A stretch of 64,000 nucleotides of DNA. Source: Alphaproteobacteria bacterium. Its GTDB lineage: Bacteria; Pseudomonadota; Alphaproteobacteria; Micropepsales; Micropepsaceae. The notes under the pieces are model-generated. The model did no database searches and was not told the DNA's origin. It worked only from the letters and a program-made list of their open reading frames with translations. Shown here in pieces: positions 1 to 64,000 of this stretch. The stretch is from the NCBI GenBank assembly GCA_003158585.1, contig PMKE01000071.1, positions 114,895 to 178,894 of the forward strand. The letters run 5' to 3'. Positions within the stretch are counted from its first letter, which is position 1. The number at the start of each line of letters is the position of its first letter. The position numbers and the translations under genes were made by a program.

Positions 1-98
1 CTCCTCGATGGAGGAATAGGCGAGGTTGAGATGGAAGAAGGCGAACAGGCTGAGCGTGTCCGCCTCTGTGTCAAGCTGGCGGACGGGGAACGGGGCGT

Positions 99-1310
99 TC
101 ATGCGGTCTCGATCCTGAGACAGGCGAGTGCGTCGTTCGCGGCCTTCAAGGCCACCTCGCGTGTGGCGCCGGTCGCCAGAACCATCGCGGCCGAGGGTCG
201 CTTGTCGCCCGCCGGCGGGATGACGTCGCCGAGCCTGGCCGTGACGATCATATCGGCGACGCCGGGAATCTTGCTCGCTTCGTCGGCGCCGCGGATGGAG
301 ACGACGCGCCCGGCCTTGGGAAAAGCGTAACGCTGGATGACGGGCTTCAGATATTTCGGCTCCAGGTCTTCGACAGGCTCGCCCAGCGCCACTCGGATGG
401 CGTTGCCGACGAAATCGACGCCGGTGTTGAGGGGAATTTCCCGCGTGCAAAAGAAGCCGCCGGAAAGCCGCGCCGCCAGTTCGATGACGTAGACATCGCC
501 CTTGTGCACCACGATGTCGCCCTTGACGGTGCCGTCGGTGACGCCGAGGGCTGCCGCGGCCCGCCCCACCACGTCCTTCACCTTCTCCTGGATGTCGGCC
601 GGGAGATGGCTCGGCAGGTCGCCGCCGTTCTCGATGAAATAGGGTGCGTAGCGTTCGAGGTATTCGTAATTGCGGTCGGAGAAGCCGGGCGTGTGGCAAC
701 GCCCGCCGGCCACGATCGATTCCGTCGAGATCTGCGGACCTTCCAGATACTGCTCGACCATGACGCGCTGGGTGGGCGAGTGCGAGCGGGCGAACTGGAA
801 GGCTTTGTCCAGATCCTGCAACCGCGCCAGGCGCTGCACGCCGCGCGAACCGCGGCTGTCGACCGGCTTGATGACCAGATCGCGACCGCGCTCTACGGCG
901 ATGCGTTGCAAGGCCTGGGGTGTCGCCACTTCCGAGAACCAAGGAACTGGAACGCCCCTCTCGGCGAAGCGCTGCTTCATGGCGAGCTTGTCGCAAGCCA
1001 GCTCCGCCGTCTCGCGCGTGATCCCGGCAAGGCCGAGGCGCGTGTTCACTGCGGCGACCGTCAGGGGCGCGTCGGCGGCGACACAGATGACGCCGTCGAT
1101 CTTGCGGATTTTCGTGTGGAAGCGGAACGCCGCCGCCGCCGTCATATCGGGTCCGTAGACGTCGGCGATCAGACAGGAATCGGCGTGCGCGAAGCCGGGC
1201 GCTTCGGGGTTGATGTCGGAGACGACGACATAAAGCCCCATCTCTTTGGCCCGGCGCGCGGCATCGGCGGCCTCGACGCCGCCCGAAACGATGAGAAGGG
1301 TTTTTTCCAC
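99..1310 (-). CDS. ATP-grasp domain protein (carbamoyl-phosphate synthase/PylC-like ligase)
   Basis: ORF 403 aa; N-terminal Rossmann-like 'LLIVSGGVEAADAARRAKEMG', ATP-grasp-like 'DLVIKPVDSRGSRGVQR' and 'YVIELAARLSGGFF'. Confidence 0.8.
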   Translation of the reverse strand: MEKTLLIVSGGVEAADAARRAKEMGLYVVVSDINPEAPGFAHADSCLIADVYGPDMTAAAAFRFHTKIRKIDGVICVAADAPLTVAAVNTRLGLAGITRETAELACDKLAMKQRFAERGVPVPWFSEVATPQALQRIAVERGRDLVIKPVDSRGSRGVQRLARLQDLDKAFQFARSHSPTQRVMVEQYLEGPQISTESIVAGGRCHTPGFSDRNYEYLERYAPYFIENGGDLPSHLPADIQEKVKDVVGRAAAALGVTDGTVKGDIVVHKGDVYVIELAARLSGGFFCTREIPLNTGVDFVGNAIRVALGEPVEDLEPKYLKPVIQRYAFPKAGRVVSIRGADEASKIPGVADMIVTARLGDVIPPAGDKRPSAAMVLATGATREVALKAANDALACLRIETA

Positions 1311-1329
1311 TTTTGCCCCCTACTCAATT

Positions 1330-1457
1330 GTCATCCCGGGCAAGCGTCTTGAGCGAAGCGAAAGACGCGCGACCCGGGACCCACCTGGAAACATGCGTTT
1401 GTTTTGAAGTGGGTCCCGGCTCTGCGCGCTGCTTTCGCAGTGCTTGGCCGGGATGAC
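1330..1457. repeat. Dispersed intergenic palindromic repeat, copy 1 (termini GTCATCCCGG / CCGGGATGAC)
   Basis: Inverted termini and internal 'gacccgggacccacc' / 'gtgggtcccggctctgcgcg' shared with 13238-13417 and 20785-20840. Confidence 0.8.
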
Positions 1458-1492
1458 ATATTTTTGTGAACGGACAGGGTTGGCACCAACCA

Positions 1493-2245
1493 TCAGAAGT
1501 ACAATCCGCCGTTGACGTTGATGGTCTGTGCCGTGATGTAGGACGACGCATCGGAGGCCAGGAACACCACCGCATCGGCGACTTCGCTGGTGCGGCCCAT
1601 GCGTTTCAGGATGATGTTTTCCGCCGCCTTCTGCACGCTCGCCGCCGCCATGCCGGCCGCCGCCATGTCGGAGGCGATGAGGCCCGCGGCCACGGTGTTA
1701 GAGCGCACCCCGTGCGGCGCGCCGAAACGCGCGACGACCTGCGCCAGCGAGATCAGGCCCGCCTTCGACGCGGCATAGTGCGCCGTGCGCGGCCCGCCAT
1801 ACTGTCCGCTGACCGAGCCGATGTGGACGATGGAGCCGCCGCCCGCTTCCGCGATCAAGGGCAGGAACGCCTGCGCGCAGACGAACGGTCCCCTCAGATT
1901 GGTGGACAGGATGAAATCCCAGTCCGCATCACTCACCTGATCGAAGTCGGTCGGTTTGTTGATACCGGCATTGTTGACCAGGATCGAGACGGGGCCGAAA
2001 CCACGCGCGTCCCTGGCGACGGCCTCGACGCCGGCGCGGTCGGTGACGTCCATTTGCAGGGCGAGCGCCCGGCGGCCCATGCCTTCGATCTGTTTGACGA
2101 CGGCGCCGGCCTCTTCCCGCTTCTCGCGGAAGGTGAGGATGACGTCGGCGCCCGCTTCGGCGAGACCGAGCGCGATGGCTCGCCCGATGCCGCGGCTGCC
2201 GCCGGTGACGACGGCGTTCTTACCGGAAAGGGAGAAGCGGCTCAT
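1493..2245 (-). CDS. SDR family oxidoreductase (FabG-like)
   Basis: C-terminal part of ORF 1493..3070 starting MSRFSLSGKNAVVTGGSRGIG; TGGSRGIG and YAASK motifs. Confidence 0.9.
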   Translation of the reverse strand: MSRFSLSGKNAVVTGGSRGIGRAIALGLAEAGADVILTFREKREEAGAVVKQIEGMGRRALALQMDVTDRAGVEAVARDARGFGPVSILVNNAGINKPTDFDQVSDADWDFILSTNLRGPFVCAQAFLPLIAEAGGGSIVHIGSVSGQYGGPRTAHYAASKAGLISLAQVVARFGAPHGVRSNTVAAGLIASDMAAAGMAAASVQKAAENIILKRMGRTSEVADAVVFLASDASSYITAQTINVNGGLYF

Positions 2246-3213
2246 GAAAGACCTTCCTTGCGTGCGATGGCGCGCCTGGCGGCCGCCGCGATGAACGGCG
2301 CCGTGATCTGGAAATGCTCGGCCAGTTCGTCCGGCTCGCCGGAGGTGCCGAAGCAATCCCTCAGCCCCACGAACTCGATGGGGCAGGGAAGGTTCTGCGT
2401 CACCGCCTCGGCGACCGCGCTGCCCAGCCCGCCGAAGATGTTGTGGTCTTCGGCCGTGACCATGCAGCCGGTCTCTTCGGCACAGCGCCGCAGCAAATCG
2501 CTGTCGATGGGCTTGATGGTCGGCATGTTGACGACGCGGGCGTTGATGTCGTCCTCGGCCAGCAGCTCGGCGGCTTCCAAGGCACGCGCCACTTCCACGC
2601 CGCAGGCCACCAGCGTTACGTCGATGCCATGACGGATGATCTGGCCCTTGCCTATCTCGAACACGTGGTCGTCGCCGAACAGCCGCTTGGCGGGACTGCG
2701 CCCGGTGCGCATGTAGACCGGACCTTCGAATTCCAGGATGGCGCGCGTCGCCTGCGCGGTTTCGATCGGATCGGCGGGCGAGATCACCGTCATGCCGGGA
2801 ATGGCGCGGAAAGCTGCGATGTCTTCCAAAGCCTGCGCCGAGCCGCCGTCGGGGCCGACGTCGAGGCCGGGATGGCTCGCCACGATCTTGGCGTTGCGCT
2901 TGGCATAACCGATGGAGAGCCGCGCCTGTTCGTAGGCGCGTTCGAGGAAGCAGGCGAAGCCGGTGACCACCGGCAGCATGCCGACCGCGGCCAGGCCGCC
3001 GGCCGCCGCCATCATGTTCTGCTCGGCGATGCCGAACTGGATCAGCCGCTCGGGATGCGCCTTGCGCCAATGATGCACGCCGGTGCCGCCGGCAACGTCG
3101 GCGTCGAGCACGACCATCTTGGGGAATTCGTCGGCCAAGCCGACCAGCGCCTTGCCGAAGGCCTCGCGCAGAGAATCGCCGGATGAACCGATAAGGGCGG
3201 GTGCGTCAGACAT
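2242..3213 (-). CDS. Transketolase C-terminal subunit (pyrimidine-binding + C-terminal domains)
   Basis: 323 aa, 'VVLDADVAGGTGVHHWRKAHPERLIQFGIAEQNMMAAAGGLA' typical of transketolase/DXS C-terminal half. Confidence 0.9.
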   Translation of the reverse strand: MSDAPALIGSSGDSLREAFGKALVGLADEFPKMVVLDADVAGGTGVHHWRKAHPERLIQFGIAEQNMMAAAGGLAAVGMLPVVTGFACFLERAYEQARLSIGYAKRNAKIVASHPGLDVGPDGGSAQALEDIAAFRAIPGMTVISPADPIETAQATRAILEFEGPVYMRTGRSPAKRLFGDDHVFEIGKGQIIRHGIDVTLVACGVEVARALEAAELLAEDDINARVVNMPTIKPIDSDLLRRCAEETGCMVTAEDHNIFGGLGSAVAEAVTQNLPCPIEFVGLRDCFGTSGEPDELAEHFQITAPFIAAAARRAIARKEGLS

Positions 3214-4096
3214 CGAGAAGCTCCTTGATTTCGTCCTGTTCCGCGCCGAGGGCGGCGAGCGCCGTTTCTGCCTGTTCGCGCGAGAGTTTGACGCTGCCGT
3301 GCCAAGCGGGGCTGCCTTCCATGTAAGGCACGCCCTTGCCCTTCAGTGTGTGGGCGACGAGCACCGAGGGGCGCTCGCGCGTTGAGGCCGCCAGATGCAG
3401 CGTCGAGAGAATTTCGGGGATGTTGTGGCCGTCGATCTCGAACACCGTCCAGCCGAAGGCGCGCCATTTGTCGGCCAAGGGCGCGATGCCGCAGATGTCC
3501 TCGTTGAGGGCGTCCGACTGCATCTTGTTGTAGTCGATAATGGCGCAGAGGTTGTCGAGCTTGTGGTGGGCGGCGCACATGGCGGCTTCCCACACTTCGC
3601 CTTCCTGCATTTCGCCGTCGCCGAGCAGCGTGTAGACGCGGGGTTTGAGCTTCTGCATCTTGAGGCCCAGCGCCATGCCGACCGCGACGGAGAAGCCTTG
3701 GCCGAGCGAACCTGTGGAGGTCTCGACCCACGGCAGGTCGCGCACATGCGGATGGCCCTGGAAGCGGCTGCCCAGCCTGCGCAGGGTAAGCGCGTCGGTC
3801 TTGTCGCAGAAGCCGTGCCAGGCGCCGATGGCATAGAGCGTCGGGCAGGCGTGACCCTTCGACAGCACGAAGCGGTCCCGGCCCGGATCGTTGATGGTGG
3901 CCGGCCAGGCGTTCATCTCGGCGCCGTAGAGGCAGGCGAGGATGTCGGCGCAGCTGAGCGCGCCGCCGGGATGTCCCGAGGTGGCGCGGTAGATCGAGGC
4001 GATGGTGTGGCGGCGGGTGAATAGCGCGGCCTCGGCGATCTGGGTTTCCAGATCGGGACTGGCCGCGTCGTCACGCAAAGATGTGGCAGTGCTCAT
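3206..4096 (-). CDS. Transketolase N-terminal subunit (ThDP-binding)
   Basis: Start MSTATSLRDDAASP; 'GDGEMQEGEVWEAAMCAAHHKLDNLCAIIDYN' ThDP motif, 'SKGHACPTLYA'; overlaps the C-terminal subunit gene. Confidence 0.9.
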   Translation of the reverse strand: MSTATSLRDDAASPDLETQIAEAALFTRRHTIASIYRATSGHPGGALSCADILACLYGAEMNAWPATINDPGRDRFVLSKGHACPTLYAIGAWHGFCDKTDALTLRRLGSRFQGHPHVRDLPWVETSTGSLGQGFSVAVGMALGLKMQKLKPRVYTLLGDGEMQEGEVWEAAMCAAHHKLDNLCAIIDYNKMQSDALNEDICGIAPLADKWRAFGWTVFEIDGHNIPEILSTLHLAASTRERPSVLVAHTLKGKGVPYMEGSPAWHGSVKLSREQAETALAALGAEQDEIKELLDV

Positions 4097-4109
4097 GGTC
4101 GGGTTCCCC

Positions 4110-5276
4110 TCAAGCGGCCAGGCGCAGGCGCGCGCGGCCGAGTAAATCGGTGAAACGCAGAATTTCGGCGCCGGGGGCGCGCTCACGCGCCTCGGCCGCA
4201 ATCTCGTCGGCGAAGCCGCGCGACATCACGACGACGACGCCCGGTTTGGTTTCGGCCAGTGCTTCGGGACCCTTCAGAGCGCAGCCGTGGCGCTCGGCGA
4301 CGTGGGCCATAAGATGTGTGTCGATCAGCACACGGAGTTTCTTGGGATCGAAGCCGCCGTGCACCACCAGGCTGTCGAAGATGCGCCCGGCGCCCCACAT
4401 GGCGATGCCTCTGGGTGCCAGCGACGCCAACTCGGCGGCGACCGCTGCCAGCGCTTCGATGTTGTGGGCGCGGCCGGCGATATAGCTCGAGATCAACTCG
4501 TAGGCGCGATCCACTTCGCCCGGATCGGCGGCGGCGGGCACCTCGGCGTAATCGGCTTTCTTCGCCACCAGGAACAGATTTTCGCGGTCTGCGGGATCGG
4601 GGCGTTCGATGATCGCGAAGCCCGCGTTCTCCACCATGCGCGTCAGGGTGCGTTCGGAGAAGTGATAGAGGTGTTTGTCGATGAACCACTCTTCCACCAC
4701 GTCGTCGGCGCCGATCAGCTGGATGTTGGGCGCGTCCAGGATGAGAAGCCCGTCCGTTTTCAGCGTGCGGTGATGATCGCGCAGCACCTCGGCCGGATGC
4801 GCCAGATGCTCGACGGTGTGGCAGGAATGGACGACGTCGAAGCGCGCCGTTTCCAGCGCGGCGTCTTCGATGCGCGAGACGGTAAGTTCGGTGCGCGGCA
4901 TGCCGGCGCAACTCTGTGCCACGCGCTCGTCGGGTTCGACGGCGACGATCTCGGCTTCTGGTGCCGTCTCCAGCAGCGCCTTGGCGAAGCTGCCGCGGTT
5001 GGAACCGACATCGAGCAGCGAGAACGCGCCGTCGATGTGCCGGCGCACGGCGTCGATGGCGATCTTGGTGCGGAAGCCTTTGCCGTAACGCACATTTCCC
5101 CAGTCGGCGCCGCTCGAAACGGCGGGTGCGGCGCGCGGCGCGCGGTCGGCGCGCGGCAGGCTCTGCACCAGCCCGCAATGAGCGCAAACGTGAATGCCGA
5201 TGCCGCGGGTCGAACGTTCCGGCGCATAGACGAATCCAAGCTCGTCGCGACCGCAGAGTTCGCAGATGTCCGGCAT
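4110..5276 (-). CDS. Class I SAM-dependent methyltransferase, NDP-hexose C-methyltransferase-like (Zn-finger + MT + C-terminal domain)
   Basis: CxxC N-terminus 'MPDICELCGRDELG...HVCAHCGLVQ', 'LLDVGSNRGSFAKAL', C-terminal 'MWGAGRIFDSLVV' domain. Confidence 0.8.
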   Translation of the reverse strand: MPDICELCGRDELGFVYAPERSTRGIGIHVCAHCGLVQSLPRADRAPRAAPAVSSGADWGNVRYGKGFRTKIAIDAVRRHIDGAFSLLDVGSNRGSFAKALLETAPEAEIVAVEPDERVAQSCAGMPRTELTVSRIEDAALETARFDVVHSCHTVEHLAHPAEVLRDHHRTLKTDGLLILDAPNIQLIGADDVVEEWFIDKHLYHFSERTLTRMVENAGFAIIERPDPADRENLFLVAKKADYAEVPAAADPGEVDRAYELISSYIAGRAHNIEALAAVAAELASLAPRGIAMWGAGRIFDSLVVHGGFDPKKLRVLIDTHLMAHVAERHGCALKGPEALAETKPGVVVVMSRGFADEIAAEARERAPGAEILRFTDLLGRARLRLAA

Positions 5277-5324
5277 TGAAACGAATCCAGGAAGAAACCG
5301 GTAACTATCTTCCGCCGCGCTTGC

Positions 5325-6152
5325 TTAATAATTCACTACGTATTCAGGCCGCGACGAATAGCCCAGCCGCTCCATCATGGGGTTTGCAATGCGCTCGAAC
5401 CGGCTGCGCTGCACTTCGTCCAGCAGCTTGTCTTCGGGGCGGTTCACATTGTGCGGGCGCGCGAACATCGCGAAATATTCCTCGCGAAAGGCAAGGCCGA
5501 GGAACTCGTAAAGCGAGCGTGCCGCCGTTGGGCTGGCACGCAATTCCTCCAGACGCAGGAACAGGCTGCGGCCGGGCAGCGCCGCCAGCGATTCCAGGAT
5601 CACGCGATTGATCTCGGCCCAGTGCCAGGCGATGCGCTCGAACTGGCTGAAGCTGCGGAACGCCTCGGCCGCTGGATCGCCGGGCCGGGGCAGGGGCCAC
5701 CAGTATTTTTTTTCCGGCGGCGGCGCGGGGTTGTGCACCGGGTCCTCGACATGGGCGCGCAGCACTTGGGTGGAGCGGTCGTCGTAGCACTCGTCCGCCA
5801 GCTTGTTGAAAAAGGAGCCGGCCACCTTCCGGCCGTCGCGCACCAGATGGACGAACTTGGCTTCCGGAAAGAGCGCGGCGAGGTCGCCGATCAGCCAGGA
5901 GAGCTTGTTCGACGAATCACCCCAAAAGGGCTTCTCGCAATAGCGGACGGCGGCGAGGTGAGTCGCGGAAAGCAGTTTGCGCGCCGCCTCCCCGTCGGCC
6001 AGGCCCATGGTGCGGCGCACGCCCAGCGGCTGCACCAGATGCACCATGTATTCGTGATGCATCTCGACGCCCGGCACGGCGGATAACGCCTTGTGCAGCA
6101 TGGCGGTTCCCGAACGCCCGCTCGAAACCACGAAAAACGGCCTTGTGGACAA
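5325..6152 (-). CDS. Sulfotransferase family protein
   Basis: C-terminal part of ORF 5325..6911; 'STRPFFVVSSGRSGTAMLHKAL' PAPS-binding P-loop, 'FVHLVRDGRKVAGSF'; start assigned to TTG (LSTRPFF). Confidence 0.75.
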   Translation of the reverse strand: MSTRPFFVVSSGRSGTAMLHKALSAVPGVEMHHEYMVHLVQPLGVRRTMGLADGEAARKLLSATHLAAVRYCEKPFWGDSSNKLSWLIGDLAALFPEAKFVHLVRDGRKVAGSFFNKLADECYDDRSTQVLRAHVEDPVHNPAPPPEKKYWWPLPRPGDPAAEAFRSFSQFERIAWHWAEINRVILESLAALPGRSLFLRLEELRASPTAARSLYEFLGLAFREEYFAMFARPHNVNRPEDKLLDEVQRSRFERIANPMMERLGYSSRPEYVVNY

Positions 6153-6230
6153 GTCGCGCCCCCGTCCCCTCGTTAACCCTCTCTTAGCCAACCGCACTTT
6201 AGAAACCGTTAAGACACCAACGGGGTTGTC

Positions 6231-7091
6231 ATGCAGCCGGTCTTCATCGCCGAAGCCTCCAGCAATCACGGTCGCGATCTGACGCGTGCCCTCGGCTTTG
6301 TCGATGCGGCGGCAGAGGCCGGCTGCGACGCGGTGAAATTCCAGCTTTTCCGCATCGACCGCCTGTTCGCCCCCGAAATCCTCGCCCGCAGCGAGAAGCA
6401 TCGTGCCCGTCGCGAATGGGAACTGCCGCTCGAACATCTGGCGCCGATTACCGAACACTGTTCGGAGCGCCGAATACTGTTTTCCTGCACGCCATTCTAT
6501 CTGGAAGCCGTTGAGGAGCTTCGGCCCCACGTCGCCTTCTACAAGATCGCCTCCTACGAGCTGCTGTTCGCCGACCTGCTGCGGGCCTGCGCCACCACCG
6601 GCAAGCCCGTAATGCTCTCGACCGGCATGGCCACGATGGAGGAAATCCTCGAAGCGGTCGCCGTGCTGCGTCAGGCGGGAGCTGCGGACATCACCCTGCT
6701 GCATTGCGTCTCGGCCTATCCGGCGCCCGTCGGCGAAGCCAATCTCTCCGCCATCGCGGCGCTGCGCGAAGCAACCGGCTGCAAGGCCGGCTGGTCGGAT
6801 CACACGCGCCGTCCCGCGGTAATCGAACGCGCCGTGCATCGCTGGGGCGCGGAGGCGGTGGAGTTCCATCTCGATCTCGACGGGCACGGCGCCGAATACG
6901 CCGCGGGACATTGCTGGCTGCCCGGGGAGATCGCGCCGGTCATCGCACGCATCCGCGAATCGTTTTCAGCGGACGGCGCGGGATTCAAGGAACCGCAACC
7001 ATCGGAGCGCGAAGATCGCGACTGGCGCGCCGATCCGGCCGACGGCATGCGTCCGTTGCGTCACATCCGTGCCGACTGGGTGCCTGTATGA
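6231..7091 (+). CDS. N-acetylneuraminate synthase family protein (NeuB/PseI/SpsE-like), lacking SAF domain
   Basis: 'FIAEASSNHGRDLTRALGFVDAAAEAGCDAVKFQ', 'PVMLSTGMATMEEI', 'LLHCVSAYPAP', 'GWSDHT'. Confidence 0.85.
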   Translation: MQPVFIAEASSNHGRDLTRALGFVDAAAEAGCDAVKFQLFRIDRLFAPEILARSEKHRARREWELPLEHLAPITEHCSERRILFSCTPFYLEAVEELRPHVAFYKIASYELLFADLLRACATTGKPVMLSTGMATMEEILEAVAVLRQAGAADITLLHCVSAYPAPVGEANLSAIAALREATGCKAGWSDHTRRPAVIERAVHRWGAEAVEFHLDLDGHGAEYAAGHCWLPGEIAPVIARIRESFSADGAGFKEPQPSEREDRDWRADPADGMRPLRHIRADWVPV

Positions 7092-8851
7092 GGATCGTCG
7101 CCGTCATCCAGGCCCGGATGGGCTCGACGCGTCTGCCCGGCAAGGTGCTGAAGCCCATCGCCGGCAAGCCGCTGCTGTGGCACATCGTCCATCGCCTGAG
7201 GAAATCGCGCCTCATCGAAGAGGTCGCCATTGCCACCAGCGTGGGTCCGCTGGACGACGCCATCGCCGAGTTCGGCCGTCAGAACGGCGTCACCGTGGTG
7301 CGCGGCCCGGAAGACGACGTGCTGGCGCGCTTTGCCCGCGCTGCCGAACTTCTGGATGCCGACATCATCGTGCGGGTGAATGCCGACGCGCCCTTCATCG
7401 ACGCGGATTTCGTCGATCATCTCATCACGGCGATGATCGAGCAGAACTGCGATTACGTGCTGCTGGAGGAGAACGCCCAAACCGCGCATCAGGGCGTCGA
7501 TCCCATGACGCGCCGCGCCCTCGACAAGCTGATGATGGATGCCGCGGGCGATCCGGTAGCGCGCGAGCATGTCACGGGCTATTTCAAGCTGCATCCCGAT
7601 TTCGTGCCCATCGCCCGCGCCAAGCCCTATCCCAAGCTGGCGCGCGACGCGGGCCGCCTCACCATCGACACGCCCGACGACCTAGCCTTCGTGGAAGCGG
7701 TGCATGCGCGCCTGGAAGCCAAGGCGGGCGAAGCCTCGCTCGCCGATCTTCTTCTGCTGCTCGAAAGGGAACCGGCTTTGCGCGGCATCAACGCCCACGT
7801 CCGCCAGAAAGAGATCGCCCCGCAAGGCGGCCTCGCCCTGATCCGCTGCGACGGCGGCGGCTCCTACGGCTTCGGACACGTCAAGCGCATGATCGCCTTG
7901 GCGCGCGCCTTGCGCGACGTCCAGGGCATCGGCGCCGTGTTTGCCGTCAACGGCAGCGAAGACGCGCTGCCCGCCATCCGTCAGGCCGGTTTTGCAGCAC
8001 ATCTTATCGACGGTCCGCATGCGACATTGCCCGGCGTCGAGCCCGATCTGCTGATCCTCGATTGCCGCGACGGCCCCACGCGCGCCGAAGTCGAAGCCTG
8101 GAAGGCGCCGCTCGTCGCGGTGATCGATGATGCTTCCGAGCGGCGCCTCGCCGCCGATTTCGCCTACTACCCGCCGGTACCGCAGACCGAGCGTCTCGAT
8201 TGGCAGGGCTCGAATTGCGCCGTTCGCATTGGCTGGGAATGGGCGCTGTTGGGATTGTCGCCGACGGCCGGCCGGCCGCAGTCGCACTCTTCTCTCCCGA
8301 CGCTGCTGGTGACGATGGGCGGCAGCGATCCCTTCGGACTGACGCTGCGTGCCGCCAATGCGCTCGCCATGCTCGAACCCGCCTTCCGGGCCCGCTTCGT
8401 CATCGGGCCCGGATTCAAAAACAAGGACCGCATCGCGAAAACAATCGTCTCTCTGCATTCGAACTTCGAGACCATCGAAGGCGCCGACGGGCTGGCCACC
8501 GAATTCGCTTCCTGCGATCTGGCCTTGGCGGCGTTCGGCGTGACGGCCTACGAACTGGCGGCCTTCGGCGTGCCGGCGATCTATCTCTGCATCAGCGAAG
8601 ACCACGCACTGTCCGCTTCGGCCTTCGAGCGCGCGGGACTGGGCGTGTCGCTGGGCTTGGCGTCGGGGGCCGGCGACCGGGCGATCGCCAAGGCCGTGTG
8701 GGCGCTGCTCGGCGACAACGAGCGCCGCCATGAAATGCACACCGCCAGTCTGATGACCATCGACGGCAACGCTGCCGCGCACATCGCCGCCGATTTGGCC
8801 GCCGCTCTGTCCGCGAAACGCGAAACTAACCTGGCGAAAGCCGCGAGCTGA
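7088..8851 (+). CDS. Fusion: SpsF-like cytidylyltransferase/GT domain + PseG-like UDP-sugar hydrolase domain
   Basis: Start MRIVAVIQARMGSTRLPGKVLKPIAGKPLL (SpsF); second half 'IRCDGGGSYGFGHVKRMIALARAL' (PseG-like). 4-nt overlap with upstream gene. Confidence 0.85.
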   Translation: MRIVAVIQARMGSTRLPGKVLKPIAGKPLLWHIVHRLRKSRLIEEVAIATSVGPLDDAIAEFGRQNGVTVVRGPEDDVLARFARAAELLDADIIVRVNADAPFIDADFVDHLITAMIEQNCDYVLLEENAQTAHQGVDPMTRRALDKLMMDAAGDPVAREHVTGYFKLHPDFVPIARAKPYPKLARDAGRLTIDTPDDLAFVEAVHARLEAKAGEASLADLLLLLEREPALRGINAHVRQKEIAPQGGLALIRCDGGGSYGFGHVKRMIALARALRDVQGIGAVFAVNGSEDALPAIRQAGFAAHLIDGPHATLPGVEPDLLILDCRDGPTRAEVEAWKAPLVAVIDDASERRLAADFAYYPPVPQTERLDWQGSNCAVRIGWEWALLGLSPTAGRPQSHSSLPTLLVTMGGSDPFGLTLRAANALAMLEPAFRARFVIGPGFKNKDRIAKTIVSLHSNFETIEGADGLATEFASCDLALAAFGVTAYELAAFGVPAIYLCISEDHALSASAFERAGLGVSLGLASGAGDRAIAKAVWALLGDNERRHEMHTASLMTIDGNAAAHIAADLAAALSAKRETNLAKAAS

Positions 8852-10340
8852 GAAAACCGCGCACCTGTGCGAAGACGTCGGCCCAGTCGCCGCGCTGCTT
8901 CGGCATGATACAGGCGGCAGACGGCGCGAACGGTTCATAGGTGCAGCCGAAGCTCGTCCAGCTCGTGTCGTAGAGAACCTTGCAGGTGGCGACGCCCGCC
9001 CCGGCGGCCAGCCACGAGACGGCGGTCGGCGCGCTGACCATCACATCGAGCGTCGAGAGCAGCGCCGCCGTGCGGTCGAGTTCGTTCTTCTGATCGATGC
9101 CTTGCGGCACCACGATGTCGCGTCCGCTCATGGCGGAGAGCGTTGCGATTTCCTCCGGCTTCGCGTCGTATTGCGCGGAGACCACCGTGCCCTGAAGGTC
9201 CCGGATGAAAGAGGCCCAGGCTTCGAGCGGCGCGTATTGCACGGCGCGGCTTCCGCCTGTGGAGCCGCTGCGCCAGCAGATGCCGGTGAGGGGACGCGGA
9301 AGCTCTGCGAACGCCGCGCGCCAGCGTTCCTGCTCCGCGGGATCGGGCTTGAGGTAGGCATGCGGCGCCGGGAATTGATCGAGACTGTTCCGCAAGAAAC
9401 GCGGCAGCGTGCCCATCTCCACTGAGGCGTTGGCGCCGCCCGCATTCTGCAGCCAGTCGTAATGGGCGCGAATTTTCCCTTCGTGGTTATCGATGCGTGA
9501 AGGATGCACGGCTATTTTTGGGAACGAACGCGCCAACAAATCCACCAGCCTCGGCTCGCATTCGAGGAGGATGCTGCCCCCTTCCGCCGCGGCGCGTTCA
9601 GCCAGTTCGGGGATCATGCTGGCGAACATGATCTGGTCGCCGACGCCCTGCTCTGCGGTAACGAGAAGCCTGGTGCGCTTCAGGCAGGAGTCGTTCCAGC
9701 GCGGCAGTCCGTGGTCGGCAAGCGGCACCTTTCCGGCAATCTTCAGCCGTGCGGCGTAGTCGCGCCAGCCGCGCCGCAATTCTCCGCGCAGCAGATGGAG
9801 TACGGCGCGGTTGAGCCGGGCCTGCGCGCTGTCCGGCTCGGACGCCAACGCGCCGCCGTAAAGCGCCAGCGCCTCGTCGTATTCTCCTTCGTCGGCCACC
9901 AGATCGGCGAGATTGACCAGCGCCGCCCCATAGCCCGGCCTGCGTAAGATGGCCTCGCGGTAATGGGCACGGGCGCGTTCCACATCGCCCGTCTCGCGGT
10001 AGACCGAGCCCAGCGTCAGCCACAACTCCGGCGCCTCGGGGTTTCGTGCCAATGCGGGCTTGAGCAACGCTTCCGCCGCCGCGAACTGTCCCTGGGCCCG
10101 CAACAGGTTGGCGAGGTTGACCAGCGGCTCAAGACGACCGGGCTCGATCGCCAGCACCCGGCGATAGAATTCCTCCGCCGGTCCCGCCATGCCGAGCACG
10201 CGCGCCGTGTTGCCGAGGGCGAACAGGGTGCGCGTGTCGTCCGCTTTCAGCGCCAGAGCCTGCTCGAAGGCTTCGATCGCTTGCGCGTGGCGGCCGTCGG
10301 CGGTGAGCTTCAGTCCTTGGGCATAGGGATCGCGGGACAT
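8826..10340 (-). CDS. TPR-repeat + glycosyltransferase protein (FlmG-like flagellin glycosyltransferase candidate)
   Basis: Repeated TPR units ('AIEAFEQALALKADDTRTLFALGNTARVLG...') followed by GT-B-like C-terminus ('TGICWRSGSTGGSRAVQYAPLEAWASFI'). Confidence 0.75.
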   Translation of the reverse strand: MSRDPYAQGLKLTADGRHAQAIEAFEQALALKADDTRTLFALGNTARVLGMAGPAEEFYRRVLAIEPGRLEPLVNLANLLRAQGQFAAAEALLKPALARNPEAPELWLTLGSVYRETGDVERARAHYREAILRRPGYGAALVNLADLVADEGEYDEALALYGGALASEPDSAQARLNRAVLHLLRGELRRGWRDYAARLKIAGKVPLADHGLPRWNDSCLKRTRLLVTAEQGVGDQIMFASMIPELAERAAAEGGSILLECEPRLVDLLARSFPKIAVHPSRIDNHEGKIRAHYDWLQNAGGANASVEMGTLPRFLRNSLDQFPAPHAYLKPDPAEQERWRAAFAELPRPLTGICWRSGSTGGSRAVQYAPLEAWASFIRDLQGTVVSAQYDAKPEEIATLSAMSGRDIVVPQGIDQKNELDRTAALLSTLDVMVSAPTAVSWLAAGAGVATCKVLYDTSWTSFGCTYEPFAPSAACIMPKQRGDWADVFAQVRGFLSSRLSPG

Positions 10341-10363
10341 CCCCTATTGTCGCGCGCGGGCCG

Positions 10364-10378
10364 TTAAGGCGGCGTTAA
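10364..10378 (+). promoter_or_regulatory. CtrA-type full site TTAA-N7-TTAA (site 1)
   Basis: TTAAGGCGGCGTTAA, perfect match to TTAA-N7-TTAA. Confidence 0.65.
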
Positions 10379-10391
10379 GCACGTCGACCTC

Positions 10392-10406
10392 TTAAACGCG
10401 CCTTAA
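10392..10406 (+). promoter_or_regulatory. CtrA-type full site TTAA-N7-TTAA (site 2)
   Basis: TTAAACGCGCCTTAA, perfect match, 28 bp downstream of site 1. Confidence 0.65.
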
Positions 10407-10446
10407 GTCCATCGGGGCGATACTTCGCGGTTCGCTGCGAGGCTCT

Positions 10447-13206
10447 ATGTCAACGATCGTGGGTTTCGATACGTCGACCCTGCTTAGCTATTATCAAGCT
10501 AAGCTGAGCGCCTCTGCGGCCAATCTATCGAACCGGTCCGCGTCCAACACGACCTCGTCCTCCGCGTCGTCTTCCAAGAAGAGCGCCACTGCCGACGACG
10601 TCACGCCCTGGAGCGAAACGCAGAAATCGGGCGAAGCGCGCCAGGCCGAGGTGCTCAACCTCACCAATTTCATCGACGAGAGCGACGTGCCGCTCACGGC
10701 CGGCATCACCGACGATACCGAGACCGAGCAGGACAACCAGAAGCTCTTTGCCCTCTACAAGGCGGTCAACAACCTTTCTTATCTCGCCGTGATGGCGAAG
10801 AGCGACGATACGACCGACGGCCAGCGAGCCGGCTACAACACGCGCTTCCAGGATGGATTGCAGGAAATCGAGGACTACATATCGTCGGAAGAATTCAACA
10901 ATTTCACGCTTCAGGCCCAAGAGCCTTCCTCGTCCGTCGTCAGCACGGCAAGTGTGGCGTCTGCGACCTTCGATTACACCGGCACGAACTTGGTGGACGG
11001 CAACAACGTCTCAAGCGCCGTTCCGGGTCTTTCCGCATCCGGCAACTTCACGATTTCGATCAAGAAGGGCACCGCCACGCAGGATATCGAGATCGACCTG
11101 TCCCAAGTGCAGGGCGATCTCTCGATCGGCAACGTCGTCAGCTACGTCAACCAGCAGCTCTCCGCGGCGGGCTGCACGACTCGCTTCAAGAAGGTGCTCA
11201 CCAGCGGCACCGTGGATGCCGCCACCACCGCGACCAAGGCCAAGCAGGAATACGCCGTCGAAATCGATCCGGGCGGCAGCGAGCAGGTGACGCTATCCGC
11301 GGCGGCGACCGAGCCGTCGCTCTACGTGGCGGGGATGTCCGGCCTCACCTCTGCGACCGAAGACACGGCCGCGGATTACCAGGGCAAATTGGTGAAGCTC
11401 ACCAACCTTTCGGACCCGCAGGCCGAATTCAGCAGGACCGTCAGCCCGACCACCGGCAATACCACCGCAGCGGCGACGGTCGTCGATTCCAGCGGCAACG
11501 TATACATGCTGGGCAACGCCACCGGCGATTTCGGCAGCCAGCTCAATCAGGGCGATCAGGACGCCTATCTGTCGAAATACGATTCTGCCGGCAATCTGAT
11601 CTGGACGAAGCTGCTGGGCAGCGCCGGCACGGCCGACGGTGCGTCGATGGCGCTGAACCCGAGCGGCGGCGTTACCATCGTCGGTTCGACCACCGCCAAA
11701 CTCTCGACCGGCGCCGTCGCCGACAGCAATCAGGACAGTTTCGCCACCCGGTTCGATGCCGAGGGCAATCTGGTCTGGACGACGCAACTCCAGACCTTGA
11801 ACGCCAACGAGACCGCGGCGGTCAGCGTCGATTCCTCGGGCAACGTCTATATCGGCGGACAGACGACCGGCGCGATCGGTTCGGGTCAGACGAAGATCGG
11901 CGGTGCGGACGCCTATGTCGCCAAACTCGATAACAAGGGCAAGGTTGTCTACGAGAAGCAATTCGGCACCACGGCGGACGACGCCGTATCCGCCACGGCG
12001 CTGACGGACTCGGGCGACCTCTTGGTGGCTTCGGTTCAGAACGGCCACGCGATCCTCTCCAAATATGCGGGCGGCGACGCCACTCAGGCGGCCGTCTGGC
12101 AGATGGATATGGGAGACCTCCAGTACGGCGGATCCGTCACCGGTTTGGCGGTTTCCGGCGGCCAAATCTACGTTTCCGGCACGACACGGAATACCTCCCT
12201 CAACGCGACGGTGGCGGCTGCCGGCTCCGGCGGCACGGATGCCTTCGTGTTCGCTGCCACGGATAACGGCAGCAGCGTCACCGCGGACCACGTCAGCTAC
12301 CTCGGCACCTCGGCGAACGACAAGGGCGGCGCCCTGACGGTCGGCTCCGACGGTACGGTCTATCTGGCCGGAACGACGTCGGGCACGTTTGCAGGCCAGA
12401 CGCGCAATGCCTCCGATACCTCCAATATGTTTGTCGCGGCCGTGAGCGGAAGCGGTTCGGTAAACTGGGTCCGCCAATACGGCGGCATGGACGGCCAGTC
12501 GACGGGGCAGGGAATTGCCTTCGATTCCAACGGCGGCAGCGTGCTCGACGCACTGGGCCTGCCGGCCGGCAAGGTCGCCGGACAACAGAATTCAAGCCTT
12601 ACTGCGGCCTCCACGCTGCGGGCAGGCGACACCTTCAAGGTCGAGATCGAAGGGGACAGCGGTCGCACCTTCACCATCGCCATCGACAAGGACGAGACGC
12701 TGAGTTCGCTCGTCACCAAGCTCAATGGCCAGTTCGGCAGCAAGGGCAAGGCCAGCGTCGCCTACGCGTCGAACGGCGCATCGCTCAAGATAGAGGTCAG
12801 CGCGGGGGTGACCGCAAAACTCATCTCCGGGCCCGATGACACCGATGCCCTCGGACGGCTGGGGATCGAGGCACAGACGCTGTCCAAAGAATCCAGCAGC
12901 GGCACTACGTCTTCCGCTTCGTCTTCTTCCTCTACGACTTCGATCAAGGATTCGTATGCGCTCGGTTTCACGGGCCTCGGGCTGGACATTTCGACAACCA
13001 CGGGTGCCGGCGCGGCGCGCGCCCAGCTTCTGAACGTGCTGAGCTCCATCCAGAAAATCTACCAATCCTCGAATTCGACCACGTCATCCTCCACCGGCAC
13101 GTCGAGCACTTCGAGCGGAACGGCGTCTGCCTATACGCAGTCGCAGATTTCGAGCTATTCGCTGGCCCTCAGCATTCTGGGCGGCACTTCCAGCACCAGC
13201 GCTTAG
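10447..13206 (+). CDS. Large Ser/Thr-rich beta-propeller (SBBP-type) repeat protein, probable flagellar/surface associated
   Basis: 919 aa; repeats like 'DAYLSKYDSAGNLIWTKLLGSAGTADG', 'DSFATRFDAEGNLVWTTQL', 'DAYVAKLDNKGKVVYEKQFG'; Ser/Thr-rich linkers; flagellin-hook-like segments flanking. Confidence 0.75.
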   Translation: MSTIVGFDTSTLLSYYQAKLSASAANLSNRSASNTTSSSASSSKKSATADDVTPWSETQKSGEARQAEVLNLTNFIDESDVPLTAGITDDTETEQDNQKLFALYKAVNNLSYLAVMAKSDDTTDGQRAGYNTRFQDGLQEIEDYISSEEFNNFTLQAQEPSSSVVSTASVASATFDYTGTNLVDGNNVSSAVPGLSASGNFTISIKKGTATQDIEIDLSQVQGDLSIGNVVSYVNQQLSAAGCTTRFKKVLTSGTVDAATTATKAKQEYAVEIDPGGSEQVTLSAAATEPSLYVAGMSGLTSATEDTAADYQGKLVKLTNLSDPQAEFSRTVSPTTGNTTAAATVVDSSGNVYMLGNATGDFGSQLNQGDQDAYLSKYDSAGNLIWTKLLGSAGTADGASMALNPSGGVTIVGSTTAKLSTGAVADSNQDSFATRFDAEGNLVWTTQLQTLNANETAAVSVDSSGNVYIGGQTTGAIGSGQTKIGGADAYVAKLDNKGKVVYEKQFGTTADDAVSATALTDSGDLLVASVQNGHAILSKYAGGDATQAAVWQMDMGDLQYGGSVTGLAVSGGQIYVSGTTRNTSLNATVAAAGSGGTDAFVFAATDNGSSVTADHVSYLGTSANDKGGALTVGSDGTVYLAGTTSGTFAGQTRNASDTSNMFVAAVSGSGSVNWVRQYGGMDGQSTGQGIAFDSNGGSVLDALGLPAGKVAGQQNSSLTAASTLRAGDTFKVEIEGDSGRTFTIAIDKDETLSSLVTKLNGQFGSKGKASVAYASNGASLKIEVSAGVTAKLISGPDDTDALGRLGIEAQTLSKESSSGTTSSASSSSSTTSIKDSYALGFTGLGLDISTTTGAGAARAQLLNVLSSIQKIYQSSNSTTSSSTGTSSTSSGTASAYTQSQISSYSLALSILGGTSSTSA

Positions 13207-13237
13207 AATCGATTCTCCATTTGAATCATCCCCATCT

Positions 13238-13417
13238 GTCATCCCGGACGCGCCGCAGGCGCGATCCGGAACCCACTTTCAAGCAAACACCTGTGAATGA
13301 GTGGTTCCCGGCTCTGCGCGTTGCTATGCAACGCTTCCGCCTTCGCTGAAGCTACGGCGGACTTGGTCTGACTCCCAACCCGCCGAAGCCTTGGCGCAGG
13401 CGGGTGGCCGGGATGAC
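13238..13417. repeat. Dispersed intergenic palindromic repeat, copy 2
   Basis: GTCATCCCGG...CCGGGATGAC termini with shared internal sequence 'ttcccggctctgcgcg'. Confidence 0.75.
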
Positions 13418-13449
13418 ATGAAAGCGGTTTGGCGTGGAATGCTGTTTCG

Positions 13450-13866
13450 TCAGACGACGCTGTTGTAGACCATCGCGCCCACGGGGCGGGGATGCACGGC
13501 GGGGCCGTAGGTGCGCAAGGGCGCACGGACGCGCTCCACCTCGTCGGCCACGGCCTTGACGATGCCTTCGCTGGCGCGGCGCATGCGCGTCAGGAGGCGC
13601 GCGTGCAGGGCGAGCACCTCGCGGAACTTACCCGTCACGGTGACGAATTTCCGGCGCAGTTCCACCGGCGCCGACTTGGCGCGCTGCGGATCGAGGTTCG
13701 CCGCTTCGCGGCTGTAGGTGAGGGTGAGGCGCTGGATTTCCGGGTCCAGGGTGCGCATTTCCTTCGGCCGTCCCGCCTGCAACGCCGCGATATCGTCTTC
13801 GATGGCGAGGATCAGGCGCTCTGCCATGGCGATCAGAAGCTCGATCTTCTGGGTGTCGGGCGTCAC
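13450..13866 (-). CDS. FlgN-like flagellar protein
   Basis: 138 aa, helical, directly coupled to flgJ-N/flgI operon; FlgN-like composition. Confidence 0.55.
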   Translation of the reverse strand: MTPDTQKIELLIAMAERLILAIEDDIAALQAGRPKEMRTLDPEIQRLTLTYSREAANLDPQRAKSAPVELRRKFVTVTGKFREVLALHARLLTRMRRASEGIVKAVADEVERVRAPLRTYGPAVHPRPVGAMVYNSVV

Positions 13867-14174
13867 GGACGGCTTTCCTGCGTGGTGAGAAGCTGGCGCG
13901 TGACGGCGTCGGCGAGGCCGATGCCGCCCTGGGAGGCGATCTGCTTGCCGTATTCGTCCATCATCAGGGAGCGGAACATCGCTTCGCCCTGGCCGCCGCC
14001 GAAGGGTCCGTCGGTCGAGATGCCGTCGAACATCTGGTTCAGCATCTGGGAAAGGAAAACGCTTTCGAAATCCTGCGCCGCTTTCTTGGCCGCGGCGGCA
14101 TTGGTGGTGGCCTGCGGCGCCTGGACCGGCGTCGAGCGTGCAAGGCTCATCGCGGTCTGGATGTCCGGGGTCAT
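13863..14174 (-). CDS. Rod-binding protein (FlgJ N-terminal domain only; CheL-like)
   Basis: 'AAQDFESVFLSQMLNQMFDGISTDGPFGGGQGEAMFRSLMMDEYGKQIASQGGIGLADAV'. Confidence 0.9.
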   Translation of the reverse strand: MTPDIQTAMSLARSTPVQAPQATTNAAAAKKAAQDFESVFLSQMLNQMFDGISTDGPFGGGQGEAMFRSLMMDEYGKQIASQGGIGLADAVTRQLLTTQESRP

Positions 14175-15295
14175 CCGATCACCTGGATTTCCGCCTGCAA
14201 GGCGCCAGCGGCCTTGATCGCCTGGAGGATCGAGATGATGTCGCGCGGGCCCACGCCCAGCGCGTTGAGGCCGTCGACCAGGCTCTGCAACGCCACGCCT
14301 TCGCGCATGATGGCGATCCTGTTGCCCTTGCCTTCGTCGATATCGATCTGGGTGCGCGGGACGACCTGGGTTGTGCCGCGCGACAGCGGCCCCGGCTGGC
14401 TGACCTGCGGCGTCTCGTTGACGCGGATCGTCAAATTGCCCTGGGCGATGGCGACGGTCGAGATGCGCACGTCCGCACCCATCACGATGACGCCGGACTG
14501 TTCGTCGATCACCACGCGTGCCGGCTCGTCGGGATCGACCTTCACCTGCTCGATGTCGGTCAGAAGGCCCACGACGCCCTTGGGATAGTCCGCGGGAACG
14601 TTGATGCGCACGGTGGAGGGATCGGAAGCCTCGGCGACATTGTTGCCGAGATAGGTGTTGACCGCCGCGGCGATGCGCGTCGCCGTCGTCAGGTCGGGAT
14701 TGTGCAGCGAGAGCTTCAGGCTGTGCTCGCTGGCCAGCGCGAAGCCGGTCTCGCGTTCGACGATGGCGCCGTTCGAGATGCGCCCGGCGGTGGGCACGCC
14801 GCGCGTCACGCTGGCGGAGTCGCCCTGGGCGGTGAAGCCGCCGATGGCGACCGGGCCCTGTCCCAGCGCGTAAATCTGGCCGTCGGCACCGAACAGCGGG
14901 GTGACCAGCAACGTACCGCCCTGCAGGCTCTTGGCATCGCCCATCGCACTGACCGACACGTCGATACGCGTGCCGGAGGCGGCGAAGGAGGGAAGATTTG
15001 CCGTCACCATCACCGCGGCGGTGTTCTTGGTCTGCATGGTGGTGCCGCGGGTGTTGACGCCCAGCCGCTCCAGCATGGTCTGGATCGACTGCTGGGTGAA
15101 CGGCGCGTTCTTGAGGGAATCGCCGGTGCCGTTGAGACCGACGACGAGGCCGTAGCCGACCAGCATGTTGTCGCGGATGCCTTCCACATCGACCAGGTCC
15201 TTGACGCGCGACAGGGCGAAACAAGGGGTGGCTGCGATGGCCAGCATGGAGATTGCGGCAGTCATTCTGACGAACAGGGAACGCTTGCGGGGCAT
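14171..15295 (-). CDS. flgI: Flagellar basal body P-ring protein FlgI
   Basis: 'SRVKDLVDVEGIRDNMLVGYGLVVGLNGTGDS...FTQQSIQTMLERLGV'. Confidence 0.97.
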   Translation of the reverse strand: MPRKRSLFVRMTAAISMLAIAATPCFALSRVKDLVDVEGIRDNMLVGYGLVVGLNGTGDSLKNAPFTQQSIQTMLERLGVNTRGTTMQTKNTAAVMVTANLPSFAASGTRIDVSVSAMGDAKSLQGGTLLVTPLFGADGQIYALGQGPVAIGGFTAQGDSASVTRGVPTAGRISNGAIVERETGFALASEHSLKLSLHNPDLTTATRIAAAVNTYLGNNVAEASDPSTVRINVPADYPKGVVGLLTDIEQVKVDPDEPARVVIDEQSGVIVMGADVRISTVAIAQGNLTIRVNETPQVSQPGPLSRGTTQVVPRTQIDIDEGKGNRIAIMREGVALQSLVDGLNALGVGPRDIISILQAIKAAGALQAEIQVIG

Positions 15296-15326
15296 GGGCT
15301 TCTACCCGGTTTTCCGGTCCGTCCCT

Positions 15327-15342
15327 TGCCAGTTTCGTGCCG
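15327..15342 (-). promoter_or_regulatory. Candidate sigma-54 promoter upstream of flgI
   Basis: Minus strand CGGCACG-AAAC-TGGCA vs TGGCACG-N4-TTGCA; GG/GC at correct spacing, 32 bp upstream of flgI ATG. Confidence 0.5.
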
Positions 15343-15567
15343 CCGGAGGTTGTTGAAAAGTGAAGTAAAAACAAATAGATACAAGGCAGCCGTGGGTGCA
15401 TGCGAGACGCCTGGGCAGAATTTTCCCGGCAGATTCGCCCCCGGGGCGGCCCTCATCGGGCCACATTGGCGGCGTATCCGCCCGCCCGTCCCGCCGCGGC
15501 AGAAAAGAGCTTTTCCTTCTTCCGCCAGACGCTAAAAGAACCCAAGGAACCAACGGGAACGAGAAAG

Positions 15568-16335
15568 ATGGCAGACGGCGCCTACAAGGACTACCAGCTC
15601 GTCATTCTGCGTCACGGCGAGAGCGAGTGGAACAAGCTGAACCTGTTCACCGGCTGGCGCGACGTGCGCCTCAGCGAGCAGGGCGTGAAGGAAGCGCGCG
15701 CCGGCGGACGCACCCTGAAGCAGGACGGCTTTGCCTTTGATGTCGCTCACACCTCGCTTCTGACGCGCGCCATCCAGACGCTGTGCCTGGCTGAGGAGGA
15801 GATGGACCTGATGTGGCTGCCGGTGTTCAAGCACTGGCGCCTCAACGAGCGGCACTACGGCGCGCTGCAAGGTGCCAACAAGCGCGAAGCGGTCGAGAAG
15901 TTCGGCGAGGCGCAGGTGAAGATCTGGCGCCGCTCCTATGCCACGCCGCCGCCGCCGGTCGAGCTTTCCTCTCCCGATTTTCCCGGCCACGACCGCCGCT
16001 ATGCGGGCGTGCCGGAGGCCGACCTGCCGCGCAGCGAAAGCCTCAAGGACGTGCTCGGCCGCGTCATGCCTTACTGGGAAGAGGCGATCCTGCCCGACCT
16101 CAAGGCGGGCAAGCGCGTCTTGATCGCGGCGCACGGCAATTCCTTGCGCGCGCTGCTGAAATATCTCGAAGGCATCAGCGACGAAGCCATCATCGATGTC
16201 GATTTGCCGACGGGCATTCCGAAGGCCTATCGTCTGAATGCGTCCTGGCGGGCTGCAGATGCGAAGTTTTTGGGTGATCCCGAGGAGCTCGAGCGGCGCA
16301 TCAATGCGGTCAAGGCACAAACCAAGAAAGCGTGA
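15568..16335 (+). CDS. gpmA: 2,3-bisphosphoglycerate-dependent phosphoglycerate mutase
   Basis: 'LVILRHGESEWNKLNLFTGWRDVRLSEQGVKEA', 'LNERHYGALQGANK'. Confidence 0.97.
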   Translation: MADGAYKDYQLVILRHGESEWNKLNLFTGWRDVRLSEQGVKEARAGGRTLKQDGFAFDVAHTSLLTRAIQTLCLAEEEMDLMWLPVFKHWRLNERHYGALQGANKREAVEKFGEAQVKIWRRSYATPPPPVELSSPDFPGHDRRYAGVPEADLPRSESLKDVLGRVMPYWEEAILPDLKAGKRVLIAAHGNSLRALLKYLEGISDEAIIDVDLPTGIPKAYRLNASWRAADAKFLGDPEELERRINAVKAQTKKA

Positions 16336-17611
16336 AGCCGCCTGTGCGGCTGCGCTGATCCTCGTCCTGGCGGTCGCACCCGCGGCCAGCGCGGGCAAGG
16401 TGCCCGTGCCGCATCCGCGCCCTGCAATGCCGGCGGACAGAACGGCGCCCGATCCCGACAGCGGCATCGACCTTAGCCGTGCCGTGCCGATGCGGTCGCT
16501 GCTGCATCAACCGTCCACCGCGGAGCAGTTCCGCAACCTCGCCTCGCAGATCGCCAAGGACAAGCCGCGCGTCGACAGCGCCAAGACGCAATCGGATGCC
16601 TTGGCGCGCCAGGCGGAAGCGTTGCGACAGAAGTTGGTGCGGACCGCGGCGCGCGTGGAACAACTCGAAGAAGAGAAAGCCAAGCTCGGTCTCGAAGTCG
16701 GCCGTCTCGGCGCCTTGAACGAGAGCCTCTCGGCGAGCTTTGCTCGCGACCGGGTTTCGGTGTCGCGCCTGCTCGCGGTGCTTCAGCGTCTCCAGCACGA
16801 TATGCCGCCGGCGATGGCCGTGCGTCCCGACGACGCCTTGGCGGCGGCCCGCGGCGCCATGCTGATCGGCGCCTCGCTGCCGGATGTCTACGGCAAGGCC
16901 GCGGAGCTCGCCCGGCGGCTCGAAGCATTGCGGCGCACCCGGACGGCGCTGGTGGCGCGCCGGGCCGAAGCCGCCCGGAACGCAGATTTCCTGGCGCAAG
17001 CGCGTATCGAACTCGATCAACTTTTGGCGATGAAGCGGCTGGAGGCCGATGCCGCCGCGGGCCATTACGGAGATCTCAAGAAAAAATTCGATATAATCGC
17101 CTCCCAGGCCGTCAATCTTTCGGCCCTGCTGCAAAAGGTGGCACAGTTGCGCTCGGTCCCGCTTTCCCAGGGCGTCGTAACGGTAACCGCGGACAGGACA
17201 GGCCGCGGCAAATTGGGCCGCGACACTCTGCTGAGGCCGGTTGTGGGCTCGCTTGCGGCAGGGGGCCTCGACGGCATGGGAGGCAGCGCAGCGCCGGGAT
17301 TAACCTATATCGTCGCTCCGGGGGCGCAGGTGATTTCCCCGACCGACGGGCGGGTTCTTTTCGCCGAGCCTTACCAAAGAAGCGGCCAAGTCTTGATCTT
17401 GGAAATGACCGACGGCTACGATGCCGTGTTGGCCGGGTTGGATCGCCTCGACGTTCGTACCGGCGATCGCGTGCTCGCCGGAGAGCCGGTTGGTACGATG
17501 TCGAAATCCAACCGCGAGCCTAGGCTATATTTCGAATTGCGGCAGAACGGACGAGGGATGAGCCCCGCCCCTTACATCGCCGCCGCGTTGAGGAAGGCAA
17601 ATAAGCCATGA
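16304..17611 (+). CDS. Murein hydrolase activator EnvC family (coiled coil + M23/LytM)
   Basis: Signal peptide, coiled coil, C-terminal 'VISPTDGRVLFAEPYQRSGQVLILEMTDGYDAVLAGL'. Confidence 0.85.
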   Translation: MRSRHKPRKREAACAAALILVLAVAPAASAGKVPVPHPRPAMPADRTAPDPDSGIDLSRAVPMRSLLHQPSTAEQFRNLASQIAKDKPRVDSAKTQSDALARQAEALRQKLVRTAARVEQLEEEKAKLGLEVGRLGALNESLSASFARDRVSVSRLLAVLQRLQHDMPPAMAVRPDDALAAARGAMLIGASLPDVYGKAAELARRLEALRRTRTALVARRAEAARNADFLAQARIELDQLLAMKRLEADAAAGHYGDLKKKFDIIASQAVNLSALLQKVAQLRSVPLSQGVVTVTADRTGRGKLGRDTLLRPVVGSLAAGGLDGMGGSAAPGLTYIVAPGAQVISPTDGRVLFAEPYQRSGQVLILEMTDGYDAVLAGLDRLDVRTGDRVLAGEPVGTMSKSNREPRLYFELRQNGRGMSPAPYIAAALRKANKP

Positions 17612-18909
17612 AGCGCCTTGCGTTGGTTTTTCTCGGGGTGGGGATCGGGTTCATCACGGCGGCGGGACTGCTGCTGCCGCAGGCGCAAGGCGCCAACAAC
17701 GCGACTGTCTACCGACAGTTCAATCTTTTCAGCGAAGCCTATGAAAAGGTCCGCGCCAATTACGTCCGTCCGGTGCAGGACAGCGAGCTGATGAACGGCG
17801 CCATCGAAGGTATGGTCTCGGGTCTCGACCCGCATTCCAGCTACATGGACGCCAAGGCCTTCGCCGACATGCAGATTCAGACCAAGGGCGAATTCGGCGG
17901 CATCGGCATCGAAGTCACGATGGAAGACGGGCTCATCAAAGTGGTCTCGCCCATCGACGACACGCCTGCCGCGCGAGCCGGCCTCAAGACCGGGGATTAC
18001 ATCGCCGCCATCGACGGCAACGCCATCCAGGGCATGAACCTCAACGATGCCATCGACAAGATGCGCGGTCAGGCCGGCTCCAAGGTGACGCTGACCATTC
18101 TGCGCAAAGGCGAGAGTAAGCCCTTCGACGTCGCCTTGACCCGCGCCGTGATCCATGTCGACAGCGTCAAATGGCACCGCGAGGGCGATATCGGCTACAT
18201 CCGCATCGCCTCCTTCAACGAAGAGACGGATGCGGGCCTGGAACGCGCCGTGCGCGAGCTCAAGAAGCAGATCGGCCCGGCGCTCAAGGGCTATGTGATC
18301 GACCTGCGCAACGATCCGGGCGGGCTGCTCGATCAGGCCGTGGAAGTCAGCGACGACTTCCTGAACAGCGGCGAGATCGTCTCCACCCGCGGCCGCCAGC
18401 CGGACGACACGCAGCGCTTCCCCGCCAGATCCGGCGACATCACCGACAACAAGCCGCTGGTGGTGCTGATCAACGCCGGCACGGCCTCGGCCTCCGAGAT
18501 CGTCGCGGGCGCCCTGCAGGACCACAAGCGCGCCATCGTCGTCGGCATGACCAGCTTCGGCAAAGGTTCCGTGCAGACCATCATTCCGCTCTCCGAAGGC
18601 GGCGGCGCACTGCGCCTGACGACGGCCCGCTACTACACGCCGTCGGGCCGCTCCATCCAGGCCGAAGGCATCGTGCCGAACATCGCGGTCGCCCAGGCCG
18701 GCGAAGAAGCCGAGGTGAAGATCGAGCGCCCGAGCGAAGCGGACCTGCCGGGCCACCTCCAGCCGGAACAGCTGGGCGGCAAGAAGCCCCAGACCGTCAT
18801 CCGTCCGCCGGCGGGCAGCAAGGATAAGGATTTCCAGCTCACCTATGCTTTGGGCATGTTGCACGGCAATGGCGCCCTGGTGGCCCAGAAGGGACCCAAC
18901 GCTCACTAG
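17608..18909 (+). CDS. S41 family carboxy-terminal processing peptidase
   Basis: PDZ 'GIGIEVTMEDGLIKVVSPIDDTPAARAGLKTGDYI'; 'GTASASEIVAGALQDHKRAIVVGMTSFGKGSVQ'. Confidence 0.95.
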   Translation: MKRLALVFLGVGIGFITAAGLLLPQAQGANNATVYRQFNLFSEAYEKVRANYVRPVQDSELMNGAIEGMVSGLDPHSSYMDAKAFADMQIQTKGEFGGIGIEVTMEDGLIKVVSPIDDTPAARAGLKTGDYIAAIDGNAIQGMNLNDAIDKMRGQAGSKVTLTILRKGESKPFDVALTRAVIHVDSVKWHREGDIGYIRIASFNEETDAGLERAVRELKKQIGPALKGYVIDLRNDPGGLLDQAVEVSDDFLNSGEIVSTRGRQPDDTQRFPARSGDITDNKPLVVLINAGTASASEIVAGALQDHKRAIVVGMTSFGKGSVQTIIPLSEGGGALRLTTARYYTPSGRSIQAEGIVPNIAVAQAGEEAEVKIERPSEADLPGHLQPEQLGGKKPQTVIRPPAGSKDKDFQLTYALGMLHGNGALVAQKGPNAH

Positions 18910-18960
18910 ATTCGCCGTCATTAACCGGAGCGTAACCATGACCGCCTTTAGCTTGCGGTC

Positions 18961-20187
18961 ATGGCCGCGAGCGGCATGAACGGGGAATCGGAGCACAAGC
19001 GCCGCGGGGGGCTGGTGCTTGCGCTGGCTTATATCCTCGTGATCCTCGTCCTGGCCGGGATCGCTGCCGCCGTCACTTTCTTAGGCGATCCGAATGCGGG
19101 CCGGCAGGTCGCGACCCTGCACATTCCACCCAGGCACATCGCGCGCGTCCCCGCACCGCCGCCCGTCGAAACTCCGGCGAGCGAAACGCCGCCCGCGACG
19201 CAAGCTCCGCCCGGCGGGGAAACGCCCGCCGCGGCCGTTCCGCCGGGTACGGCAGTACCGCCCGGACAGACACCGCCTCCCGGACAAACGGTTCCGCCCG
19301 CGCAAACGGCGGCCGTACCGCCCGCGCAAACGGCAGCCGTACCGCCCGCGCCTCCTCCTCCTCCGCCATCGCCTCCGCCCATGACCGGAGGCGCCGCGGT
19401 CGCCAATCCGGCGCTGATCGAAAAAACTCCGCAGGGACCTTTGCCGCGCATCGCCGACAACGGCCTGTCTCCCATGCGCGCTTACGGGACGGCCATTCGC
19501 CCCGACGGCAAGCCACGCATCGCCATCGTGATCCGCGGTCTCGGCATCAGCGCCAGATCGACCTCGGCTGCCATCGACGGCACGCCGCCGGGCGTGACGC
19601 TGGCCTTCGCTCCATATTCCAACGACGTGCAGAACTGGGTGGCGGCGGCGCGCAAGAAGGGCCACGAAGTCCTGCTCGAAGTGCCGATGGAGCCCTACGA
19701 CTTTCCGGACAGCGATCCCGGCCAGTACACGCTGCGCACCGGCGTGGGGGAAGACACCAACACCAAGAAGCTGGTGTGGTCGCTGACGCGCTTCACCGGC
19801 TATGTGGGAATTACCAACCTCTTGGGCGGCAAGCTGCTCTCGGATGCTGGCGCGCTGGAACCGATGCTGACTTACCTCAACCGCCGGGGCCTCATGTTCT
19901 TCGACAACGGCTCGGCGATGCATTCTGTGGCGCCCGACGTAGCGGCACGCGTCGGCGTGCCGTTCAGCCAGGCGACGCTGACCGTCGATTCCATCCAGTC
20001 CGCGATGGAAATCGACCATCGCCTGTCCGATCTCGAAGCCGAAGCGCGCAGCAAAGGCAGCGCGGTGGGGGCGGGCTTTCTCTATCCCGTGACGCTCGAA
20101 CGCGTCGCCAACTGGTCGCGCGGTCTTTCCGGCCGGGGCTTTGTTCTGGCGCCCATATCGGCCATAGTCGTCGGTGCAAAGCACTGA
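18961..20187 (+). CDS. Divergent polysaccharide deacetylase family protein (YibQ-like), with Pro-rich linker
   Basis: TM N-terminus, Pro-rich repeat linker, 'KPRIAIVIRGLGISARSTSAAIDGTPPGVTLAFAPYSNDVQNWVAAARKKGHEVLLEVPMEP'. Confidence 0.88.
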   Translation: MAASGMNGESEHKRRGGLVLALAYILVILVLAGIAAAVTFLGDPNAGRQVATLHIPPRHIARVPAPPPVETPASETPPATQAPPGGETPAAAVPPGTAVPPGQTPPPGQTVPPAQTAAVPPAQTAAVPPAPPPPPPSPPPMTGGAAVANPALIEKTPQGPLPRIADNGLSPMRAYGTAIRPDGKPRIAIVIRGLGISARSTSAAIDGTPPGVTLAFAPYSNDVQNWVAAARKKGHEVLLEVPMEPYDFPDSDPGQYTLRTGVGEDTNTKKLVWSLTRFTGYVGITNLLGGKLLSDAGALEPMLTYLNRRGLMFFDNGSAMHSVAPDVAARVGVPFSQATLTVDSIQSAMEIDHRLSDLEAEARSKGSAVGAGFLYPVTLERVANWSRGLSGRGFVLAPISAIVVGAKH

Positions 20188-20263
20188 GCGCAATCCGGAA
20201 AAGTGTGAAGCGGTTTTCCGCTAGATTGCGCGAATATAAAAAGCCGAATTTAGAGACTGCGTG

Positions 20264-20752
20264 ATGTCGAAACCCGGATACGTCGAGCTGCCGTATCGTC
20301 CCAGCGTGGGCGTGATGCTGCTCGACAGAGAGGGCCGCGTCTTCGTCGGCCGGCGCATCGATCAGAGCGTGGAAGGCTGGCAGATGCCGCAAGGCGGCAT
20401 CGACGCGGGCGAGACGCCGCACGAGGCGGCGCGGCGCGAATTGAAGGAAGAGATCGGCACCGACAAGTGCGACTTCCTGCGCGAGATGGATGGCTGGCTG
20501 TCCTACGATCTGCCGTCCCATCTCATCGGCGTGGCGCTGCACGGGCGCTTCCGCGGCCAGAGGCAGAAATGGCTGGCGGCGCGTTTTTTGGGTACCGACG
20601 CCGACATCAACCTCGAAACCCACGAGCCTGAGTTCGAAGCCTGGCGCTGGATCGCGATGGACGAACTGCCGTCCCTGATCGTGCCCTTCAAGCGCGACAC
20701 CTATAAGAAGGTGATCGCCGCCTTCCGCGACCTGGCAATGCCCGCGGCGTAG
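20264..20752 (+). CDS. rppH: RNA pyrophosphohydrolase (Nudix)
   Basis: 'YRPSVGVMLLDREGRVFVGRRID...WQMPQGGIDAGETPHEAARRELKEEIGT' Nudix box. Confidence 0.93.
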   Translation: MSKPGYVELPYRPSVGVMLLDREGRVFVGRRIDQSVEGWQMPQGGIDAGETPHEAARRELKEEIGTDKCDFLREMDGWLSYDLPSHLIGVALHGRFRGQRQKWLAARFLGTDADINLETHEPEFEAWRWIAMDELPSLIVPFKRDTYKKVIAAFRDLAMPAA

Positions 20753-20784
20753 AGCGGCTGCTTTCAACACTGCTTGTATTAGCT

Positions 20785-20840
20785 GTCATCCCGGGCAAGC
20801 GTCCTTCGCGCAGCGAAGGACGCGCGACCCGGGACCCACC
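20785..20840. repeat. Dispersed intergenic palindromic repeat, copy 3 (left half only)
   Basis: 'gtcatcccgggcaagcgtccttcgcgcagcgaaggacgcgcgacccgggacccacc' matches copy 1 left half. Confidence 0.75.
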
Positions 20841-20940
20841 GAGACAGATGCGTGATCTTGAGCAGGAATGCGGTACGAGGTTCCAGACGGGACTTCAACT
20901 TCTTCGTCATGGCCGCCCTTGAGGCTGCCATCCGGATTAC

Positions 20941-21003
20941 CACGCGGAGACGCGGAGAACGCGGAGTGGAAGAGTGTCTCCGCGGCCTCCGCGCCTCCGC
21001 GTG
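20941..21003. repeat. 26-bp imperfect inverted repeat (CACGCGGAGACGCGGAGAACGCGGAG / CTCCGCGGCCTCCGCGCCTCCGCGTG)
   Basis: Arms at 20941-20966 and 20978-21003, 11-bp loop. Confidence 0.8.
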
Positions 21004-21108
21004 CGTTATTGCTAATCCCGCGACAGCTTTTCCATCACGGCCTGGAACGACGATGCGGGAGATGCGAGTCATGAAGAAATTCCAGGCGCGGGCGCGAAGC
21101 AGGCGCAG

Positions 21109-21378
21109 GTGCACAGCAAACGCGGTAATGTGTCAAAGTGTGCTGCTGAACCCGAGTCCCGCGATGACGCGGTAATGGATAAGCTGTCGACGCATTCCCA
21201 CCTTCAAAACCTGATTGTGTTACGCATGCAAAACCACCAGGGTATCCACACGAACGCGTATTATGAAGGCGTGAACGGTGCGACCAATGCTGGTTTGAAT
21301 GCGGCTGGTAGTTCAGGGGTAAGCGCGGCTCTGGAAGCCATTAAGGCATCGCTCCTCGCAAAGGGAACATATCCATGA
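21109..21378 (+). pseudogene. C-terminal remnant of AHH-like polymorphic toxin domain
   Basis: 'GIHTNAYYEGVNGATNAGLNAAGSSGVSAALEAIKASLLAKGTYP' resembles the C-terminal part of AHH/HNH-clade toxin domains; no AHH motif upstream; in-frame stop at 21013-21015. Confidence 0.5.
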
Positions 21379-21980
21379 CAATTTGGGCGATGCGCGGACA
21401 AGAAGGGTCACTCGTTGGTTTTGTGCCGGATGAACGTCTGGCAAAGGCGATTACAACGTGCGGTATGAACCCCATCGCAGTGAGAGAGGTACTGCGCGCA
21501 GCGGGAATGGAAATTTTTGACATGCAGATTGCTGAACCTTCGGCAACGAGGGTCGAAATGAACCGCCAATCGATTCCCGATCTTGTGATTTGGTCGTGGA
21601 TTGCCATCTTTTCACAACGTGCCGCGTCGACTGCGGTCGAGTTGGGGTGTGAGGCAGGAGAATTTTGGCCGTGCCGGTTTCAGTCGAATCCAGAGGAGGA
21701 GTTCTTTTTTCATCTGCCTTTGAAAGTCTTTGATATCGTCGATGTCAAAAGATCGACCTTCAGGCATATCCTTCCAGTAGATCCCCCGATCCCGATGTTC
21801 ATTGAAGCATTGGTAACAAAACAATTGCCCGACGAACTTCCGCCATGCTTTAGAGCTGAAACACCTGGGACAACCATAGTTTTCAGCGAGTTGTTTGTTC
21901 GAGATGATTTTAGGCTTGCATGGGATCGGAATGCATTCCGCGGTGCTGTGTTTCGTCGGCTTTCGACACAAATGGAGTGA
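21375..21980 (+). CDS. Probable immunity protein (Imm11/Imm43-like, tentative)
   Basis: 201 aa, 'IPDLVIWSWIAIFSQRAASTAVELGCEAGEFWPCRF...PLKVFDIVDVKRSTFRHI'; ATGA overlap with upstream toxin remnant; lower GC. Confidence 0.5.
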   Translation: MTIWAMRGQEGSLVGFVPDERLAKAITTCGMNPIAVREVLRAAGMEIFDMQIAEPSATRVEMNRQSIPDLVIWSWIAIFSQRAASTAVELGCEAGEFWPCRFQSNPEEEFFFHLPLKVFDIVDVKRSTFRHILPVDPPIPMFIEALVTKQLPDELPPCFRAETPGTTIVFSELFVRDDFRLAWDRNAFRGAVFRRLSTQME

Positions 21981-22610
21981 GGCTTGCCGGTGGAGAATCC
22001 AGCGACAGCGTATCCATTACAGAAGCTGCGGCTGGTCCTGCGCTGGTTTAATCGGCTGGCAAGCGCCGCGTGAGGTGCGTGCGGGGGCAGAGTCGATCCA
22101 CTCCAAACCCCAGCCGCCGGCTCCGGAATGATAATGCGTCTCGGTGTCGTAACATTATTTGATCATTGAATCTGCTGCATACCCCTTGAAACGTTCTTTG
22201 TCCGTTCCCATATGCCGCTTGTTGTTTGGGAAAAGGAGCAGAACGGCAGAACAGCGGCCAAGGGTCTTTCGCGAAGGCTCCGATCCGCAGCGGCGCGAGA
22301 ACATACAGGACCGAAGGATGCGCGCTCGCGTGCATCCGCAAGGGACCGCATCAGGATCGCCGCCCGTTGTCGTGCAAGGCACGAAGCGGGTCGCGCTGCC
22401 CTCGAGGGCGGGGCGCCAGGCGCAGGATGTGCTGTCCCGCGAGGTCCGAGGACAAGCAAAGGTGCATGTCTCTTTCCGCGTGGCGGATTGGGCTTGCCGG
22501 CCGTAGCTGTGCCGGAGGCGGGTTCGCGGTTTGGGCCGCGCGCCCGCCTTTGGGCTATCTGGGGAGAGGGGAAATCCGCCGGATAGGACCCGGCATGAAC
22601 GCGAGCCGTT

Positions 22611-25600
22611 CTATTCCGTTTGCTGCCGAAGGTCCTGCATGAAGGTCTTCAGCGTATCGATGGAAGCAACCTGAGAAGCGGCGTCGCGGAAGGCCAGCCC
22701 GTGCAGGTCGATGCGCTGGGTGACGACGGCAAAGGCGCTGGCGTCGGGGCTCGCTTTCATCTTGACGCCGAAATGCGTGCGCAGGCGGTCGAGGCCGGCT
22801 TCGTCGTTGGCGAGCGAAAAGGCGACGGCGGCGCGCATCGCCGTCTGGCGTTCTTCGGCGGTGAGCGGCGAGGCTTCGTTCCAGCGCGTGCCGAGCGCTT
22901 CCTCGGCCGTCTGGGCGGCGAGCGGCCAGTTGCTGCTCTGCCAATAGATGTCGGCGCGCAAGCGCTGGGTGTCCGGCGCCTGATCGACGGCAAGGAGTTC
23001 GAGCGCCTGATCCCACTGCTTCTGTTCGGCCAGCGCGCGGGCCTCCATCAGAAGACGCTGATGCGCCACCTCGTCCGGCAAGGTGGAGATCTGCGTGCTG
23101 CGCAAGGTTTCGAGCACGGCGCCGGGTTTGTGGTCCATCAGCTGGACCATGGCGAGTCTGGTGGCGACCTGAGCGCGCGCCACTCCGTCCAGCCGCTTGT
23201 CGATCTGGTACTGGAGCAGGTCCGCGGCCGGTCCCAGAAGATCGACGGCCACCAGCCGGTCCGACATGTGGCGGATCATCTCGTCGCCCTCGGGGCCGAT
23301 GGGCGTCAGTTCGATGAAGTCGTAGAACACTGACAGCGCTTCGACCGGCGGCATGCCGTCGGCCTTGCCGTTGAGGAAAAGATCGACGAAGGCGGCGCGC
23401 ATGTCGTCCTGCGCCTTGCCCGACATATCATCGTTGGGAAAGTTCGCGGTGGCGATGCGCAGCGTCTGAAGTCCTTCGCGCCAACTCTTCTGGGCGAAGT
23501 AGATCGAGGCGAGCGCGCGCAGGGTCTTCAGCTCCAGCTGGTCGCCGCGCCAGCGGTAACGCAGCCGTTCCAGCGCATTGATCGCCTGGGCCGGCTTCAT
23601 GGTGCCCGCCGCCAGGCCCGCGGTGACGCGGTAGTAGACGGCTTGCGCCGCCTGTTGCTCGTTGCCGCTCGATTCCACCAGAGCGAACAGACGGTCGGCG
23701 TCGCGTCTGCGGCGTTCCGCGGCATAGAGCCGGGCGCGGTCGAGCGCCGCCTGGAGCATCAACGGCTTGTCCAGCCGGTCGGAAAGACCCGCAAGCTGCG
23801 CGTCGGCGATCTCGAGCCGTCCGATGCCCAGCGCCGCCTCGGCGGCGGCAAGGCGCTCCCGCGCCCGCATGTCGGGTTCATAGGCATCCATCACCGGTGC
23901 GGCGCGCTCCAGATCGGTGCGAGCCGGGTCCCAATTCTCCTGCGCAGCCTCGATCAGTCCGCGCCACAGAGCGGCGTGGCGGTCGGCGTCGAACTGCGCG
24001 CCCGCCAGATCGTTGTGCGCTTCGCGATAACGGCCCATCTGGAGATTTGCCGCCGCGCGCATGGTCTGAAGCTGCATGTCGCTCTGCAGGGCGGGATCGT
24101 CCGCCTGCAAGATGTTGATGATTCCCAGCGCTTCGGCGGCGAAGCTGTTGGCCAGATAGAATTGCGCCAGCGTCAGGCGGGCCCATCCTGCGGCTTGCGG
24201 CCTCAGCCGCGCCACGGCGGCGCGCAACCGGCGCTCCGTGGCAAGGAAGGTGCCGCCGCTGATCTTCCGCCATCTGGGGAAGTCGAGGAAGCAGGGGCCT
24301 TGGCCGCTGCGGGCCAGGGCCTCGGGCGTACCGGCGGCCAGGGAGGCGGGGGTGAGCGACAATCCGCCCGCGCGCGTGATCGTCACGCGTGTGCCGGCGA
24401 TCGTCACCGAAAGGTCGTCGACGAAAGGCAGCAGCACGATGCCAGAGGCCGTCTCGAGGGCGGAGAACTCGACATAATTGCGTTCGTTTGCCGTCTTCCT
24501 GCCGGCCGCGCCCGGAATCAAGGTCAACTCGTCGCCGGCTTCGGGATCGACCAGCTTCATCGGCTGGGTAACGCCGGGAAGCAGCGTCGAGATCGAGGAG
24601 CTGCCCGGACGGTCCTGGTTGCGGGCAAAGCCGATGGCGAGCGCGGTCGAATCCACATGCGGCGCGATCACGACCTTGAGAGTCGAGCCTTCGGCAAAGG
24701 CGGCGATCTGTTCCGGCTGCTTCAGGGAGATGCGCAGTTGCGTCGAGTTGCTGGTGGTTGCCGCATCGATGGCGGCGGGGAAGTCGCCGAGCTGCGCCTT
24801 CAGCTTGGTGGCGTCGAGCCGCGGCGCATCCTGAAGGATGATCCAGGCGGTCAAACCGCGGATGAATACGGCCGAACCGCGCCGTCCGGCACCAGGGAAA
24901 GTCAGCACGGCGCCGTCGCGCGTCAATTTGCTGTCGGCGATCTGGACGTCGGGTGGCGTACCGGCCGGCGGCGCAACGGCTGCCGTATCCGCCGGCTGCG
25001 GTTCGGTGACCGCCTGCTGCGGTTGATCGGCGGCGGGCTTGGTCCGGCCGTTAAGCTTTGCCGCGGCATCCAAGATCGCTTGCGCCTTTGCCGCCGCCGT
25101 CGAGGCCTCGTTGTCGGACGGATTATAGGCGTCGGCATCGGTCCTCGGCGCCAGCACGTCAATGACGACATGCGTCCCGTCGCGGAAGTTGCGGAAGCCG
25201 GAGGCCGCGTCTGTGACGAATTCGACGACGGTCCCCTTGTTCTCGATGTGCCAGCCGGCGGCTTTCACCCAGGGCGGCGCCTGATTGTTGATGGCCGTGA
25301 AGTCGAGATTCGCCAGCGCCTCGAAGCGGACCGTCAGCTTTCCCGCCCCCGGAAACGCCGCATAAGGCACGTTGCGAGACCAGTCGAAGACGATGCGCGT
25401 GTAGTTGCGATAGGTCCCCGCATGGACCTTGAGGGTTTCGATTTTGGTGGGATCGACCGTTTTGCCCGGCGGCGGGGGCGGCGGCGGAAGATTGGGCGTC
25501 GTGCCGGCATAACTCAGAGGTGCCAGGTCGACGGCGAACCTGCCGGCAGAGGAACTGGTGTGGACGCGCACGGACTGCGTCAGCGCGAAGCGGAAGGTCT

Positions 25601-25892
25601 TGCCGTCCGGATCGGCGCGCGCGCTGGCAAGATAGGCGGGGACGGCCTGGGCGACGGCGTTGGGTGTGATCGCCGGCTTGCGGTTGAATGAGATCGTCAG
25701 GACCGCGCCGACGGCTTGCGCGGACACCTTGTCGGCCGGCGTCAGTCCGAACAGAAGCCGTGCAAATCCATTCTCTGTCGAAGCCGCGAAAGAATCGGCC
25801 TTGGCGCCCGGCGCGCAGCTCAGCACGGCGCAGACGAGGCAGAAGCGGAAGAGGTTTCGCACGAACCGTTGCATAAAGAAAACCCTGTCCAA
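22611..25892 (-). CDS. Large exported protein, AMIN-like N-terminus + TPR-rich C-terminus
   Basis: 1093 aa, signal peptide 'FVRNLFRFCLVCAVLSCAPGAKA'; 'YRNYTRIVFDWSRNVPYAAFPGAGKLTVRFEA' AMIN-like; TPR-like C-terminal half; next to motE. Confidence 0.7.
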   Translation of the reverse strand: MDRVFFMQRFVRNLFRFCLVCAVLSCAPGAKADSFAASTENGFARLLFGLTPADKVSAQAVGAVLTISFNRKPAITPNAVAQAVPAYLASARADPDGKTFRFALTQSVRVHTSSSAGRFAVDLAPLSYAGTTPNLPPPPPPPGKTVDPTKIETLKVHAGTYRNYTRIVFDWSRNVPYAAFPGAGKLTVRFEALANLDFTAINNQAPPWVKAAGWHIENKGTVVEFVTDAASGFRNFRDGTHVVIDVLAPRTDADAYNPSDNEASTAAAKAQAILDAAAKLNGRTKPAADQPQQAVTEPQPADTAAVAPPAGTPPDVQIADSKLTRDGAVLTFPGAGRRGSAVFIRGLTAWIILQDAPRLDATKLKAQLGDFPAAIDAATTSNSTQLRISLKQPEQIAAFAEGSTLKVVIAPHVDSTALAIGFARNQDRPGSSSISTLLPGVTQPMKLVDPEAGDELTLIPGAAGRKTANERNYVEFSALETASGIVLLPFVDDLSVTIAGTRVTITRAGGLSLTPASLAAGTPEALARSGQGPCFLDFPRWRKISGGTFLATERRLRAAVARLRPQAAGWARLTLAQFYLANSFAAEALGIINILQADDPALQSDMQLQTMRAAANLQMGRYREAHNDLAGAQFDADRHAALWRGLIEAAQENWDPARTDLERAAPVMDAYEPDMRARERLAAAEAALGIGRLEIADAQLAGLSDRLDKPLMLQAALDRARLYAAERRRRDADRLFALVESSGNEQQAAQAVYYRVTAGLAAGTMKPAQAINALERLRYRWRGDQLELKTLRALASIYFAQKSWREGLQTLRIATANFPNDDMSGKAQDDMRAAFVDLFLNGKADGMPPVEALSVFYDFIELTPIGPEGDEMIRHMSDRLVAVDLLGPAADLLQYQIDKRLDGVARAQVATRLAMVQLMDHKPGAVLETLRSTQISTLPDEVAHQRLLMEARALAEQKQWDQALELLAVDQAPDTQRLRADIYWQSSNWPLAAQTAEEALGTRWNEASPLTAEERQTAMRAAVAFSLANDEAGLDRLRTHFGVKMKASPDASAFAVVTQRIDLHGLAFRDAASQVASIDTLKTFMQDLRQQTE

Positions 25893-25910
25893 TCCGAACG
25901 TGCGTCTGAC

Positions 25911-26645
25911 CTATTTGCTCGCCTTTGGATTTGCGGCCGTCGGCGTCGCAGCTGCCGTTCTCGGCTTGGCCGCCGGTACCGCGGCTGCCGGTATCGCGGT
26001 TGCCGGTACCGTGGTCGCTGGTGCGGGTGCGGCGGGAGGATTTGGCGGCGCCACGAACTCGGGCAGCTTGAGATGGTCGGCCAGCTTGATCGTCAATTTC
26101 TGTGCGGCATCCGCGTTCATGGCGGCCAGGATCGGCGCCAGTGCGTCCGACTTCATGGCCTGTGCCACGGGGATGAGCACGCTATCGTCGAGATTGTTGA
26201 AGATGCGCGCCGCATCCTTGGGTTTCATGGCCGTGTAGGTCTTCACCAGAGACGCAAGCTGCGCCTTCTCCACCGTGTCGCGCTCGCCCAGTAGCGCCGC
26301 GATGTGGTCCTGTAGCTGCTTCAGCGTGGCGATCTTGTCGTCGACGCGGGCTTCCGCGGCCGCCAGCACCTGCGACCGCATGGCGATGTCGGCCTCGCGC
26401 GCATCGAGGGCCTCGCGCCGCTTGGCGAGACTGGACAGAACATCCACTTCGGCGGCGCTGTCCGAGCGCGTTTCCTCGGCGGCGGGATCGCTCGCCACGG
26501 GCGCCGTGTCCCTGGCCAGCACGGCCATATCGCCTAACTGGGCCGCCTTCGGCTCCTGCGCCCATGCGCTGCGCACCAGGCCCTCGCTTTTTAGGCCGAG
26601 TAGCGCAAGGCCCACAACGACCACAGCGGGCAGCAACGGTTTCAT
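25911..26645 (-). CDS. MotE family flagellar protein (MgtE-N-like domain)
   Basis: 'LVKTYTAMKPKDAARIFNNLDDSVLIPVAQAMKSDALAPILAAMNADAAQKLTIKLAD'. Confidence 0.85.
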   Translation of the reverse strand: MKPLLPAVVVVGLALLGLKSEGLVRSAWAQEPKAAQLGDMAVLARDTAPVASDPAAEETRSDSAAEVDVLSSLAKRREALDAREADIAMRSQVLAAAEARVDDKIATLKQLQDHIAALLGERDTVEKAQLASLVKTYTAMKPKDAARIFNNLDDSVLIPVAQAMKSDALAPILAAMNADAAQKLTIKLADHLKLPEFVAPPNPPAAPAPATTVPATAIPAAAVPAAKPRTAAATPTAANPKASK

Positions 26646-27025
26646 CTTACGGCCTTCAGGGAGTCGAGACGGTGCATGACGCTGCCCGACGGTAGATTGG
26701 CGGCGGCCGGCACGGCGCGGTCGAAGCGCTGCGCGATGCGTTCGCCGGAGGATGCGAGGACGGAAAGCTCGTCGGCGACGGCGCGGGCGCGCTTCAGCCG
26801 CTCGTCCAGGGTTTCCGCGGCACCGGCTGCTGCCGATTTGAGGGCGCGCAGCGAAGCACCGGCGCCCGCGATGGCGGCGTTAAGCTCGCCGATCATGGTC
26901 TTGAGGCTGTCCTGGCCCTTGCGGACCGCGGCCAGGCGCCGTTCCAGCACGATGCAATAGACTAGCGTCGCGGCGAGCAGCACACTCAATATCAGTTCGA
27001 GAACTTGGGCGAGGGTGATGTGCAT
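26642..27025 (-). CDS. DUF6468-type flagellar locus membrane protein
   Basis: N-terminal TM, coiled coil; positioned between motE and fliM. Confidence 0.7.
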   Translation of the reverse strand: MHITLAQVLELILSVLLAATLVYCIVLERRLAAVRKGQDSLKTMIGELNAAIAGAGASLRALKSAAAGAAETLDERLKRARAVADELSVLASSGERIAQRFDRAVPAAANLPSGSVMHRLDSLKAVR

Positions 27026-27034
27026 CGTTATCTC

Positions 27035-28129
27035 CTAGAGCGCGCGCGAAGCGTCGGTGCGCTCGATGGCTTCCTCGATGCGCACGGCGACGGACGTTCC
27101 CGCCCGTCCCATGCGTCCGCGCAGCAGCGGCACGCCGCGGCAGCGCATCTCGATCTTGGAATCCGGCGTGGCGTTGAGCATCACCGTCTCGCCGACCTGA
27201 AGGTTCATGATCTTGTTGAGCGGCATGATCTGTTCGTCGAGGATGGCGTCGATCTCGAGCCTGGTGGACCACAGCTCGGTCGCCAGATGGCCTTCCCAGA
27301 TGGAGTCGCGGCCGAATTTCTCGCCCATGAACTGCTGCAGCAGGAGCTTGCGGATCGGCTCCAGCGTGGCATAGGGCAGCAGCAGCTCGGTGCGTCCGCC
27401 GCGGTCTTCCATGTCGACGCGCAGCTTGACGAGGATTGCCGCATTGGCCGGCCGGGCGATCGCCGCGAAGCGCGGATTGGTTTCCAGACGGTCGAGTTGG
27501 AAGTTGACCGGCGCCAGAGGCTCGAAGGCCTGGCACATGTCCTGGAGGATCACCTCGATCATCCGCTGCACCAGCGTGCGTTCGATGGTGGTGTAGGGTC
27601 GGCCCTCGATCCGCATGGCGGAGGAACCGCGCCGTCCTCCCAGAAGCACGTCGACGATCGAGTAGATGAGGTTGGAATCGACGGTGAACAGGCCGTAATT
27701 GTCGAGCTGTTCGGCGTGGAACACCGCCAGGATGGCGGGCAGGGGGATCGAGTTCAGGTAATCGCCGAAGCGGATGGAGGTGATGTTGTCCAGGCTGACT
27801 TCGACGTTGTCCGAGGTGAAATTGCGCAAACTGGTCGTCATCAGCCGGACCAGCCGGTCGAAGACGATTTCCAGCATCGGCAGGCGCTCGTAGGAAACGA
27901 GCGCGGAATTGACGATGGCCCTGACGCCCGACTTGTCCTGAAGCTGGTCGCTGCTGACATCGAAGCCGAGGAGGGAATCGATTTCCTCCTGATTGAGGAT
28001 GCGCTCCGCCGGACCGGCGCCGGCTTCGGCAGAAGCGGCGTCGGCGGCGACGGTTTCGGGCGCAACGGCTTCCGTATTGGCGGCAGCTTCTGGTTTTTCG
28101 TCTACAGGGGTTTCCGGTTGGTCGGCCAT
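27035..28129 (-). CDS. fliM: Flagellar motor switch protein FliM
   Basis: 'ILNQEEIDSLLGFD', 'VFDRLVRLMTTSLRNFTSDNVEVSLDNITSIRFGDYLNSIPLPAILAVF'. Confidence 0.97.
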   Translation of the reverse strand: MADQPETPVDEKPEAAANTEAVAPETVAADAASAEAGAGPAERILNQEEIDSLLGFDVSSDQLQDKSGVRAIVNSALVSYERLPMLEIVFDRLVRLMTTSLRNFTSDNVEVSLDNITSIRFGDYLNSIPLPAILAVFHAEQLDNYGLFTVDSNLIYSIVDVLLGGRRGSSAMRIEGRPYTTIERTLVQRMIEVILQDMCQAFEPLAPVNFQLDRLETNPRFAAIARPANAAILVKLRVDMEDRGGRTELLLPYATLEPIRKLLLQQFMGEKFGRDSIWEGHLATELWSTRLEIDAILDEQIMPLNKIMNLQVGETVMLNATPDSKIEMRCRGVPLLRGRMGRAGTSVAVRIEEAIERTDASRAL

Positions 28130-28135
28130 GTCGTC

Positions 28136-28693
28136 CTACTGGATAATCATTTCCTTGAGGAGCACGTCGCGCACGCGATAAGGCGCGGCGGCCACATTGG
28201 TGCGGCGCAACAGTTCCTCTTTGATGCGCATGATTCCGGCCGAGCCCTTCAGGTCGTCGGCTCTGAGCTCGCGCAGATAACCCTGGAACTGATCGACGAT
28301 GCGCGGGGTCAGCGCCTGCACGCCGGCCTTTTCCTCCGCCGTGAAGAGTTCCAGCGATACCGAGAGCTTGAGATAGGCGGCCGATCCGTCCGAGGTCTGG
28401 ATGTTCACGATGAGATCGGGCACGTCGTAATACGCCACCTGCGGCGGCGTGGCCGGGATTTCCGGAACCGAGGCGGTCTCGGCGTTTCCGCTTGAGCCCG
28501 ACCCGCTGAAGACGAAGAAGTAAAGTCCGGCGCCGACACCCAGTAGCAGCACCAGCGCGCCGCCTCCGGCGATCATCAGGAGCTTCTTGTTGCCGAGCAG
28601 TTTCTTAACGAAACCTTGCTTTGTCTCGACCTTCTTCTCGCCCTCTTCACCTTCTTCGGGGTCGGGTGCCGGGAGTTTTTCTTGCTTTGCCAT
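28136..28693 (-). CDS. fliL: Flagellar basal body-associated protein FliL
   Basis: Single TM then 'YYDVPDLIVNIQTSDGSAAYLKLSVSLELF'. Confidence 0.93.
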   Translation of the reverse strand: MAKQEKLPAPDPEEGEEGEKKVETKQGFVKKLLGNKKLLMIAGGGALVLLLGVGAGLYFFVFSGSGSSGNAETASVPEIPATPPQVAYYDVPDLIVNIQTSDGSAAYLKLSVSLELFTAEEKAGVQALTPRIVDQFQGYLRELRADDLKGSAGIMRIKEELLRRTNVAAAPYRVRDVLLKEMIIQ

Positions 28694-28847
28694 CGTTCGT
28701 CCGCATTCAGAGGCTTAACGGCGACGTTATGCTCGCGTGGTTAAGGAGTGGTTCAAATCGCCTGCGACGGCAGAGTTCCCCCGGCAGAAATTGCCGGAGA
28801 CAGACGAGAGGGGTGCAGAAAACCAGCAGAACCGGCGGTCTCATGAA

Positions 28848-28863
28848 TGGCACGGCCCGTGCA
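28848..28863 (+). promoter_or_regulatory. Candidate sigma-54 promoter upstream of flgF
   Basis: TGGCACG-GCCC-GTGCA, one mismatch to TGGCACG-N4-TTGCA; 42 bp upstream of flgF ATG. Confidence 0.6.
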
Positions 28864-28904
28864 GCCCGCAGAAGCGGCGAAGGACCAGAAGGGATCCCTG
28901 CCCC

Positions 28905-29642
28905 ATGGATAATGCATCTCTCGTAAGTCTTTCCTACCAGCTTGCGGCCTTCCGCTCGATGGATGTGATCGCCAACAATCTGGCGAACGTGTCGACGCCT
29001 GCCTACAAGCGAGAAGACGCGAAATTCGAGGAGCTGATCCAGCAGGTCCAGCCGGCCGAGGACCAGAGTGGTCCGCAGACCTTAAGTTTCGTGAGCGACG
29101 CCGGCACGGTGCGCGATCTGAGCGAAGGCCGGCTCGACACGACGGGCTCCCCCTACGATTTGGCTATCAGCGGCAAGGGTTATTTCGTCATCCAGACCGC
29201 GGGCGGCGAGCGCTACACGCGCAACGGCCATTTCACTCTCAACGCCGACGGCGTGATCGTCACCGGCGAAGGCGATCCGGTTCTCGGCGACGGCGGGCCG
29301 ATCACCATCGCGGCGGACGACGGCGATATCGGCATCGGGGCTGACGGCACGGTCAGCGGCAAGCAGGGGCAAATTGCCAAGCTGCGCCTGGTGACCTTCG
29401 CCGACGAGCGGGCGCTCAAGAAGACGGGGGCTAGCCTTTACTCCACCGGTCAGACTCCCGAACCGGCGACGGAGGCAAAGCTCACCCAGGGCATGCTCGA
29501 AAACTCCAACGTCCAGCCCGTCATCGAGATTTCACGCATGATCGAAGTCATGCGCGCCTACGAAGCGACCGCGACACTGGCAAAGAGCGCGGATGACCTG
29601 AAACGCCGGGCCGTCGAAAAGCTCGGCACCGTCCCGGGATAA
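28905..29642 (+). CDS. flgF: Flagellar basal-body rod protein FlgF
   Basis: 'MDNASLVSLSYQLAAFRSMDVIANNLANVSTPAYKRE'; C-term 'VQPVIEISRMIEVMRAYEATATL'. Confidence 0.95.
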   Translation: MDNASLVSLSYQLAAFRSMDVIANNLANVSTPAYKREDAKFEELIQQVQPAEDQSGPQTLSFVSDAGTVRDLSEGRLDTTGSPYDLAISGKGYFVIQTAGGERYTRNGHFTLNADGVIVTGEGDPVLGDGGPITIAADDGDIGIGADGTVSGKQGQIAKLRLVTFADERALKKTGASLYSTGQTPEPATEAKLTQGMLENSNVQPVIEISRMIEVMRAYEATATLAKSADDLKRRAVEKLGTVPG

Positions 29643-29654
29643 GGAGAAGCAGCC

Positions 29655-30443
29655 ATGCGCGCCCTTAGTATCGCAGCCACCGGAATGCTCGCACAGCAGA
29701 CCAACGTCGAAGTCATCGCCAACAACTTGGCGAACATGAACACGACCGGTTACAAGCAACAGCGTGCGGCGTTCCAGGATCTTCTCTATCAGAACATCCA
29801 GCAGGCCGGCGCCCAGTCCTCGGACGCGGGCACGCTGCTGCCCTCGGGAATCCAGCTCGGCGCGGGTGTGCGCACGGCTGCGGTCTACCGCGTCACCGGT
29901 GCCGGCGACCTCAAGAGCACCTCCAACCCCTATGACGTGGCGATCAACGGGGCGGGCTATTTCCGCGTCCAGATGCCGGACGGCACCGACGCCTACACGC
30001 GCGACGGCAATTTCTCGTTGTCGCCGGAAGGCCAGCTCGTAACGCAACAGGGCTATGTCGTGGCGCCGGGTATTGCCATCCCCTCCACCGCGACGGCCGT
30101 GACGATCAACAGCCAGGGCCAGGTACAGGTGACGATTCCGGGGCAGACGGCGACACAGACTGTAGGCCAGCTCGAACTGACGCGCTTTCCGAACGACGCA
30201 GGCCTCAAGGCGAACGGCGACAACCTGTTCTCTGAAACCGCCTCGTCGGGCGCGCCGCAGGCCGGCGTTCCGGGTTCGACGGGATACGGCACGATCCAGC
30301 AGTACTTTCTGGAAACCTCCAACGTCGACGCGGTGGAGGAAATCACCTCGCTGATCTCCGCGCAACGCGCCTATGAAATGAACTCGAAGGTGGTCACGGC
30401 CGCCGACGAAATGCTGTCCGAAACCGCAAAGCTGGGAGCCTGA
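29655..30443 (+). CDS. flgG: Flagellar basal-body rod protein FlgG
   Basis: 'MRALSIAATGMLAQQTNVEVIANNLANMNTTGYKQQRAAFQDLLYQ'. Confidence 0.97.
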   Translation: MRALSIAATGMLAQQTNVEVIANNLANMNTTGYKQQRAAFQDLLYQNIQQAGAQSSDAGTLLPSGIQLGAGVRTAAVYRVTGAGDLKSTSNPYDVAINGAGYFRVQMPDGTDAYTRDGNFSLSPEGQLVTQQGYVVAPGIAIPSTATAVTINSQGQVQVTIPGQTATQTVGQLELTRFPNDAGLKANGDNLFSETASSGAPQAGVPGSTGYGTIQQYFLETSNVDAVEEITSLISAQRAYEMNSKVVTAADEMLSETAKLGA

Positions 30444-30445
30444 CG

Positions 30446-30913
30446 ATGATGCGAATTTTTCTGGTCGTATGGGCACTTGTGCTGTGCTGGCCGGCATTCG
30501 GCGGCGTGCGCGTGGTGGTTCCCTCGCACGACATCGCGCGCGGCGCCATGATCGCACAGAGCGATCTCACCTTTGGCACGGTCGCGAACGATGTGATGTC
30601 GGGAACGATCACAGCCATGAACGACCTCGTCGGCATGCAGGCGCGCCGCACGCTGCGCGCCGGAGAAACCCTGCGAACCGAGGATGTGCGCCGGCCGACC
30701 TTGGTGACCAAGGGCTCGACCGTGAGCATGAGTTTCGAGGCGCCCGGGATCGTCCTCACCGCCACGGGTAAGGCGATGAGCGAGGGTGGTCTCGGCGAAA
30801 CCGTGACGGTACAGAATCCCGCGTCCTACCGGATGATCAGCGCCGTGGTTGTCGGGCCGGGTCAGGTGCGCGCCCAGGCCGGCGGCCCTCGCCTTGCAGA
30901 TGTCCAGCGTTGA
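30446..30913 (+). CDS. flgA: Flagellar basal body P-ring formation chaperone FlgA (short form)
   Basis: SAF-like 'VVVPSHDIARGAMIAQSDLTFG' and 'TVSMSFEAPGIVLTATGKAMSEGGLGETVTVQN'; position between flgG and flgH. Confidence 0.92.
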   Translation: MMRIFLVVWALVLCWPAFGGVRVVVPSHDIARGAMIAQSDLTFGTVANDVMSGTITAMNDLVGMQARRTLRAGETLRTEDVRRPTLVTKGSTVSMSFEAPGIVLTATGKAMSEGGLGETVTVQNPASYRMISAVVVGPGQVRAQAGGPRLADVQR

Positions 30914-30923
30914 GGAGGTTCCC

Positions 30924-31649
30924 ATGAGTCTGCGCAACACACTTCTCCTCGCCGCCGCCGCCAGTCTGCTGGCCGGCTGCAGCACCTACGAACGGCTGTC
31001 GGATCTCGGCACGGGCGTCAAGCTGTCGCCGATCACCAATCCCGCACAGACGCAGCCGGTGTCGGTGCCGATGCCGCAACCGTCCGTCGAACCGCGTGGC
31101 CGCGATTCGCTGTGGCAGCCGGGCGCACGCAGCTTCTTCCACGATCCCCGCGCCAGCCGCATCGGAGACATCATCACCGTCAACATCTCCGTCGCCGACG
31201 CCGCGAAGATTTCCAACACCACCAGCCGTTCGCGGACCAATTCCGACGACGCCAGCATGTCCAACCTGTTTGGACTGGAAAGATATCTCCAGGCGTCGCA
31301 CATGGACCCGTCCAAGCTGGTGGGCATGGGCTCCAACACCTCGAATGTCGGTGGCGGCTCGGTGAACCGTTCGGAGACCATCAATCTGACGCTGGCCGCA
31401 CTCGTCACCCAGGTGCTGCCCAACGGCAACATGGTGATTGCGGGCCATCAGCAGATGAAGGTGAACGGAGAAATGCGCGACTTGCAGATTTCCGGCATCG
31501 TCCGCACCGAGGACATCACCAGCTCCAACACCATCGACCTGACGCAGATCGCCGAGGCGCGTATTTCCTACGGCGGCAAGGGCACGGTCAGCGACGTGCA
31601 GGAGCCGCGCCTGGGCAGCCAGCTCTACGACATCCTGATGCCCTGGTAG
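30924..31649 (+). CDS. flgH: Flagellar L-ring protein FlgH
   Basis: Lipobox 'LLAGCSTYERL'; 'SFFHDPRASRIGDIITVNISVADAAKISNTTSRS'. Confidence 0.96.
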   Translation: MSLRNTLLLAAAASLLAGCSTYERLSDLGTGVKLSPITNPAQTQPVSVPMPQPSVEPRGRDSLWQPGARSFFHDPRASRIGDIITVNISVADAAKISNTTSRSRTNSDDASMSNLFGLERYLQASHMDPSKLVGMGSNTSNVGGGSVNRSETINLTLAALVTQVLPNGNMVIAGHQQMKVNGEMRDLQISGIVRTEDITSSNTIDLTQIAEARISYGGKGTVSDVQEPRLGSQLYDILMPW

Positions 31650-31673
31650 AAAGGATGGAATGCGGAAAAAGAA

Positions 31674-31701
31674 AGCGGCGCCGAAAGGCGCCGCTCTTCT
31701 T
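31674..31701. terminator. Rho-independent hairpin between convergent flgH and dksA
   Basis: AGCGGCGCC-GAAA-GGCGCCGCT perfect stem followed by CTTCTT. Confidence 0.8.
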
Positions 31702-31718
31702 ATGTGGTGCCGGCTGCG

Positions 31719-32135
31719 TCAGTCGTCCCGGTAGACCTTCTCGCGCCGCTCGTGTCGCTCCTGCGCCTCGATCGAAAGCGTGGCGATGGGGCGCGCATCC
31801 AGCCTTTTCAGCGAGATCGGTTCGCCCGTCTCCTCGCAGAACCCGTAGGAGCCGTCCTCGATCCGGCGCAGCGCCGAGTCGATCTTCGAGATCAGCTTGC
31901 GCTGGCGGTCGCGCGTGCGCAGTTCGAGTTGGCGCTCGGCCTCTGTCGAGGCGCGGTCGGCCAGATCGGCGTGCGGCACGGTTTCGGCTTGCAAATTCTG
32001 GATCGTCTCGCGGCTCTCGCGGAGAATCTCGTCTTTCCAGTTGAGAAGCTTGCGCCGGAAATACTCGCGCTGCTTCTCGTTCATGAAGGGCTCGCTTTCC
32101 GACGGCCTGTAGCCGGACGGAAGTTGGGTACCCAT
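31719..32135 (-). CDS. dksA: RNA polymerase-binding protein DksA
   Basis: 'EKQREYFRRKLLNWKDEIL...ALRRIEDGSYGFCEETGEPISLKRLDARPIATLSIEAQERHERRE'. Confidence 0.95.
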   Translation of the reverse strand: MGTQLPSGYRPSESEPFMNEKQREYFRRKLLNWKDEILRESRETIQNLQAETVPHADLADRASTEAERQLELRTRDRQRKLISKIDSALRRIEDGSYGFCEETGEPISLKRLDARPIATLSIEAQERHERREKVYRDD

Positions 32136-32649
32136 GCACTCTCCCTTCGGACAAAGCCGCTCGATGCGCGGGGGTTATAGCGGCCCAATGGTTACGCTTC
32201 AATCAAGATTGCGAGACGGTGTTAAGACCGAAAAACGTCCCCGATCAAGGCGTTGAATGCCGTACCGGCGACCTGCGTCAAGGTTGACGCAGCGGGCTAC
32301 CTCCGGTCGACGAAGGCCGTCAGTGCCGCGAGCACGATATTGGCGGCAGGCCGGAAGGGCTGACCGCGCGGCGACACCCGGCACGGACCAGCCGACATCT
32401 ACCCGCGGCGAACCGCAGCCGGAGCGGCAACGACCTAGTCTTGCTGCGAACGGCACGCCGTAATGGCCGGTGAAGATGATTATCCTCCGCAGGCCGCGAT
32501 CCTGGCTGGGAATGGGAACGGTCGTTGTTTCCGGGCGAATTTGCGCTTACGGACAAGGGGACAACGGGGGGCAGAGAGCGCCGCCGCACGGGGTGGACAC
32601 TGGGGAAGCAATGGCCTATATCCCCGCACCCCTTTCAAGGGCCCCATGA

Positions 32650-32726
<77 letters not shown>

Positions 32727-32736
32727 GCACGAACAT

Positions 32737-32763
32737 GAAGGCCGGTCTGTACCGGCCTTCTTT
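32737..32763 (+). terminator. Terminator hairpin after tRNA-fMet
   Basis: GAAGGCCGGT-CTGT-ACCGGCCTTC-TTTCG. Confidence 0.75.
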
Positions 32764-32856
32764 CGTATGGGCGGCGCCTGCCGTATTAAAGTAGGATCAG
32801 TACAAGGCCATTCGAAATTCGCATATAGTCCGCCCGGCGGCGCCACTTTTCGAAAC

Positions 32857-35800
32857 ATGTCCAACAAACCGGTTTTTTTCGACGACACAGGCCGACGCGC
32901 TGCGCACTTCTCCACTCTGGGATGGGTCGCCGCGGTCCTAAGCACCATTCTGGGCATCGCTTTCGTGGCGAGCATCCTGGCGATGCAGCAGGTGCCGAGC
33001 CCTCAGCTGCCCGTCCGGATGACGGCGAACAACCAGCTTGTCCGCAAGGCTGTGGCTCCGGCGTTGCTGAGACCGGCTGCCCGGCTCGCCGCCGAAGCGA
33101 GAAAGCGGGAGCTCCGACGGCAAATGAGAAACGCGCACGAGACGCCGGCACGTGCTCTCTCGGCCGCCCTTCGCCCGTCGACCGACAGGCCCCTGAGCCT
33201 CGGCTTCTACGTCAACTGGGACGATGCCAGTTATCCCGCGCTCAGACGTGCCCTTCCCAAGCTGGACTGGGTCTTGCCGAGCTGGCTCTCGCTCGAAGGG
33301 CCCGACATGGCCCTCAAGAGTTCGCTGGACGACAAGGCCCTCAAGCTGGTGCGGGAAACGCGCCCGGCCGTTCCGATTCTCCCTGTGCTGCAGAATGCCA
33401 TTCATGGTGAATGGAACGGTCCCGGCCTGCAAACGCTGCTCGCCGATCCGGCACGCCGGGCAACACTCGAGAAGGGGATCGTAGCTTTTCTTGCGGCTAA
33501 CGAACTGCAAGGCATCGTCGTCGATTTCGAGATGGTGCCGCAGGGCGCACACAAGGACCTCGGCGTGTTTCTGACGGAGTTGTCTGCGGCATTCGCGCCG
33601 CACGGCTGGATCGTCGTTCAGGCCGCACCCTACGACGATGCCGGTTGGCCCTATGCCGTTTACGCCAAGTCCATCGATTACACGATGCTCATGGCTTACG
33701 ACGAACATGACGATAGCAGTCCATCGGGTGCCATCGCCGGACAAACGTGGTTTGAGAATACGCTCGACAAACGGATGCAGGTCCTGGCGCCGAACCGCAC
33801 CATCGTTGCGATAGGCGGTTATGCTTATGATTGGCACGGCGGGGATAATGCCGACGATCTCAGTTTCCAGGACGCCGCCGTCGCGGCGCGCGATTCCGGT
33901 GCCCGGGTCGATTTCGATCCCGACAGCGACAATCCGCATTTCTCCTACATCGAGAACGGCAACGTGAAGCACGATGTCTGGTTCCTGGACGGCGTGACCG
34001 CCTACAACCAAATCCATGCCGCCGATGTCTATCGTCCTGCGGGTTACGCTTTATGGCGGCTCGGCAGCGAGGATTCCTCGATCTGGTCCGTGCTCGGTAG
34101 GCGCTACGGTGCCGGCGCACCCCAGGCACTCGAGAAAATTCCGACCAACCAGGATGTGGACTTCGAAGGCGAAGGAGAGATTCTGCGCGTAGAAGACAAT
34201 CCGGCGCCCGGAAGCCGCAGCTTCGAAATCGACCCGCAAACCGGCGATATCGACGACGAGACCTATACGGTGCTGCCGACCACCTATGTCATCCGCCGCG
34301 CCGGCCTGGTGCCGCATACGCTAGCGTTGACCTTCGACGACGGCCCCGACCCACAATGGACGCCGCAGATTCTCGAGATCCTGAAAGAGAAGAACGTCAA
34401 AGCGACCTTTTTCATCATCGGGGCCAATGCGGAAGCCAATCCCGGCCTCATCCAGCGTATTCTCGATGACGGCAACGAGATCGGAAATCACACCTTCACC
34501 CATCCCAATCTCGCAGAGACCTCCAACGCCGCCGACAGTGTCGAGTTGAATGCGACCCAGCGTCTGTTCCAGGCCTTGACGGGTCGCTCGATGCGGCTGT
34601 TCCGCCCGCCTTATCTGGGCGACGCGGAGCCGGTGACGGAAGAAGAAATCATTCCGGTCGAGATCGCGCAAAACCAGGGCTACATCACCGTCGGCGTGCA
34701 TGTCGATCCCTCGGACTGGGAGAAGCCGACGCTGCCGGAGATGATGCAGCGCGTTTTCAAGGAGGTGAACGATCCCAATCCCGAATTCCGCGGCAATATC
34801 ATTCTTCTGCACGACTCCGGCGGCGACCGTTCCCAGACCGTGGCCCTGCTTCCGGAGTTGATCGATCAGCTGCGTGCCCACGGCTATCATTTCGTGCTGG
34901 TTTCGCAGCTCGCCGGCCTGACCCGCGATCAGGCCATGCCGCCCTTGGCGCCCAGTTTCGAGCTGTTTATCGACCGGCTGGTGTTTCTCACCGTGAGCTG
35001 GGTCGGCAGCGTGCTCTATTACTGCTTCCTGGTCGCGATCTTCCTCGGCATCGGCCGTCTTCTGCTGCTGTGCGGATTGAGCTTATGGAATCGGTGCCGC
35101 GCCCGGGCGGAAGAGGAAGCCTTGCCGCCGGCCGGTCTCCTGCCGGTTTCGGTTATCATTCCAGCCTACAACGAGGAGAAGGTCGTCGCTTCCACCATCG
35201 AGCGGATTCTGAACAGCGACTACGGCAACATCGAAGTCCTCGTCGTCGACGACGGATCGCAGGACAAAACTGCCGACGTCGTGCGCGCGCGTTTCGGCGG
35301 TAACGCCAAAGTTACGCTCGTCAGCGTCGCCAACGGCGGCAAGGCCAGGGCCCTGAACACCGGATTGGCGCGCGCCAAGGGCGACATCGTTGTGGCGCTC
35401 GACGCCGATACCGAATTCAACCGCGATACGATTTCCCGCCTGGTGCGCTGGTTCGGCGATCCTGCCGTCGGCGCCGTGGCCGGCAACGCCAAGGTCGGCA
35501 ACCGGATCAATACCGTCACGCGCTGGCAGGCGCTGGAATACATCGTGGCGCAGAACCTGGAGCGGCGGGCTCTGGCGGCGCTCGGCACGATCACCGTCGT
35601 TCCCGGCGCTGTCGGCGCCTGGCGGCGCGCGGCTTTGGAGGAAATCGGCGGTTATCCGGTCGATACGCTGGCGGAAGATCAGGACCTGACGATCGCCTTG
35701 CAGCGCGCCGGATACAAGGTGCGCTTCGACGGTTCGGCGATTGCCTGGACCGAGGCCCCGGCCACGATGCGCAGCCTCGCCAAGCAGCGTTTCCGCTGGA

Positions 35801-36258
35801 CCTTCGGTACGCTGCAATGCCTCTGGAAATACCGCGATATGACGTTCAATTCGCGCTATCGGGCACTGGGCTTGGTGGCGTTGCCGCAGGTATGGCTGTT
35901 TCAGATTCTGCTGACGGCTCTGGCCCCCGTCGCCGACCTGCTGCTGGTATGGCAGCTCTTGACCCAATGGCTTGCCTACCTTCAGCACGGCGCGGAATTC
36001 TCCAACGACAATCTCGTCACGGTCGCTATCTATTACTGCGTCTTCATGGTGGTCGATTTGACCGCTGCACTGGTCGGCTTCTTCATGGAGAAACGGGAGA
36101 GCTGGAGCCTGTTGTGGTGGCTGATGCTGCAGCGCTTCGGCTATCGTCAGCTGATGTATTACGTCGTGATGCGCTCGATCGCGACGGCCTTGCGGGGGGC
36201 GGTCGTGGGCTGGGGCAAGCTCGAGCGCACCGGAACGGTGAAGCCGCGGCACGCCTGA
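32857..36258 (+). CDS. Trifunctional fusion: GH18-like domain + polysaccharide deacetylase (CE4) + family 2 glycosyltransferase
   Basis: GH18-like 'LQGIVVDFEMVP...YTMLMAYDEHDDSS'; CE4 'LALTFDDGPDPQWTPQILEIL...IGNHTFTHPNL'; GT2 'VSVIIPAYNEEKVVASTIERIL...QRFRWTFGTLQ'. Confidence 0.92.
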   Translation: MSNKPVFFDDTGRRAAHFSTLGWVAAVLSTILGIAFVASILAMQQVPSPQLPVRMTANNQLVRKAVAPALLRPAARLAAEARKRELRRQMRNAHETPARALSAALRPSTDRPLSLGFYVNWDDASYPALRRALPKLDWVLPSWLSLEGPDMALKSSLDDKALKLVRETRPAVPILPVLQNAIHGEWNGPGLQTLLADPARRATLEKGIVAFLAANELQGIVVDFEMVPQGAHKDLGVFLTELSAAFAPHGWIVVQAAPYDDAGWPYAVYAKSIDYTMLMAYDEHDDSSPSGAIAGQTWFENTLDKRMQVLAPNRTIVAIGGYAYDWHGGDNADDLSFQDAAVAARDSGARVDFDPDSDNPHFSYIENGNVKHDVWFLDGVTAYNQIHAADVYRPAGYALWRLGSEDSSIWSVLGRRYGAGAPQALEKIPTNQDVDFEGEGEILRVEDNPAPGSRSFEIDPQTGDIDDETYTVLPTTYVIRRAGLVPHTLALTFDDGPDPQWTPQILEILKEKNVKATFFIIGANAEANPGLIQRILDDGNEIGNHTFTHPNLAETSNAADSVELNATQRLFQALTGRSMRLFRPPYLGDAEPVTEEEIIPVEIAQNQGYITVGVHVDPSDWEKPTLPEMMQRVFKEVNDPNPEFRGNIILLHDSGGDRSQTVALLPELIDQLRAHGYHFVLVSQLAGLTRDQAMPPLAPSFELFIDRLVFLTVSWVGSVLYYCFLVAIFLGIGRLLLLCGLSLWNRCRARAEEEALPPAGLLPVSVIIPAYNEEKVVASTIERILNSDYGNIEVLVVDDGSQDKTADVVRARFGGNAKVTLVSVANGGKARALNTGLARAKGDIVVALDADTEFNRDTISRLVRWFGDPAVGAVAGNAKVGNRINTVTRWQALEYIVAQNLERRALAALGTITVVPGAVGAWRRAALEEIGGYPVDTLAEDQDLTIALQRAGYKVRFDGSAIAWTEAPATMRSLAKQRFRWTFGTLQCLWKYRDMTFNSRYRALGLVALPQVWLFQILLTALAPVADLLLVWQLLTQWLAYLQHGAEFSNDNLVTVAIYYCVFMVVDLTAALVGFFMEKRESWSLLWWLMLQRFGYRQLMYYVVMRSIATALRGAVVGWGKLERTGTVKPRHA

Positions 36259-36262
36259 TCTT

Positions 36263-37651
36263 TCAGCGCGGCACGTAGAAGGCGCCGTAGTCGTCGGCGT
36301 GATCGAGCCGGTAGGAACGCTGCATCGCGCGGTCGACGTTATCCCCGAGCGAATCCGGCGAATCGGGATCGAACTGGATGACGGCAAAACGCCGTGCCTC
36401 GATCAGGTGGGCCAGCTCGGCGTCGCTGCGCGCGCCCGTCTCGAATGCCTCACCCGTGTTGAAGACATCGACCGTCGCCCGTTTGCGTGCCCAGTAGCAG
36501 AACGCCAGCGTTTCGCAGATGGCCGGACCCGGGTGCACCGCCAGAAAGGCGATGTCGGCACGGGCCATTAGCACTTCGTCGTTCATGGGATGAAGCCAGT
36601 AATCCGCCTCGGACATGGTATCTGCGGCAGCGAGCAAGACCGGAGCAGCGAAAGCTGCGGCGGCCAGGGCGCCGCGAACGCCATCCGCAAGCCGGTTCAG
36701 CGCAAGGGCCGCAGCCAAGGCCAGCGCGATGTCCGCGTCGAACATCGCATTGACGTCGACGCCCGCCCCGCCCAGGAAACCCATGCCGAGCACGAGGCCG
36801 ACGGCGACGTAGATCGCACAGAGGCGGACTTGGGGATCGGGCCAGCGCCGGGCGCAGAGGACTGCAAGTCCCGCCAATGGTACGCCACTCCATTCCAGCC
36901 ATTCCTTGAGGCCGGTCCACAGTTGCGCGAAGGAATAGCTACGCGGAGACAGAAGGTGTGCCGGCAGTCCCGATCCGTAGGCGAGACGGAAGACGACAAG
37001 TCCTGCCGCCAGGAAGCAAACTCCGAAAGCGGCCAGACGCAAGGCGCTTTTCCGCTCGTGGAACGCGAGCCACGCCGTCATGGCGAGCGCCATCGCGATC
37101 ACGTTGTGCTTGACGAAGACTGCGAGCACGAACAACGCCGCCGCCGCAACCAGCCTTTCCGTGTCGCGTGGCTCGCGCAGCAGCAGAACGAATCCTGCCA
37201 TGGCGATTGCCTGCGCCAGGAGTTGCGGGTCGTCCATGCCTACATAATCGGTGAAGACGAGCATGCCGGCCGCGTAGAACAGTGCGGCGAAGGCAGCCTG
37301 CCGGCGTGCGCACGCCATGCGCCGCGCGGCTGCATAGATGCCGGCTACTACCCCCATTAGGGCGAGGAGGGAAACGACGCGGCCCGCAACGATCATGTCG
37401 CCAAGAAATTGTCCGACCCCGCCGACAAGATAGAACGACAAGGGCGGATAGTTGTTGACCATGAAGCTGTGCGGATCGGGATAAAGCGCCCCGCCGCCCA
37501 TCGCCGCGGCGGCATGATAGGCGTTCCAGCCTTCATTGGGATCCAGTGGAACGTGCAGGAAGAGGATTGCGACGACGCGCGCTATTCCCGCCGCGCAAAA
37601 CGCCGCCAGCACGGCAACGACCAGAAGCGACATGGCACGATTCGGGTTCAT
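36263..37651 (-). CDS. Multipass membrane glycosyltransferase-like protein (ArnT/PMT-like)
   Basis: 462 aa, many TM segments; 'PLDPNEGWNAYHAAAAMGGGALYPDPHSFMVNNYPPLSFYLVG'. Confidence 0.6.
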   Translation of the reverse strand: MNPNRAMSLLVVAVLAAFCAAGIARVVAILFLHVPLDPNEGWNAYHAAAAMGGGALYPDPHSFMVNNYPPLSFYLVGGVGQFLGDMIVAGRVVSLLALMGVVAGIYAAARRMACARRQAAFAALFYAAGMLVFTDYVGMDDPQLLAQAIAMAGFVLLLREPRDTERLVAAAALFVLAVFVKHNVIAMALAMTAWLAFHERKSALRLAAFGVCFLAAGLVVFRLAYGSGLPAHLLSPRSYSFAQLWTGLKEWLEWSGVPLAGLAVLCARRWPDPQVRLCAIYVAVGLVLGMGFLGGAGVDVNAMFDADIALALAAALALNRLADGVRGALAAAAFAAPVLLAAADTMSEADYWLHPMNDEVLMARADIAFLAVHPGPAICETLAFCYWARKRATVDVFNTGEAFETGARSDAELAHLIEARRFAVIQFDPDSPDSLGDNVDRAMQRSYRLDHADDYGAFYVPR

Positions 37652-39213
37652 ATCCTGCCACAGGCGGATGTCGGGTGGACGTCGTAAAGCGAGTAGAAAC
37701 TTCCCGCATGACGCAGCGTGAGGAAGGCCGGGACATCGCTCGGCTTGCCGTCACCGGTGACGACCACCGCAATATTATAGTGACACTGGAAGAACTTGAG
37801 ATACGGAAACATCTCTTCGATGTCGGAATCTCCGTTGTCCTGGCCCAAGGACAGGGCTTCGAGTTCCGTCACGTCGGGCGGCGAACCCTGTTCGGCACTG
37901 CTCGCCGCCAGCCTGTCGTAGGGCGGTCTCAATTGCACGACATGCTGTCCCTTGGTGGCGAACATGAGGGACGTGAAGGCGCCGCGATCCGGGATGGCGA
38001 ATTCCGCCATGTGCCAATAGGGCTGGTCGGGAGCTTCGTCGAGCGCGTTGCTGTCGACGACCGTCACGATCCTGGAACCCTGCGAAATCTGCGAAATTGC
38101 CGCACGAAATTCCTGGTATTGCTTGTCGGTGCCCATCCAGCTCAGGGCCATCGTCGCGGAAATCCAGCAGGCGACCAGAAGCAAAGCCGCGCCCAAAGCC
38201 GCCGCTGTACGCTTGCCGATGTTCCATTCCATCGCCGCGAACACCATCACGCCCAGCACCGCCGGCAGCCGCAGATCGACGCCCCAGCCGCCCAGCGCCC
38301 ATTCCGGCGAGACCAGCGTCAGCAGCGCCAGCATCAGCACGAGGGGTGTCAGAACCGGAAGCATCTTCAGCTTGCCGTAAGCGAAGCCCGCGAACACCAG
38401 GATCGCCAGCGCGCCGATCAACAGATAGGCCGGTTCGCTGTAAGAGGATTGGATGGTGGCTGCGAGACGGTCGCCGATCGTATCGCCGAAATCGAACGCG
38501 AACTCGTTGCTGCCGGTCCCGGCCGGTTTGAGGAACAAGAAAGCGATAGCGGCCGGAAGAAAAATCAGAACGAGAGGAAATACACGCTTGGCCAAGGCGG
38601 CAAACGACCATTTCTGTTCTTCCCAGGCCCGGGTTGCTTCATAGCAACCGGCCATCGCCAGGAAGATCACGGCGCCAATCAGATGACAGGCGTAAAGCGC
38701 TGTCGCAGCCAGGGCAAAACCGGCAAGCGTGAAGGGTCCGCGCCTCTTGTCCGTCCAAATCCAGGCGGCAAACACGACGAACGAAAGTCCGGCAGCGAAA
38801 GTGTAGTTGAAGAATCCCCAGGTAAAATTCGCGTTATAGGCAAAGAACGCTCCGGCCAGCGGCTCCGGGCCAAGCCTTCCCGTCGCGGCGCGCTGGATGG
38901 CGGCCGGGCCGAGAACCCACATCGCCACCGCGGCGCTGAGGAAGAGTTTGATGGCCGCGTTCAGCGGCATCACTTTGCCGAGCAGCGGCACAGCCAGCTC
39001 GGACGCCAGATTCGGCACGAAAACCCAATGGATGACGTAGAAATTCGCAAGCGGTGCGGCGCGCGCGCCATCCGAGATCAGGGCGAAGCCTGCCAGATGC
39101 GCGGGGTAATCCGGCATGCCCGGTATGTGAACGGCCCAGAGCGGCACGATGAGTAAGCAGGTTGCCGCGATAAGCGCGGCAAGCGGCCAGTTGCGCCCCA
39201 GAAGAGAATCCAT
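37648..39213 (-). CDS. Multipass membrane protein, glycosyltransferase-like
   Basis: 521 aa, TM-rich; 'PLWAVHIPGMPDYPAHLAGFALI'; ATGA coupling with 36263..37651. Confidence 0.5.
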   Translation of the reverse strand: MDSLLGRNWPLAALIAATCLLIVPLWAVHIPGMPDYPAHLAGFALISDGARAAPLANFYVIHWVFVPNLASELAVPLLGKVMPLNAAIKLFLSAAVAMWVLGPAAIQRAATGRLGPEPLAGAFFAYNANFTWGFFNYTFAAGLSFVVFAAWIWTDKRRGPFTLAGFALAATALYACHLIGAVIFLAMAGCYEATRAWEEQKWSFAALAKRVFPLVLIFLPAAIAFLFLKPAGTGSNEFAFDFGDTIGDRLAATIQSSYSEPAYLLIGALAILVFAGFAYGKLKMLPVLTPLVLMLALLTLVSPEWALGGWGVDLRLPAVLGVMVFAAMEWNIGKRTAAALGAALLLVACWISATMALSWMGTDKQYQEFRAAISQISQGSRIVTVVDSNALDEAPDQPYWHMAEFAIPDRGAFTSLMFATKGQHVVQLRPPYDRLAASSAEQGSPPDVTELEALSLGQDNGDSDIEEMFPYLKFFQCHYNIAVVVTGDGKPSDVPAFLTLRHAGSFYSLYDVHPTSACGRI

Positions 39214-39225
39214 TGCTGTCCGCTG

Positions 39226-40425
39226 TTAAGCCCCGGCGTTTACGAGCTCCACCTGTACTACATCCGTCCGCCCCACGGCAAAGGTCGCCGCACAGATGTT
39301 GAGATAGAACTGCCAGTTGCGCAGGAAACGGTCGTCGTGGCCCATGGCCTTGATCTCGGTGCTGCGCTCGCGCATGCGTGCGGACCACTCCCGCAAAGTC
39401 CTGGCGTAGTCCTTGCCGAAGGCGAACTGGCCCGTGACCTTGAGGCCGGCGCGTTCCGCCTCTTCGCGGAAGCGTTGCAGCGAAGGCAGCATACCGCCCG
39501 GAAAGACATAGTGGCGGATGAAATCGCTGCGCAGCCGGTAGTCGGCAAAGAGATCGTCGCGGATGGTGATCGTCTGGATCAGGGCACGCCCGCCGCGCTT
39601 CAGCCGGTCGGCCACGGCGCGGAAATACTGCGGCCAATACTGCTCGCCGACCGCCTCGAACATCTCGATCGAGACGATCGTGTCGAACAGCCCGCGCGCC
39701 TTGCGATAGTCCTCGAGAACGATGTCGGCGGCGCCCTTCAGGCGCTCGACGGCATAGCGGTATTGCGAGGGGGAGATCGTCAGGCCGGTAATCCTGTGGC
39801 CGTATTGGACCGCCCGTTCGGCGAAGCCGCCCCAGCCGCAGCCGATTTCGAGCACCGAAGCGCCCGGTTTGGCGAAGCGTGCGAGGATTCGTTCGTATTT
39901 GTTCTGTTGCGCCTCTTCCAGCGTGTGCGCCGTGTCGCCGAACAGAGCGGAGGAGTAAGTCATGCTCTTGTCGAGCCACAGCGCGTAGAACTCGTTGCCG
40001 ACGTCGTAATGCGCCTCGATGTTGCGCTTGCTGCCCGCCAGCGAATTGCGCCGGATGAAGCGGTCGCTGACGACGAGTGCCATGCGGCTGAGGAATCCGC
40101 CATGCGCATACTTCGCCATCGTGTCTATGTTCATCAGGAACAGAGAGATGAGCTTCTCGATGTCGTCGGTATCCCAGGCACCGTCGATATAATCCTCGCC
40201 CAGCGCGATGTCGCCGCGCGCCACGATATGGCGCAACACGTCCCAGTCGCGGATGTGAAAGCGTGCCTTGGGACCGGGATTGCGGCCTTCGGCGATGCGA
40301 ACCTCGCCATTGGGCGCGATGAACTCGAGTGTGCCGTACTCCAGATGCGACAACACCTCGTACCAGTGCTTTTCAATGAAGAAGCTGACGAGCGGCGTCA
40401 TAGGGGCCTCCGGCGGCCAGTCCAA
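39226..40425 (-). CDS. cfa: Cyclopropane-fatty-acyl-phospholipid synthase family
   Basis: 'HYDVGNEFYALWLDKSMTYSSALF', 'VLEIGCGWGGFAERAVQYGHRITGLTISPSQ'. Confidence 0.93.
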   Translation of the reverse strand: MDWPPEAPMTPLVSFFIEKHWYEVLSHLEYGTLEFIAPNGEVRIAEGRNPGPKARFHIRDWDVLRHIVARGDIALGEDYIDGAWDTDDIEKLISLFLMNIDTMAKYAHGGFLSRMALVVSDRFIRRNSLAGSKRNIEAHYDVGNEFYALWLDKSMTYSSALFGDTAHTLEEAQQNKYERILARFAKPGASVLEIGCGWGGFAERAVQYGHRITGLTISPSQYRYAVERLKGAADIVLEDYRKARGLFDTIVSIEMFEAVGEQYWPQYFRAVADRLKRGGRALIQTITIRDDLFADYRLRSDFIRHYVFPGGMLPSLQRFREEAERAGLKVTGQFAFGKDYARTLREWSARMRERSTEIKAMGHDDRFLRNWQFYLNICAATFAVGRTDVVQVELVNAGA

Positions 40426-40624
40426 CTAACGCCTTTATAACCCGCGGGGCAGGGGGCCGGAAACCAATTTACCCCGCTGGGCGCGTGGCGGACGCTACGC
40501 AAACTTATGTAAGTTGTTGAAGTTTATGGTATTGCTTGATGATCGCCGCTGCGTCCCGCGGGCACTTGACGGCGCCACCGCCTGAAGTCAGGAAAGCGCC
40601 CCTCAAGGAGCGATTCTCACCACC

Positions 40625-41743
40625 GTGGAACAGAAGCCGCAGAACCCCGTCCGGCAGGAAACAGAAGTGCTTCTTTCCGTCGTCTTCCCGACCTTCAACG
40701 AGCGGGGAAACGTCGCCGAACTGGTGAAGCGACTCGACAGCACGCTCTCCGCCGTTGCCTGGGAAGCGATCTTCGTCGACGACAATTCTCCCGACGGAAC
40801 CGCCGACGCCGTGAAGGCGATGGCGCAGCGCGATCCGCGCGTCCGCTGCCTGCGCAGGGTGGGCAGGCGCGGCTTGGCCGGGGCCTGCATCGAGGGGATG
40901 CTTTCCTCCAGTGCGCCTTTTGTGGCGGTGATGGACGCCGATCTCCAGCATGACGAGCGCGTGCTGCCGGCCATGCTCGCCAAGCTCCAGTCAGGCGATT
41001 GCGACCTTGTGGCGGCGACGCGCTACGTCGAAGGCGGCAGCGCGGGTTCCTTCAGCAAAAAGCGCGGAAAGATAAGCCGTCTTGCGACGCTGATCACCCG
41101 GCACGTCCTCGGCACCTCGCTCAGCGATCCGATGAGCGGCTTCTTCATGATGCGCCGGGATGTGTTCGACGGCATGGTGGGGCGCCTGTCTCCGGTGGGC
41201 TTCAAGATCCTGATCGACATCGCCACCGCCGGCGAGGGACTGCGCATCGCGGAGCAGCCTTTCTCCTTCGGCACCCGCCAGGAAGGCGAAAGCAAGTTCA
41301 ACGTGCAGATCGGCGTGGAATTCCTCGGCCTCTTGCTGTCGAAGCTGTCGAGGGGGCTGGTCGACCCGCGCTTCATCTTCTTCGCCATCGTGGGCGCCAT
41401 CGGCATCGCGGTGAACCTCGCGGTGTTGAAAGTTTCGCTTCTGGCATGGCCTCTTTCCTTTGAGCTGGCCAAGTCCGTTGCGACCCTCTTCTCCATGGTC
41501 AGCAACTTCCTGCTCAACAACAGCCTGACCTATCGCGACCGTCGACTGCGCGGGTTCGGCCTGCTGCGAGGCTTTATCGGCTTCTGCCTGTTCGGCGCCG
41601 TGGGGGCTATCACGGATATCGGCCTTGCTTCGCAGCTTTACGGCGACCATGAAGTCTGGTGGGTGGCCGGACTGGCTGGCTCCGTCATGGGTGTGCTGTG
41701 GAACTACGCCATGTCCAGCATGTTCATCTGGCGCACGCGATGA
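40625..41743 (+). CDS. Glycosyltransferase family 2 (polyprenyl-phosphate mannosyltransferase-like) with GtrA-like C-terminal domain
   Basis: 'LSVVFPTFNERGNVAELVKRL', 'IFVDDNSPDGTADAVKAMA', C-terminal 4-TM GtrA-like; GTG start. Confidence 0.9.
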   Translation: MEQKPQNPVRQETEVLLSVVFPTFNERGNVAELVKRLDSTLSAVAWEAIFVDDNSPDGTADAVKAMAQRDPRVRCLRRVGRRGLAGACIEGMLSSSAPFVAVMDADLQHDERVLPAMLAKLQSGDCDLVAATRYVEGGSAGSFSKKRGKISRLATLITRHVLGTSLSDPMSGFFMMRRDVFDGMVGRLSPVGFKILIDIATAGEGLRIAEQPFSFGTRQEGESKFNVQIGVEFLGLLLSKLSRGLVDPRFIFFAIVGAIGIAVNLAVLKVSLLAWPLSFELAKSVATLFSMVSNFLLNNSLTYRDRRLRGFGLLRGFIGFCLFGAVGAITDIGLASQLYGDHEVWWVAGLAGSVMGVLWNYAMSSMFIWRTR

Positions 41744-43200
41744 GGCGCGAAACGCAGCTTATCGCTGCGTTGACGATTCTTTGCGCCCTGCGCCTTTTGG
41801 CGGGTGAGCTGCTGCCGCTTTCTTCGGACGAGGCCTATTACTGGCTGTGGTCGCGCCATCTGGCGGCCGGCTATTACGACCATCCGCCGGCCATCGCTTT
41901 CGTGATCCGCGCCGGCACTTTGCTGTTCGGCGATACGCCGTTCGGCCTGCGCGTCGGCGGCATCCTGCTCTCCTTCGCGGCGAGCTGGTTCATCTGGCGC
42001 ACGGCGGCGATACTTTTGCGCAGCGAGAAGGCGGGCGCGCTGGCCTGTCTGCTGTTCAATCTCACGCTGATGGCCGCCGTCGAGACGATGGCGGCGACCC
42101 CCGATGCGCCCTCCATCGCCGCGTCGGCCGCCTTGGTGTGGACGCTGGCGAAAGTCGCCGAAACGAAGGACGGACGATGGTGGCTGGCGGCGGGACTGGC
42201 GGCCGGTCTCGGCCTCTTGTCGAAGTACAGCGCCCTGTTTCTGGGTGCCGGAACCCTGGTCTGGCTCATCGCCAGCCCGCCGATGCGGCGCTGGCTGACA
42301 TCATTCTGGCCTTATCTCGGCGGCGCGGCGGCGCTGGCGATTTTCTCGCCGAATCTCTGGTGGAATGCAGGGCACGATTGGGCGACCTTCGTCTTCCAGT
42401 TCGGTCGGCTCGGCGGCGAGCATTTCACGCTTCGCTATCTTGCCGAGTTTCTCGGCGCTCAGATTGTCCTGGCAAGCCCGTTCATTCTGGTGCTGGGCGT
42501 CCTGGGCTTGTCGGCTGCATCCCGGCGGGACGAGCGTCGCGCACTGATCGCTGCCATCCTGTGGCCCTGCATTATCTACTTCACTTGGCATTCGTTGCAC
42601 GATCGCGTGCAGGGCAACTGGCCTTGCTTCCTCTATCCTTTGCTGGCGGTGGCCGCCGCCGACGCCATGCTTCGACCTGACTGGACAGGCTGGCGCGCGC
42701 CGCTCGCCCGCTGGTCGGCGCGGCTCGCCGTTCCGGTTGCGGCGGTGCTGCTGCTCGCCGGTTATGCCCAGGCCCTGATCGGCGTCGTGCCCTTCGGGCG
42801 CAAGGACCCGCTGGCGCGGCTTCTGGCGGTCGGCCTTCCCGAAGTGACCGCGAAGGTGGAGAAGCTACGCGTCGCCACGGGTGCAGCTGCGATCCTGACG
42901 ACGGATTATGCGACCACGGGCTGGTTCGCCTTCTATGCGCCGTCCGAAGCTCCGGTCGTCGACATTGGCGAGGATTATCGCTGGCCCGATGCGCCGCCCC
43001 CCGCCGTCAAGCTTCTTGAAAGACCCGCACTCTACGTGACGGAAATGCGGCGCGACCGCCACGATCTGATTGCGGCGCATTTCGGCGAGGTCACTGAGAT
43101 CGCCCGCATCGACCGCGAGCGCGCCGGCGTTCCCATCGCCCACTATGTGGTCTATCGCGTCGGCAGCCTGAAGGGCTCGCCGCCCGGCCGCATGCCATAA
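41740..43200 (+). CDS. Glycosyltransferase family 39 protein
   Basis: 'LSSDEAYYWLWSRHLAAGYYDHPPAIAFVIRAGTLLFGDTPFGLRV'; ATGA overlap with upstream GT2. Confidence 0.9.
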   Translation: MRRETQLIAALTILCALRLLAGELLPLSSDEAYYWLWSRHLAAGYYDHPPAIAFVIRAGTLLFGDTPFGLRVGGILLSFAASWFIWRTAAILLRSEKAGALACLLFNLTLMAAVETMAATPDAPSIAASAALVWTLAKVAETKDGRWWLAAGLAAGLGLLSKYSALFLGAGTLVWLIASPPMRRWLTSFWPYLGGAAALAIFSPNLWWNAGHDWATFVFQFGRLGGEHFTLRYLAEFLGAQIVLASPFILVLGVLGLSAASRRDERRALIAAILWPCIIYFTWHSLHDRVQGNWPCFLYPLLAVAAADAMLRPDWTGWRAPLARWSARLAVPVAAVLLLAGYAQALIGVVPFGRKDPLARLLAVGLPEVTAKVEKLRVATGAAAILTTDYATTGWFAFYAPSEAPVVDIGEDYRWPDAPPPAVKLLERPALYVTEMRRDRHDLIAAHFGEVTEIARIDRERAGVPIAHYVVYRVGSLKGSPPGRMP

Positions 43201-43220
43201 AGAAGCGCAAAGGCCCGCGA

Positions 43221-44237
43221 TTACGCGTTGCCGCGCGTCTTTAGCCGCACGCGCGCCACGATGTCGGTGGCGGTGATGAACAGCGTGGAGCCGCCCTCGC
43301 CGAAGGCGCAGTTGGAGGCTGTGCGGGCTGAGACGTTGATCTGGCCGAGCAGCCTGGCTTCTTTCGACAACACCATGATGCCGCCGGGTCCGGTGGCGAA
43401 GAGGTTGCCCAATTCGTCGACCTTCATGCCGTCCGGCATGCCTTTGGCGTTGGGCGTCAGCATCGGCGTGGTGTCGAAGAAGATCGAAGAGCTTGTCGGC
43501 AGGCCGTCGGCGCCCAGTTGGAACGCCTTTATCACCGGCTGCTTCGGATCGGTGTTCGAGACGTAAAGCGTGCTCTCGTCCGGCGACAAGGCGATCCCGT
43601 TGGGCCGCAGGAACGACTGATCGAGGAGGGTGATCTTCCCGTCCGGCGTAATGCGGTAGATGCCGCTGTAGGCTAGTTCCCTGGCGGGGGAATTCTCGAG
43701 TCCTTCGAGGCCGTAACACGGATCGGTGAAATAGATCGCGCCCGAGCGGGCGATGCAGAGGTCGTTAGGACTGTTGAACCGCTTACCTTCATAGCGGTCC
43801 ACGACGATCTGCTTCTTCTTGGTGGCGAGATCGACGCGCGCCAGGGCGCGGTTGCCGGAATCGCACATCACCAGCGCGCCGGAGGCGTCGATCGCCAGAC
43901 CGTTGGCGCCCGCCTCGCGCAGTGCCGGGTCGGTCCCGTCAAACCCGGAAGGTTTGAGGAAGACTCTCGATCCCTCCGTGCTTGTCCAGCGGCTGACGGT
44001 GTTCAACGGCGGATCGCTGAATAAGAGATAGCCGCCGTTCTTCACCCAGACCGGGCCTTCCGTCCATTGGTTGCCATAGGCGATCTGTTCGACCGGCGTG
44101 CCGGGCTCAATCAGGGCGTCGAGCCCCGCGCTCACGCGCCAGATGGTCCCATAGGAGTCGGCCGCAACCGCTCCGCGCGCCGCAAACGTACAGGCAACTC
44201 CCGCCACGAGAATGGCGCGACGCGACAATTCGGACAT
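43221..44237 (-). CDS. SMP-30/gluconolactonase/LRE family protein, exported (Tat-like signal)
   Basis: 'MSELSRRAILVAGVACTFAARG'; 'SPNDLCIARSGAIYFTDPCYGL', 'PNGIALSPDESTLYVSNTD'. Confidence 0.88.
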   Translation of the reverse strand: MSELSRRAILVAGVACTFAARGAVAADSYGTIWRVSAGLDALIEPGTPVEQIAYGNQWTEGPVWVKNGGYLLFSDPPLNTVSRWTSTEGSRVFLKPSGFDGTDPALREAGANGLAIDASGALVMCDSGNRALARVDLATKKKQIVVDRYEGKRFNSPNDLCIARSGAIYFTDPCYGLEGLENSPARELAYSGIYRITPDGKITLLDQSFLRPNGIALSPDESTLYVSNTDPKQPVIKAFQLGADGLPTSSSIFFDTTPMLTPNAKGMPDGMKVDELGNLFATGPGGIMVLSKEARLLGQINVSARTASNCAFGEGGSTLFITATDIVARVRLKTRGNA

Positions 44238-44348
44238 GAGAACCTCCGCAGGACTGGGACGGATGAACCTAACCATATCCGGCAAGAAACCTAAAGCGCC
44301 GTTGCAGTTGCGGCTGCGATCAGCGGTCAAATGGCCGCAATCGGCGGT

Positions 44349-45137
44349 TCAATCGCCGCGCGTTGCGACAATTATTTGGTAAAGCCCGCCGAAGAACCTG
44401 TCGTGCCTGAACGTCATGCCGGGCGGCAGCAGAGAGGCGACGCCGCGGCGCCAGAGCGACGGCACGAAAGGTTCGAGCACGGCGAGGAACGGGTAAAGCA
44501 GATAGCGCAGGGGGTTCCAACCCGACGGCAGGTCGTAATCGACGATCAGGAGCCTGCCGCCCGGTTTCAACACGCGACAGGCTTCTGCGAGGGTTCGGGC
44601 ACGTTCCGCTTCCGGTAGCTCGTGCAGCAGCAGGTAAAGCAGCACGCTGTCGTAATGGCGGTCCGGCAGATTGAGATGCGTGGAGTCCATGCGCAGCAAG
44701 CGCACGGGCGCGCGCTGCGGCAGCTTCCATTTCAGGTTCTTAAGCTGGATGGGCAAGACGTCGACGACGTCGAGTTCCCCGTTGCAGGCGGCGGCGCGCT
44801 TGGCGAGCTTGATGCTGAGATCGCCGTAGGCGCACGCCACCTGCAGCACCTTGCCGAACGGGGCGCCGTCGAATTCGTCGAGCACCGCATCGCGCAGCCG
44901 ATGGTAGTTGCCGAACAGGATGAGATTGATCAGCCACAGCCTGTCGAAAAACTGCACCGCCTTCGGATGGACATAGGCCCACCAGTAATGACGCTGCAGA
45001 TATTCGGGAACGGTCGTCTCTTCGACTGTCGCGACATGCGCCGCGGCCGGCAGCCCGATCTCATCCAGACTCTGATACATGGGAACCGTATGACGTGTTT
45101 CGCCCCGCAAGATGAGGGACATCCGGGTGGCGGGCAA
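44349..45137 (-). CDS. rquA: RquA-like methyltransferase (rhodoquinone biosynthesis)
   Basis: 'YWWAYVHPKAVQFFDRLWLINLILFGNYHRLRDAVLDE...GKVLQVACAYGDLSIKLAKR' characteristic RquA N-terminal region and noncanonical motif I. Confidence 0.8.
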   Translation of the reverse strand: MPATRMSLILRGETRHTVPMYQSLDEIGLPAAAHVATVEETTVPEYLQRHYWWAYVHPKAVQFFDRLWLINLILFGNYHRLRDAVLDEFDGAPFGKVLQVACAYGDLSIKLAKRAAACNGELDVVDVLPIQLKNLKWKLPQRAPVRLLRMDSTHLNLPDRHYDSVLLYLLLHELPEAERARTLAEACRVLKPGGRLLIVDYDLPSGWNPLRYLLYPFLAVLEPFVPSLWRRGVASLLPPGMTFRHDRFFGGLYQIIVATRGD

Positions 45138-45345
45138 TGTGGCGGAATCGGCCGGGGCGGTGCGCGCCTTCGTCGCGGCGGCCGTGCGATGCCGCGCGGC
45201 TGCATCGGCGACGCCGAGTTGCAGATGTTCGTGACAATCCCGTCATTCATCGTAATGACAGCGCGGTCTTTGCCTTCACCCATGCAGGAAGCGAGACGCT
45301 GGTATGTCCGAACCGCCAGCGTCCGAACCATTGTATTACATCAGG

Positions 45346-45825
45346 TTACCAAGACTTCCCGTCAGCATACCCTTCCACACAACGATTCTGTTCTTCGAAG
45401 ATTTGAATCTTTCGAATGCGTTCGGCGTGGCGACCGCCATCGAAGGGCGTCTTGATCCACACATCAATAATCATCTTGGCAAGCTCCAATCCGACGACTC
45501 GAGCGCCTAATGCCAGGACATTGGCATCATTGTGCGCTCTGGAGAGCATCGCCGAGTACGGCTCGCTGCAGGTCACTGCGCGAACGCCCCTGACCTTGTT
45601 GGCGCAAATGCCAATACCGACTCCCGTGCCGCAAAAAAGAATGCCGCGATCGAAATTTCCCCCCACAACAGATTTGGCGACTGCAAAACCGTATTCGCAA
45701 TAGTCGACAGGCTCCATGCTCATGGCGCCAAAATCAACAACCTCATGTTCGGCCCCGCACAACCATTTCGCCACTTCGGATTTGAAGGCGAATGCGGTGT
45801 GATCTGAACCAATTGCTATTCTCAT
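45346..45825 (-). CDS. RpiB/LacA/LacB family sugar-phosphate isomerase
   Basis: 'MRIAIGSDHTAFAFKSEVAKWL', 'GILFCGTGVGIGICANKVRGVRAVTCSEPYSAMLSRAHNDANVLALGARVVG'. Confidence 0.93.
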   Translation of the reverse strand: MRIAIGSDHTAFAFKSEVAKWLCGAEHEVVDFGAMSMEPVDYCEYGFAVAKSVVGGNFDRGILFCGTGVGIGICANKVRGVRAVTCSEPYSAMLSRAHNDANVLALGARVVGLELAKMIIDVWIKTPFDGGRHAERIRKIQIFEEQNRCVEGYADGKSW

Positions 45826-46003
45826 TGCTTCATTTCCCCCTCTTGCAGCCATACCGATGAACTCGTCCTGTTTTGATCGAACCGATAGGGACACTTCCCC
45901 CTCGAATGCCCCAGGACAGCCCGCAACGTAAGTTCCACCGACTACCTCTCAAAACCACTTCCACGCCGGGAAGAGTTCTTGATGCAACGAGGGCGGTAAC
46001 AGA

Positions 46004-46840
46004 TCAATTCGCCATGGCGCGAAACACCTTTGGGGACATGCCTCGCCACTTCCGGAAGGCATGGAAGAAACTGCCGTAATCGGTGAATCCGCAACGCATT
46101 GCTATTTCCTGCAGAGGCAGATCTGTCTCGCGCATGAGCGCGCACGCCCGCGCAACCCGGCGGCTGCGGACGGCGGCAGCCACCCCCTCGCCCTTGTGCT
46201 CCGCAAACAAGCGGTACAGTGCGGAACGGCTGAGATGGAACTGCGCGCAGATGTTTTCGCTGCTGAAGGGCTTGTCCAGATTGGCGTCGATATAGGCCTC
46301 AATGCGCTGAAGCAGCCGGCCTTTGTGCAGTGAAACCAGACCGCTTCTCAGAACATAGCTGATGCAAGCTTCGAGTATCTTGGCCGCCGCATTGATCCGC
46401 TCAGAAGTGAATGCGGGAATGCGCATCGTCGTTTTCATGCATGCGGCTCGCGATATGCCGAGGGCCGACGCCCGCATCGACATTTCAGCCAGGAATTTCT
46501 TGCGCTCCGGGACGTCCGAAATCTGCCCGAACATGATGTAACCGAGCAGAACCCCGTCGTCCTTTATCGGGGCCGTCGTCTCCAGCAGCCCGGCATGGCA
46601 ATGATACATCGTCAATTGGCCGGTCTTCCGGCAGCGTTCGAAGGATTGGACGTTGCTCGCCTCGCATCCCGCTTTGGTCTTCGGCGCATCGTGCATCAGT
46701 TGGCAGAAGGCGCAGTGCGATTCTGGATAGGACAGGATTTCCCGGTACTCGGGGTCGAAGAAAGCGATCTTTATACCAGTCAGCGTATGAAAACTGCGCA
46801 TGAGGTCGTAAAGTCCCGCACGGTTCAGGTCCACGCTCAT
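46004..46840 (-). CDS. AraC family transcriptional regulator with PocR sensory domain
   Basis: PocR-like 'FHTLTGIKIAFFDPEYREILSYPESHCAFCQLMH...CEASNVQSFERCRKTGQLTMYHCHAGL'; C-terminal AraC HTH 'LQEIAMRCGFTDYGSFFHAFRKWRGMSPKVFR'. Confidence 0.9.
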   Translation of the reverse strand: MSVDLNRAGLYDLMRSFHTLTGIKIAFFDPEYREILSYPESHCAFCQLMHDAPKTKAGCEASNVQSFERCRKTGQLTMYHCHAGLLETTAPIKDDGVLLGYIMFGQISDVPERKKFLAEMSMRASALGISRAACMKTTMRIPAFTSERINAAAKILEACISYVLRSGLVSLHKGRLLQRIEAYIDANLDKPFSSENICAQFHLSRSALYRLFAEHKGEGVAAAVRSRRVARACALMRETDLPLQEIAMRCGFTDYGSFFHAFRKWRGMSPKVFRAMAN

Positions 46841-46974
46841 GCGACTCTCCGCAAATCCCGTATCCGCGATGCCGTCAGCATCGTATACAATATGTGCAGG
46901 GCTCGATGGAAGGATGGAGCAAGCCATCGTACGCCAAGGGACTATTCCATCGAAGACTGAAACGGCCTGAAAGC

Positions 46975-48426
46975 TCAAAGCCCCGGCAGCCTGCGCAGCA
47001 GCGGATAAACCTCCCGGTATTTCGAGAACAAAGCATCGTACGAATTGTCCACATTGGGCGTGACCACACTCAGTGGCTGCACCCAGCGCCGAACCAGAGC
47101 GGCGAGCGGTTCCCCGCCAACCGCCGAGAACGCCAGCATCGCCGCGCCCAAGCATCCGGCCTCCTCGACATTCAGTCTGGAGATGGGGCGGTTGATCACG
47201 TCGGCTTTCAACTGTGTCCAGAACTGGGAACGGGCACCGCCGCCGATCGCGCGCAGTTCGCTCACCTCGCATCCGGATTCCCGCAAGATTTCCAAATTCA
47301 GCCGCATCTCCAGTGCCACACCCTCGAGAAGCGCGCGCAGGATCTCGCCCCGCGTGGTGTTCATACGCAGGCCACAAATGACACCCGGGGTGTTAACGTC
47401 GAAATAGGGCGTTCCTGACGGCGTCCAATATGGCAACACCAGGAGTTTTGTCGGGCTTTGGGCCGCCGTTGCCAGCAGCGCGTCGTAGCCCTCGGCGGGA
47501 GCGAACTGTTCCTTGAACCACCTCAGGATGTTTCCGCCGGTCAAGCTGTAGGCGACAGTAGCGTAACGGCCAGGAATAACATGGTCGTAAGTGCAAAGGT
47601 TGTTGCGCTGCAACTCGGCCGACAACACGGGAGATGCGAACGTCGGACAGATGCATTCCACCGATCCGGTGGCGTACATCGCCATTCCCGGCTCGACCGC
47701 GCCTGCGCCCAATGCGCCGCAAGTCTGATCGTGGCCGCCGGTGACAACCACGGCTCCCTTCGCCAGACCCAAGTCCGCCCTCACCTCGCCGACGATGGTT
47801 CCAGACGGCAGCGGAGCGGCAAGACGCTCGCGCGCAAGGCCTATCCTGTCCAGGATTTCGCCGCTCCACTCGTGCCGCCGCACGTCGAACAGCATCGTGC
47901 GCCCTGCCAGCGGCCAGCCCATGGAGGGCGGAACGCCAAGACGTGCATGCAGCAGGTCTTCAAAACAGAGAAACTTGGCGGCATGGCGCCAGACGTCGGG
48001 ACGATTGACCTTTAACCAGAGCAGCTTGAAAAGCGTGAAAAGGGGATGAGCCGTATGGCCTGTGATCTGGTAGAGACGGTCGGGGCCGAATTCTTCCGGC
48101 CATTCCCGGCTGAATTTGGCAGCACGGACATCCGACGACACCATGGCGGGACCGAGCGCACGACCATTTCGGTCGATCGGTGTAAATGCCTCGCCTTGGC
48201 TTGAGATACTGATTGCCTGGACCTTATCGGTACCAGCGCGCTGCGCCGCCTCCCGGATCACCGAAAGGCAGCAGTCCATCACCTGTTCCGAATCGAGCTC
48301 GGCACCGCCGTCATCGGTAAGATGGAGAGAATACGGCCGCTGGGCTTCCGCCAACTGCCGCCCATCCGCATTGAACACGGCAGCCTTGCAGCTGCCGGTT
48401 CCGATATCGATGCCCAGGACGCTCAT
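46975..48426 (-). CDS. FGGY family carbohydrate kinase (xylulokinase-like)
   Basis: 'MSVLGIDIGTGSCKAAVFNADGRQLAEAQRPY', 'VVVTGGHDQTCGALGAGAVEPGMAMYATGSVE', 'IGGGARSQFWTQLKADV'. Confidence 0.93.
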   Translation of the reverse strand: MSVLGIDIGTGSCKAAVFNADGRQLAEAQRPYSLHLTDDGGAELDSEQVMDCCLSVIREAAQRAGTDKVQAISISSQGEAFTPIDRNGRALGPAMVSSDVRAAKFSREWPEEFGPDRLYQITGHTAHPLFTLFKLLWLKVNRPDVWRHAAKFLCFEDLLHARLGVPPSMGWPLAGRTMLFDVRRHEWSGEILDRIGLARERLAAPLPSGTIVGEVRADLGLAKGAVVVTGGHDQTCGALGAGAVEPGMAMYATGSVECICPTFASPVLSAELQRNNLCTYDHVIPGRYATVAYSLTGGNILRWFKEQFAPAEGYDALLATAAQSPTKLLVLPYWTPSGTPYFDVNTPGVICGLRMNTTRGEILRALLEGVALEMRLNLEILRESGCEVSELRAIGGGARSQFWTQLKADVINRPISRLNVEEAGCLGAAMLAFSAVGGEPLAALVRRWVQPLSVVTPNVDNSYDALFSKYREVYPLLRRLPGL

Positions 48427-48427
48427 A

Positions 48428-49828
48428 TTACCAGCTCTGAAGATCGTATCCCAGGTATGTCGTAAGCGCGTGACGCACTGCATCGCCCACATGCCCACGC
48501 GTCATGCTGGTGTGATGGCGGTAGCCCGAGCGTCCGAGGATATGCAGCTTGTGCTGCAGATCGGCAATTTCGGCGACCCCTGCGCATCCGAAGTAGTCCT
48601 TGGCGATCACGTCGTTCGTGATGTTCCCTTCATCGACGTAGAACGTCAACTTCCCGTTCTCCGTTATGCAGCTCGCGTACGTCATGGGCATCGGGGCGAT
48701 GCGCCCGACATTCGGTCCCCAACCGCAGCCGTCGCCCAGGTCCTTGGCGAACATGGGGTGATCGATGACCTTCCCCTTTGCCGCCATCAGAGACTGCGGA
48801 ACCGGGCCGCAATGGAAAAGAATGCACTTGTCGCCTTCGTCGCCGTAATTGTTGTTCCAATCCAGGCAGGTCGACGGCTCCTGGGACGCCAGATGCAGCG
48901 CCTGCATCATGACGGCATTGCAGACGTCAACCTCGCAGGCACACGGGATGAGCCGATCATTGATTTCGCTCACCAGCAGGCAAGGGGCGACCCTTAGCTG
49001 CATCTCGAGTTCGATCCAGCAGCGGATGGCGATGGTGTCCAGCTTTGCCTCGGCGATGAGATCGTCCAGGACGACACCGAGCTTTGCCATCGTCACCATG
49101 GAAGCTGCCGGAACGGCACAGCAATCGGAGTACGCCTGCAGCCGAATATTTTTGGCAACGACCTTTTCATCGTTGTCCGCAAGCTTGTTCACGGACGCGA
49201 TGACACTCGACAGATCGAAGGTTTCGCAGGTGATGCCGTGCCTCTGAAGCGCGAGCTCGTCGAAACGCACCGTCTTAAACGCCGTCGTTCTGGCACCGAT
49301 AACGCCGAGAGTCACGTTCTTCATACCGCTTACGACGCGGCACACGCGGGCGAAATCGTGAACCTGAGCGGCGAACGTATCACTCTTGGGATGAACGGTG
49401 TGCGGAGGAAATGACGTGTACTTCACGCCGTACTGATAGAACACGTCCATCACGGAGAACTTGCCGCAGTAAGCATCCCGTCTTTCCTTGAAGCTCATTT
49501 TATCGAGTTCGTCGGGATATGCCTGCACCAGGATCGGAACGCCCGCATCCTTCAAAGCGGCCACGGCGCCGATTTCGTCGCCGAAATTCGGCAGAGACAG
49601 GATCACGCCGTCGAATTGTCCCACCTTGCCGGCCAACCAGGCAGCGTATTTCTCGCCTTCCGCGGCCCCCTCCACTGCTCCGAATCGTGTCGCATCGGCG
49701 GGCATCAGCAGCGTGCCATAGCCCAGATCCCTCAGGCGACTCTCCATTTCGGCTCTGGCGCCTGCGATCAATGTTTCCGGAAAAAAGCCGCGATTTCCGA
49801 AGAACAGGGCAAAGGTCGTTTTTTTCAT
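48428..49828 (-). CDS. L-fucose/L-arabinose isomerase superfamily protein
   Basis: 'FALFFGNRGFFPETLIAGARAEME'; overall FucI/AraA-like length (467 aa); clustered with FGGY kinase and aldolase. Confidence 0.78.
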   Translation of the reverse strand: MKKTTFALFFGNRGFFPETLIAGARAEMESRLRDLGYGTLLMPADATRFGAVEGAAEGEKYAAWLAGKVGQFDGVILSLPNFGDEIGAVAALKDAGVPILVQAYPDELDKMSFKERRDAYCGKFSVMDVFYQYGVKYTSFPPHTVHPKSDTFAAQVHDFARVCRVVSGMKNVTLGVIGARTTAFKTVRFDELALQRHGITCETFDLSSVIASVNKLADNDEKVVAKNIRLQAYSDCCAVPAASMVTMAKLGVVLDDLIAEAKLDTIAIRCWIELEMQLRVAPCLLVSEINDRLIPCACEVDVCNAVMMQALHLASQEPSTCLDWNNNYGDEGDKCILFHCGPVPQSLMAAKGKVIDHPMFAKDLGDGCGWGPNVGRIAPMPMTYASCITENGKLTFYVDEGNITNDVIAKDYFGCAGVAEIADLQHKLHILGRSGYRHHTSMTRGHVGDAVRHALTTYLGYDLQSW

Positions 49829-49829
49829 T

Positions 49830-50744
49830 TTAATTCCTCCGTTCGTTCTCGATGCGGAGAGCCAAACCGCTGATCTCGAGATCGTTCTTGATGACATGGA
49901 CCGCAGCATCGTAGACGGCGTCTTGTGCCTTCACGATGGATTCGCCGACAAACCGCTCGTAGGGCTGACGCGTTGCGGTTCCGATGTTTATCTTCGCAAT
50001 ACCGTGACGGACACTCTGCAGAACGTATTCTTTGCGGATGCCGGTGCCGCCGTGCAGCACCAGAGGCACATTGGTGGCCGTGCGAAGCTTTTCCAGCACT
50101 TCGATGTTCAGGCGGGCTTCCACCTTTTTTTGCGTTCGCGCCGCGGCCGAAATGGCACCGTGGACGCTTCCGACCGCGACGGAAAGCCAATCGACGCCCG
50201 ATTCGCGGACAAAACGCGAAGCCTCGTCCGGATCGGTGAAGCCTTTGCCGGAAGCAAATAGTTCATCGTACGGCGGCAGCGGCCCCGCCTCGTGACCCAT
50301 GACCGCGCCCAGTTCGCCTTCCACGGCCGCGCCGTGTTTGTGCGCGAGTTCCGCGATCGTGCGCGTCGCGTAGATGTTGTCGGCCAGCGGCAGACGCGAA
50401 CCGTCGACCATGACGGATTCGAAACCTTCCTGAAGCGCCGTCCGGATATCTGCGACGTAATCGACGCGCAGATTGTCTTCGTCGATGACCGGCACATGGT
50501 CGAGGTGCAGGTGCGTGAACTTCGGATCGGCGGTTCTCCTGTACTCCGCCGCGATCGCCGCAATGCTGCGCGCCTCGAACTTGATCCACTCCAGCCGCGC
50601 CACCGCGATGAGGCCGACGCAATTCTCGTCGCGCAGGGCATGCACAATGGGCGTCATCATCGGCAGATACGGGATATTGAAAGCCGGCACCGCTGCCTGG
50701 ATGCGCCTTGCGTTGGCTATGACTTCAGCAACCTTCATCGTCAA
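49830..50744 (-). CDS. Class II fructose/tagatose-bisphosphate aldolase family protein
   Basis: 'AFNIPYLPMMTPIVHALRDENC', 'AAVEGELGAVMG', 'VPLVLHGGTGIRKEYVLQSVRHGIAKINIGTATR'. Confidence 0.92.
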   Translation of the reverse strand: MTMKVAEVIANARRIQAAVPAFNIPYLPMMTPIVHALRDENCVGLIAVARLEWIKFEARSIAAIAAEYRRTADPKFTHLHLDHVPVIDEDNLRVDYVADIRTALQEGFESVMVDGSRLPLADNIYATRTIAELAHKHGAAVEGELGAVMGHEAGPLPPYDELFASGKGFTDPDEASRFVRESGVDWLSVAVGSVHGAISAAARTQKKVEARLNIEVLEKLRTATNVPLVLHGGTGIRKEYVLQSVRHGIAKINIGTATRQPYERFVGESIVKAQDAVYDAAVHVIKNDLEISGLALRIENERRN

Positions 50745-51087
50745 TTCCTGTCAATTCGGTGGTTTTGCCAAACGCAGGCGGCAGCGCCGGGTAACCCGGT
50801 TGGCGTCGTCCGCGCGTCTTCTTTGGCACTCCCCAGCCGCCTTGGCGTCTCTTCGTGGTTCTTGACCATCCACGGTCACGTTCGGACCGGTATTTTTCAT
50901 TGTGATCTAATAGGCGCCTTGAGGCGCGCCGCCGCAATAGGGCATGCCAATGCATCCCAGAATATTGGGACAAAACTGCATATTCTGAGACAAAAGAAAT
51001 ACGCCGGGGACATTGAACTATGAATCAGCGAAATACTTCGCGGAGCATTCCAGAGCCGCGCCAAACTCACAACTCTGCAAATCAGTG

Positions 51088-53019
51088 CTAGTGCCGGCTC
51101 ACCGCCATTTCGAACGGAACGGCCGGCAGACGCGATGTATCGTACAGCGTGCAAACGGGACCGGCGCCCCAGCAATAGCGCACCCGGGTCGGATGGACGC
51201 CCTTCTGCACGCTGAGCTTGACCGTATCGCCCGCAATCGTGGCGGAGGCAAAACGGCACGTCGCGTCGCAAAGTTCGAACCCGATCGGCGAAACCGCCCC
51301 CACGGCAGCCAGCTGGCCGTTGATCCCGCCGAACGTGACGGTCACGATGCGTCCCTTCAATTCCGCGCGCACCGGCTGCGGCCCGGGCTTCAGCGTCTTA
51401 TTGCCATAGATCAACCGCTCGGCGGCCAGCGCCAAGCGCCGCCCCACCTCTTGTTTATTGGTGAAATGAACCCCCATGCGGTCGCCGATGTCGATTGTCA
51501 CCGCCAGCGCCGCATTGGGATCGTCTGCCGCCACGAGGCGCTGGGCTTCACGAATCCGAGCCCAATTGGAGTTCTCAGGCGCGAACGGCGGCTGGCCGAA
51601 ATCGGACAGTTGCACGATCAGGAACGGCAGCTTTGGCGCCGCAAACGCCGTGCGCCAGCCGGTCATCAACGCCTTGAGAAGCCCGGCATAGGAATCCGGA
51701 TCGCCCGCATTTCCTTCGCCCTGATACCACAACACGCCGCTGAGGCCGTAGGGTGCCAGCGGCGCAATCATGCCGTTATAGGCAACCGTCACGCCAAGGA
51801 TGGGTCCCCACGGCAACTGCGGTGCGGTGCCGACGGTGGCCGGCACTTGCTGGTAACGCCACGGTCCGGCAAGCGGCACCGTCGTGCCGTCGGCCAAACG
51901 GAGTGCCCGCGCACTCGGCGAGCCGGACAGACCGCATAGTTTCCAGACGCATTGGACGTTAATGAGAATGTCATTGACGCCTTCGTGCAACGTGTCCGCC
52001 GGCAGCGCGTAGGTGCGGTCCTGGACGAAGGCCCAGGTGTCGGCGATGAAACGGCCGTTGACCCAGGTCTGGTCTTCGTCGGTGATGGTGCCGAGCGCCA
52101 GCTCCGCCTTTTGCGCCGCCTGCGCCGCCGTTAGCGCGACCGACGTGCGGAACCAGACATGACCGGTGAAATCCTGGAGCGACGGCACGCCCCATCCGGT
52201 CCAGACACCGAGCCCTTTCGGCGCCTCGGCCCAGCCGGAACTCGACGCCGGGTCTGCCCACGGCGCCACGCCGAGGCGCTGACGCCACCACGCCTCGATC
52301 AGCCTGCCCCAATGGGCGAGGCCGGCTGCCGGATCGCCGGCATAGAGCTTCAGCGCTTCGAGCCGTTCGTCATCGCCGCCCGCTTGATGAAGCGCATTGG
52401 CACTCATGAAACTGGTGATGTTGGCGCCCGACCACGGCGCCGAGATCAGCCCCAATGGGACATGCTGGGATTCCTGTAAGGATCGGGCGAAGAAGTAGCA
52501 GACCGCCGAGAAGTCCGGCACCGATTTCGGCGAGGCCGCGGTCCAGACTGCCGACGCCGGCAAAACCGATTGCGGCGCGCCTTTGGCAACGTTGGGAACG
52601 TTCAAGAGGCGAATGGTATCGTTGGCCGATTCCTGGATATCGGTCCAGGCATCGTTGGCACCCGAAACCTGAAAGGCCATGTTGGACTGGCCGGAACAGA
52701 GATAGACGTCGCCGATCAGGATGTCGGAAAGGGTCTGGCTCGCGCCCGCGCCGGTCTTGACCGACAGCGTATACGGCCCGCCCGCTGCGAAGGGCGCAAG
52801 TTCGACGTGCCAATTTCCTGCACTGTCCGCCTTGGCGCTCGCAGATGCTGCGCCGAGCGAAACCGTCAGCGTCACCCCAGGCGGTGCCGTGCCCCACAGC
52901 CGGACCGGCGCATCGCGCTGCAGCACCGCGTGATCCTGAAACACCGGGTTTAGCAGGCTTTCACCGTGCGCCGGCAACACCAGCAGCATCAGAAGCGCAA
53001 CGATTCGGAACGGGGGCAT
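51088..53019 (-). CDS. Sialate O-acetylesterase-like SGNH esterase, secreted
   Basis: Signal peptide; 'PVFQDHAVLQRDAPVRLWGTAPPGVTLTVSLG', 'YLCSGQSNMAFQV', 'GVLWYQGEGNAGDPDSYAGLL'. Confidence 0.93.
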   Translation of the reverse strand: MPPFRIVALLMLLVLPAHGESLLNPVFQDHAVLQRDAPVRLWGTAPPGVTLTVSLGAASASAKADSAGNWHVELAPFAAGGPYTLSVKTGAGASQTLSDILIGDVYLCSGQSNMAFQVSGANDAWTDIQESANDTIRLLNVPNVAKGAPQSVLPASAVWTAASPKSVPDFSAVCYFFARSLQESQHVPLGLISAPWSGANITSFMSANALHQAGGDDERLEALKLYAGDPAAGLAHWGRLIEAWWRQRLGVAPWADPASSSGWAEAPKGLGVWTGWGVPSLQDFTGHVWFRTSVALTAAQAAQKAELALGTITDEDQTWVNGRFIADTWAFVQDRTYALPADTLHEGVNDILINVQCVWKLCGLSGSPSARALRLADGTTVPLAGPWRYQQVPATVGTAPQLPWGPILGVTVAYNGMIAPLAPYGLSGVLWYQGEGNAGDPDSYAGLLKALMTGWRTAFAAPKLPFLIVQLSDFGQPPFAPENSNWARIREAQRLVAADDPNAALAVTIDIGDRMGVHFTNKQEVGRRLALAAERLIYGNKTLKPGPQPVRAELKGRIVTVTFGGINGQLAAVGAVSPIGFELCDATCRFASATIAGDTVKLSVQKGVHPTRVRYCWGAGPVCTLYDTSRLPAVPFEMAVSRH

Positions 53020-53102
53020 CTTGCTCTCCTCTTATTTCACAATAGCGAAAGAGGCGCTTGCCGAGCAGCGAATATCGCCGAAATACGCGTCGCTTTATGT
53101 CG

Positions 53103-54263
53103 TTACACCATTGCCTGCAGCCCCTCGATCTCGGAAGCGACTTTTGCCGCGTCGGATCGGTCAGCAAGGAACTGGATGGTCACATCGAAAGCCTGTGTCG
53201 CCCCCGGACCAAGATGCTGCAGCCGGCCATGTGCTTCCTCGACTTTTCGCGGATGCGGGTAGTTCGATGCAGGCTCCAAGCCCGTTACGTAGCCTTGCTG
53301 GTAGGAATTGGTGTTTTTCCACAGCGTGAAGAACGGCAGCTGGTCGAGAGAAAAGCGAACCGCGGCACCATTGCTGCCGTCCGGGCCGACCAGGGCTACG
53401 AGGGTGCGAAGCTTGGAATCCCCCTGCAGTTCGAGGCCGTACAAATCTTCGGCGATCCCGCTTACCGGTCCCGAATAGCGTTGCCAGTTCGCGAGATTCT
53501 TCGTGGCCGTCTCGCTGAGCGGGACGACACGCTTCACCGGCGCCATAATGCGAGCCCCCTCGCCCAGAACCGGACGCCCGAAGTTGGTGTGATAGATGAT
53601 CTGGTAGGGGCTGGTGACATCCAATTTGTTGGTCAGGCGGTCGTGGATGTGCAGAGCCCCCGTACCGGGCTCGATCACCAGCTCGGTCAGCGTTTCCAGA
53701 TTGGCAAACGCGAACGTCTTTTCTTTCAGAAGACCGGTGAGCTTGATCCGGTGGGGGGCTTGACGTTCCACCTCCACGGTCACCAGGGACGCCGGCGTGT
53801 TTGCCGCTCTGCCATGCAGCGTGAAAATCCGGTCGCCATCCCTGTAGGGATGCCCGGTCCATTCGTAGCCGCACCGCACCAGCAGCTCGTTGAAGCCTTC
53901 AAGCCACCCGAGGCCGCCGCGGCCGGTCAAATCCACAAATGAGGGATGCACGATCTCGTCTACCGGCGATTCCCAGCCGAATTCAACGCCGCGATAGGTC
54001 GCCTTATAGATGCCCATGCCCCTGGTCGGAATAACAAGGACGGACAGTTCTCCCGCCTCTATACCGACCAGCGTGCTGCCTTCCTGCTTGCCACCGTGCA
54101 GGGTCTTCTTCCAGATCTTGAAGGGAACATGATCGCCAAGTCCAAGCTTCTCGCTTGCGAGGGACCAGTTCGGCACCTCGATATTGTTGCCGGCGTCGGT
54201 CAAGACAAAGCGAACAAACCGGTCGTTATTGTCCGAAGCAACACTGCCAGCTGGCTCAGTCAT
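53103..54263 (-). CDS. DUF4432-type aldose-1-epimerase-like protein
   Basis: 'SVLVIPTRGMGIYKATYRGVEFGWESPVDEIVHPSFVDLTGRGGLGWLEGFNELLVRCGYEWTGHPYRDG'. Confidence 0.85.
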   Translation of the reverse strand: MTEPAGSVASDNNDRFVRFVLTDAGNNIEVPNWSLASEKLGLGDHVPFKIWKKTLHGGKQEGSTLVGIEAGELSVLVIPTRGMGIYKATYRGVEFGWESPVDEIVHPSFVDLTGRGGLGWLEGFNELLVRCGYEWTGHPYRDGDRIFTLHGRAANTPASLVTVEVERQAPHRIKLTGLLKEKTFAFANLETLTELVIEPGTGALHIHDRLTNKLDVTSPYQIIYHTNFGRPVLGEGARIMAPVKRVVPLSETATKNLANWQRYSGPVSGIAEDLYGLELQGDSKLRTLVALVGPDGSNGAAVRFSLDQLPFFTLWKNTNSYQQGYVTGLEPASNYPHPRKVEEAHGRLQHLGPGATQAFDVTIQFLADRSDAAKVASEIEGLQAMV

Positions 54264-54277
54264 GGCAGATCTCCTCT

Positions 54278-55321
54278 TTATGTCCCAACAAATACGAGTT
54301 GCGGGCTGGAACGCCACCCCCACTGCGCCGGAAGCGCAAGGCATTCGACCACTGAATCTACGGAGGCCGTTGCCGAAACCGAGCGCAGAGCGCTCGCAGC
54401 GGAGCAATGGCCTAGCACCAGGCTGTCTTCGAGCGACCACTGCTCGTGCAATCCGTAGAGCGCGCCGGCCGCAAACGCATCGCCCGCGCCGTTTGAACTT
54501 TTGATGGCGTCCTGCGGCACCCGGAGCGAGGGGTGGCCGATGACCCGTCCGTCGCGGGAAGCAGCTACGCAACCTTCCGGGAAATGGACGACGACGACGT
54601 CCTGCACCCCGCGATCGAGGAGCATACGGGCCGCCTTGCTTGCCTCCGCCGCGGACACGCGACCGTCATCGACGACGCGCAGCCCTGTAAGGGCCCCCGC
54701 CTCGTAGTCATTGATAATGAGAGAGTCGAGGAGGGCCAAGCAGGGATCGCCAAGTCTTCGAATCTCCTCCGGCTTGGAGGAGACGAGTTCGAGATTGGTC
54801 TTCAGTCCTGCTTTCCGCGCCTTGGCGAGCACCGCGACCCAGCCGTTCGCATAATCCCGACAGGCTTGATCCAGCTGCCGGTGGATACCGGGAGCGCCCA
54901 AATGCAGTATGCGCAACGGCAGATCGGAAAACTCGAAATGGCCGGGGTTCAAAAGCGCATTCGCGCCCTGCAGGTGGAAGAACGTCCGCTTGCCGGTAGT
55001 CTGTACCGTCATCACGTCGGTCTGGGACGTACAAACCCCACTGAGCACATGGATGTGATCCGTGTTGATGCCTCGATCTTTGCACGCGCTGAGCAGAAAC
55101 TGCCCCGCATCGTCATCGCCGACGGCCCCCATTCCCCAGATTGGAAAAGGGGCGCCCAAACGGGTCAGATTCATCGCGACATTGTGCGCAGGGCCGCCGC
55201 CATTAGTACGGAAATCCGTGACATTGGTCAGCGTTTCCTCTGCGGGCCAGTGCGATATCGACTTGTCGTTATCGACGAGCCAGCAGCCGGCACAGAGGAT
55301 CCCGGACCTGGCCATCGTCAC
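54278..55321 (-). CDS. PfkB family carbohydrate kinase
   Basis: 'NGGGPAHNVAMNLTRLGAPFPIWGMGAVGDDDAGQFLL'; C-terminal 'SNGAGDAFAAGALYGLHE'. Confidence 0.92.
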   Translation of the reverse strand: MTMARSGILCAGCWLVDNDKSISHWPAEETLTNVTDFRTNGGGPAHNVAMNLTRLGAPFPIWGMGAVGDDDAGQFLLSACKDRGINTDHIHVLSGVCTSQTDVMTVQTTGKRTFFHLQGANALLNPGHFEFSDLPLRILHLGAPGIHRQLDQACRDYANGWVAVLAKARKAGLKTNLELVSSKPEEIRRLGDPCLALLDSLIINDYEAGALTGLRVVDDGRVSAAEASKAARMLLDRGVQDVVVVHFPEGCVAASRDGRVIGHPSLRVPQDAIKSSNGAGDAFAAGALYGLHEQWSLEDSLVLGHCSAASALRSVSATASVDSVVECLALPAQWGWRSSPQLVFVGT

Positions 55322-56325
55322 ATCTCCAACTTGAGTACCGGATCGCTGACGACGATGTCTTCCTCGAGACTCAGGGTCGGCTGGATGCCCCAGCTCTGCA
55401 GCGCGTCGTGATATAGCCGGACAGCCTCCTTGGGGGCCACATCGCCTTCAATTACGCGGCGCATCAACCCCAATAGGGTCACCGGGTCATCCGCGTAATT
55501 GATCTTGCGCCCGAATAACGCGACGCGCGCGCCGGCACGAACGGACTGGGACAGCAGCTCGAACAAGTCCCGGGTGGTACCCTTCGCGCCGCCAAGAATG
55601 CCGACGATCAAGCGCTCCGGATCGTAGGAGGTCAATTCCTCCATGGCACGCCGGCCATTGAACGCAATCTTCAGAAAGATCGGCTGTTGGGCCGAAACAA
55701 CGCCCGCTAAGCATCGCGTGATGCTGTCTCCCACAAACGTACCGACGGACTCGGGCGGAAGGTCGGCGTCGGCCGGCGGGTTGAATACCTCCAGGAAGTG
55801 CCGCATTCCGACCGCGGCAGCATCCTCACGGAATAGCGAATACGCCTCCAGGGTGTACAGATCGCGATCGGGATCGTTGGAAAACGTAATCGAGTAGAGA
55901 CCGAGGTCGACGAACTTCCTGACGGCTTCAAGGTCGGCCGTCCGGAACGGTCTCGATTGGGCTTTGGCGTACCGCCCGCCGCGCGGCGACCAGATGTCGG
56001 TTGTATCGTTGCATCGTACCGCCGGTGTCACCGCCGTGCTTTCGAACAGTTTCTCTCCCGCCAGAATCTCGATGGTCGAGGCGCTCGCCAGCAGAATATC
56101 GATTTCTCCCGAATGGACGATCTTTCGCATCGCTTCAAGGTAGGCTTTCCGGCTGGCAAAGGCGTGCGCGTGGCCAATGGCTTCTTGCCCCCTTGCCGGC
56201 CCCGGGGCCATTTGGCCCAACGCCATATCGGCGTCCTTTGCGTCCGCGATGATGAAATCCTTCGGAGTATATTCACCGTCGCGAATCTTCGCGAGTTTTT
56301 GGTCGAGGCTCTTCATGGTTCGCAT
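55318..56325 (-). CDS. Putative TIM-barrel aldolase (DhnA/LacD/DeoC-like), uncertain family
   Basis: 335 aa, 'VHSGEIDILLASASTIEILAGEKLF', 'PIFLKIAFNGRRAMEELTSYDPERLIVGILGGAKGTTRDLFELLSQSVRAGARVALFGRKI'; ATGA overlap with PfkB kinase. Confidence 0.6.
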   Translation of the reverse strand: MRTMKSLDQKLAKIRDGEYTPKDFIIADAKDADMALGQMAPGPARGQEAIGHAHAFASRKAYLEAMRKIVHSGEIDILLASASTIEILAGEKLFESTAVTPAVRCNDTTDIWSPRGGRYAKAQSRPFRTADLEAVRKFVDLGLYSITFSNDPDRDLYTLEAYSLFREDAAAVGMRHFLEVFNPPADADLPPESVGTFVGDSITRCLAGVVSAQQPIFLKIAFNGRRAMEELTSYDPERLIVGILGGAKGTTRDLFELLSQSVRAGARVALFGRKINYADDPVTLLGLMRRVIEGDVAPKEAVRLYHDALQSWGIQPTLSLEEDIVVSDPVLKLEM

Positions 56326-56328
56326 CTC

Positions 56329-57435
56329 TTAGGCAGCATGTGAGATCAAGCGCAAGAGCGCAGCTTTGCGTCCCGGCGGCAAGTCCGGTTCGGTCCACAA
56401 CGACTCCAGGTCGCCGTCAAGCAACACCTTGGCCGCTGCCGCGGCCCGTGCAAACCGGTGCGGCACGATCCCGGCATCAAGTACCAGGCGCATCGTTCCG
56501 ATCAACCGGTCGTTCCAGCCCAGTTTGCGCACCGGGTCCCGGATGACGCGCTCCACGGCATCCTGCAGCCACGGATTGACCATCCGCTCCAGCAAGTCGC
56601 GGGCATAGAATTCGAAGCCCTTTGCGGTGAACAGAGCATCGACGCCGGCATGCTTGGCGATCAGCGCGCGGCCGGATTCCTCGATGAAGGCCTCGCCGGC
56701 ATAGCGCTGCAGCTCTGCACTCGCCTCGGAGACGAACCGGCACCCCTCTTCGTGGGCAAGAAAGCCCAGGAGAGCGTGAACGGCGTTGTGGCCATAGAGT
56801 TTGGCTTCCTCGAAGGGAAGCAGATCGGGCTTTTCCTCGAAGACTTCGATGCCCCGGCGAAATCCCTCCAGCGCGATCTGCGACACCAGGATGCGGTTGA
56901 ATTCCTCCACCAGGAATTCCCGCGAAGCGCCGCTGCCGATGACGCCGCTCATCTTGCCGATCACGGTATTGAGGAATTGGAACCCTGAACGATTGCTGCC
57001 CACCTTGGCTTCGAGGATCTCGGCGGCCTGGTTATGGTTCTCCGCCGCGTAGAGCACACCGGGATCCTTGCGGCGCGCCAGACCGTCGGAAAGGATGGCC
57101 GCGACGGATGCAGAACCTTTGTCGTAGAAGTCTACGCTCGGCAGCGCGGTTGCCATCTCGTGCGCTTCCGCTACGGCATCGACCAGCAGCTTGCGGTCCG
57201 CAGGATCGTTGGGGTTTAGGACCTCCACCCCGGCGATTTCGTGGGTGACAAGGCCGGTGCGCGTTGCAACCTTGATCTGATAACGGCCACCAGTGCCGCG
57301 TAATGCCTTGACGACCTCGGGAACGACCTCGGCCACGACAAGCCGGTCGAAATTGCCCGAGCGGTGCGCTTCGTAGAGAAACAGGCCGCCCTGAATCGCG
57401 CCGAAGCCGAAGCCGACAAATGTGTGCTTAGACAT
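56329..57435 (-). CDS. Mannitol dehydrogenase family protein (mannitol-1-phosphate 5-dehydrogenase-like)
   Basis: 'TFVGFGFGAIQGGLFLYEAHRSGNFDRLVVAEVVPEVV', 'KLYGHNAVHALLGFLA'. Confidence 0.85.
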   Translation of the reverse strand: MSKHTFVGFGFGAIQGGLFLYEAHRSGNFDRLVVAEVVPEVVKALRGTGGRYQIKVATRTGLVTHEIAGVEVLNPNDPADRKLLVDAVAEAHEMATALPSVDFYDKGSASVAAILSDGLARRKDPGVLYAAENHNQAAEILEAKVGSNRSGFQFLNTVIGKMSGVIGSGASREFLVEEFNRILVSQIALEGFRRGIEVFEEKPDLLPFEEAKLYGHNAVHALLGFLAHEEGCRFVSEASAELQRYAGEAFIEESGRALIAKHAGVDALFTAKGFEFYARDLLERMVNPWLQDAVERVIRDPVRKLGWNDRLIGTMRLVLDAGIVPHRFARAAAAAKVLLDGDLESLWTEPDLPPGRKAALLRLISHAA

Positions 57436-58678
57436 GGCTGCGCACAAAATCCTGTTCCTCGCGCCCCGTCCAGCCCTTCGCTTCGACAAGTTCCGTATGA
57501 CGAATATGCGGATATAGGACGATCTTGCCGTCGGTTTCCGTGTTCTTGACCATCTCGAGGGCTCGCGGGAGCTGATCGAGGCTGCCCACCATCGTCATGT
57601 GGTGGCCGACATCGAGTTCGCCGGCGGCAATCATACGGAGAGTCTCGGCGATATCCGCAGGCGTCCCGCCGCTAGAGCCGCAGATGCGGATGTCGTCGTA
57701 ATGAACCCTAAGGGTATCCAGATCGATGAGGTGTTCGCCTTTCTTCAATCCGCCGAACAGGTTCAGGACCCCGCCTTTCGCCAGCCATTGTTGGGCTTGT
57801 GTTTGGAGCGTCCTGTTGGCGACTGCAACGATAATATCGTCGGCGCCGCGCCCTTCGCTGACTTCGCTCAGTAATTTGAGGCTGTCCGGTGAAAGCACTG
57901 TGTGGAGCTTGCAGCCGATCGCAGCGGCGCGGCTTGGCAGTTCGCGCCGCACCCAATCGAGACGGCCGTCCATGACATCGACGACGACAAGATGCCGCGG
58001 CCTGTAGCGGAGCGCGGCTTCCGCATGCATGCGCCCCATCGGTCCTGCTCCGACGATCATCGTCACGCCGCCCGGGAGCAGCCCGAGCTTCGGCGTGCGC
58101 GGCGCGCCGGGGTATTCGTGATGGATATGGATATGGCGGTCCTGCGCAGAGATCGCACACGATATCGGCTCGGCAAGCGCAGCCGCGAAGTACGGCATCT
58201 TTTCGTCGGGGACCGGCAGCAGACAGTTCGCCGCAATCACTTCCTCGGGCACCAGTTGGTACTGCGCCAGATGTCCCGGAAGCGTATAGCCCACCGCAAC
58301 CTTCGACATGCCCTCGCCGCCATTGCGGTAGCGCTCGCGATGATTGATCGGTGCGTGATCTACGGCCGGCTGAATGCAGTAGCGCTGACCGACCGAAAAG
58401 CGGTCCTTCAGCTTGGCGCCGACCTTGGCGATGGTGATGCACCCTTCATCGCCGAGCTGAATGGGATAGCGCGCAAGATCCCAGCCGTTGAGGAAGGTGT
58501 GCTCGCTCCCCTGCGCGAGCACCTTGAGATTTGACGAGCAGACACCTGCCGCATCCACACGCGCGAGAAGCTGATTCTCGTTCGGCTCCGGAACCGGAAC
58601 GCGCTCGACACGCAGGTTCTCGAACCCAACGCCATGAAGGCGTACCGCCATCATTTCCCTCGGTATAGCGATGGCCAC
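57428..58678 (-). CDS. Zinc-dependent alcohol dehydrogenase family (L-sorbose-1-phosphate reductase-like)
   Basis: 'DAAGVCSSNLKVLAQGSEHTFLNGWDLARYPIQLGDEGCI', 'GGVTMIVGAGPMGRMHAEAAL'; ~416 aa. Confidence 0.8.
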   Translation of the reverse strand: MAIAIPREMMAVRLHGVGFENLRVERVPVPEPNENQLLARVDAAGVCSSNLKVLAQGSEHTFLNGWDLARYPIQLGDEGCITIAKVGAKLKDRFSVGQRYCIQPAVDHAPINHRERYRNGGEGMSKVAVGYTLPGHLAQYQLVPEEVIAANCLLPVPDEKMPYFAAALAEPISCAISAQDRHIHIHHEYPGAPRTPKLGLLPGGVTMIVGAGPMGRMHAEAALRYRPRHLVVVDVMDGRLDWVRRELPSRAAAIGCKLHTVLSPDSLKLLSEVSEGRGADDIIVAVANRTLQTQAQQWLAKGGVLNLFGGLKKGEHLIDLDTLRVHYDDIRICGSSGGTPADIAETLRMIAAGELDVGHHMTMVGSLDQLPRALEMVKNTETDGKIVLYPHIRHTELVEAKGWTGREEQDFVRSHV

Positions 58679-58681
58679 GGG

Positions 58682-60067
58682 TCAGTTCCTTTTTAGCGGC
58701 GCAGCGTGGATGCAGCTGCCGTGGACGGCGTGTGCCGCTTCCATCCAGGCCTCGTTGAAGGTCGGATGTGCCAGGATGGTGCGGCCGAACTCCTCTGCCG
58801 TCAATTCGGCGCGGATGGCCGTCGTGGCGGTGGCGATCAACTCGGTGGCATGCGCGCCGACCACGGTGGCACCGATCAGCTGATCGGTCCGCGAGTCGGC
58901 GATCCACTTCACGAAGCCGCCGATTTCGCCCGCGGCCATCGCCTTGCCGAGTGCGGCAAAGCGGAACTTGCCGGTTTTGACGGCGCGCCCGGCCTTCTTC
59001 GCTTCATCTTCGGTGAGACCGACAGCACCGATCTCGGGCGAGGTGAAGATCACGCTCGGCACCAGCATCTCATGCTTCTTCGGTTTGCCACCCACGGCGT
59101 TCTCGGCGGCCGTGATCGCTTGGCTCGTGGCATAGTGGGCGAGCTGGACCTTTCCCGTCACATCGCCGATGGCGAAGATCGTTGCAACCTTGGTCCGGCA
59201 ATAGTCGTCTGCTTCGATGAAACCCCGTTGGGTCGGCGCAAGGCCCGCCGCTTCGATATTCAGTCCTTCCGTCACCGGCTTGCGGCCGATGGAGCAGAGC
59301 AGCATCTCGGCTTCCACGGTCTCGGAGCCGATCTTGGCACGCACACCGTTCTTGTCGGCGGCAACGTCCGATAGCGCCGTGCCGGTCATGATGCGGATGC
59401 CGAGTTTCTTCTCCATGTGACCGCGCACTTCGCGGCGCACGTCGACATCGGCCGGCGCCAGGATATCGTCCAGCAGTTCGACGATCGTCACCTTGACACC
59501 CAACATCGCCGCCATGCAGGCGAGTTCGCAGCCGATATAGCCGCCGCCGAGCACGATCAGGCTGGCGGGCAGCTTCTCCAAATCGAGGAAGCCGCGGCTT
59601 TCCACGACGCGCGGATGCTTGGGCAAAAAGCCCGGCATCGTCGAGGTCGAACCGGTGGCAATGATCACCTTCTTGGCGCCGACGACCGTGCCGTCGCCGA
59701 TCGCGATGGTGCCCCGATCCTTGAACGAAGCCGTGCCCGCGAACTGCTTGACGGCATTTGCCGTCAGAAGCTGTTTTATGCCGGCGTTCAGCTGCGCCAC
59801 GACTTTGTTCTTGTGCGCGACCATGCCCGCGTAGTTCACGCTGGCGCCCGTCACCGAAATCCCGATGCTTTCGGCGTGCTTGAGCCTGTCGAAGGTCTCG
59901 GCCGCAGCGATCAATGCCTTGGTGGGAATGCAACCCCAGTTGAGGCAGGTCCCGCCGAGCCGTTCCTTTTCGACGATGGCAACGGAGGCGCCGAGTTGAG
60001 CGGCACGGATGGCGGCGGGATAGCCGCCGGGACCGGCCCCGATGACGACTACGTCAAAAACTTCCAT
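58682..60067 (-). CDS. lpdA: Dihydrolipoyl dehydrogenase (E3)
   Basis: 'VVVIGAGPGGYPAAIRAAQLG', 'GGTCLNWGCIPTKALI', 'HAVHGSCIH'. Confidence 0.96.
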   Translation of the reverse strand: MEVFDVVVIGAGPGGYPAAIRAAQLGASVAIVEKERLGGTCLNWGCIPTKALIAAAETFDRLKHAESIGISVTGASVNYAGMVAHKNKVVAQLNAGIKQLLTANAVKQFAGTASFKDRGTIAIGDGTVVGAKKVIIATGSTSTMPGFLPKHPRVVESRGFLDLEKLPASLIVLGGGYIGCELACMAAMLGVKVTIVELLDDILAPADVDVRREVRGHMEKKLGIRIMTGTALSDVAADKNGVRAKIGSETVEAEMLLCSIGRKPVTEGLNIEAAGLAPTQRGFIEADDYCRTKVATIFAIGDVTGKVQLAHYATSQAITAAENAVGGKPKKHEMLVPSVIFTSPEIGAVGLTEDEAKKAGRAVKTGKFRFAALGKAMAAGEIGGFVKWIADSRTDQLIGATVVGAHATELIATATTAIRAELTAEEFGRTILAHPTFNEAWMEAAHAVHGSCIHAAPLKRN

Positions 60068-61377
60068 GTTTCGGAGTCCTCAAGTCTCTTCTTGACGGCA
60101 TTGATGAAACGCGCGGCCATGGCGCCGTCGATCAAACGGTGATCCGACGACACGGTCATCTTCATCATCGGGCGGATGACGATCTCGTCGCCCCGCACCA
60201 CCGGCTTCTTGACGACGGCGCCCACCGCCAGAATGCCGGCTTCGCCCAGGTTGATGATGGCTGCGAAATTCTCCACATCCAGCATGCCCAGGTTGGAGAT
60301 GGTGAAGGTGGAACCGCTGAGCTCGTCCGGTCCCAGCTTGCCGGCGCGCGCCTTGACGGCAAGGTCGGCCGCTCGGGCGCCGAGTTCGGCGAGCGTCAGC
60401 TCGTCGGCGTTGCGGATCACCGGCACCACCAGGCCTTCGTCCAGCGACACGGCGATGCCCAGATGCACGCGGCTCTTCCAGCGCAGCACCTTGCCGTCGG
60501 TCGTGGAGTTGAAGTTGGGGAAGTCCTTCAGCGACGCCACGGTAGCATAGGAGATGAAGTCGTTGAACGACACCTTGTTGCCCGCCGCCTTCATCTGCTC
60601 GCGGGCGGCAATGACTTCGCCCATGTCCACCGAGACCGACGCGTACCAGTGCGGCGCGGTGGCCATGCTGGTCGTCAGACGTTCGGCGATGACCTGGCGC
60701 ATCTTCGGCATCGCCACCGGCTTTTCGGCTACGGCACGCTCGACTTCAGCCACACCGATGCGTCCATCCGTGGCGGGAATGGCCAGCAAATCCAGCCCCT
60801 CCTTGACGGCAAGGGCCTTGGCGGCGGGCGATATCCGCAATGCATCATAACCGCGGGAGGCCAGATAAGCCATTACGTCTTTCTCGACGATGCGCCCGGC
60901 CGGCCCCGTGCCGTTGATCGGCTTGGGATCGATGACGGAGGCGCGCGCCAGCGCCGCGGCGCGCGGGCTGATGCGGAAAATCTGCGCCGGCTGTTCGATT
61001 GGGAGCACCGGCCCTGGAGCCGCCGCCGGCGTTGCGGCCGACGGCCGCTCGGGGAGGCGTGAAACGGCCGCCTGGGAGGGGACAGCCTGTTTCGCTGATG
61101 AGCGGACCTCCAGGGCCGGCACTTCTGGTACGGCTTCGCCGGGCGCTCCCAGAAATCCGACGATGCTCTGCACAGGAACGCCGATCCCGACCTTGGTCAC
61201 GATCTTGAGCAGCGTGCCTTCTTCAAAACTCTCGACTTCCATCACCGACTTGTCGGTCTCGACGGCGAACAGCATGTCGCCCTTGGCGACCTTGTCGCCT
61301 TCCTTCTTGAACCACTCGACGATGGTGCTCTCTTCGGTCATCTGACCGAATTTCGGCATGATGATTGGCGTTACCAT
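60049..61377 (-). CDS. Dihydrolipoamide acyltransferase (E2) of 2-oxoacid dehydrogenase complex
   Basis: Lipoyl domain 'FAVETDKSVMEVESFEEGTLL'; PSBD; catalytic 'VSSDHRLIDGAMAARFI'. Confidence 0.96.
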   Translation of the reverse strand: MVTPIIMPKFGQMTEESTIVEWFKKEGDKVAKGDMLFAVETDKSVMEVESFEEGTLLKIVTKVGIGVPVQSIVGFLGAPGEAVPEVPALEVRSSAKQAVPSQAAVSRLPERPSAATPAAAPGPVLPIEQPAQIFRISPRAAALARASVIDPKPINGTGPAGRIVEKDVMAYLASRGYDALRISPAAKALAVKEGLDLLAIPATDGRIGVAEVERAVAEKPVAMPKMRQVIAERLTTSMATAPHWYASVSVDMGEVIAAREQMKAAGNKVSFNDFISYATVASLKDFPNFNSTTDGKVLRWKSRVHLGIAVSLDEGLVVPVIRNADELTLAELGARAADLAVKARAGKLGPDELSGSTFTISNLGMLDVENFAAIINLGEAGILAVGAVVKKPVVRGDEIVIRPMMKMTVSSDHRLIDGAMAARFINAVKKRLEDSETWKFLT

Positions 61378-61384
61378 GGGCGGC

Positions 61385-63682
61385 CTACAGGATGGAATTC
61401 GCGGCTGCGACGAGATCGTTCACGCCCGGAAGAAAAGCTGCTTCGAGCACGTGCGATTGCGGCGAGATTCCATTCTTCGCGCCCACGCGAATGACGGGCG
61501 CGTCGAGGTAGTCGAATGCCAGCTGCTGGATGGTGGAAGCGATCTCGCCGGTGAAGCTGCCCATATGAACAGCGACACTGGCCACCACGCAGCGGCCCGT
61601 TTTCTGAACGGAGCGCAGCACCGTGTCGATATCCAGCGGAACCAAGCTGCGCAGGTCGATCACCTCGGCGGATACACCGCGCTCGGCCAGCTTGCCGGCG
61701 GCCTTCAGACAGTCGTGTACCAGCGGGCCCCAGCTCACAAAGGTGATATCGCTGCCCTCGCGTTTGACGTCCGCCACGCCGAGCGGGACCAAATGATCGC
61801 CCTCCGGCACAGGGCCCTTCATGCTGTAAAGGACTTGCGATTCGACAAAGAGCACCGGATTGTTGTCCCGGATCGCCACCTTGAGCATTCCTTTGGCGTC
61901 TGCCGGCGTGGTCGGATAGATCACGTAAAGACCAGGCATATGGCAGAAGATCGACTCGAGGGTCTGCGAGTGCTGGCCGCCATAGCCCTTGCCGCCGCCG
62001 GCCGAAGCGCGGATTACCAGCGGAACCTCGGTCTGGGCACCGCTCATGTAATGCCATTTGGCAGCCTGATTGCTGATCTGGTCGGAGGACATCAGCGCAA
62101 AGTCGAAATACATCAACTCCACGACGGGCCTGAGGCCTTTCATCGCTGCACCGCATGCGACGCCGCAGAGGCAGGCTTCGCTGATGGGCGTGTTGAACAC
62201 CCGGTCGCGGCCGAAGGCCTCGATCAGTCCCTTGGTCACTTTGAAGGCGCCGCCGTAATCGGCGACGTCCTCGCCGTAGAACACCACGCGTCTGTCGCGC
62301 ACCATTTCCTCGGCCAGGGCTTCGCGGATCGCATCCTTGTAGGTGATCTCTCCGCCCACCCGTTTCGCCTCGGGCACCGGCTCAAACAGCTCGGCTTTTG
62401 CGAATTCCGGCGGAACAACCTCGCTGGTGGTATCCGTGTACATGAAAGTAAGGACGTCTTTGGCATCCGGATCGGCGGATTCGGCCGCACGCTGCGCCGC
62501 TTTTGCGTTGCGCTCGGCGACGCGCCGTTCCACCGCGGCAATCCCGGATAGATCCAGCACGCCCGTATCGAGCAGCTCTTTCTTGTAGGCCTCTATGGCA
62601 TCGATCGCCTTCCAGGCGGCTTCTTCCTCACGCGTGCGATACTCGTTGCGCGGATCGCTCAGCGAGTGACCCCAGTAACGATAGCAATCGATGTCCAGCA
62701 GAACGGGCCCTTTTCCTTCGCGACAGAGCTTTGCCGCGCGCAACACCGCGTCACGTGCCGCCAGAACGTTCATGCCGTTTACGACCTCGGCATGCATCAG
62801 ATTATTGGCAAAGCCCGCCGCCCGCTGCGCCAGACGCCGCACGCCGGTTACTTCGTCGTCCGTGCGCCCGGTCATGCCGTAATGGTTGTTCAGGACCAGG
62901 AATATGATAGGCAGACCGAACGGATGGTTTTTGGCGTAGTGGTTCGTGAACTGCGATTGGGCAGCAAAATTCAGCGACTCCAGCACCACACCGTTGGCGT
63001 AGGCCCCGTCACCGGCGAAGCAGCAAACAACGCCATCCTGTTCAAAGAACCGGTTGGCGAAAGCAGCCCCGGTGGCGATCGGCACGCCGCCGCCCACAAT
63101 GGCATTGGCACCCAGATGACCGACCGTGAAGTCCGCGATGTGCATGGAACCGCCGCGGCCCCGGCAGTAGCCGTCGTCTTTACCGAACAGCTCGCAAATG
63201 GTGCGGTAAAGATGCTCTTCCAGCGCCGCTTCTATCAGTTCCTCGCGGCTTTGGGATTTGCACCGCGGCACGCGCGCTTTCAGCTGTTCGTCTGTCATTT
63301 GGCGGATAGCGACCGTGCCTTTGGCCAGGCTTTCCCCGTGACCGCGATGCGTACTCGTGATGTTGTCCTGCAAAAGCAGCCCCGCGCAGGCGCCCGCCGC
63401 GGTTCCTTCCTGCCCCACGGAGACGTGCGTCGGTCCGCGGTAATCGAAGTTGCGGATCGGCTCATAGGCGCCCGAGCGCAACTTGACGATCATCTCTTCG
63501 AATTCCCGGATGACCAGCATGTCTTCCAGCAGCGCAATCGCTTCCGCCGGACCGATCGACTTGGACTTCAATTCGGACTTGAGGCTTCCGGAATAGCGAT
63601 AGGCAGGAATTCTGCCGCAATCGATCTCAAACGGCTCGAACTGCGGGCGTAGGTCACTAAGATGAATTTGTGCTGAGGACAT
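61385..63682 (-). CDS. Fused alpha-beta E1 subunit of 2-oxoacid (pyruvate/acetoin-type) dehydrogenase
   Basis: 765 aa; E1-alpha 'GRGGSMHIADFTVGHLGANAIVGGGVPIATGAAFA', then E1-beta 'YKDAIREALAEEMVRDRRVVFYGEDVADYGGAFKVTKGL'. Confidence 0.95.
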   Translation of the reverse strand: MSSAQIHLSDLRPQFEPFEIDCGRIPAYRYSGSLKSELKSKSIGPAEAIALLEDMLVIREFEEMIVKLRSGAYEPIRNFDYRGPTHVSVGQEGTAAGACAGLLLQDNITSTHRGHGESLAKGTVAIRQMTDEQLKARVPRCKSQSREELIEAALEEHLYRTICELFGKDDGYCRGRGGSMHIADFTVGHLGANAIVGGGVPIATGAAFANRFFEQDGVVCCFAGDGAYANGVVLESLNFAAQSQFTNHYAKNHPFGLPIIFLVLNNHYGMTGRTDDEVTGVRRLAQRAAGFANNLMHAEVVNGMNVLAARDAVLRAAKLCREGKGPVLLDIDCYRYWGHSLSDPRNEYRTREEEAAWKAIDAIEAYKKELLDTGVLDLSGIAAVERRVAERNAKAAQRAAESADPDAKDVLTFMYTDTTSEVVPPEFAKAELFEPVPEAKRVGGEITYKDAIREALAEEMVRDRRVVFYGEDVADYGGAFKVTKGLIEAFGRDRVFNTPISEACLCGVACGAAMKGLRPVVELMYFDFALMSSDQISNQAAKWHYMSGAQTEVPLVIRASAGGGKGYGGQHSQTLESIFCHMPGLYVIYPTTPADAKGMLKVAIRDNNPVLFVESQVLYSMKGPVPEGDHLVPLGVADVKREGSDITFVSWGPLVHDCLKAAGKLAERGVSAEVIDLRSLVPLDIDTVLRSVQKTGRCVVASVAVHMGSFTGEIASTIQQLAFDYLDAPVIRVGAKNGISPQSHVLEAAFLPGVNDLVAAANSIL

Positions 63683-63755
63683 CGATTTGTTCCGTTCTGC
63701 TACAATGCGTCCTTCGGACGTGTTTCCGATTGATGGCCTGATTGATGGTCGGCAA

Positions 63756-64000
63756 TCAGACTCGGACCGTCAAAGCAGCGCGCCTTTTTTGTTCGATTGC
63801 GACGAGCAGGCTTTCTGCCGCGCTCTTGAAGCGCGCCAAGCCGTCCGCCAGAAGTTCGGCAGTGGCCTGATCGAGCGAAATCCCGCATTGCTCGAGCGAT
63901 GCGAGTTGCGCGCCGGCCTCCGCCAAGCCCGTCTCCAGCCGCAGACCGGGCTTGCCGTGGTCCCGATAGGCTTCGAGGGTATCCGGCGGCATGGTGTTGA
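63756..64000 (-). CDS. Transaldolase, C-terminal part (truncated by window edge)
   Basis: 'NTMPPDTLEAYRDHGKPGLRLETGLAEAGAQLASLEQCGISLDQATAELLADGLARFKSAAESLLVAIEQKR'; open reading frame continues beyond 64000. Confidence 0.75.
   Translation of the reverse strand, partial: NTMPPDTLEAYRDHGKPGLRLETGLAEAGAQLASLEQCGISLDQATAELLADGLARFKSAAESLLVAIEQKRRAALTVRV

Follow-up and report, generated by a model that had tools for sequence, protein, structure and literature searches.

The locus examined here raises the question of how an intact open frame came to stand directly behind the tail of a nuclease toxin, and whether such a remnant could still serve its host. In the window, by which we mean the whole 64-kb stretch of DNA analysed, a frame of 89 codons on the forward strand (21109-21378; GTG start, 89 aa, ending in ...SSGVSAALEAIKASLLAKGTYP) runs into a 201-aa gene on the same strand (21375-21980; ATG start), the ATGA at 21375-21378 being common to the stop of the first and the start of the second. 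Both frames and their ATGA coupling had been described in an initial annotation, and the sequence bears the coordinates out. In our reading the two are probably what is left of an AHH-Imm11 pair, a decayed toxin and a still open immunity gene, and as such a relic of bacterial warfare of a known kind.

The end of the 89-aa frame had been likened to the tail of AHH nuclease toxins, and the likeness holds. Against the Pfam AHH model (PF14412, an HNH/EndoVII nuclease domain) the frame reaches 20.9 bits (E = 3.7e-4), short of the curated cut-off of 22.3 bits, with residues 18-61 aligned to profile positions 38-85 of 111, the C-terminal half only. The last 59 residues alone (21199-21378, forward strand) give E = 0.0013. 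In an alignment with full-length AHH toxins, this tail keeps the N (QNLIVL), the two H (HQGIH) and the Y (AYY) of the family signature, which is [AG]HH, N, H, H, Y (PMC3482391), and the segment QNLIVL...NHQGIHTNAYY pairs with NLILLP...HDGSHPNY and its relatives. The usual helix and L..G segment are present at its end, a NHQGIHTNAYYEGVN-type C-terminus, and the AHH strand is missing. A hand-made AHH profile of six toxins scored the tail at 16.6 against a shuffle maximum of 16.4, which is borderline support, so that the AHH case rests on the Pfam model and the neighbouring gene. The earlier description as a toxin tip stands for these last ~59 residues, toxin-derived from about 21199, and not for the first ~30 codons, where residues ~18-30 (RDDAVMDKLSTHS) are a translated dispersed repeat. 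The reported lack of a catalytic AHH motif and of a delivery domain was also confirmed. From the upstream gene to the tail, none of the six frames contains an AHH or other HH motif, which rules out that the missing half lies in another frame, and no delivery domain was found upstream of the tail, where repeat DNA is followed by a NUDIX gene. With the catalytic AHH strand lost along with all that preceded it, the remaining ~59 residues cannot, judged from sequence, act as an AHH-family nuclease. The tail had no match among plasmids or viral contigs.

The 201-aa gene had been called a probable immunity gene, a proposal that failed with HMMER for both Imm11 and Imm43 but stood for Imm11 in profile-profile comparison. 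Pfam, NCBIfam and PADLOC all lacked a match to the protein, nothing was listed at E<=10 for the Pfam Imm11 model or for Imm43 (PF15570), and hmmsearch with Imm11 members (PF07791, DUF1629) gathered from genomes of the class and phylum did not separate it from shuffles. With the same kind of members, hhalign gave a score of 29.2 against 30 Imm11 proteins (E = 6e-4, for one comparison), where the highest control scores were 20.4 for 146 open reading frames of the window, 17.6 for 100 shuffles and 12.7 for the reversed sequence. The score had been 24.2 with 12 members (60 shuffles, maximum 18.9) and rose as the profile grew to 30. This alignment is collinear over residues 28-199, nearly end to end. 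Given an HHsuite probability of only 28% and the failure of hmmsearch, we regard the case for an Imm11-like protein as good but not final. AlphaFold, run on the protein as a single sequence, returned a mean pLDDT of 31, too low for a fold to be read from the model, and a sub-threshold match of 44-46 residues to DUF2538 (3kby) was judged to be chance.

Genomic position points to the same family. Comparison with full-length toxin loci recovered the AHH-Imm11 order: 385 class genomes yielded ten AHH toxins, five of them with an Imm11 gene directly downstream, and two further pairs came from the phylum. In Myxococcus xanthus this pairing is reported to be the rule (PMC12077181), and PMC3482391 states it as well. 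The 201-aa gene adjoins the AHH tail in just this position, directly downstream and with an ATGA overlap, and in light of the independent pairs and the literature, position and profile match agree on Imm11. The locus resembles known AHH-Imm11 pairs such as the M. xanthus MXAN_0050/MXAN_0049 and SitAI5 loci (PMC12077181) in its toxin-then-immunity order, tight coupling, AHH C-terminal pattern, ~200-aa immunity protein and collinear Imm11 profile match. Unlike those pairs, its toxin is truncated within the nuclease domain and has no delivery part, and its immunity protein is too divergent for HMMER; such an Imm11-like sequence, below the reach of HMMER, could widen the immunity family.

In the source genome both genes probably stand alone. 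No AHH domain was found elsewhere in it, nor a full-length AHH toxin in 59 same-genus genomes; as this search was silent in the control genomes and also at the sub-threshold locus in the window, absence elsewhere is likely rather than proven. Imm11 likewise had no match elsewhere in the source genome. Relatives of the 201-aa protein were found neither in the 59 same-genus and 385 class genomes, nor in the GTDB species genomes (scanned with short exact patterns only), nor in plasmids, phages and viral contigs. Three class-genome matches to it, to an apparent aminotransferase, an apparent carbamoyltransferase and a short frame, were due to chance. The initial annotation had left a choice between a decayed cassette and an orphan immunity gene, and both descriptions turn out to be right: the toxin is cut and the Imm11-like frame is open.

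Base composition sets this DNA apart from its surroundings. GC content is 0.51 over a stretch of ~0.8 kb (21198-21993), against 0.633 for the 64-kb window; the lower GC noted earlier is thus real, but it begins at about 21198 and not at 21016. By codon position the GC of the 201-aa gene is 0.56/0.45/0.50, its third-position value of 0.50 comparing with 0.78-0.86 in four neighbouring genes, and we counted its low GC and foreign codon use for acquisition.

The left border of this stretch coincides with a repeat. A 38-bp element, TCGCGATGACGCGGTAATGGATAAGCTGTCGACGCATTC (or one base less at its left edge), lies at 21160-21197 on the forward strand and marks the toxin breakpoint, with toxin-derived sequence beginning immediately after it. 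The same genome holds a 100% copy at C71:59897-59934 and further copies of the motif at C71:59939, C9:67389 and C71:29081, often in tandem. Two inverted copies lie nearby on the reverse strand of the window, a weak one at 21013-21038 (6/26 mismatched) and a better one at 21995-22020 (22/26 match), which begins 14 bp past the immunity stop codon and forms the left end of a dispersed element described below. The 26-base core, with up to three mismatches allowed, was absent from the 59 other same-genus genomes, an exact form was absent from the GTDB species genomes scanned (a set from which the source genome may be left out), and a 67-base query had no plasmid match. IS21-type terminal repeats were considered for the motif and are not claimed. 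New here is a cassette that has inverted copies of this genome-specific motif on either side and a multicopy element next to it.

We propose that an AHH nuclease toxin and its Imm11-like immunity protein would have been acquired horizontally as a pair, in a low-GC cassette of ~0.8 kb. The toxin gene is severed within its nuclease domain, exactly at the 38-bp repeat, and is followed by a complete open Imm11-like gene that overlaps the toxin tail and has its own Shine-Dalgarno-like site, AAAGGGA. The orphan immunity protein may have been kept without its toxin, and may bind and block AHH toxins injected by competing relatives. Imm11 proteins with 46% identity can neutralise non-cognate AHH toxins (PMC12077181), which gives an orphan copy a plausible use. 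Judged from sequence, we think it most likely that the 201-aa gene encodes an orphan immunity protein against the AHH toxins of relatives; whether it would still protect or is carried as a silent passenger we put at roughly even odds. A comparable arrangement is the SAIDI-1 islet of Salmonella Typhi (PMC7400221), which also holds an immunity gene without a working cognate toxin in low-GC acquired DNA. Here, unlike in SAIDI-1, there is a single gene with a dead toxin tail attached, the border is a short genome-specific repeat, and the genome is an environmental one. The locus would capture one way in which orphan immunity genes originate, with the toxin cut at a repeat and the antidote gene intact.

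A serious rival, though a somewhat improbable one in our estimate, shares this acquired origin and takes the whole cassette to be inactive, a neutral passenger that has not yet gained a stop codon. The break in the toxin half fits such a passenger, and so do the failure to find a sigma-70-like promoter ahead of the 201-aa gene, the absence of the locus from all relatives and its setting among intergenic repeats. Against it stand the 201-aa frame, intact across the full Imm11 alignment, and the AAAGGGA upstream of it; the argument from the intact frame is weak, because a recent insertion would look alike.

The DNA to the right of the immunity gene bears on a second rival. It is occupied by a dispersed element, here called E (21987-22571, forward strand), with about 8 copies in the source genome; that in the window matches C71:29072-29623 at 86%. 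Copies lie at L053:5073-5624, L054:5182-5727, L055:4896-5415 (reverse strand), L056:4140-4511, L057:4407-4774 (reverse strand), L058:3668-4084 (reverse strand) and L059:4482-4880. An alignment of eight copies shows a conserved CTTGAAA-N~15-CCCATAT (CCCCTTGAAA-N~15-CCCATAT), at about 22170-22206 in the window, which we take to fit an RpoH (sigma-32) promoter. It is followed by a probable small-RNA gene, with a conserved block, AAGGTGCATGTCTCTTTCC...GCGGATTGGGCTTGCC-GCCGTAGC, and a GC-rich hairpin; 11 of the 47 predicted pairs are changed on both sides, although the covariation term is unfavourable overall (+0.92). No match of the right kind was found in Rfam. From its sequence, element E looks like a family of small-RNA genes under a heat-shock promoter. 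In four copies the motif sits at the upstream edge; the DNA past it is in every case low in GC (roughly 0.47-0.57 in 200-base steps) and contains an accessory-looking gene. Since copies that lack the motif (C29, C14) adjoin low-GC DNA too, we regard the tie between motif and cargo as no more than suggestive.

Two of these loci deserve description in their own right. At C71:59897-61181 (positions 3898-5182 of L054, which is C71:56000-66000) the layout is the same as in the window: a tandem 38-bp motif comes first, then a low-GC gene for a 386-aa cupin-like protein with multiple transmembrane segments and no Pfam match, then an inverted motif and element E. At 3643-5106 of L053 (C71:24000-34000) lies an IS200-like Y1 transposase gene (PF01797), by eye of the REP-associated type, which adjoins a low-GC HTH regulator, a 128-aa gene and a motif-bearing copy of E.

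The cassette could then be a mobile unit, in which low-GC genes lie between inverted copies of the motif (GTAATGGATAAGC-TGTCGACGSATTC), whose inner ends, TGTC...GACA, resemble the termini of transposons from a family with repeated ends; the toxin would have been cut as the left end formed. We hold this to be unlikely. The recurrence of the layout at C71:59897-61181 around a different gene, of 386 aa, argues for it, as do the E-plus-motif ends at C71:29081 and C9:67389, each next to low-GC genes, and the often tandem motif, absent from other genomes. Yet motifs flank both sides in only two of the four loci, no transposase is tied to the motif at all copies and no target-site duplication was shown; the right-hand motif copy may be the mere edge of element E, and two motif-less E copies also neighbour low-GC DNA. 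The broader claim, that low-GC accessory cassettes beside motif-bearing small-RNA elements with an RpoH promoter form an undescribed, lineage-specific mobile system, is more doubtful still. Its cargo would comprise the immunity gene, the HTH regulator, the cupin-like membrane protein and a lipoprotein. If real, such a system would capture and trim foreign conflict genes, and the repeat and small-RNA context, if mobile, would be the finding of wider reach.

A toxin tip and its immunity gene without a delivery domain are the layout of displaced-tip cassettes, and the locus could for that reason be a silent donor of tip and immunity for recombination, as in Rhs, CDI and Maf systems. Here, unlike there, the tip is broken and unusable as a donor: it is cut within the nuclease domain, past the AHH strand, so that a recipient toxin could not be armed, and no full-length AHH toxin was found in the source genome or the 59 same-genus genomes. 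Although standalone toxin cassettes have been named before (PMC3482391), we consider this reading very improbable. That the two are chance open frames unrelated to toxins, as scores below the Pfam cut-offs might suggest, is effectively refuted by the evidence taken together: each frame independently gives a weak match to one of two partner families, their order is right, stop and start codons overlap, and the island has a foreign composition.

The decayed AHH-Imm11 pair that we favour sits in an interval that varies across the genus. On its left lies the NUDIX hydrolase gene (rppH-like; 20261-20752, forward strand; Pfam NUDIX 1.6e-25), followed by a short REP-like palindromic repeat (20783-20853; about 25-30 copies in the source genome) and a second palindromic repeat of the CGCGGAG type (20941-21008; about 10 places); on its right is the gene of a 1093-aa TPR-like protein (22611-25892, reverse strand). 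In 40 relatives from the genus, the NUDIX and TPR genes lie between 17 bp and 7.8 kb apart; most have 0.7-1.2 kb there, with a ~255-aa frame taken for an alpha/beta hydrolase from its HG and GHSMGG motifs and not from an HMM match. In G021, a sister genome and one of the relatives most alike over the locus, only 17 bp separate the same flanking genes, which we count for acquisition; in the source genome the gap of 1858 bp is made up of the two palindromic repeats, then the cassette and then element E. The mosaic may have entered the source lineage after the hydrolase was lost, or events may have followed another order. The interval is hypervariable across the genus, with various genes, and is a possible insertion hotspot. 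Both palindromic repeat families have similar copies in several same-genus genomes. Elsewhere in the window, sliding-window GC revealed one other equally low stretch, at ~45.2-46.3 kb (45200-46300), where by eye we recognised an RpiB-like sugar-phosphate isomerase frame (45346-45894, reverse strand) and an AraC/PocR-like regulator (46004-47377, reverse strand).
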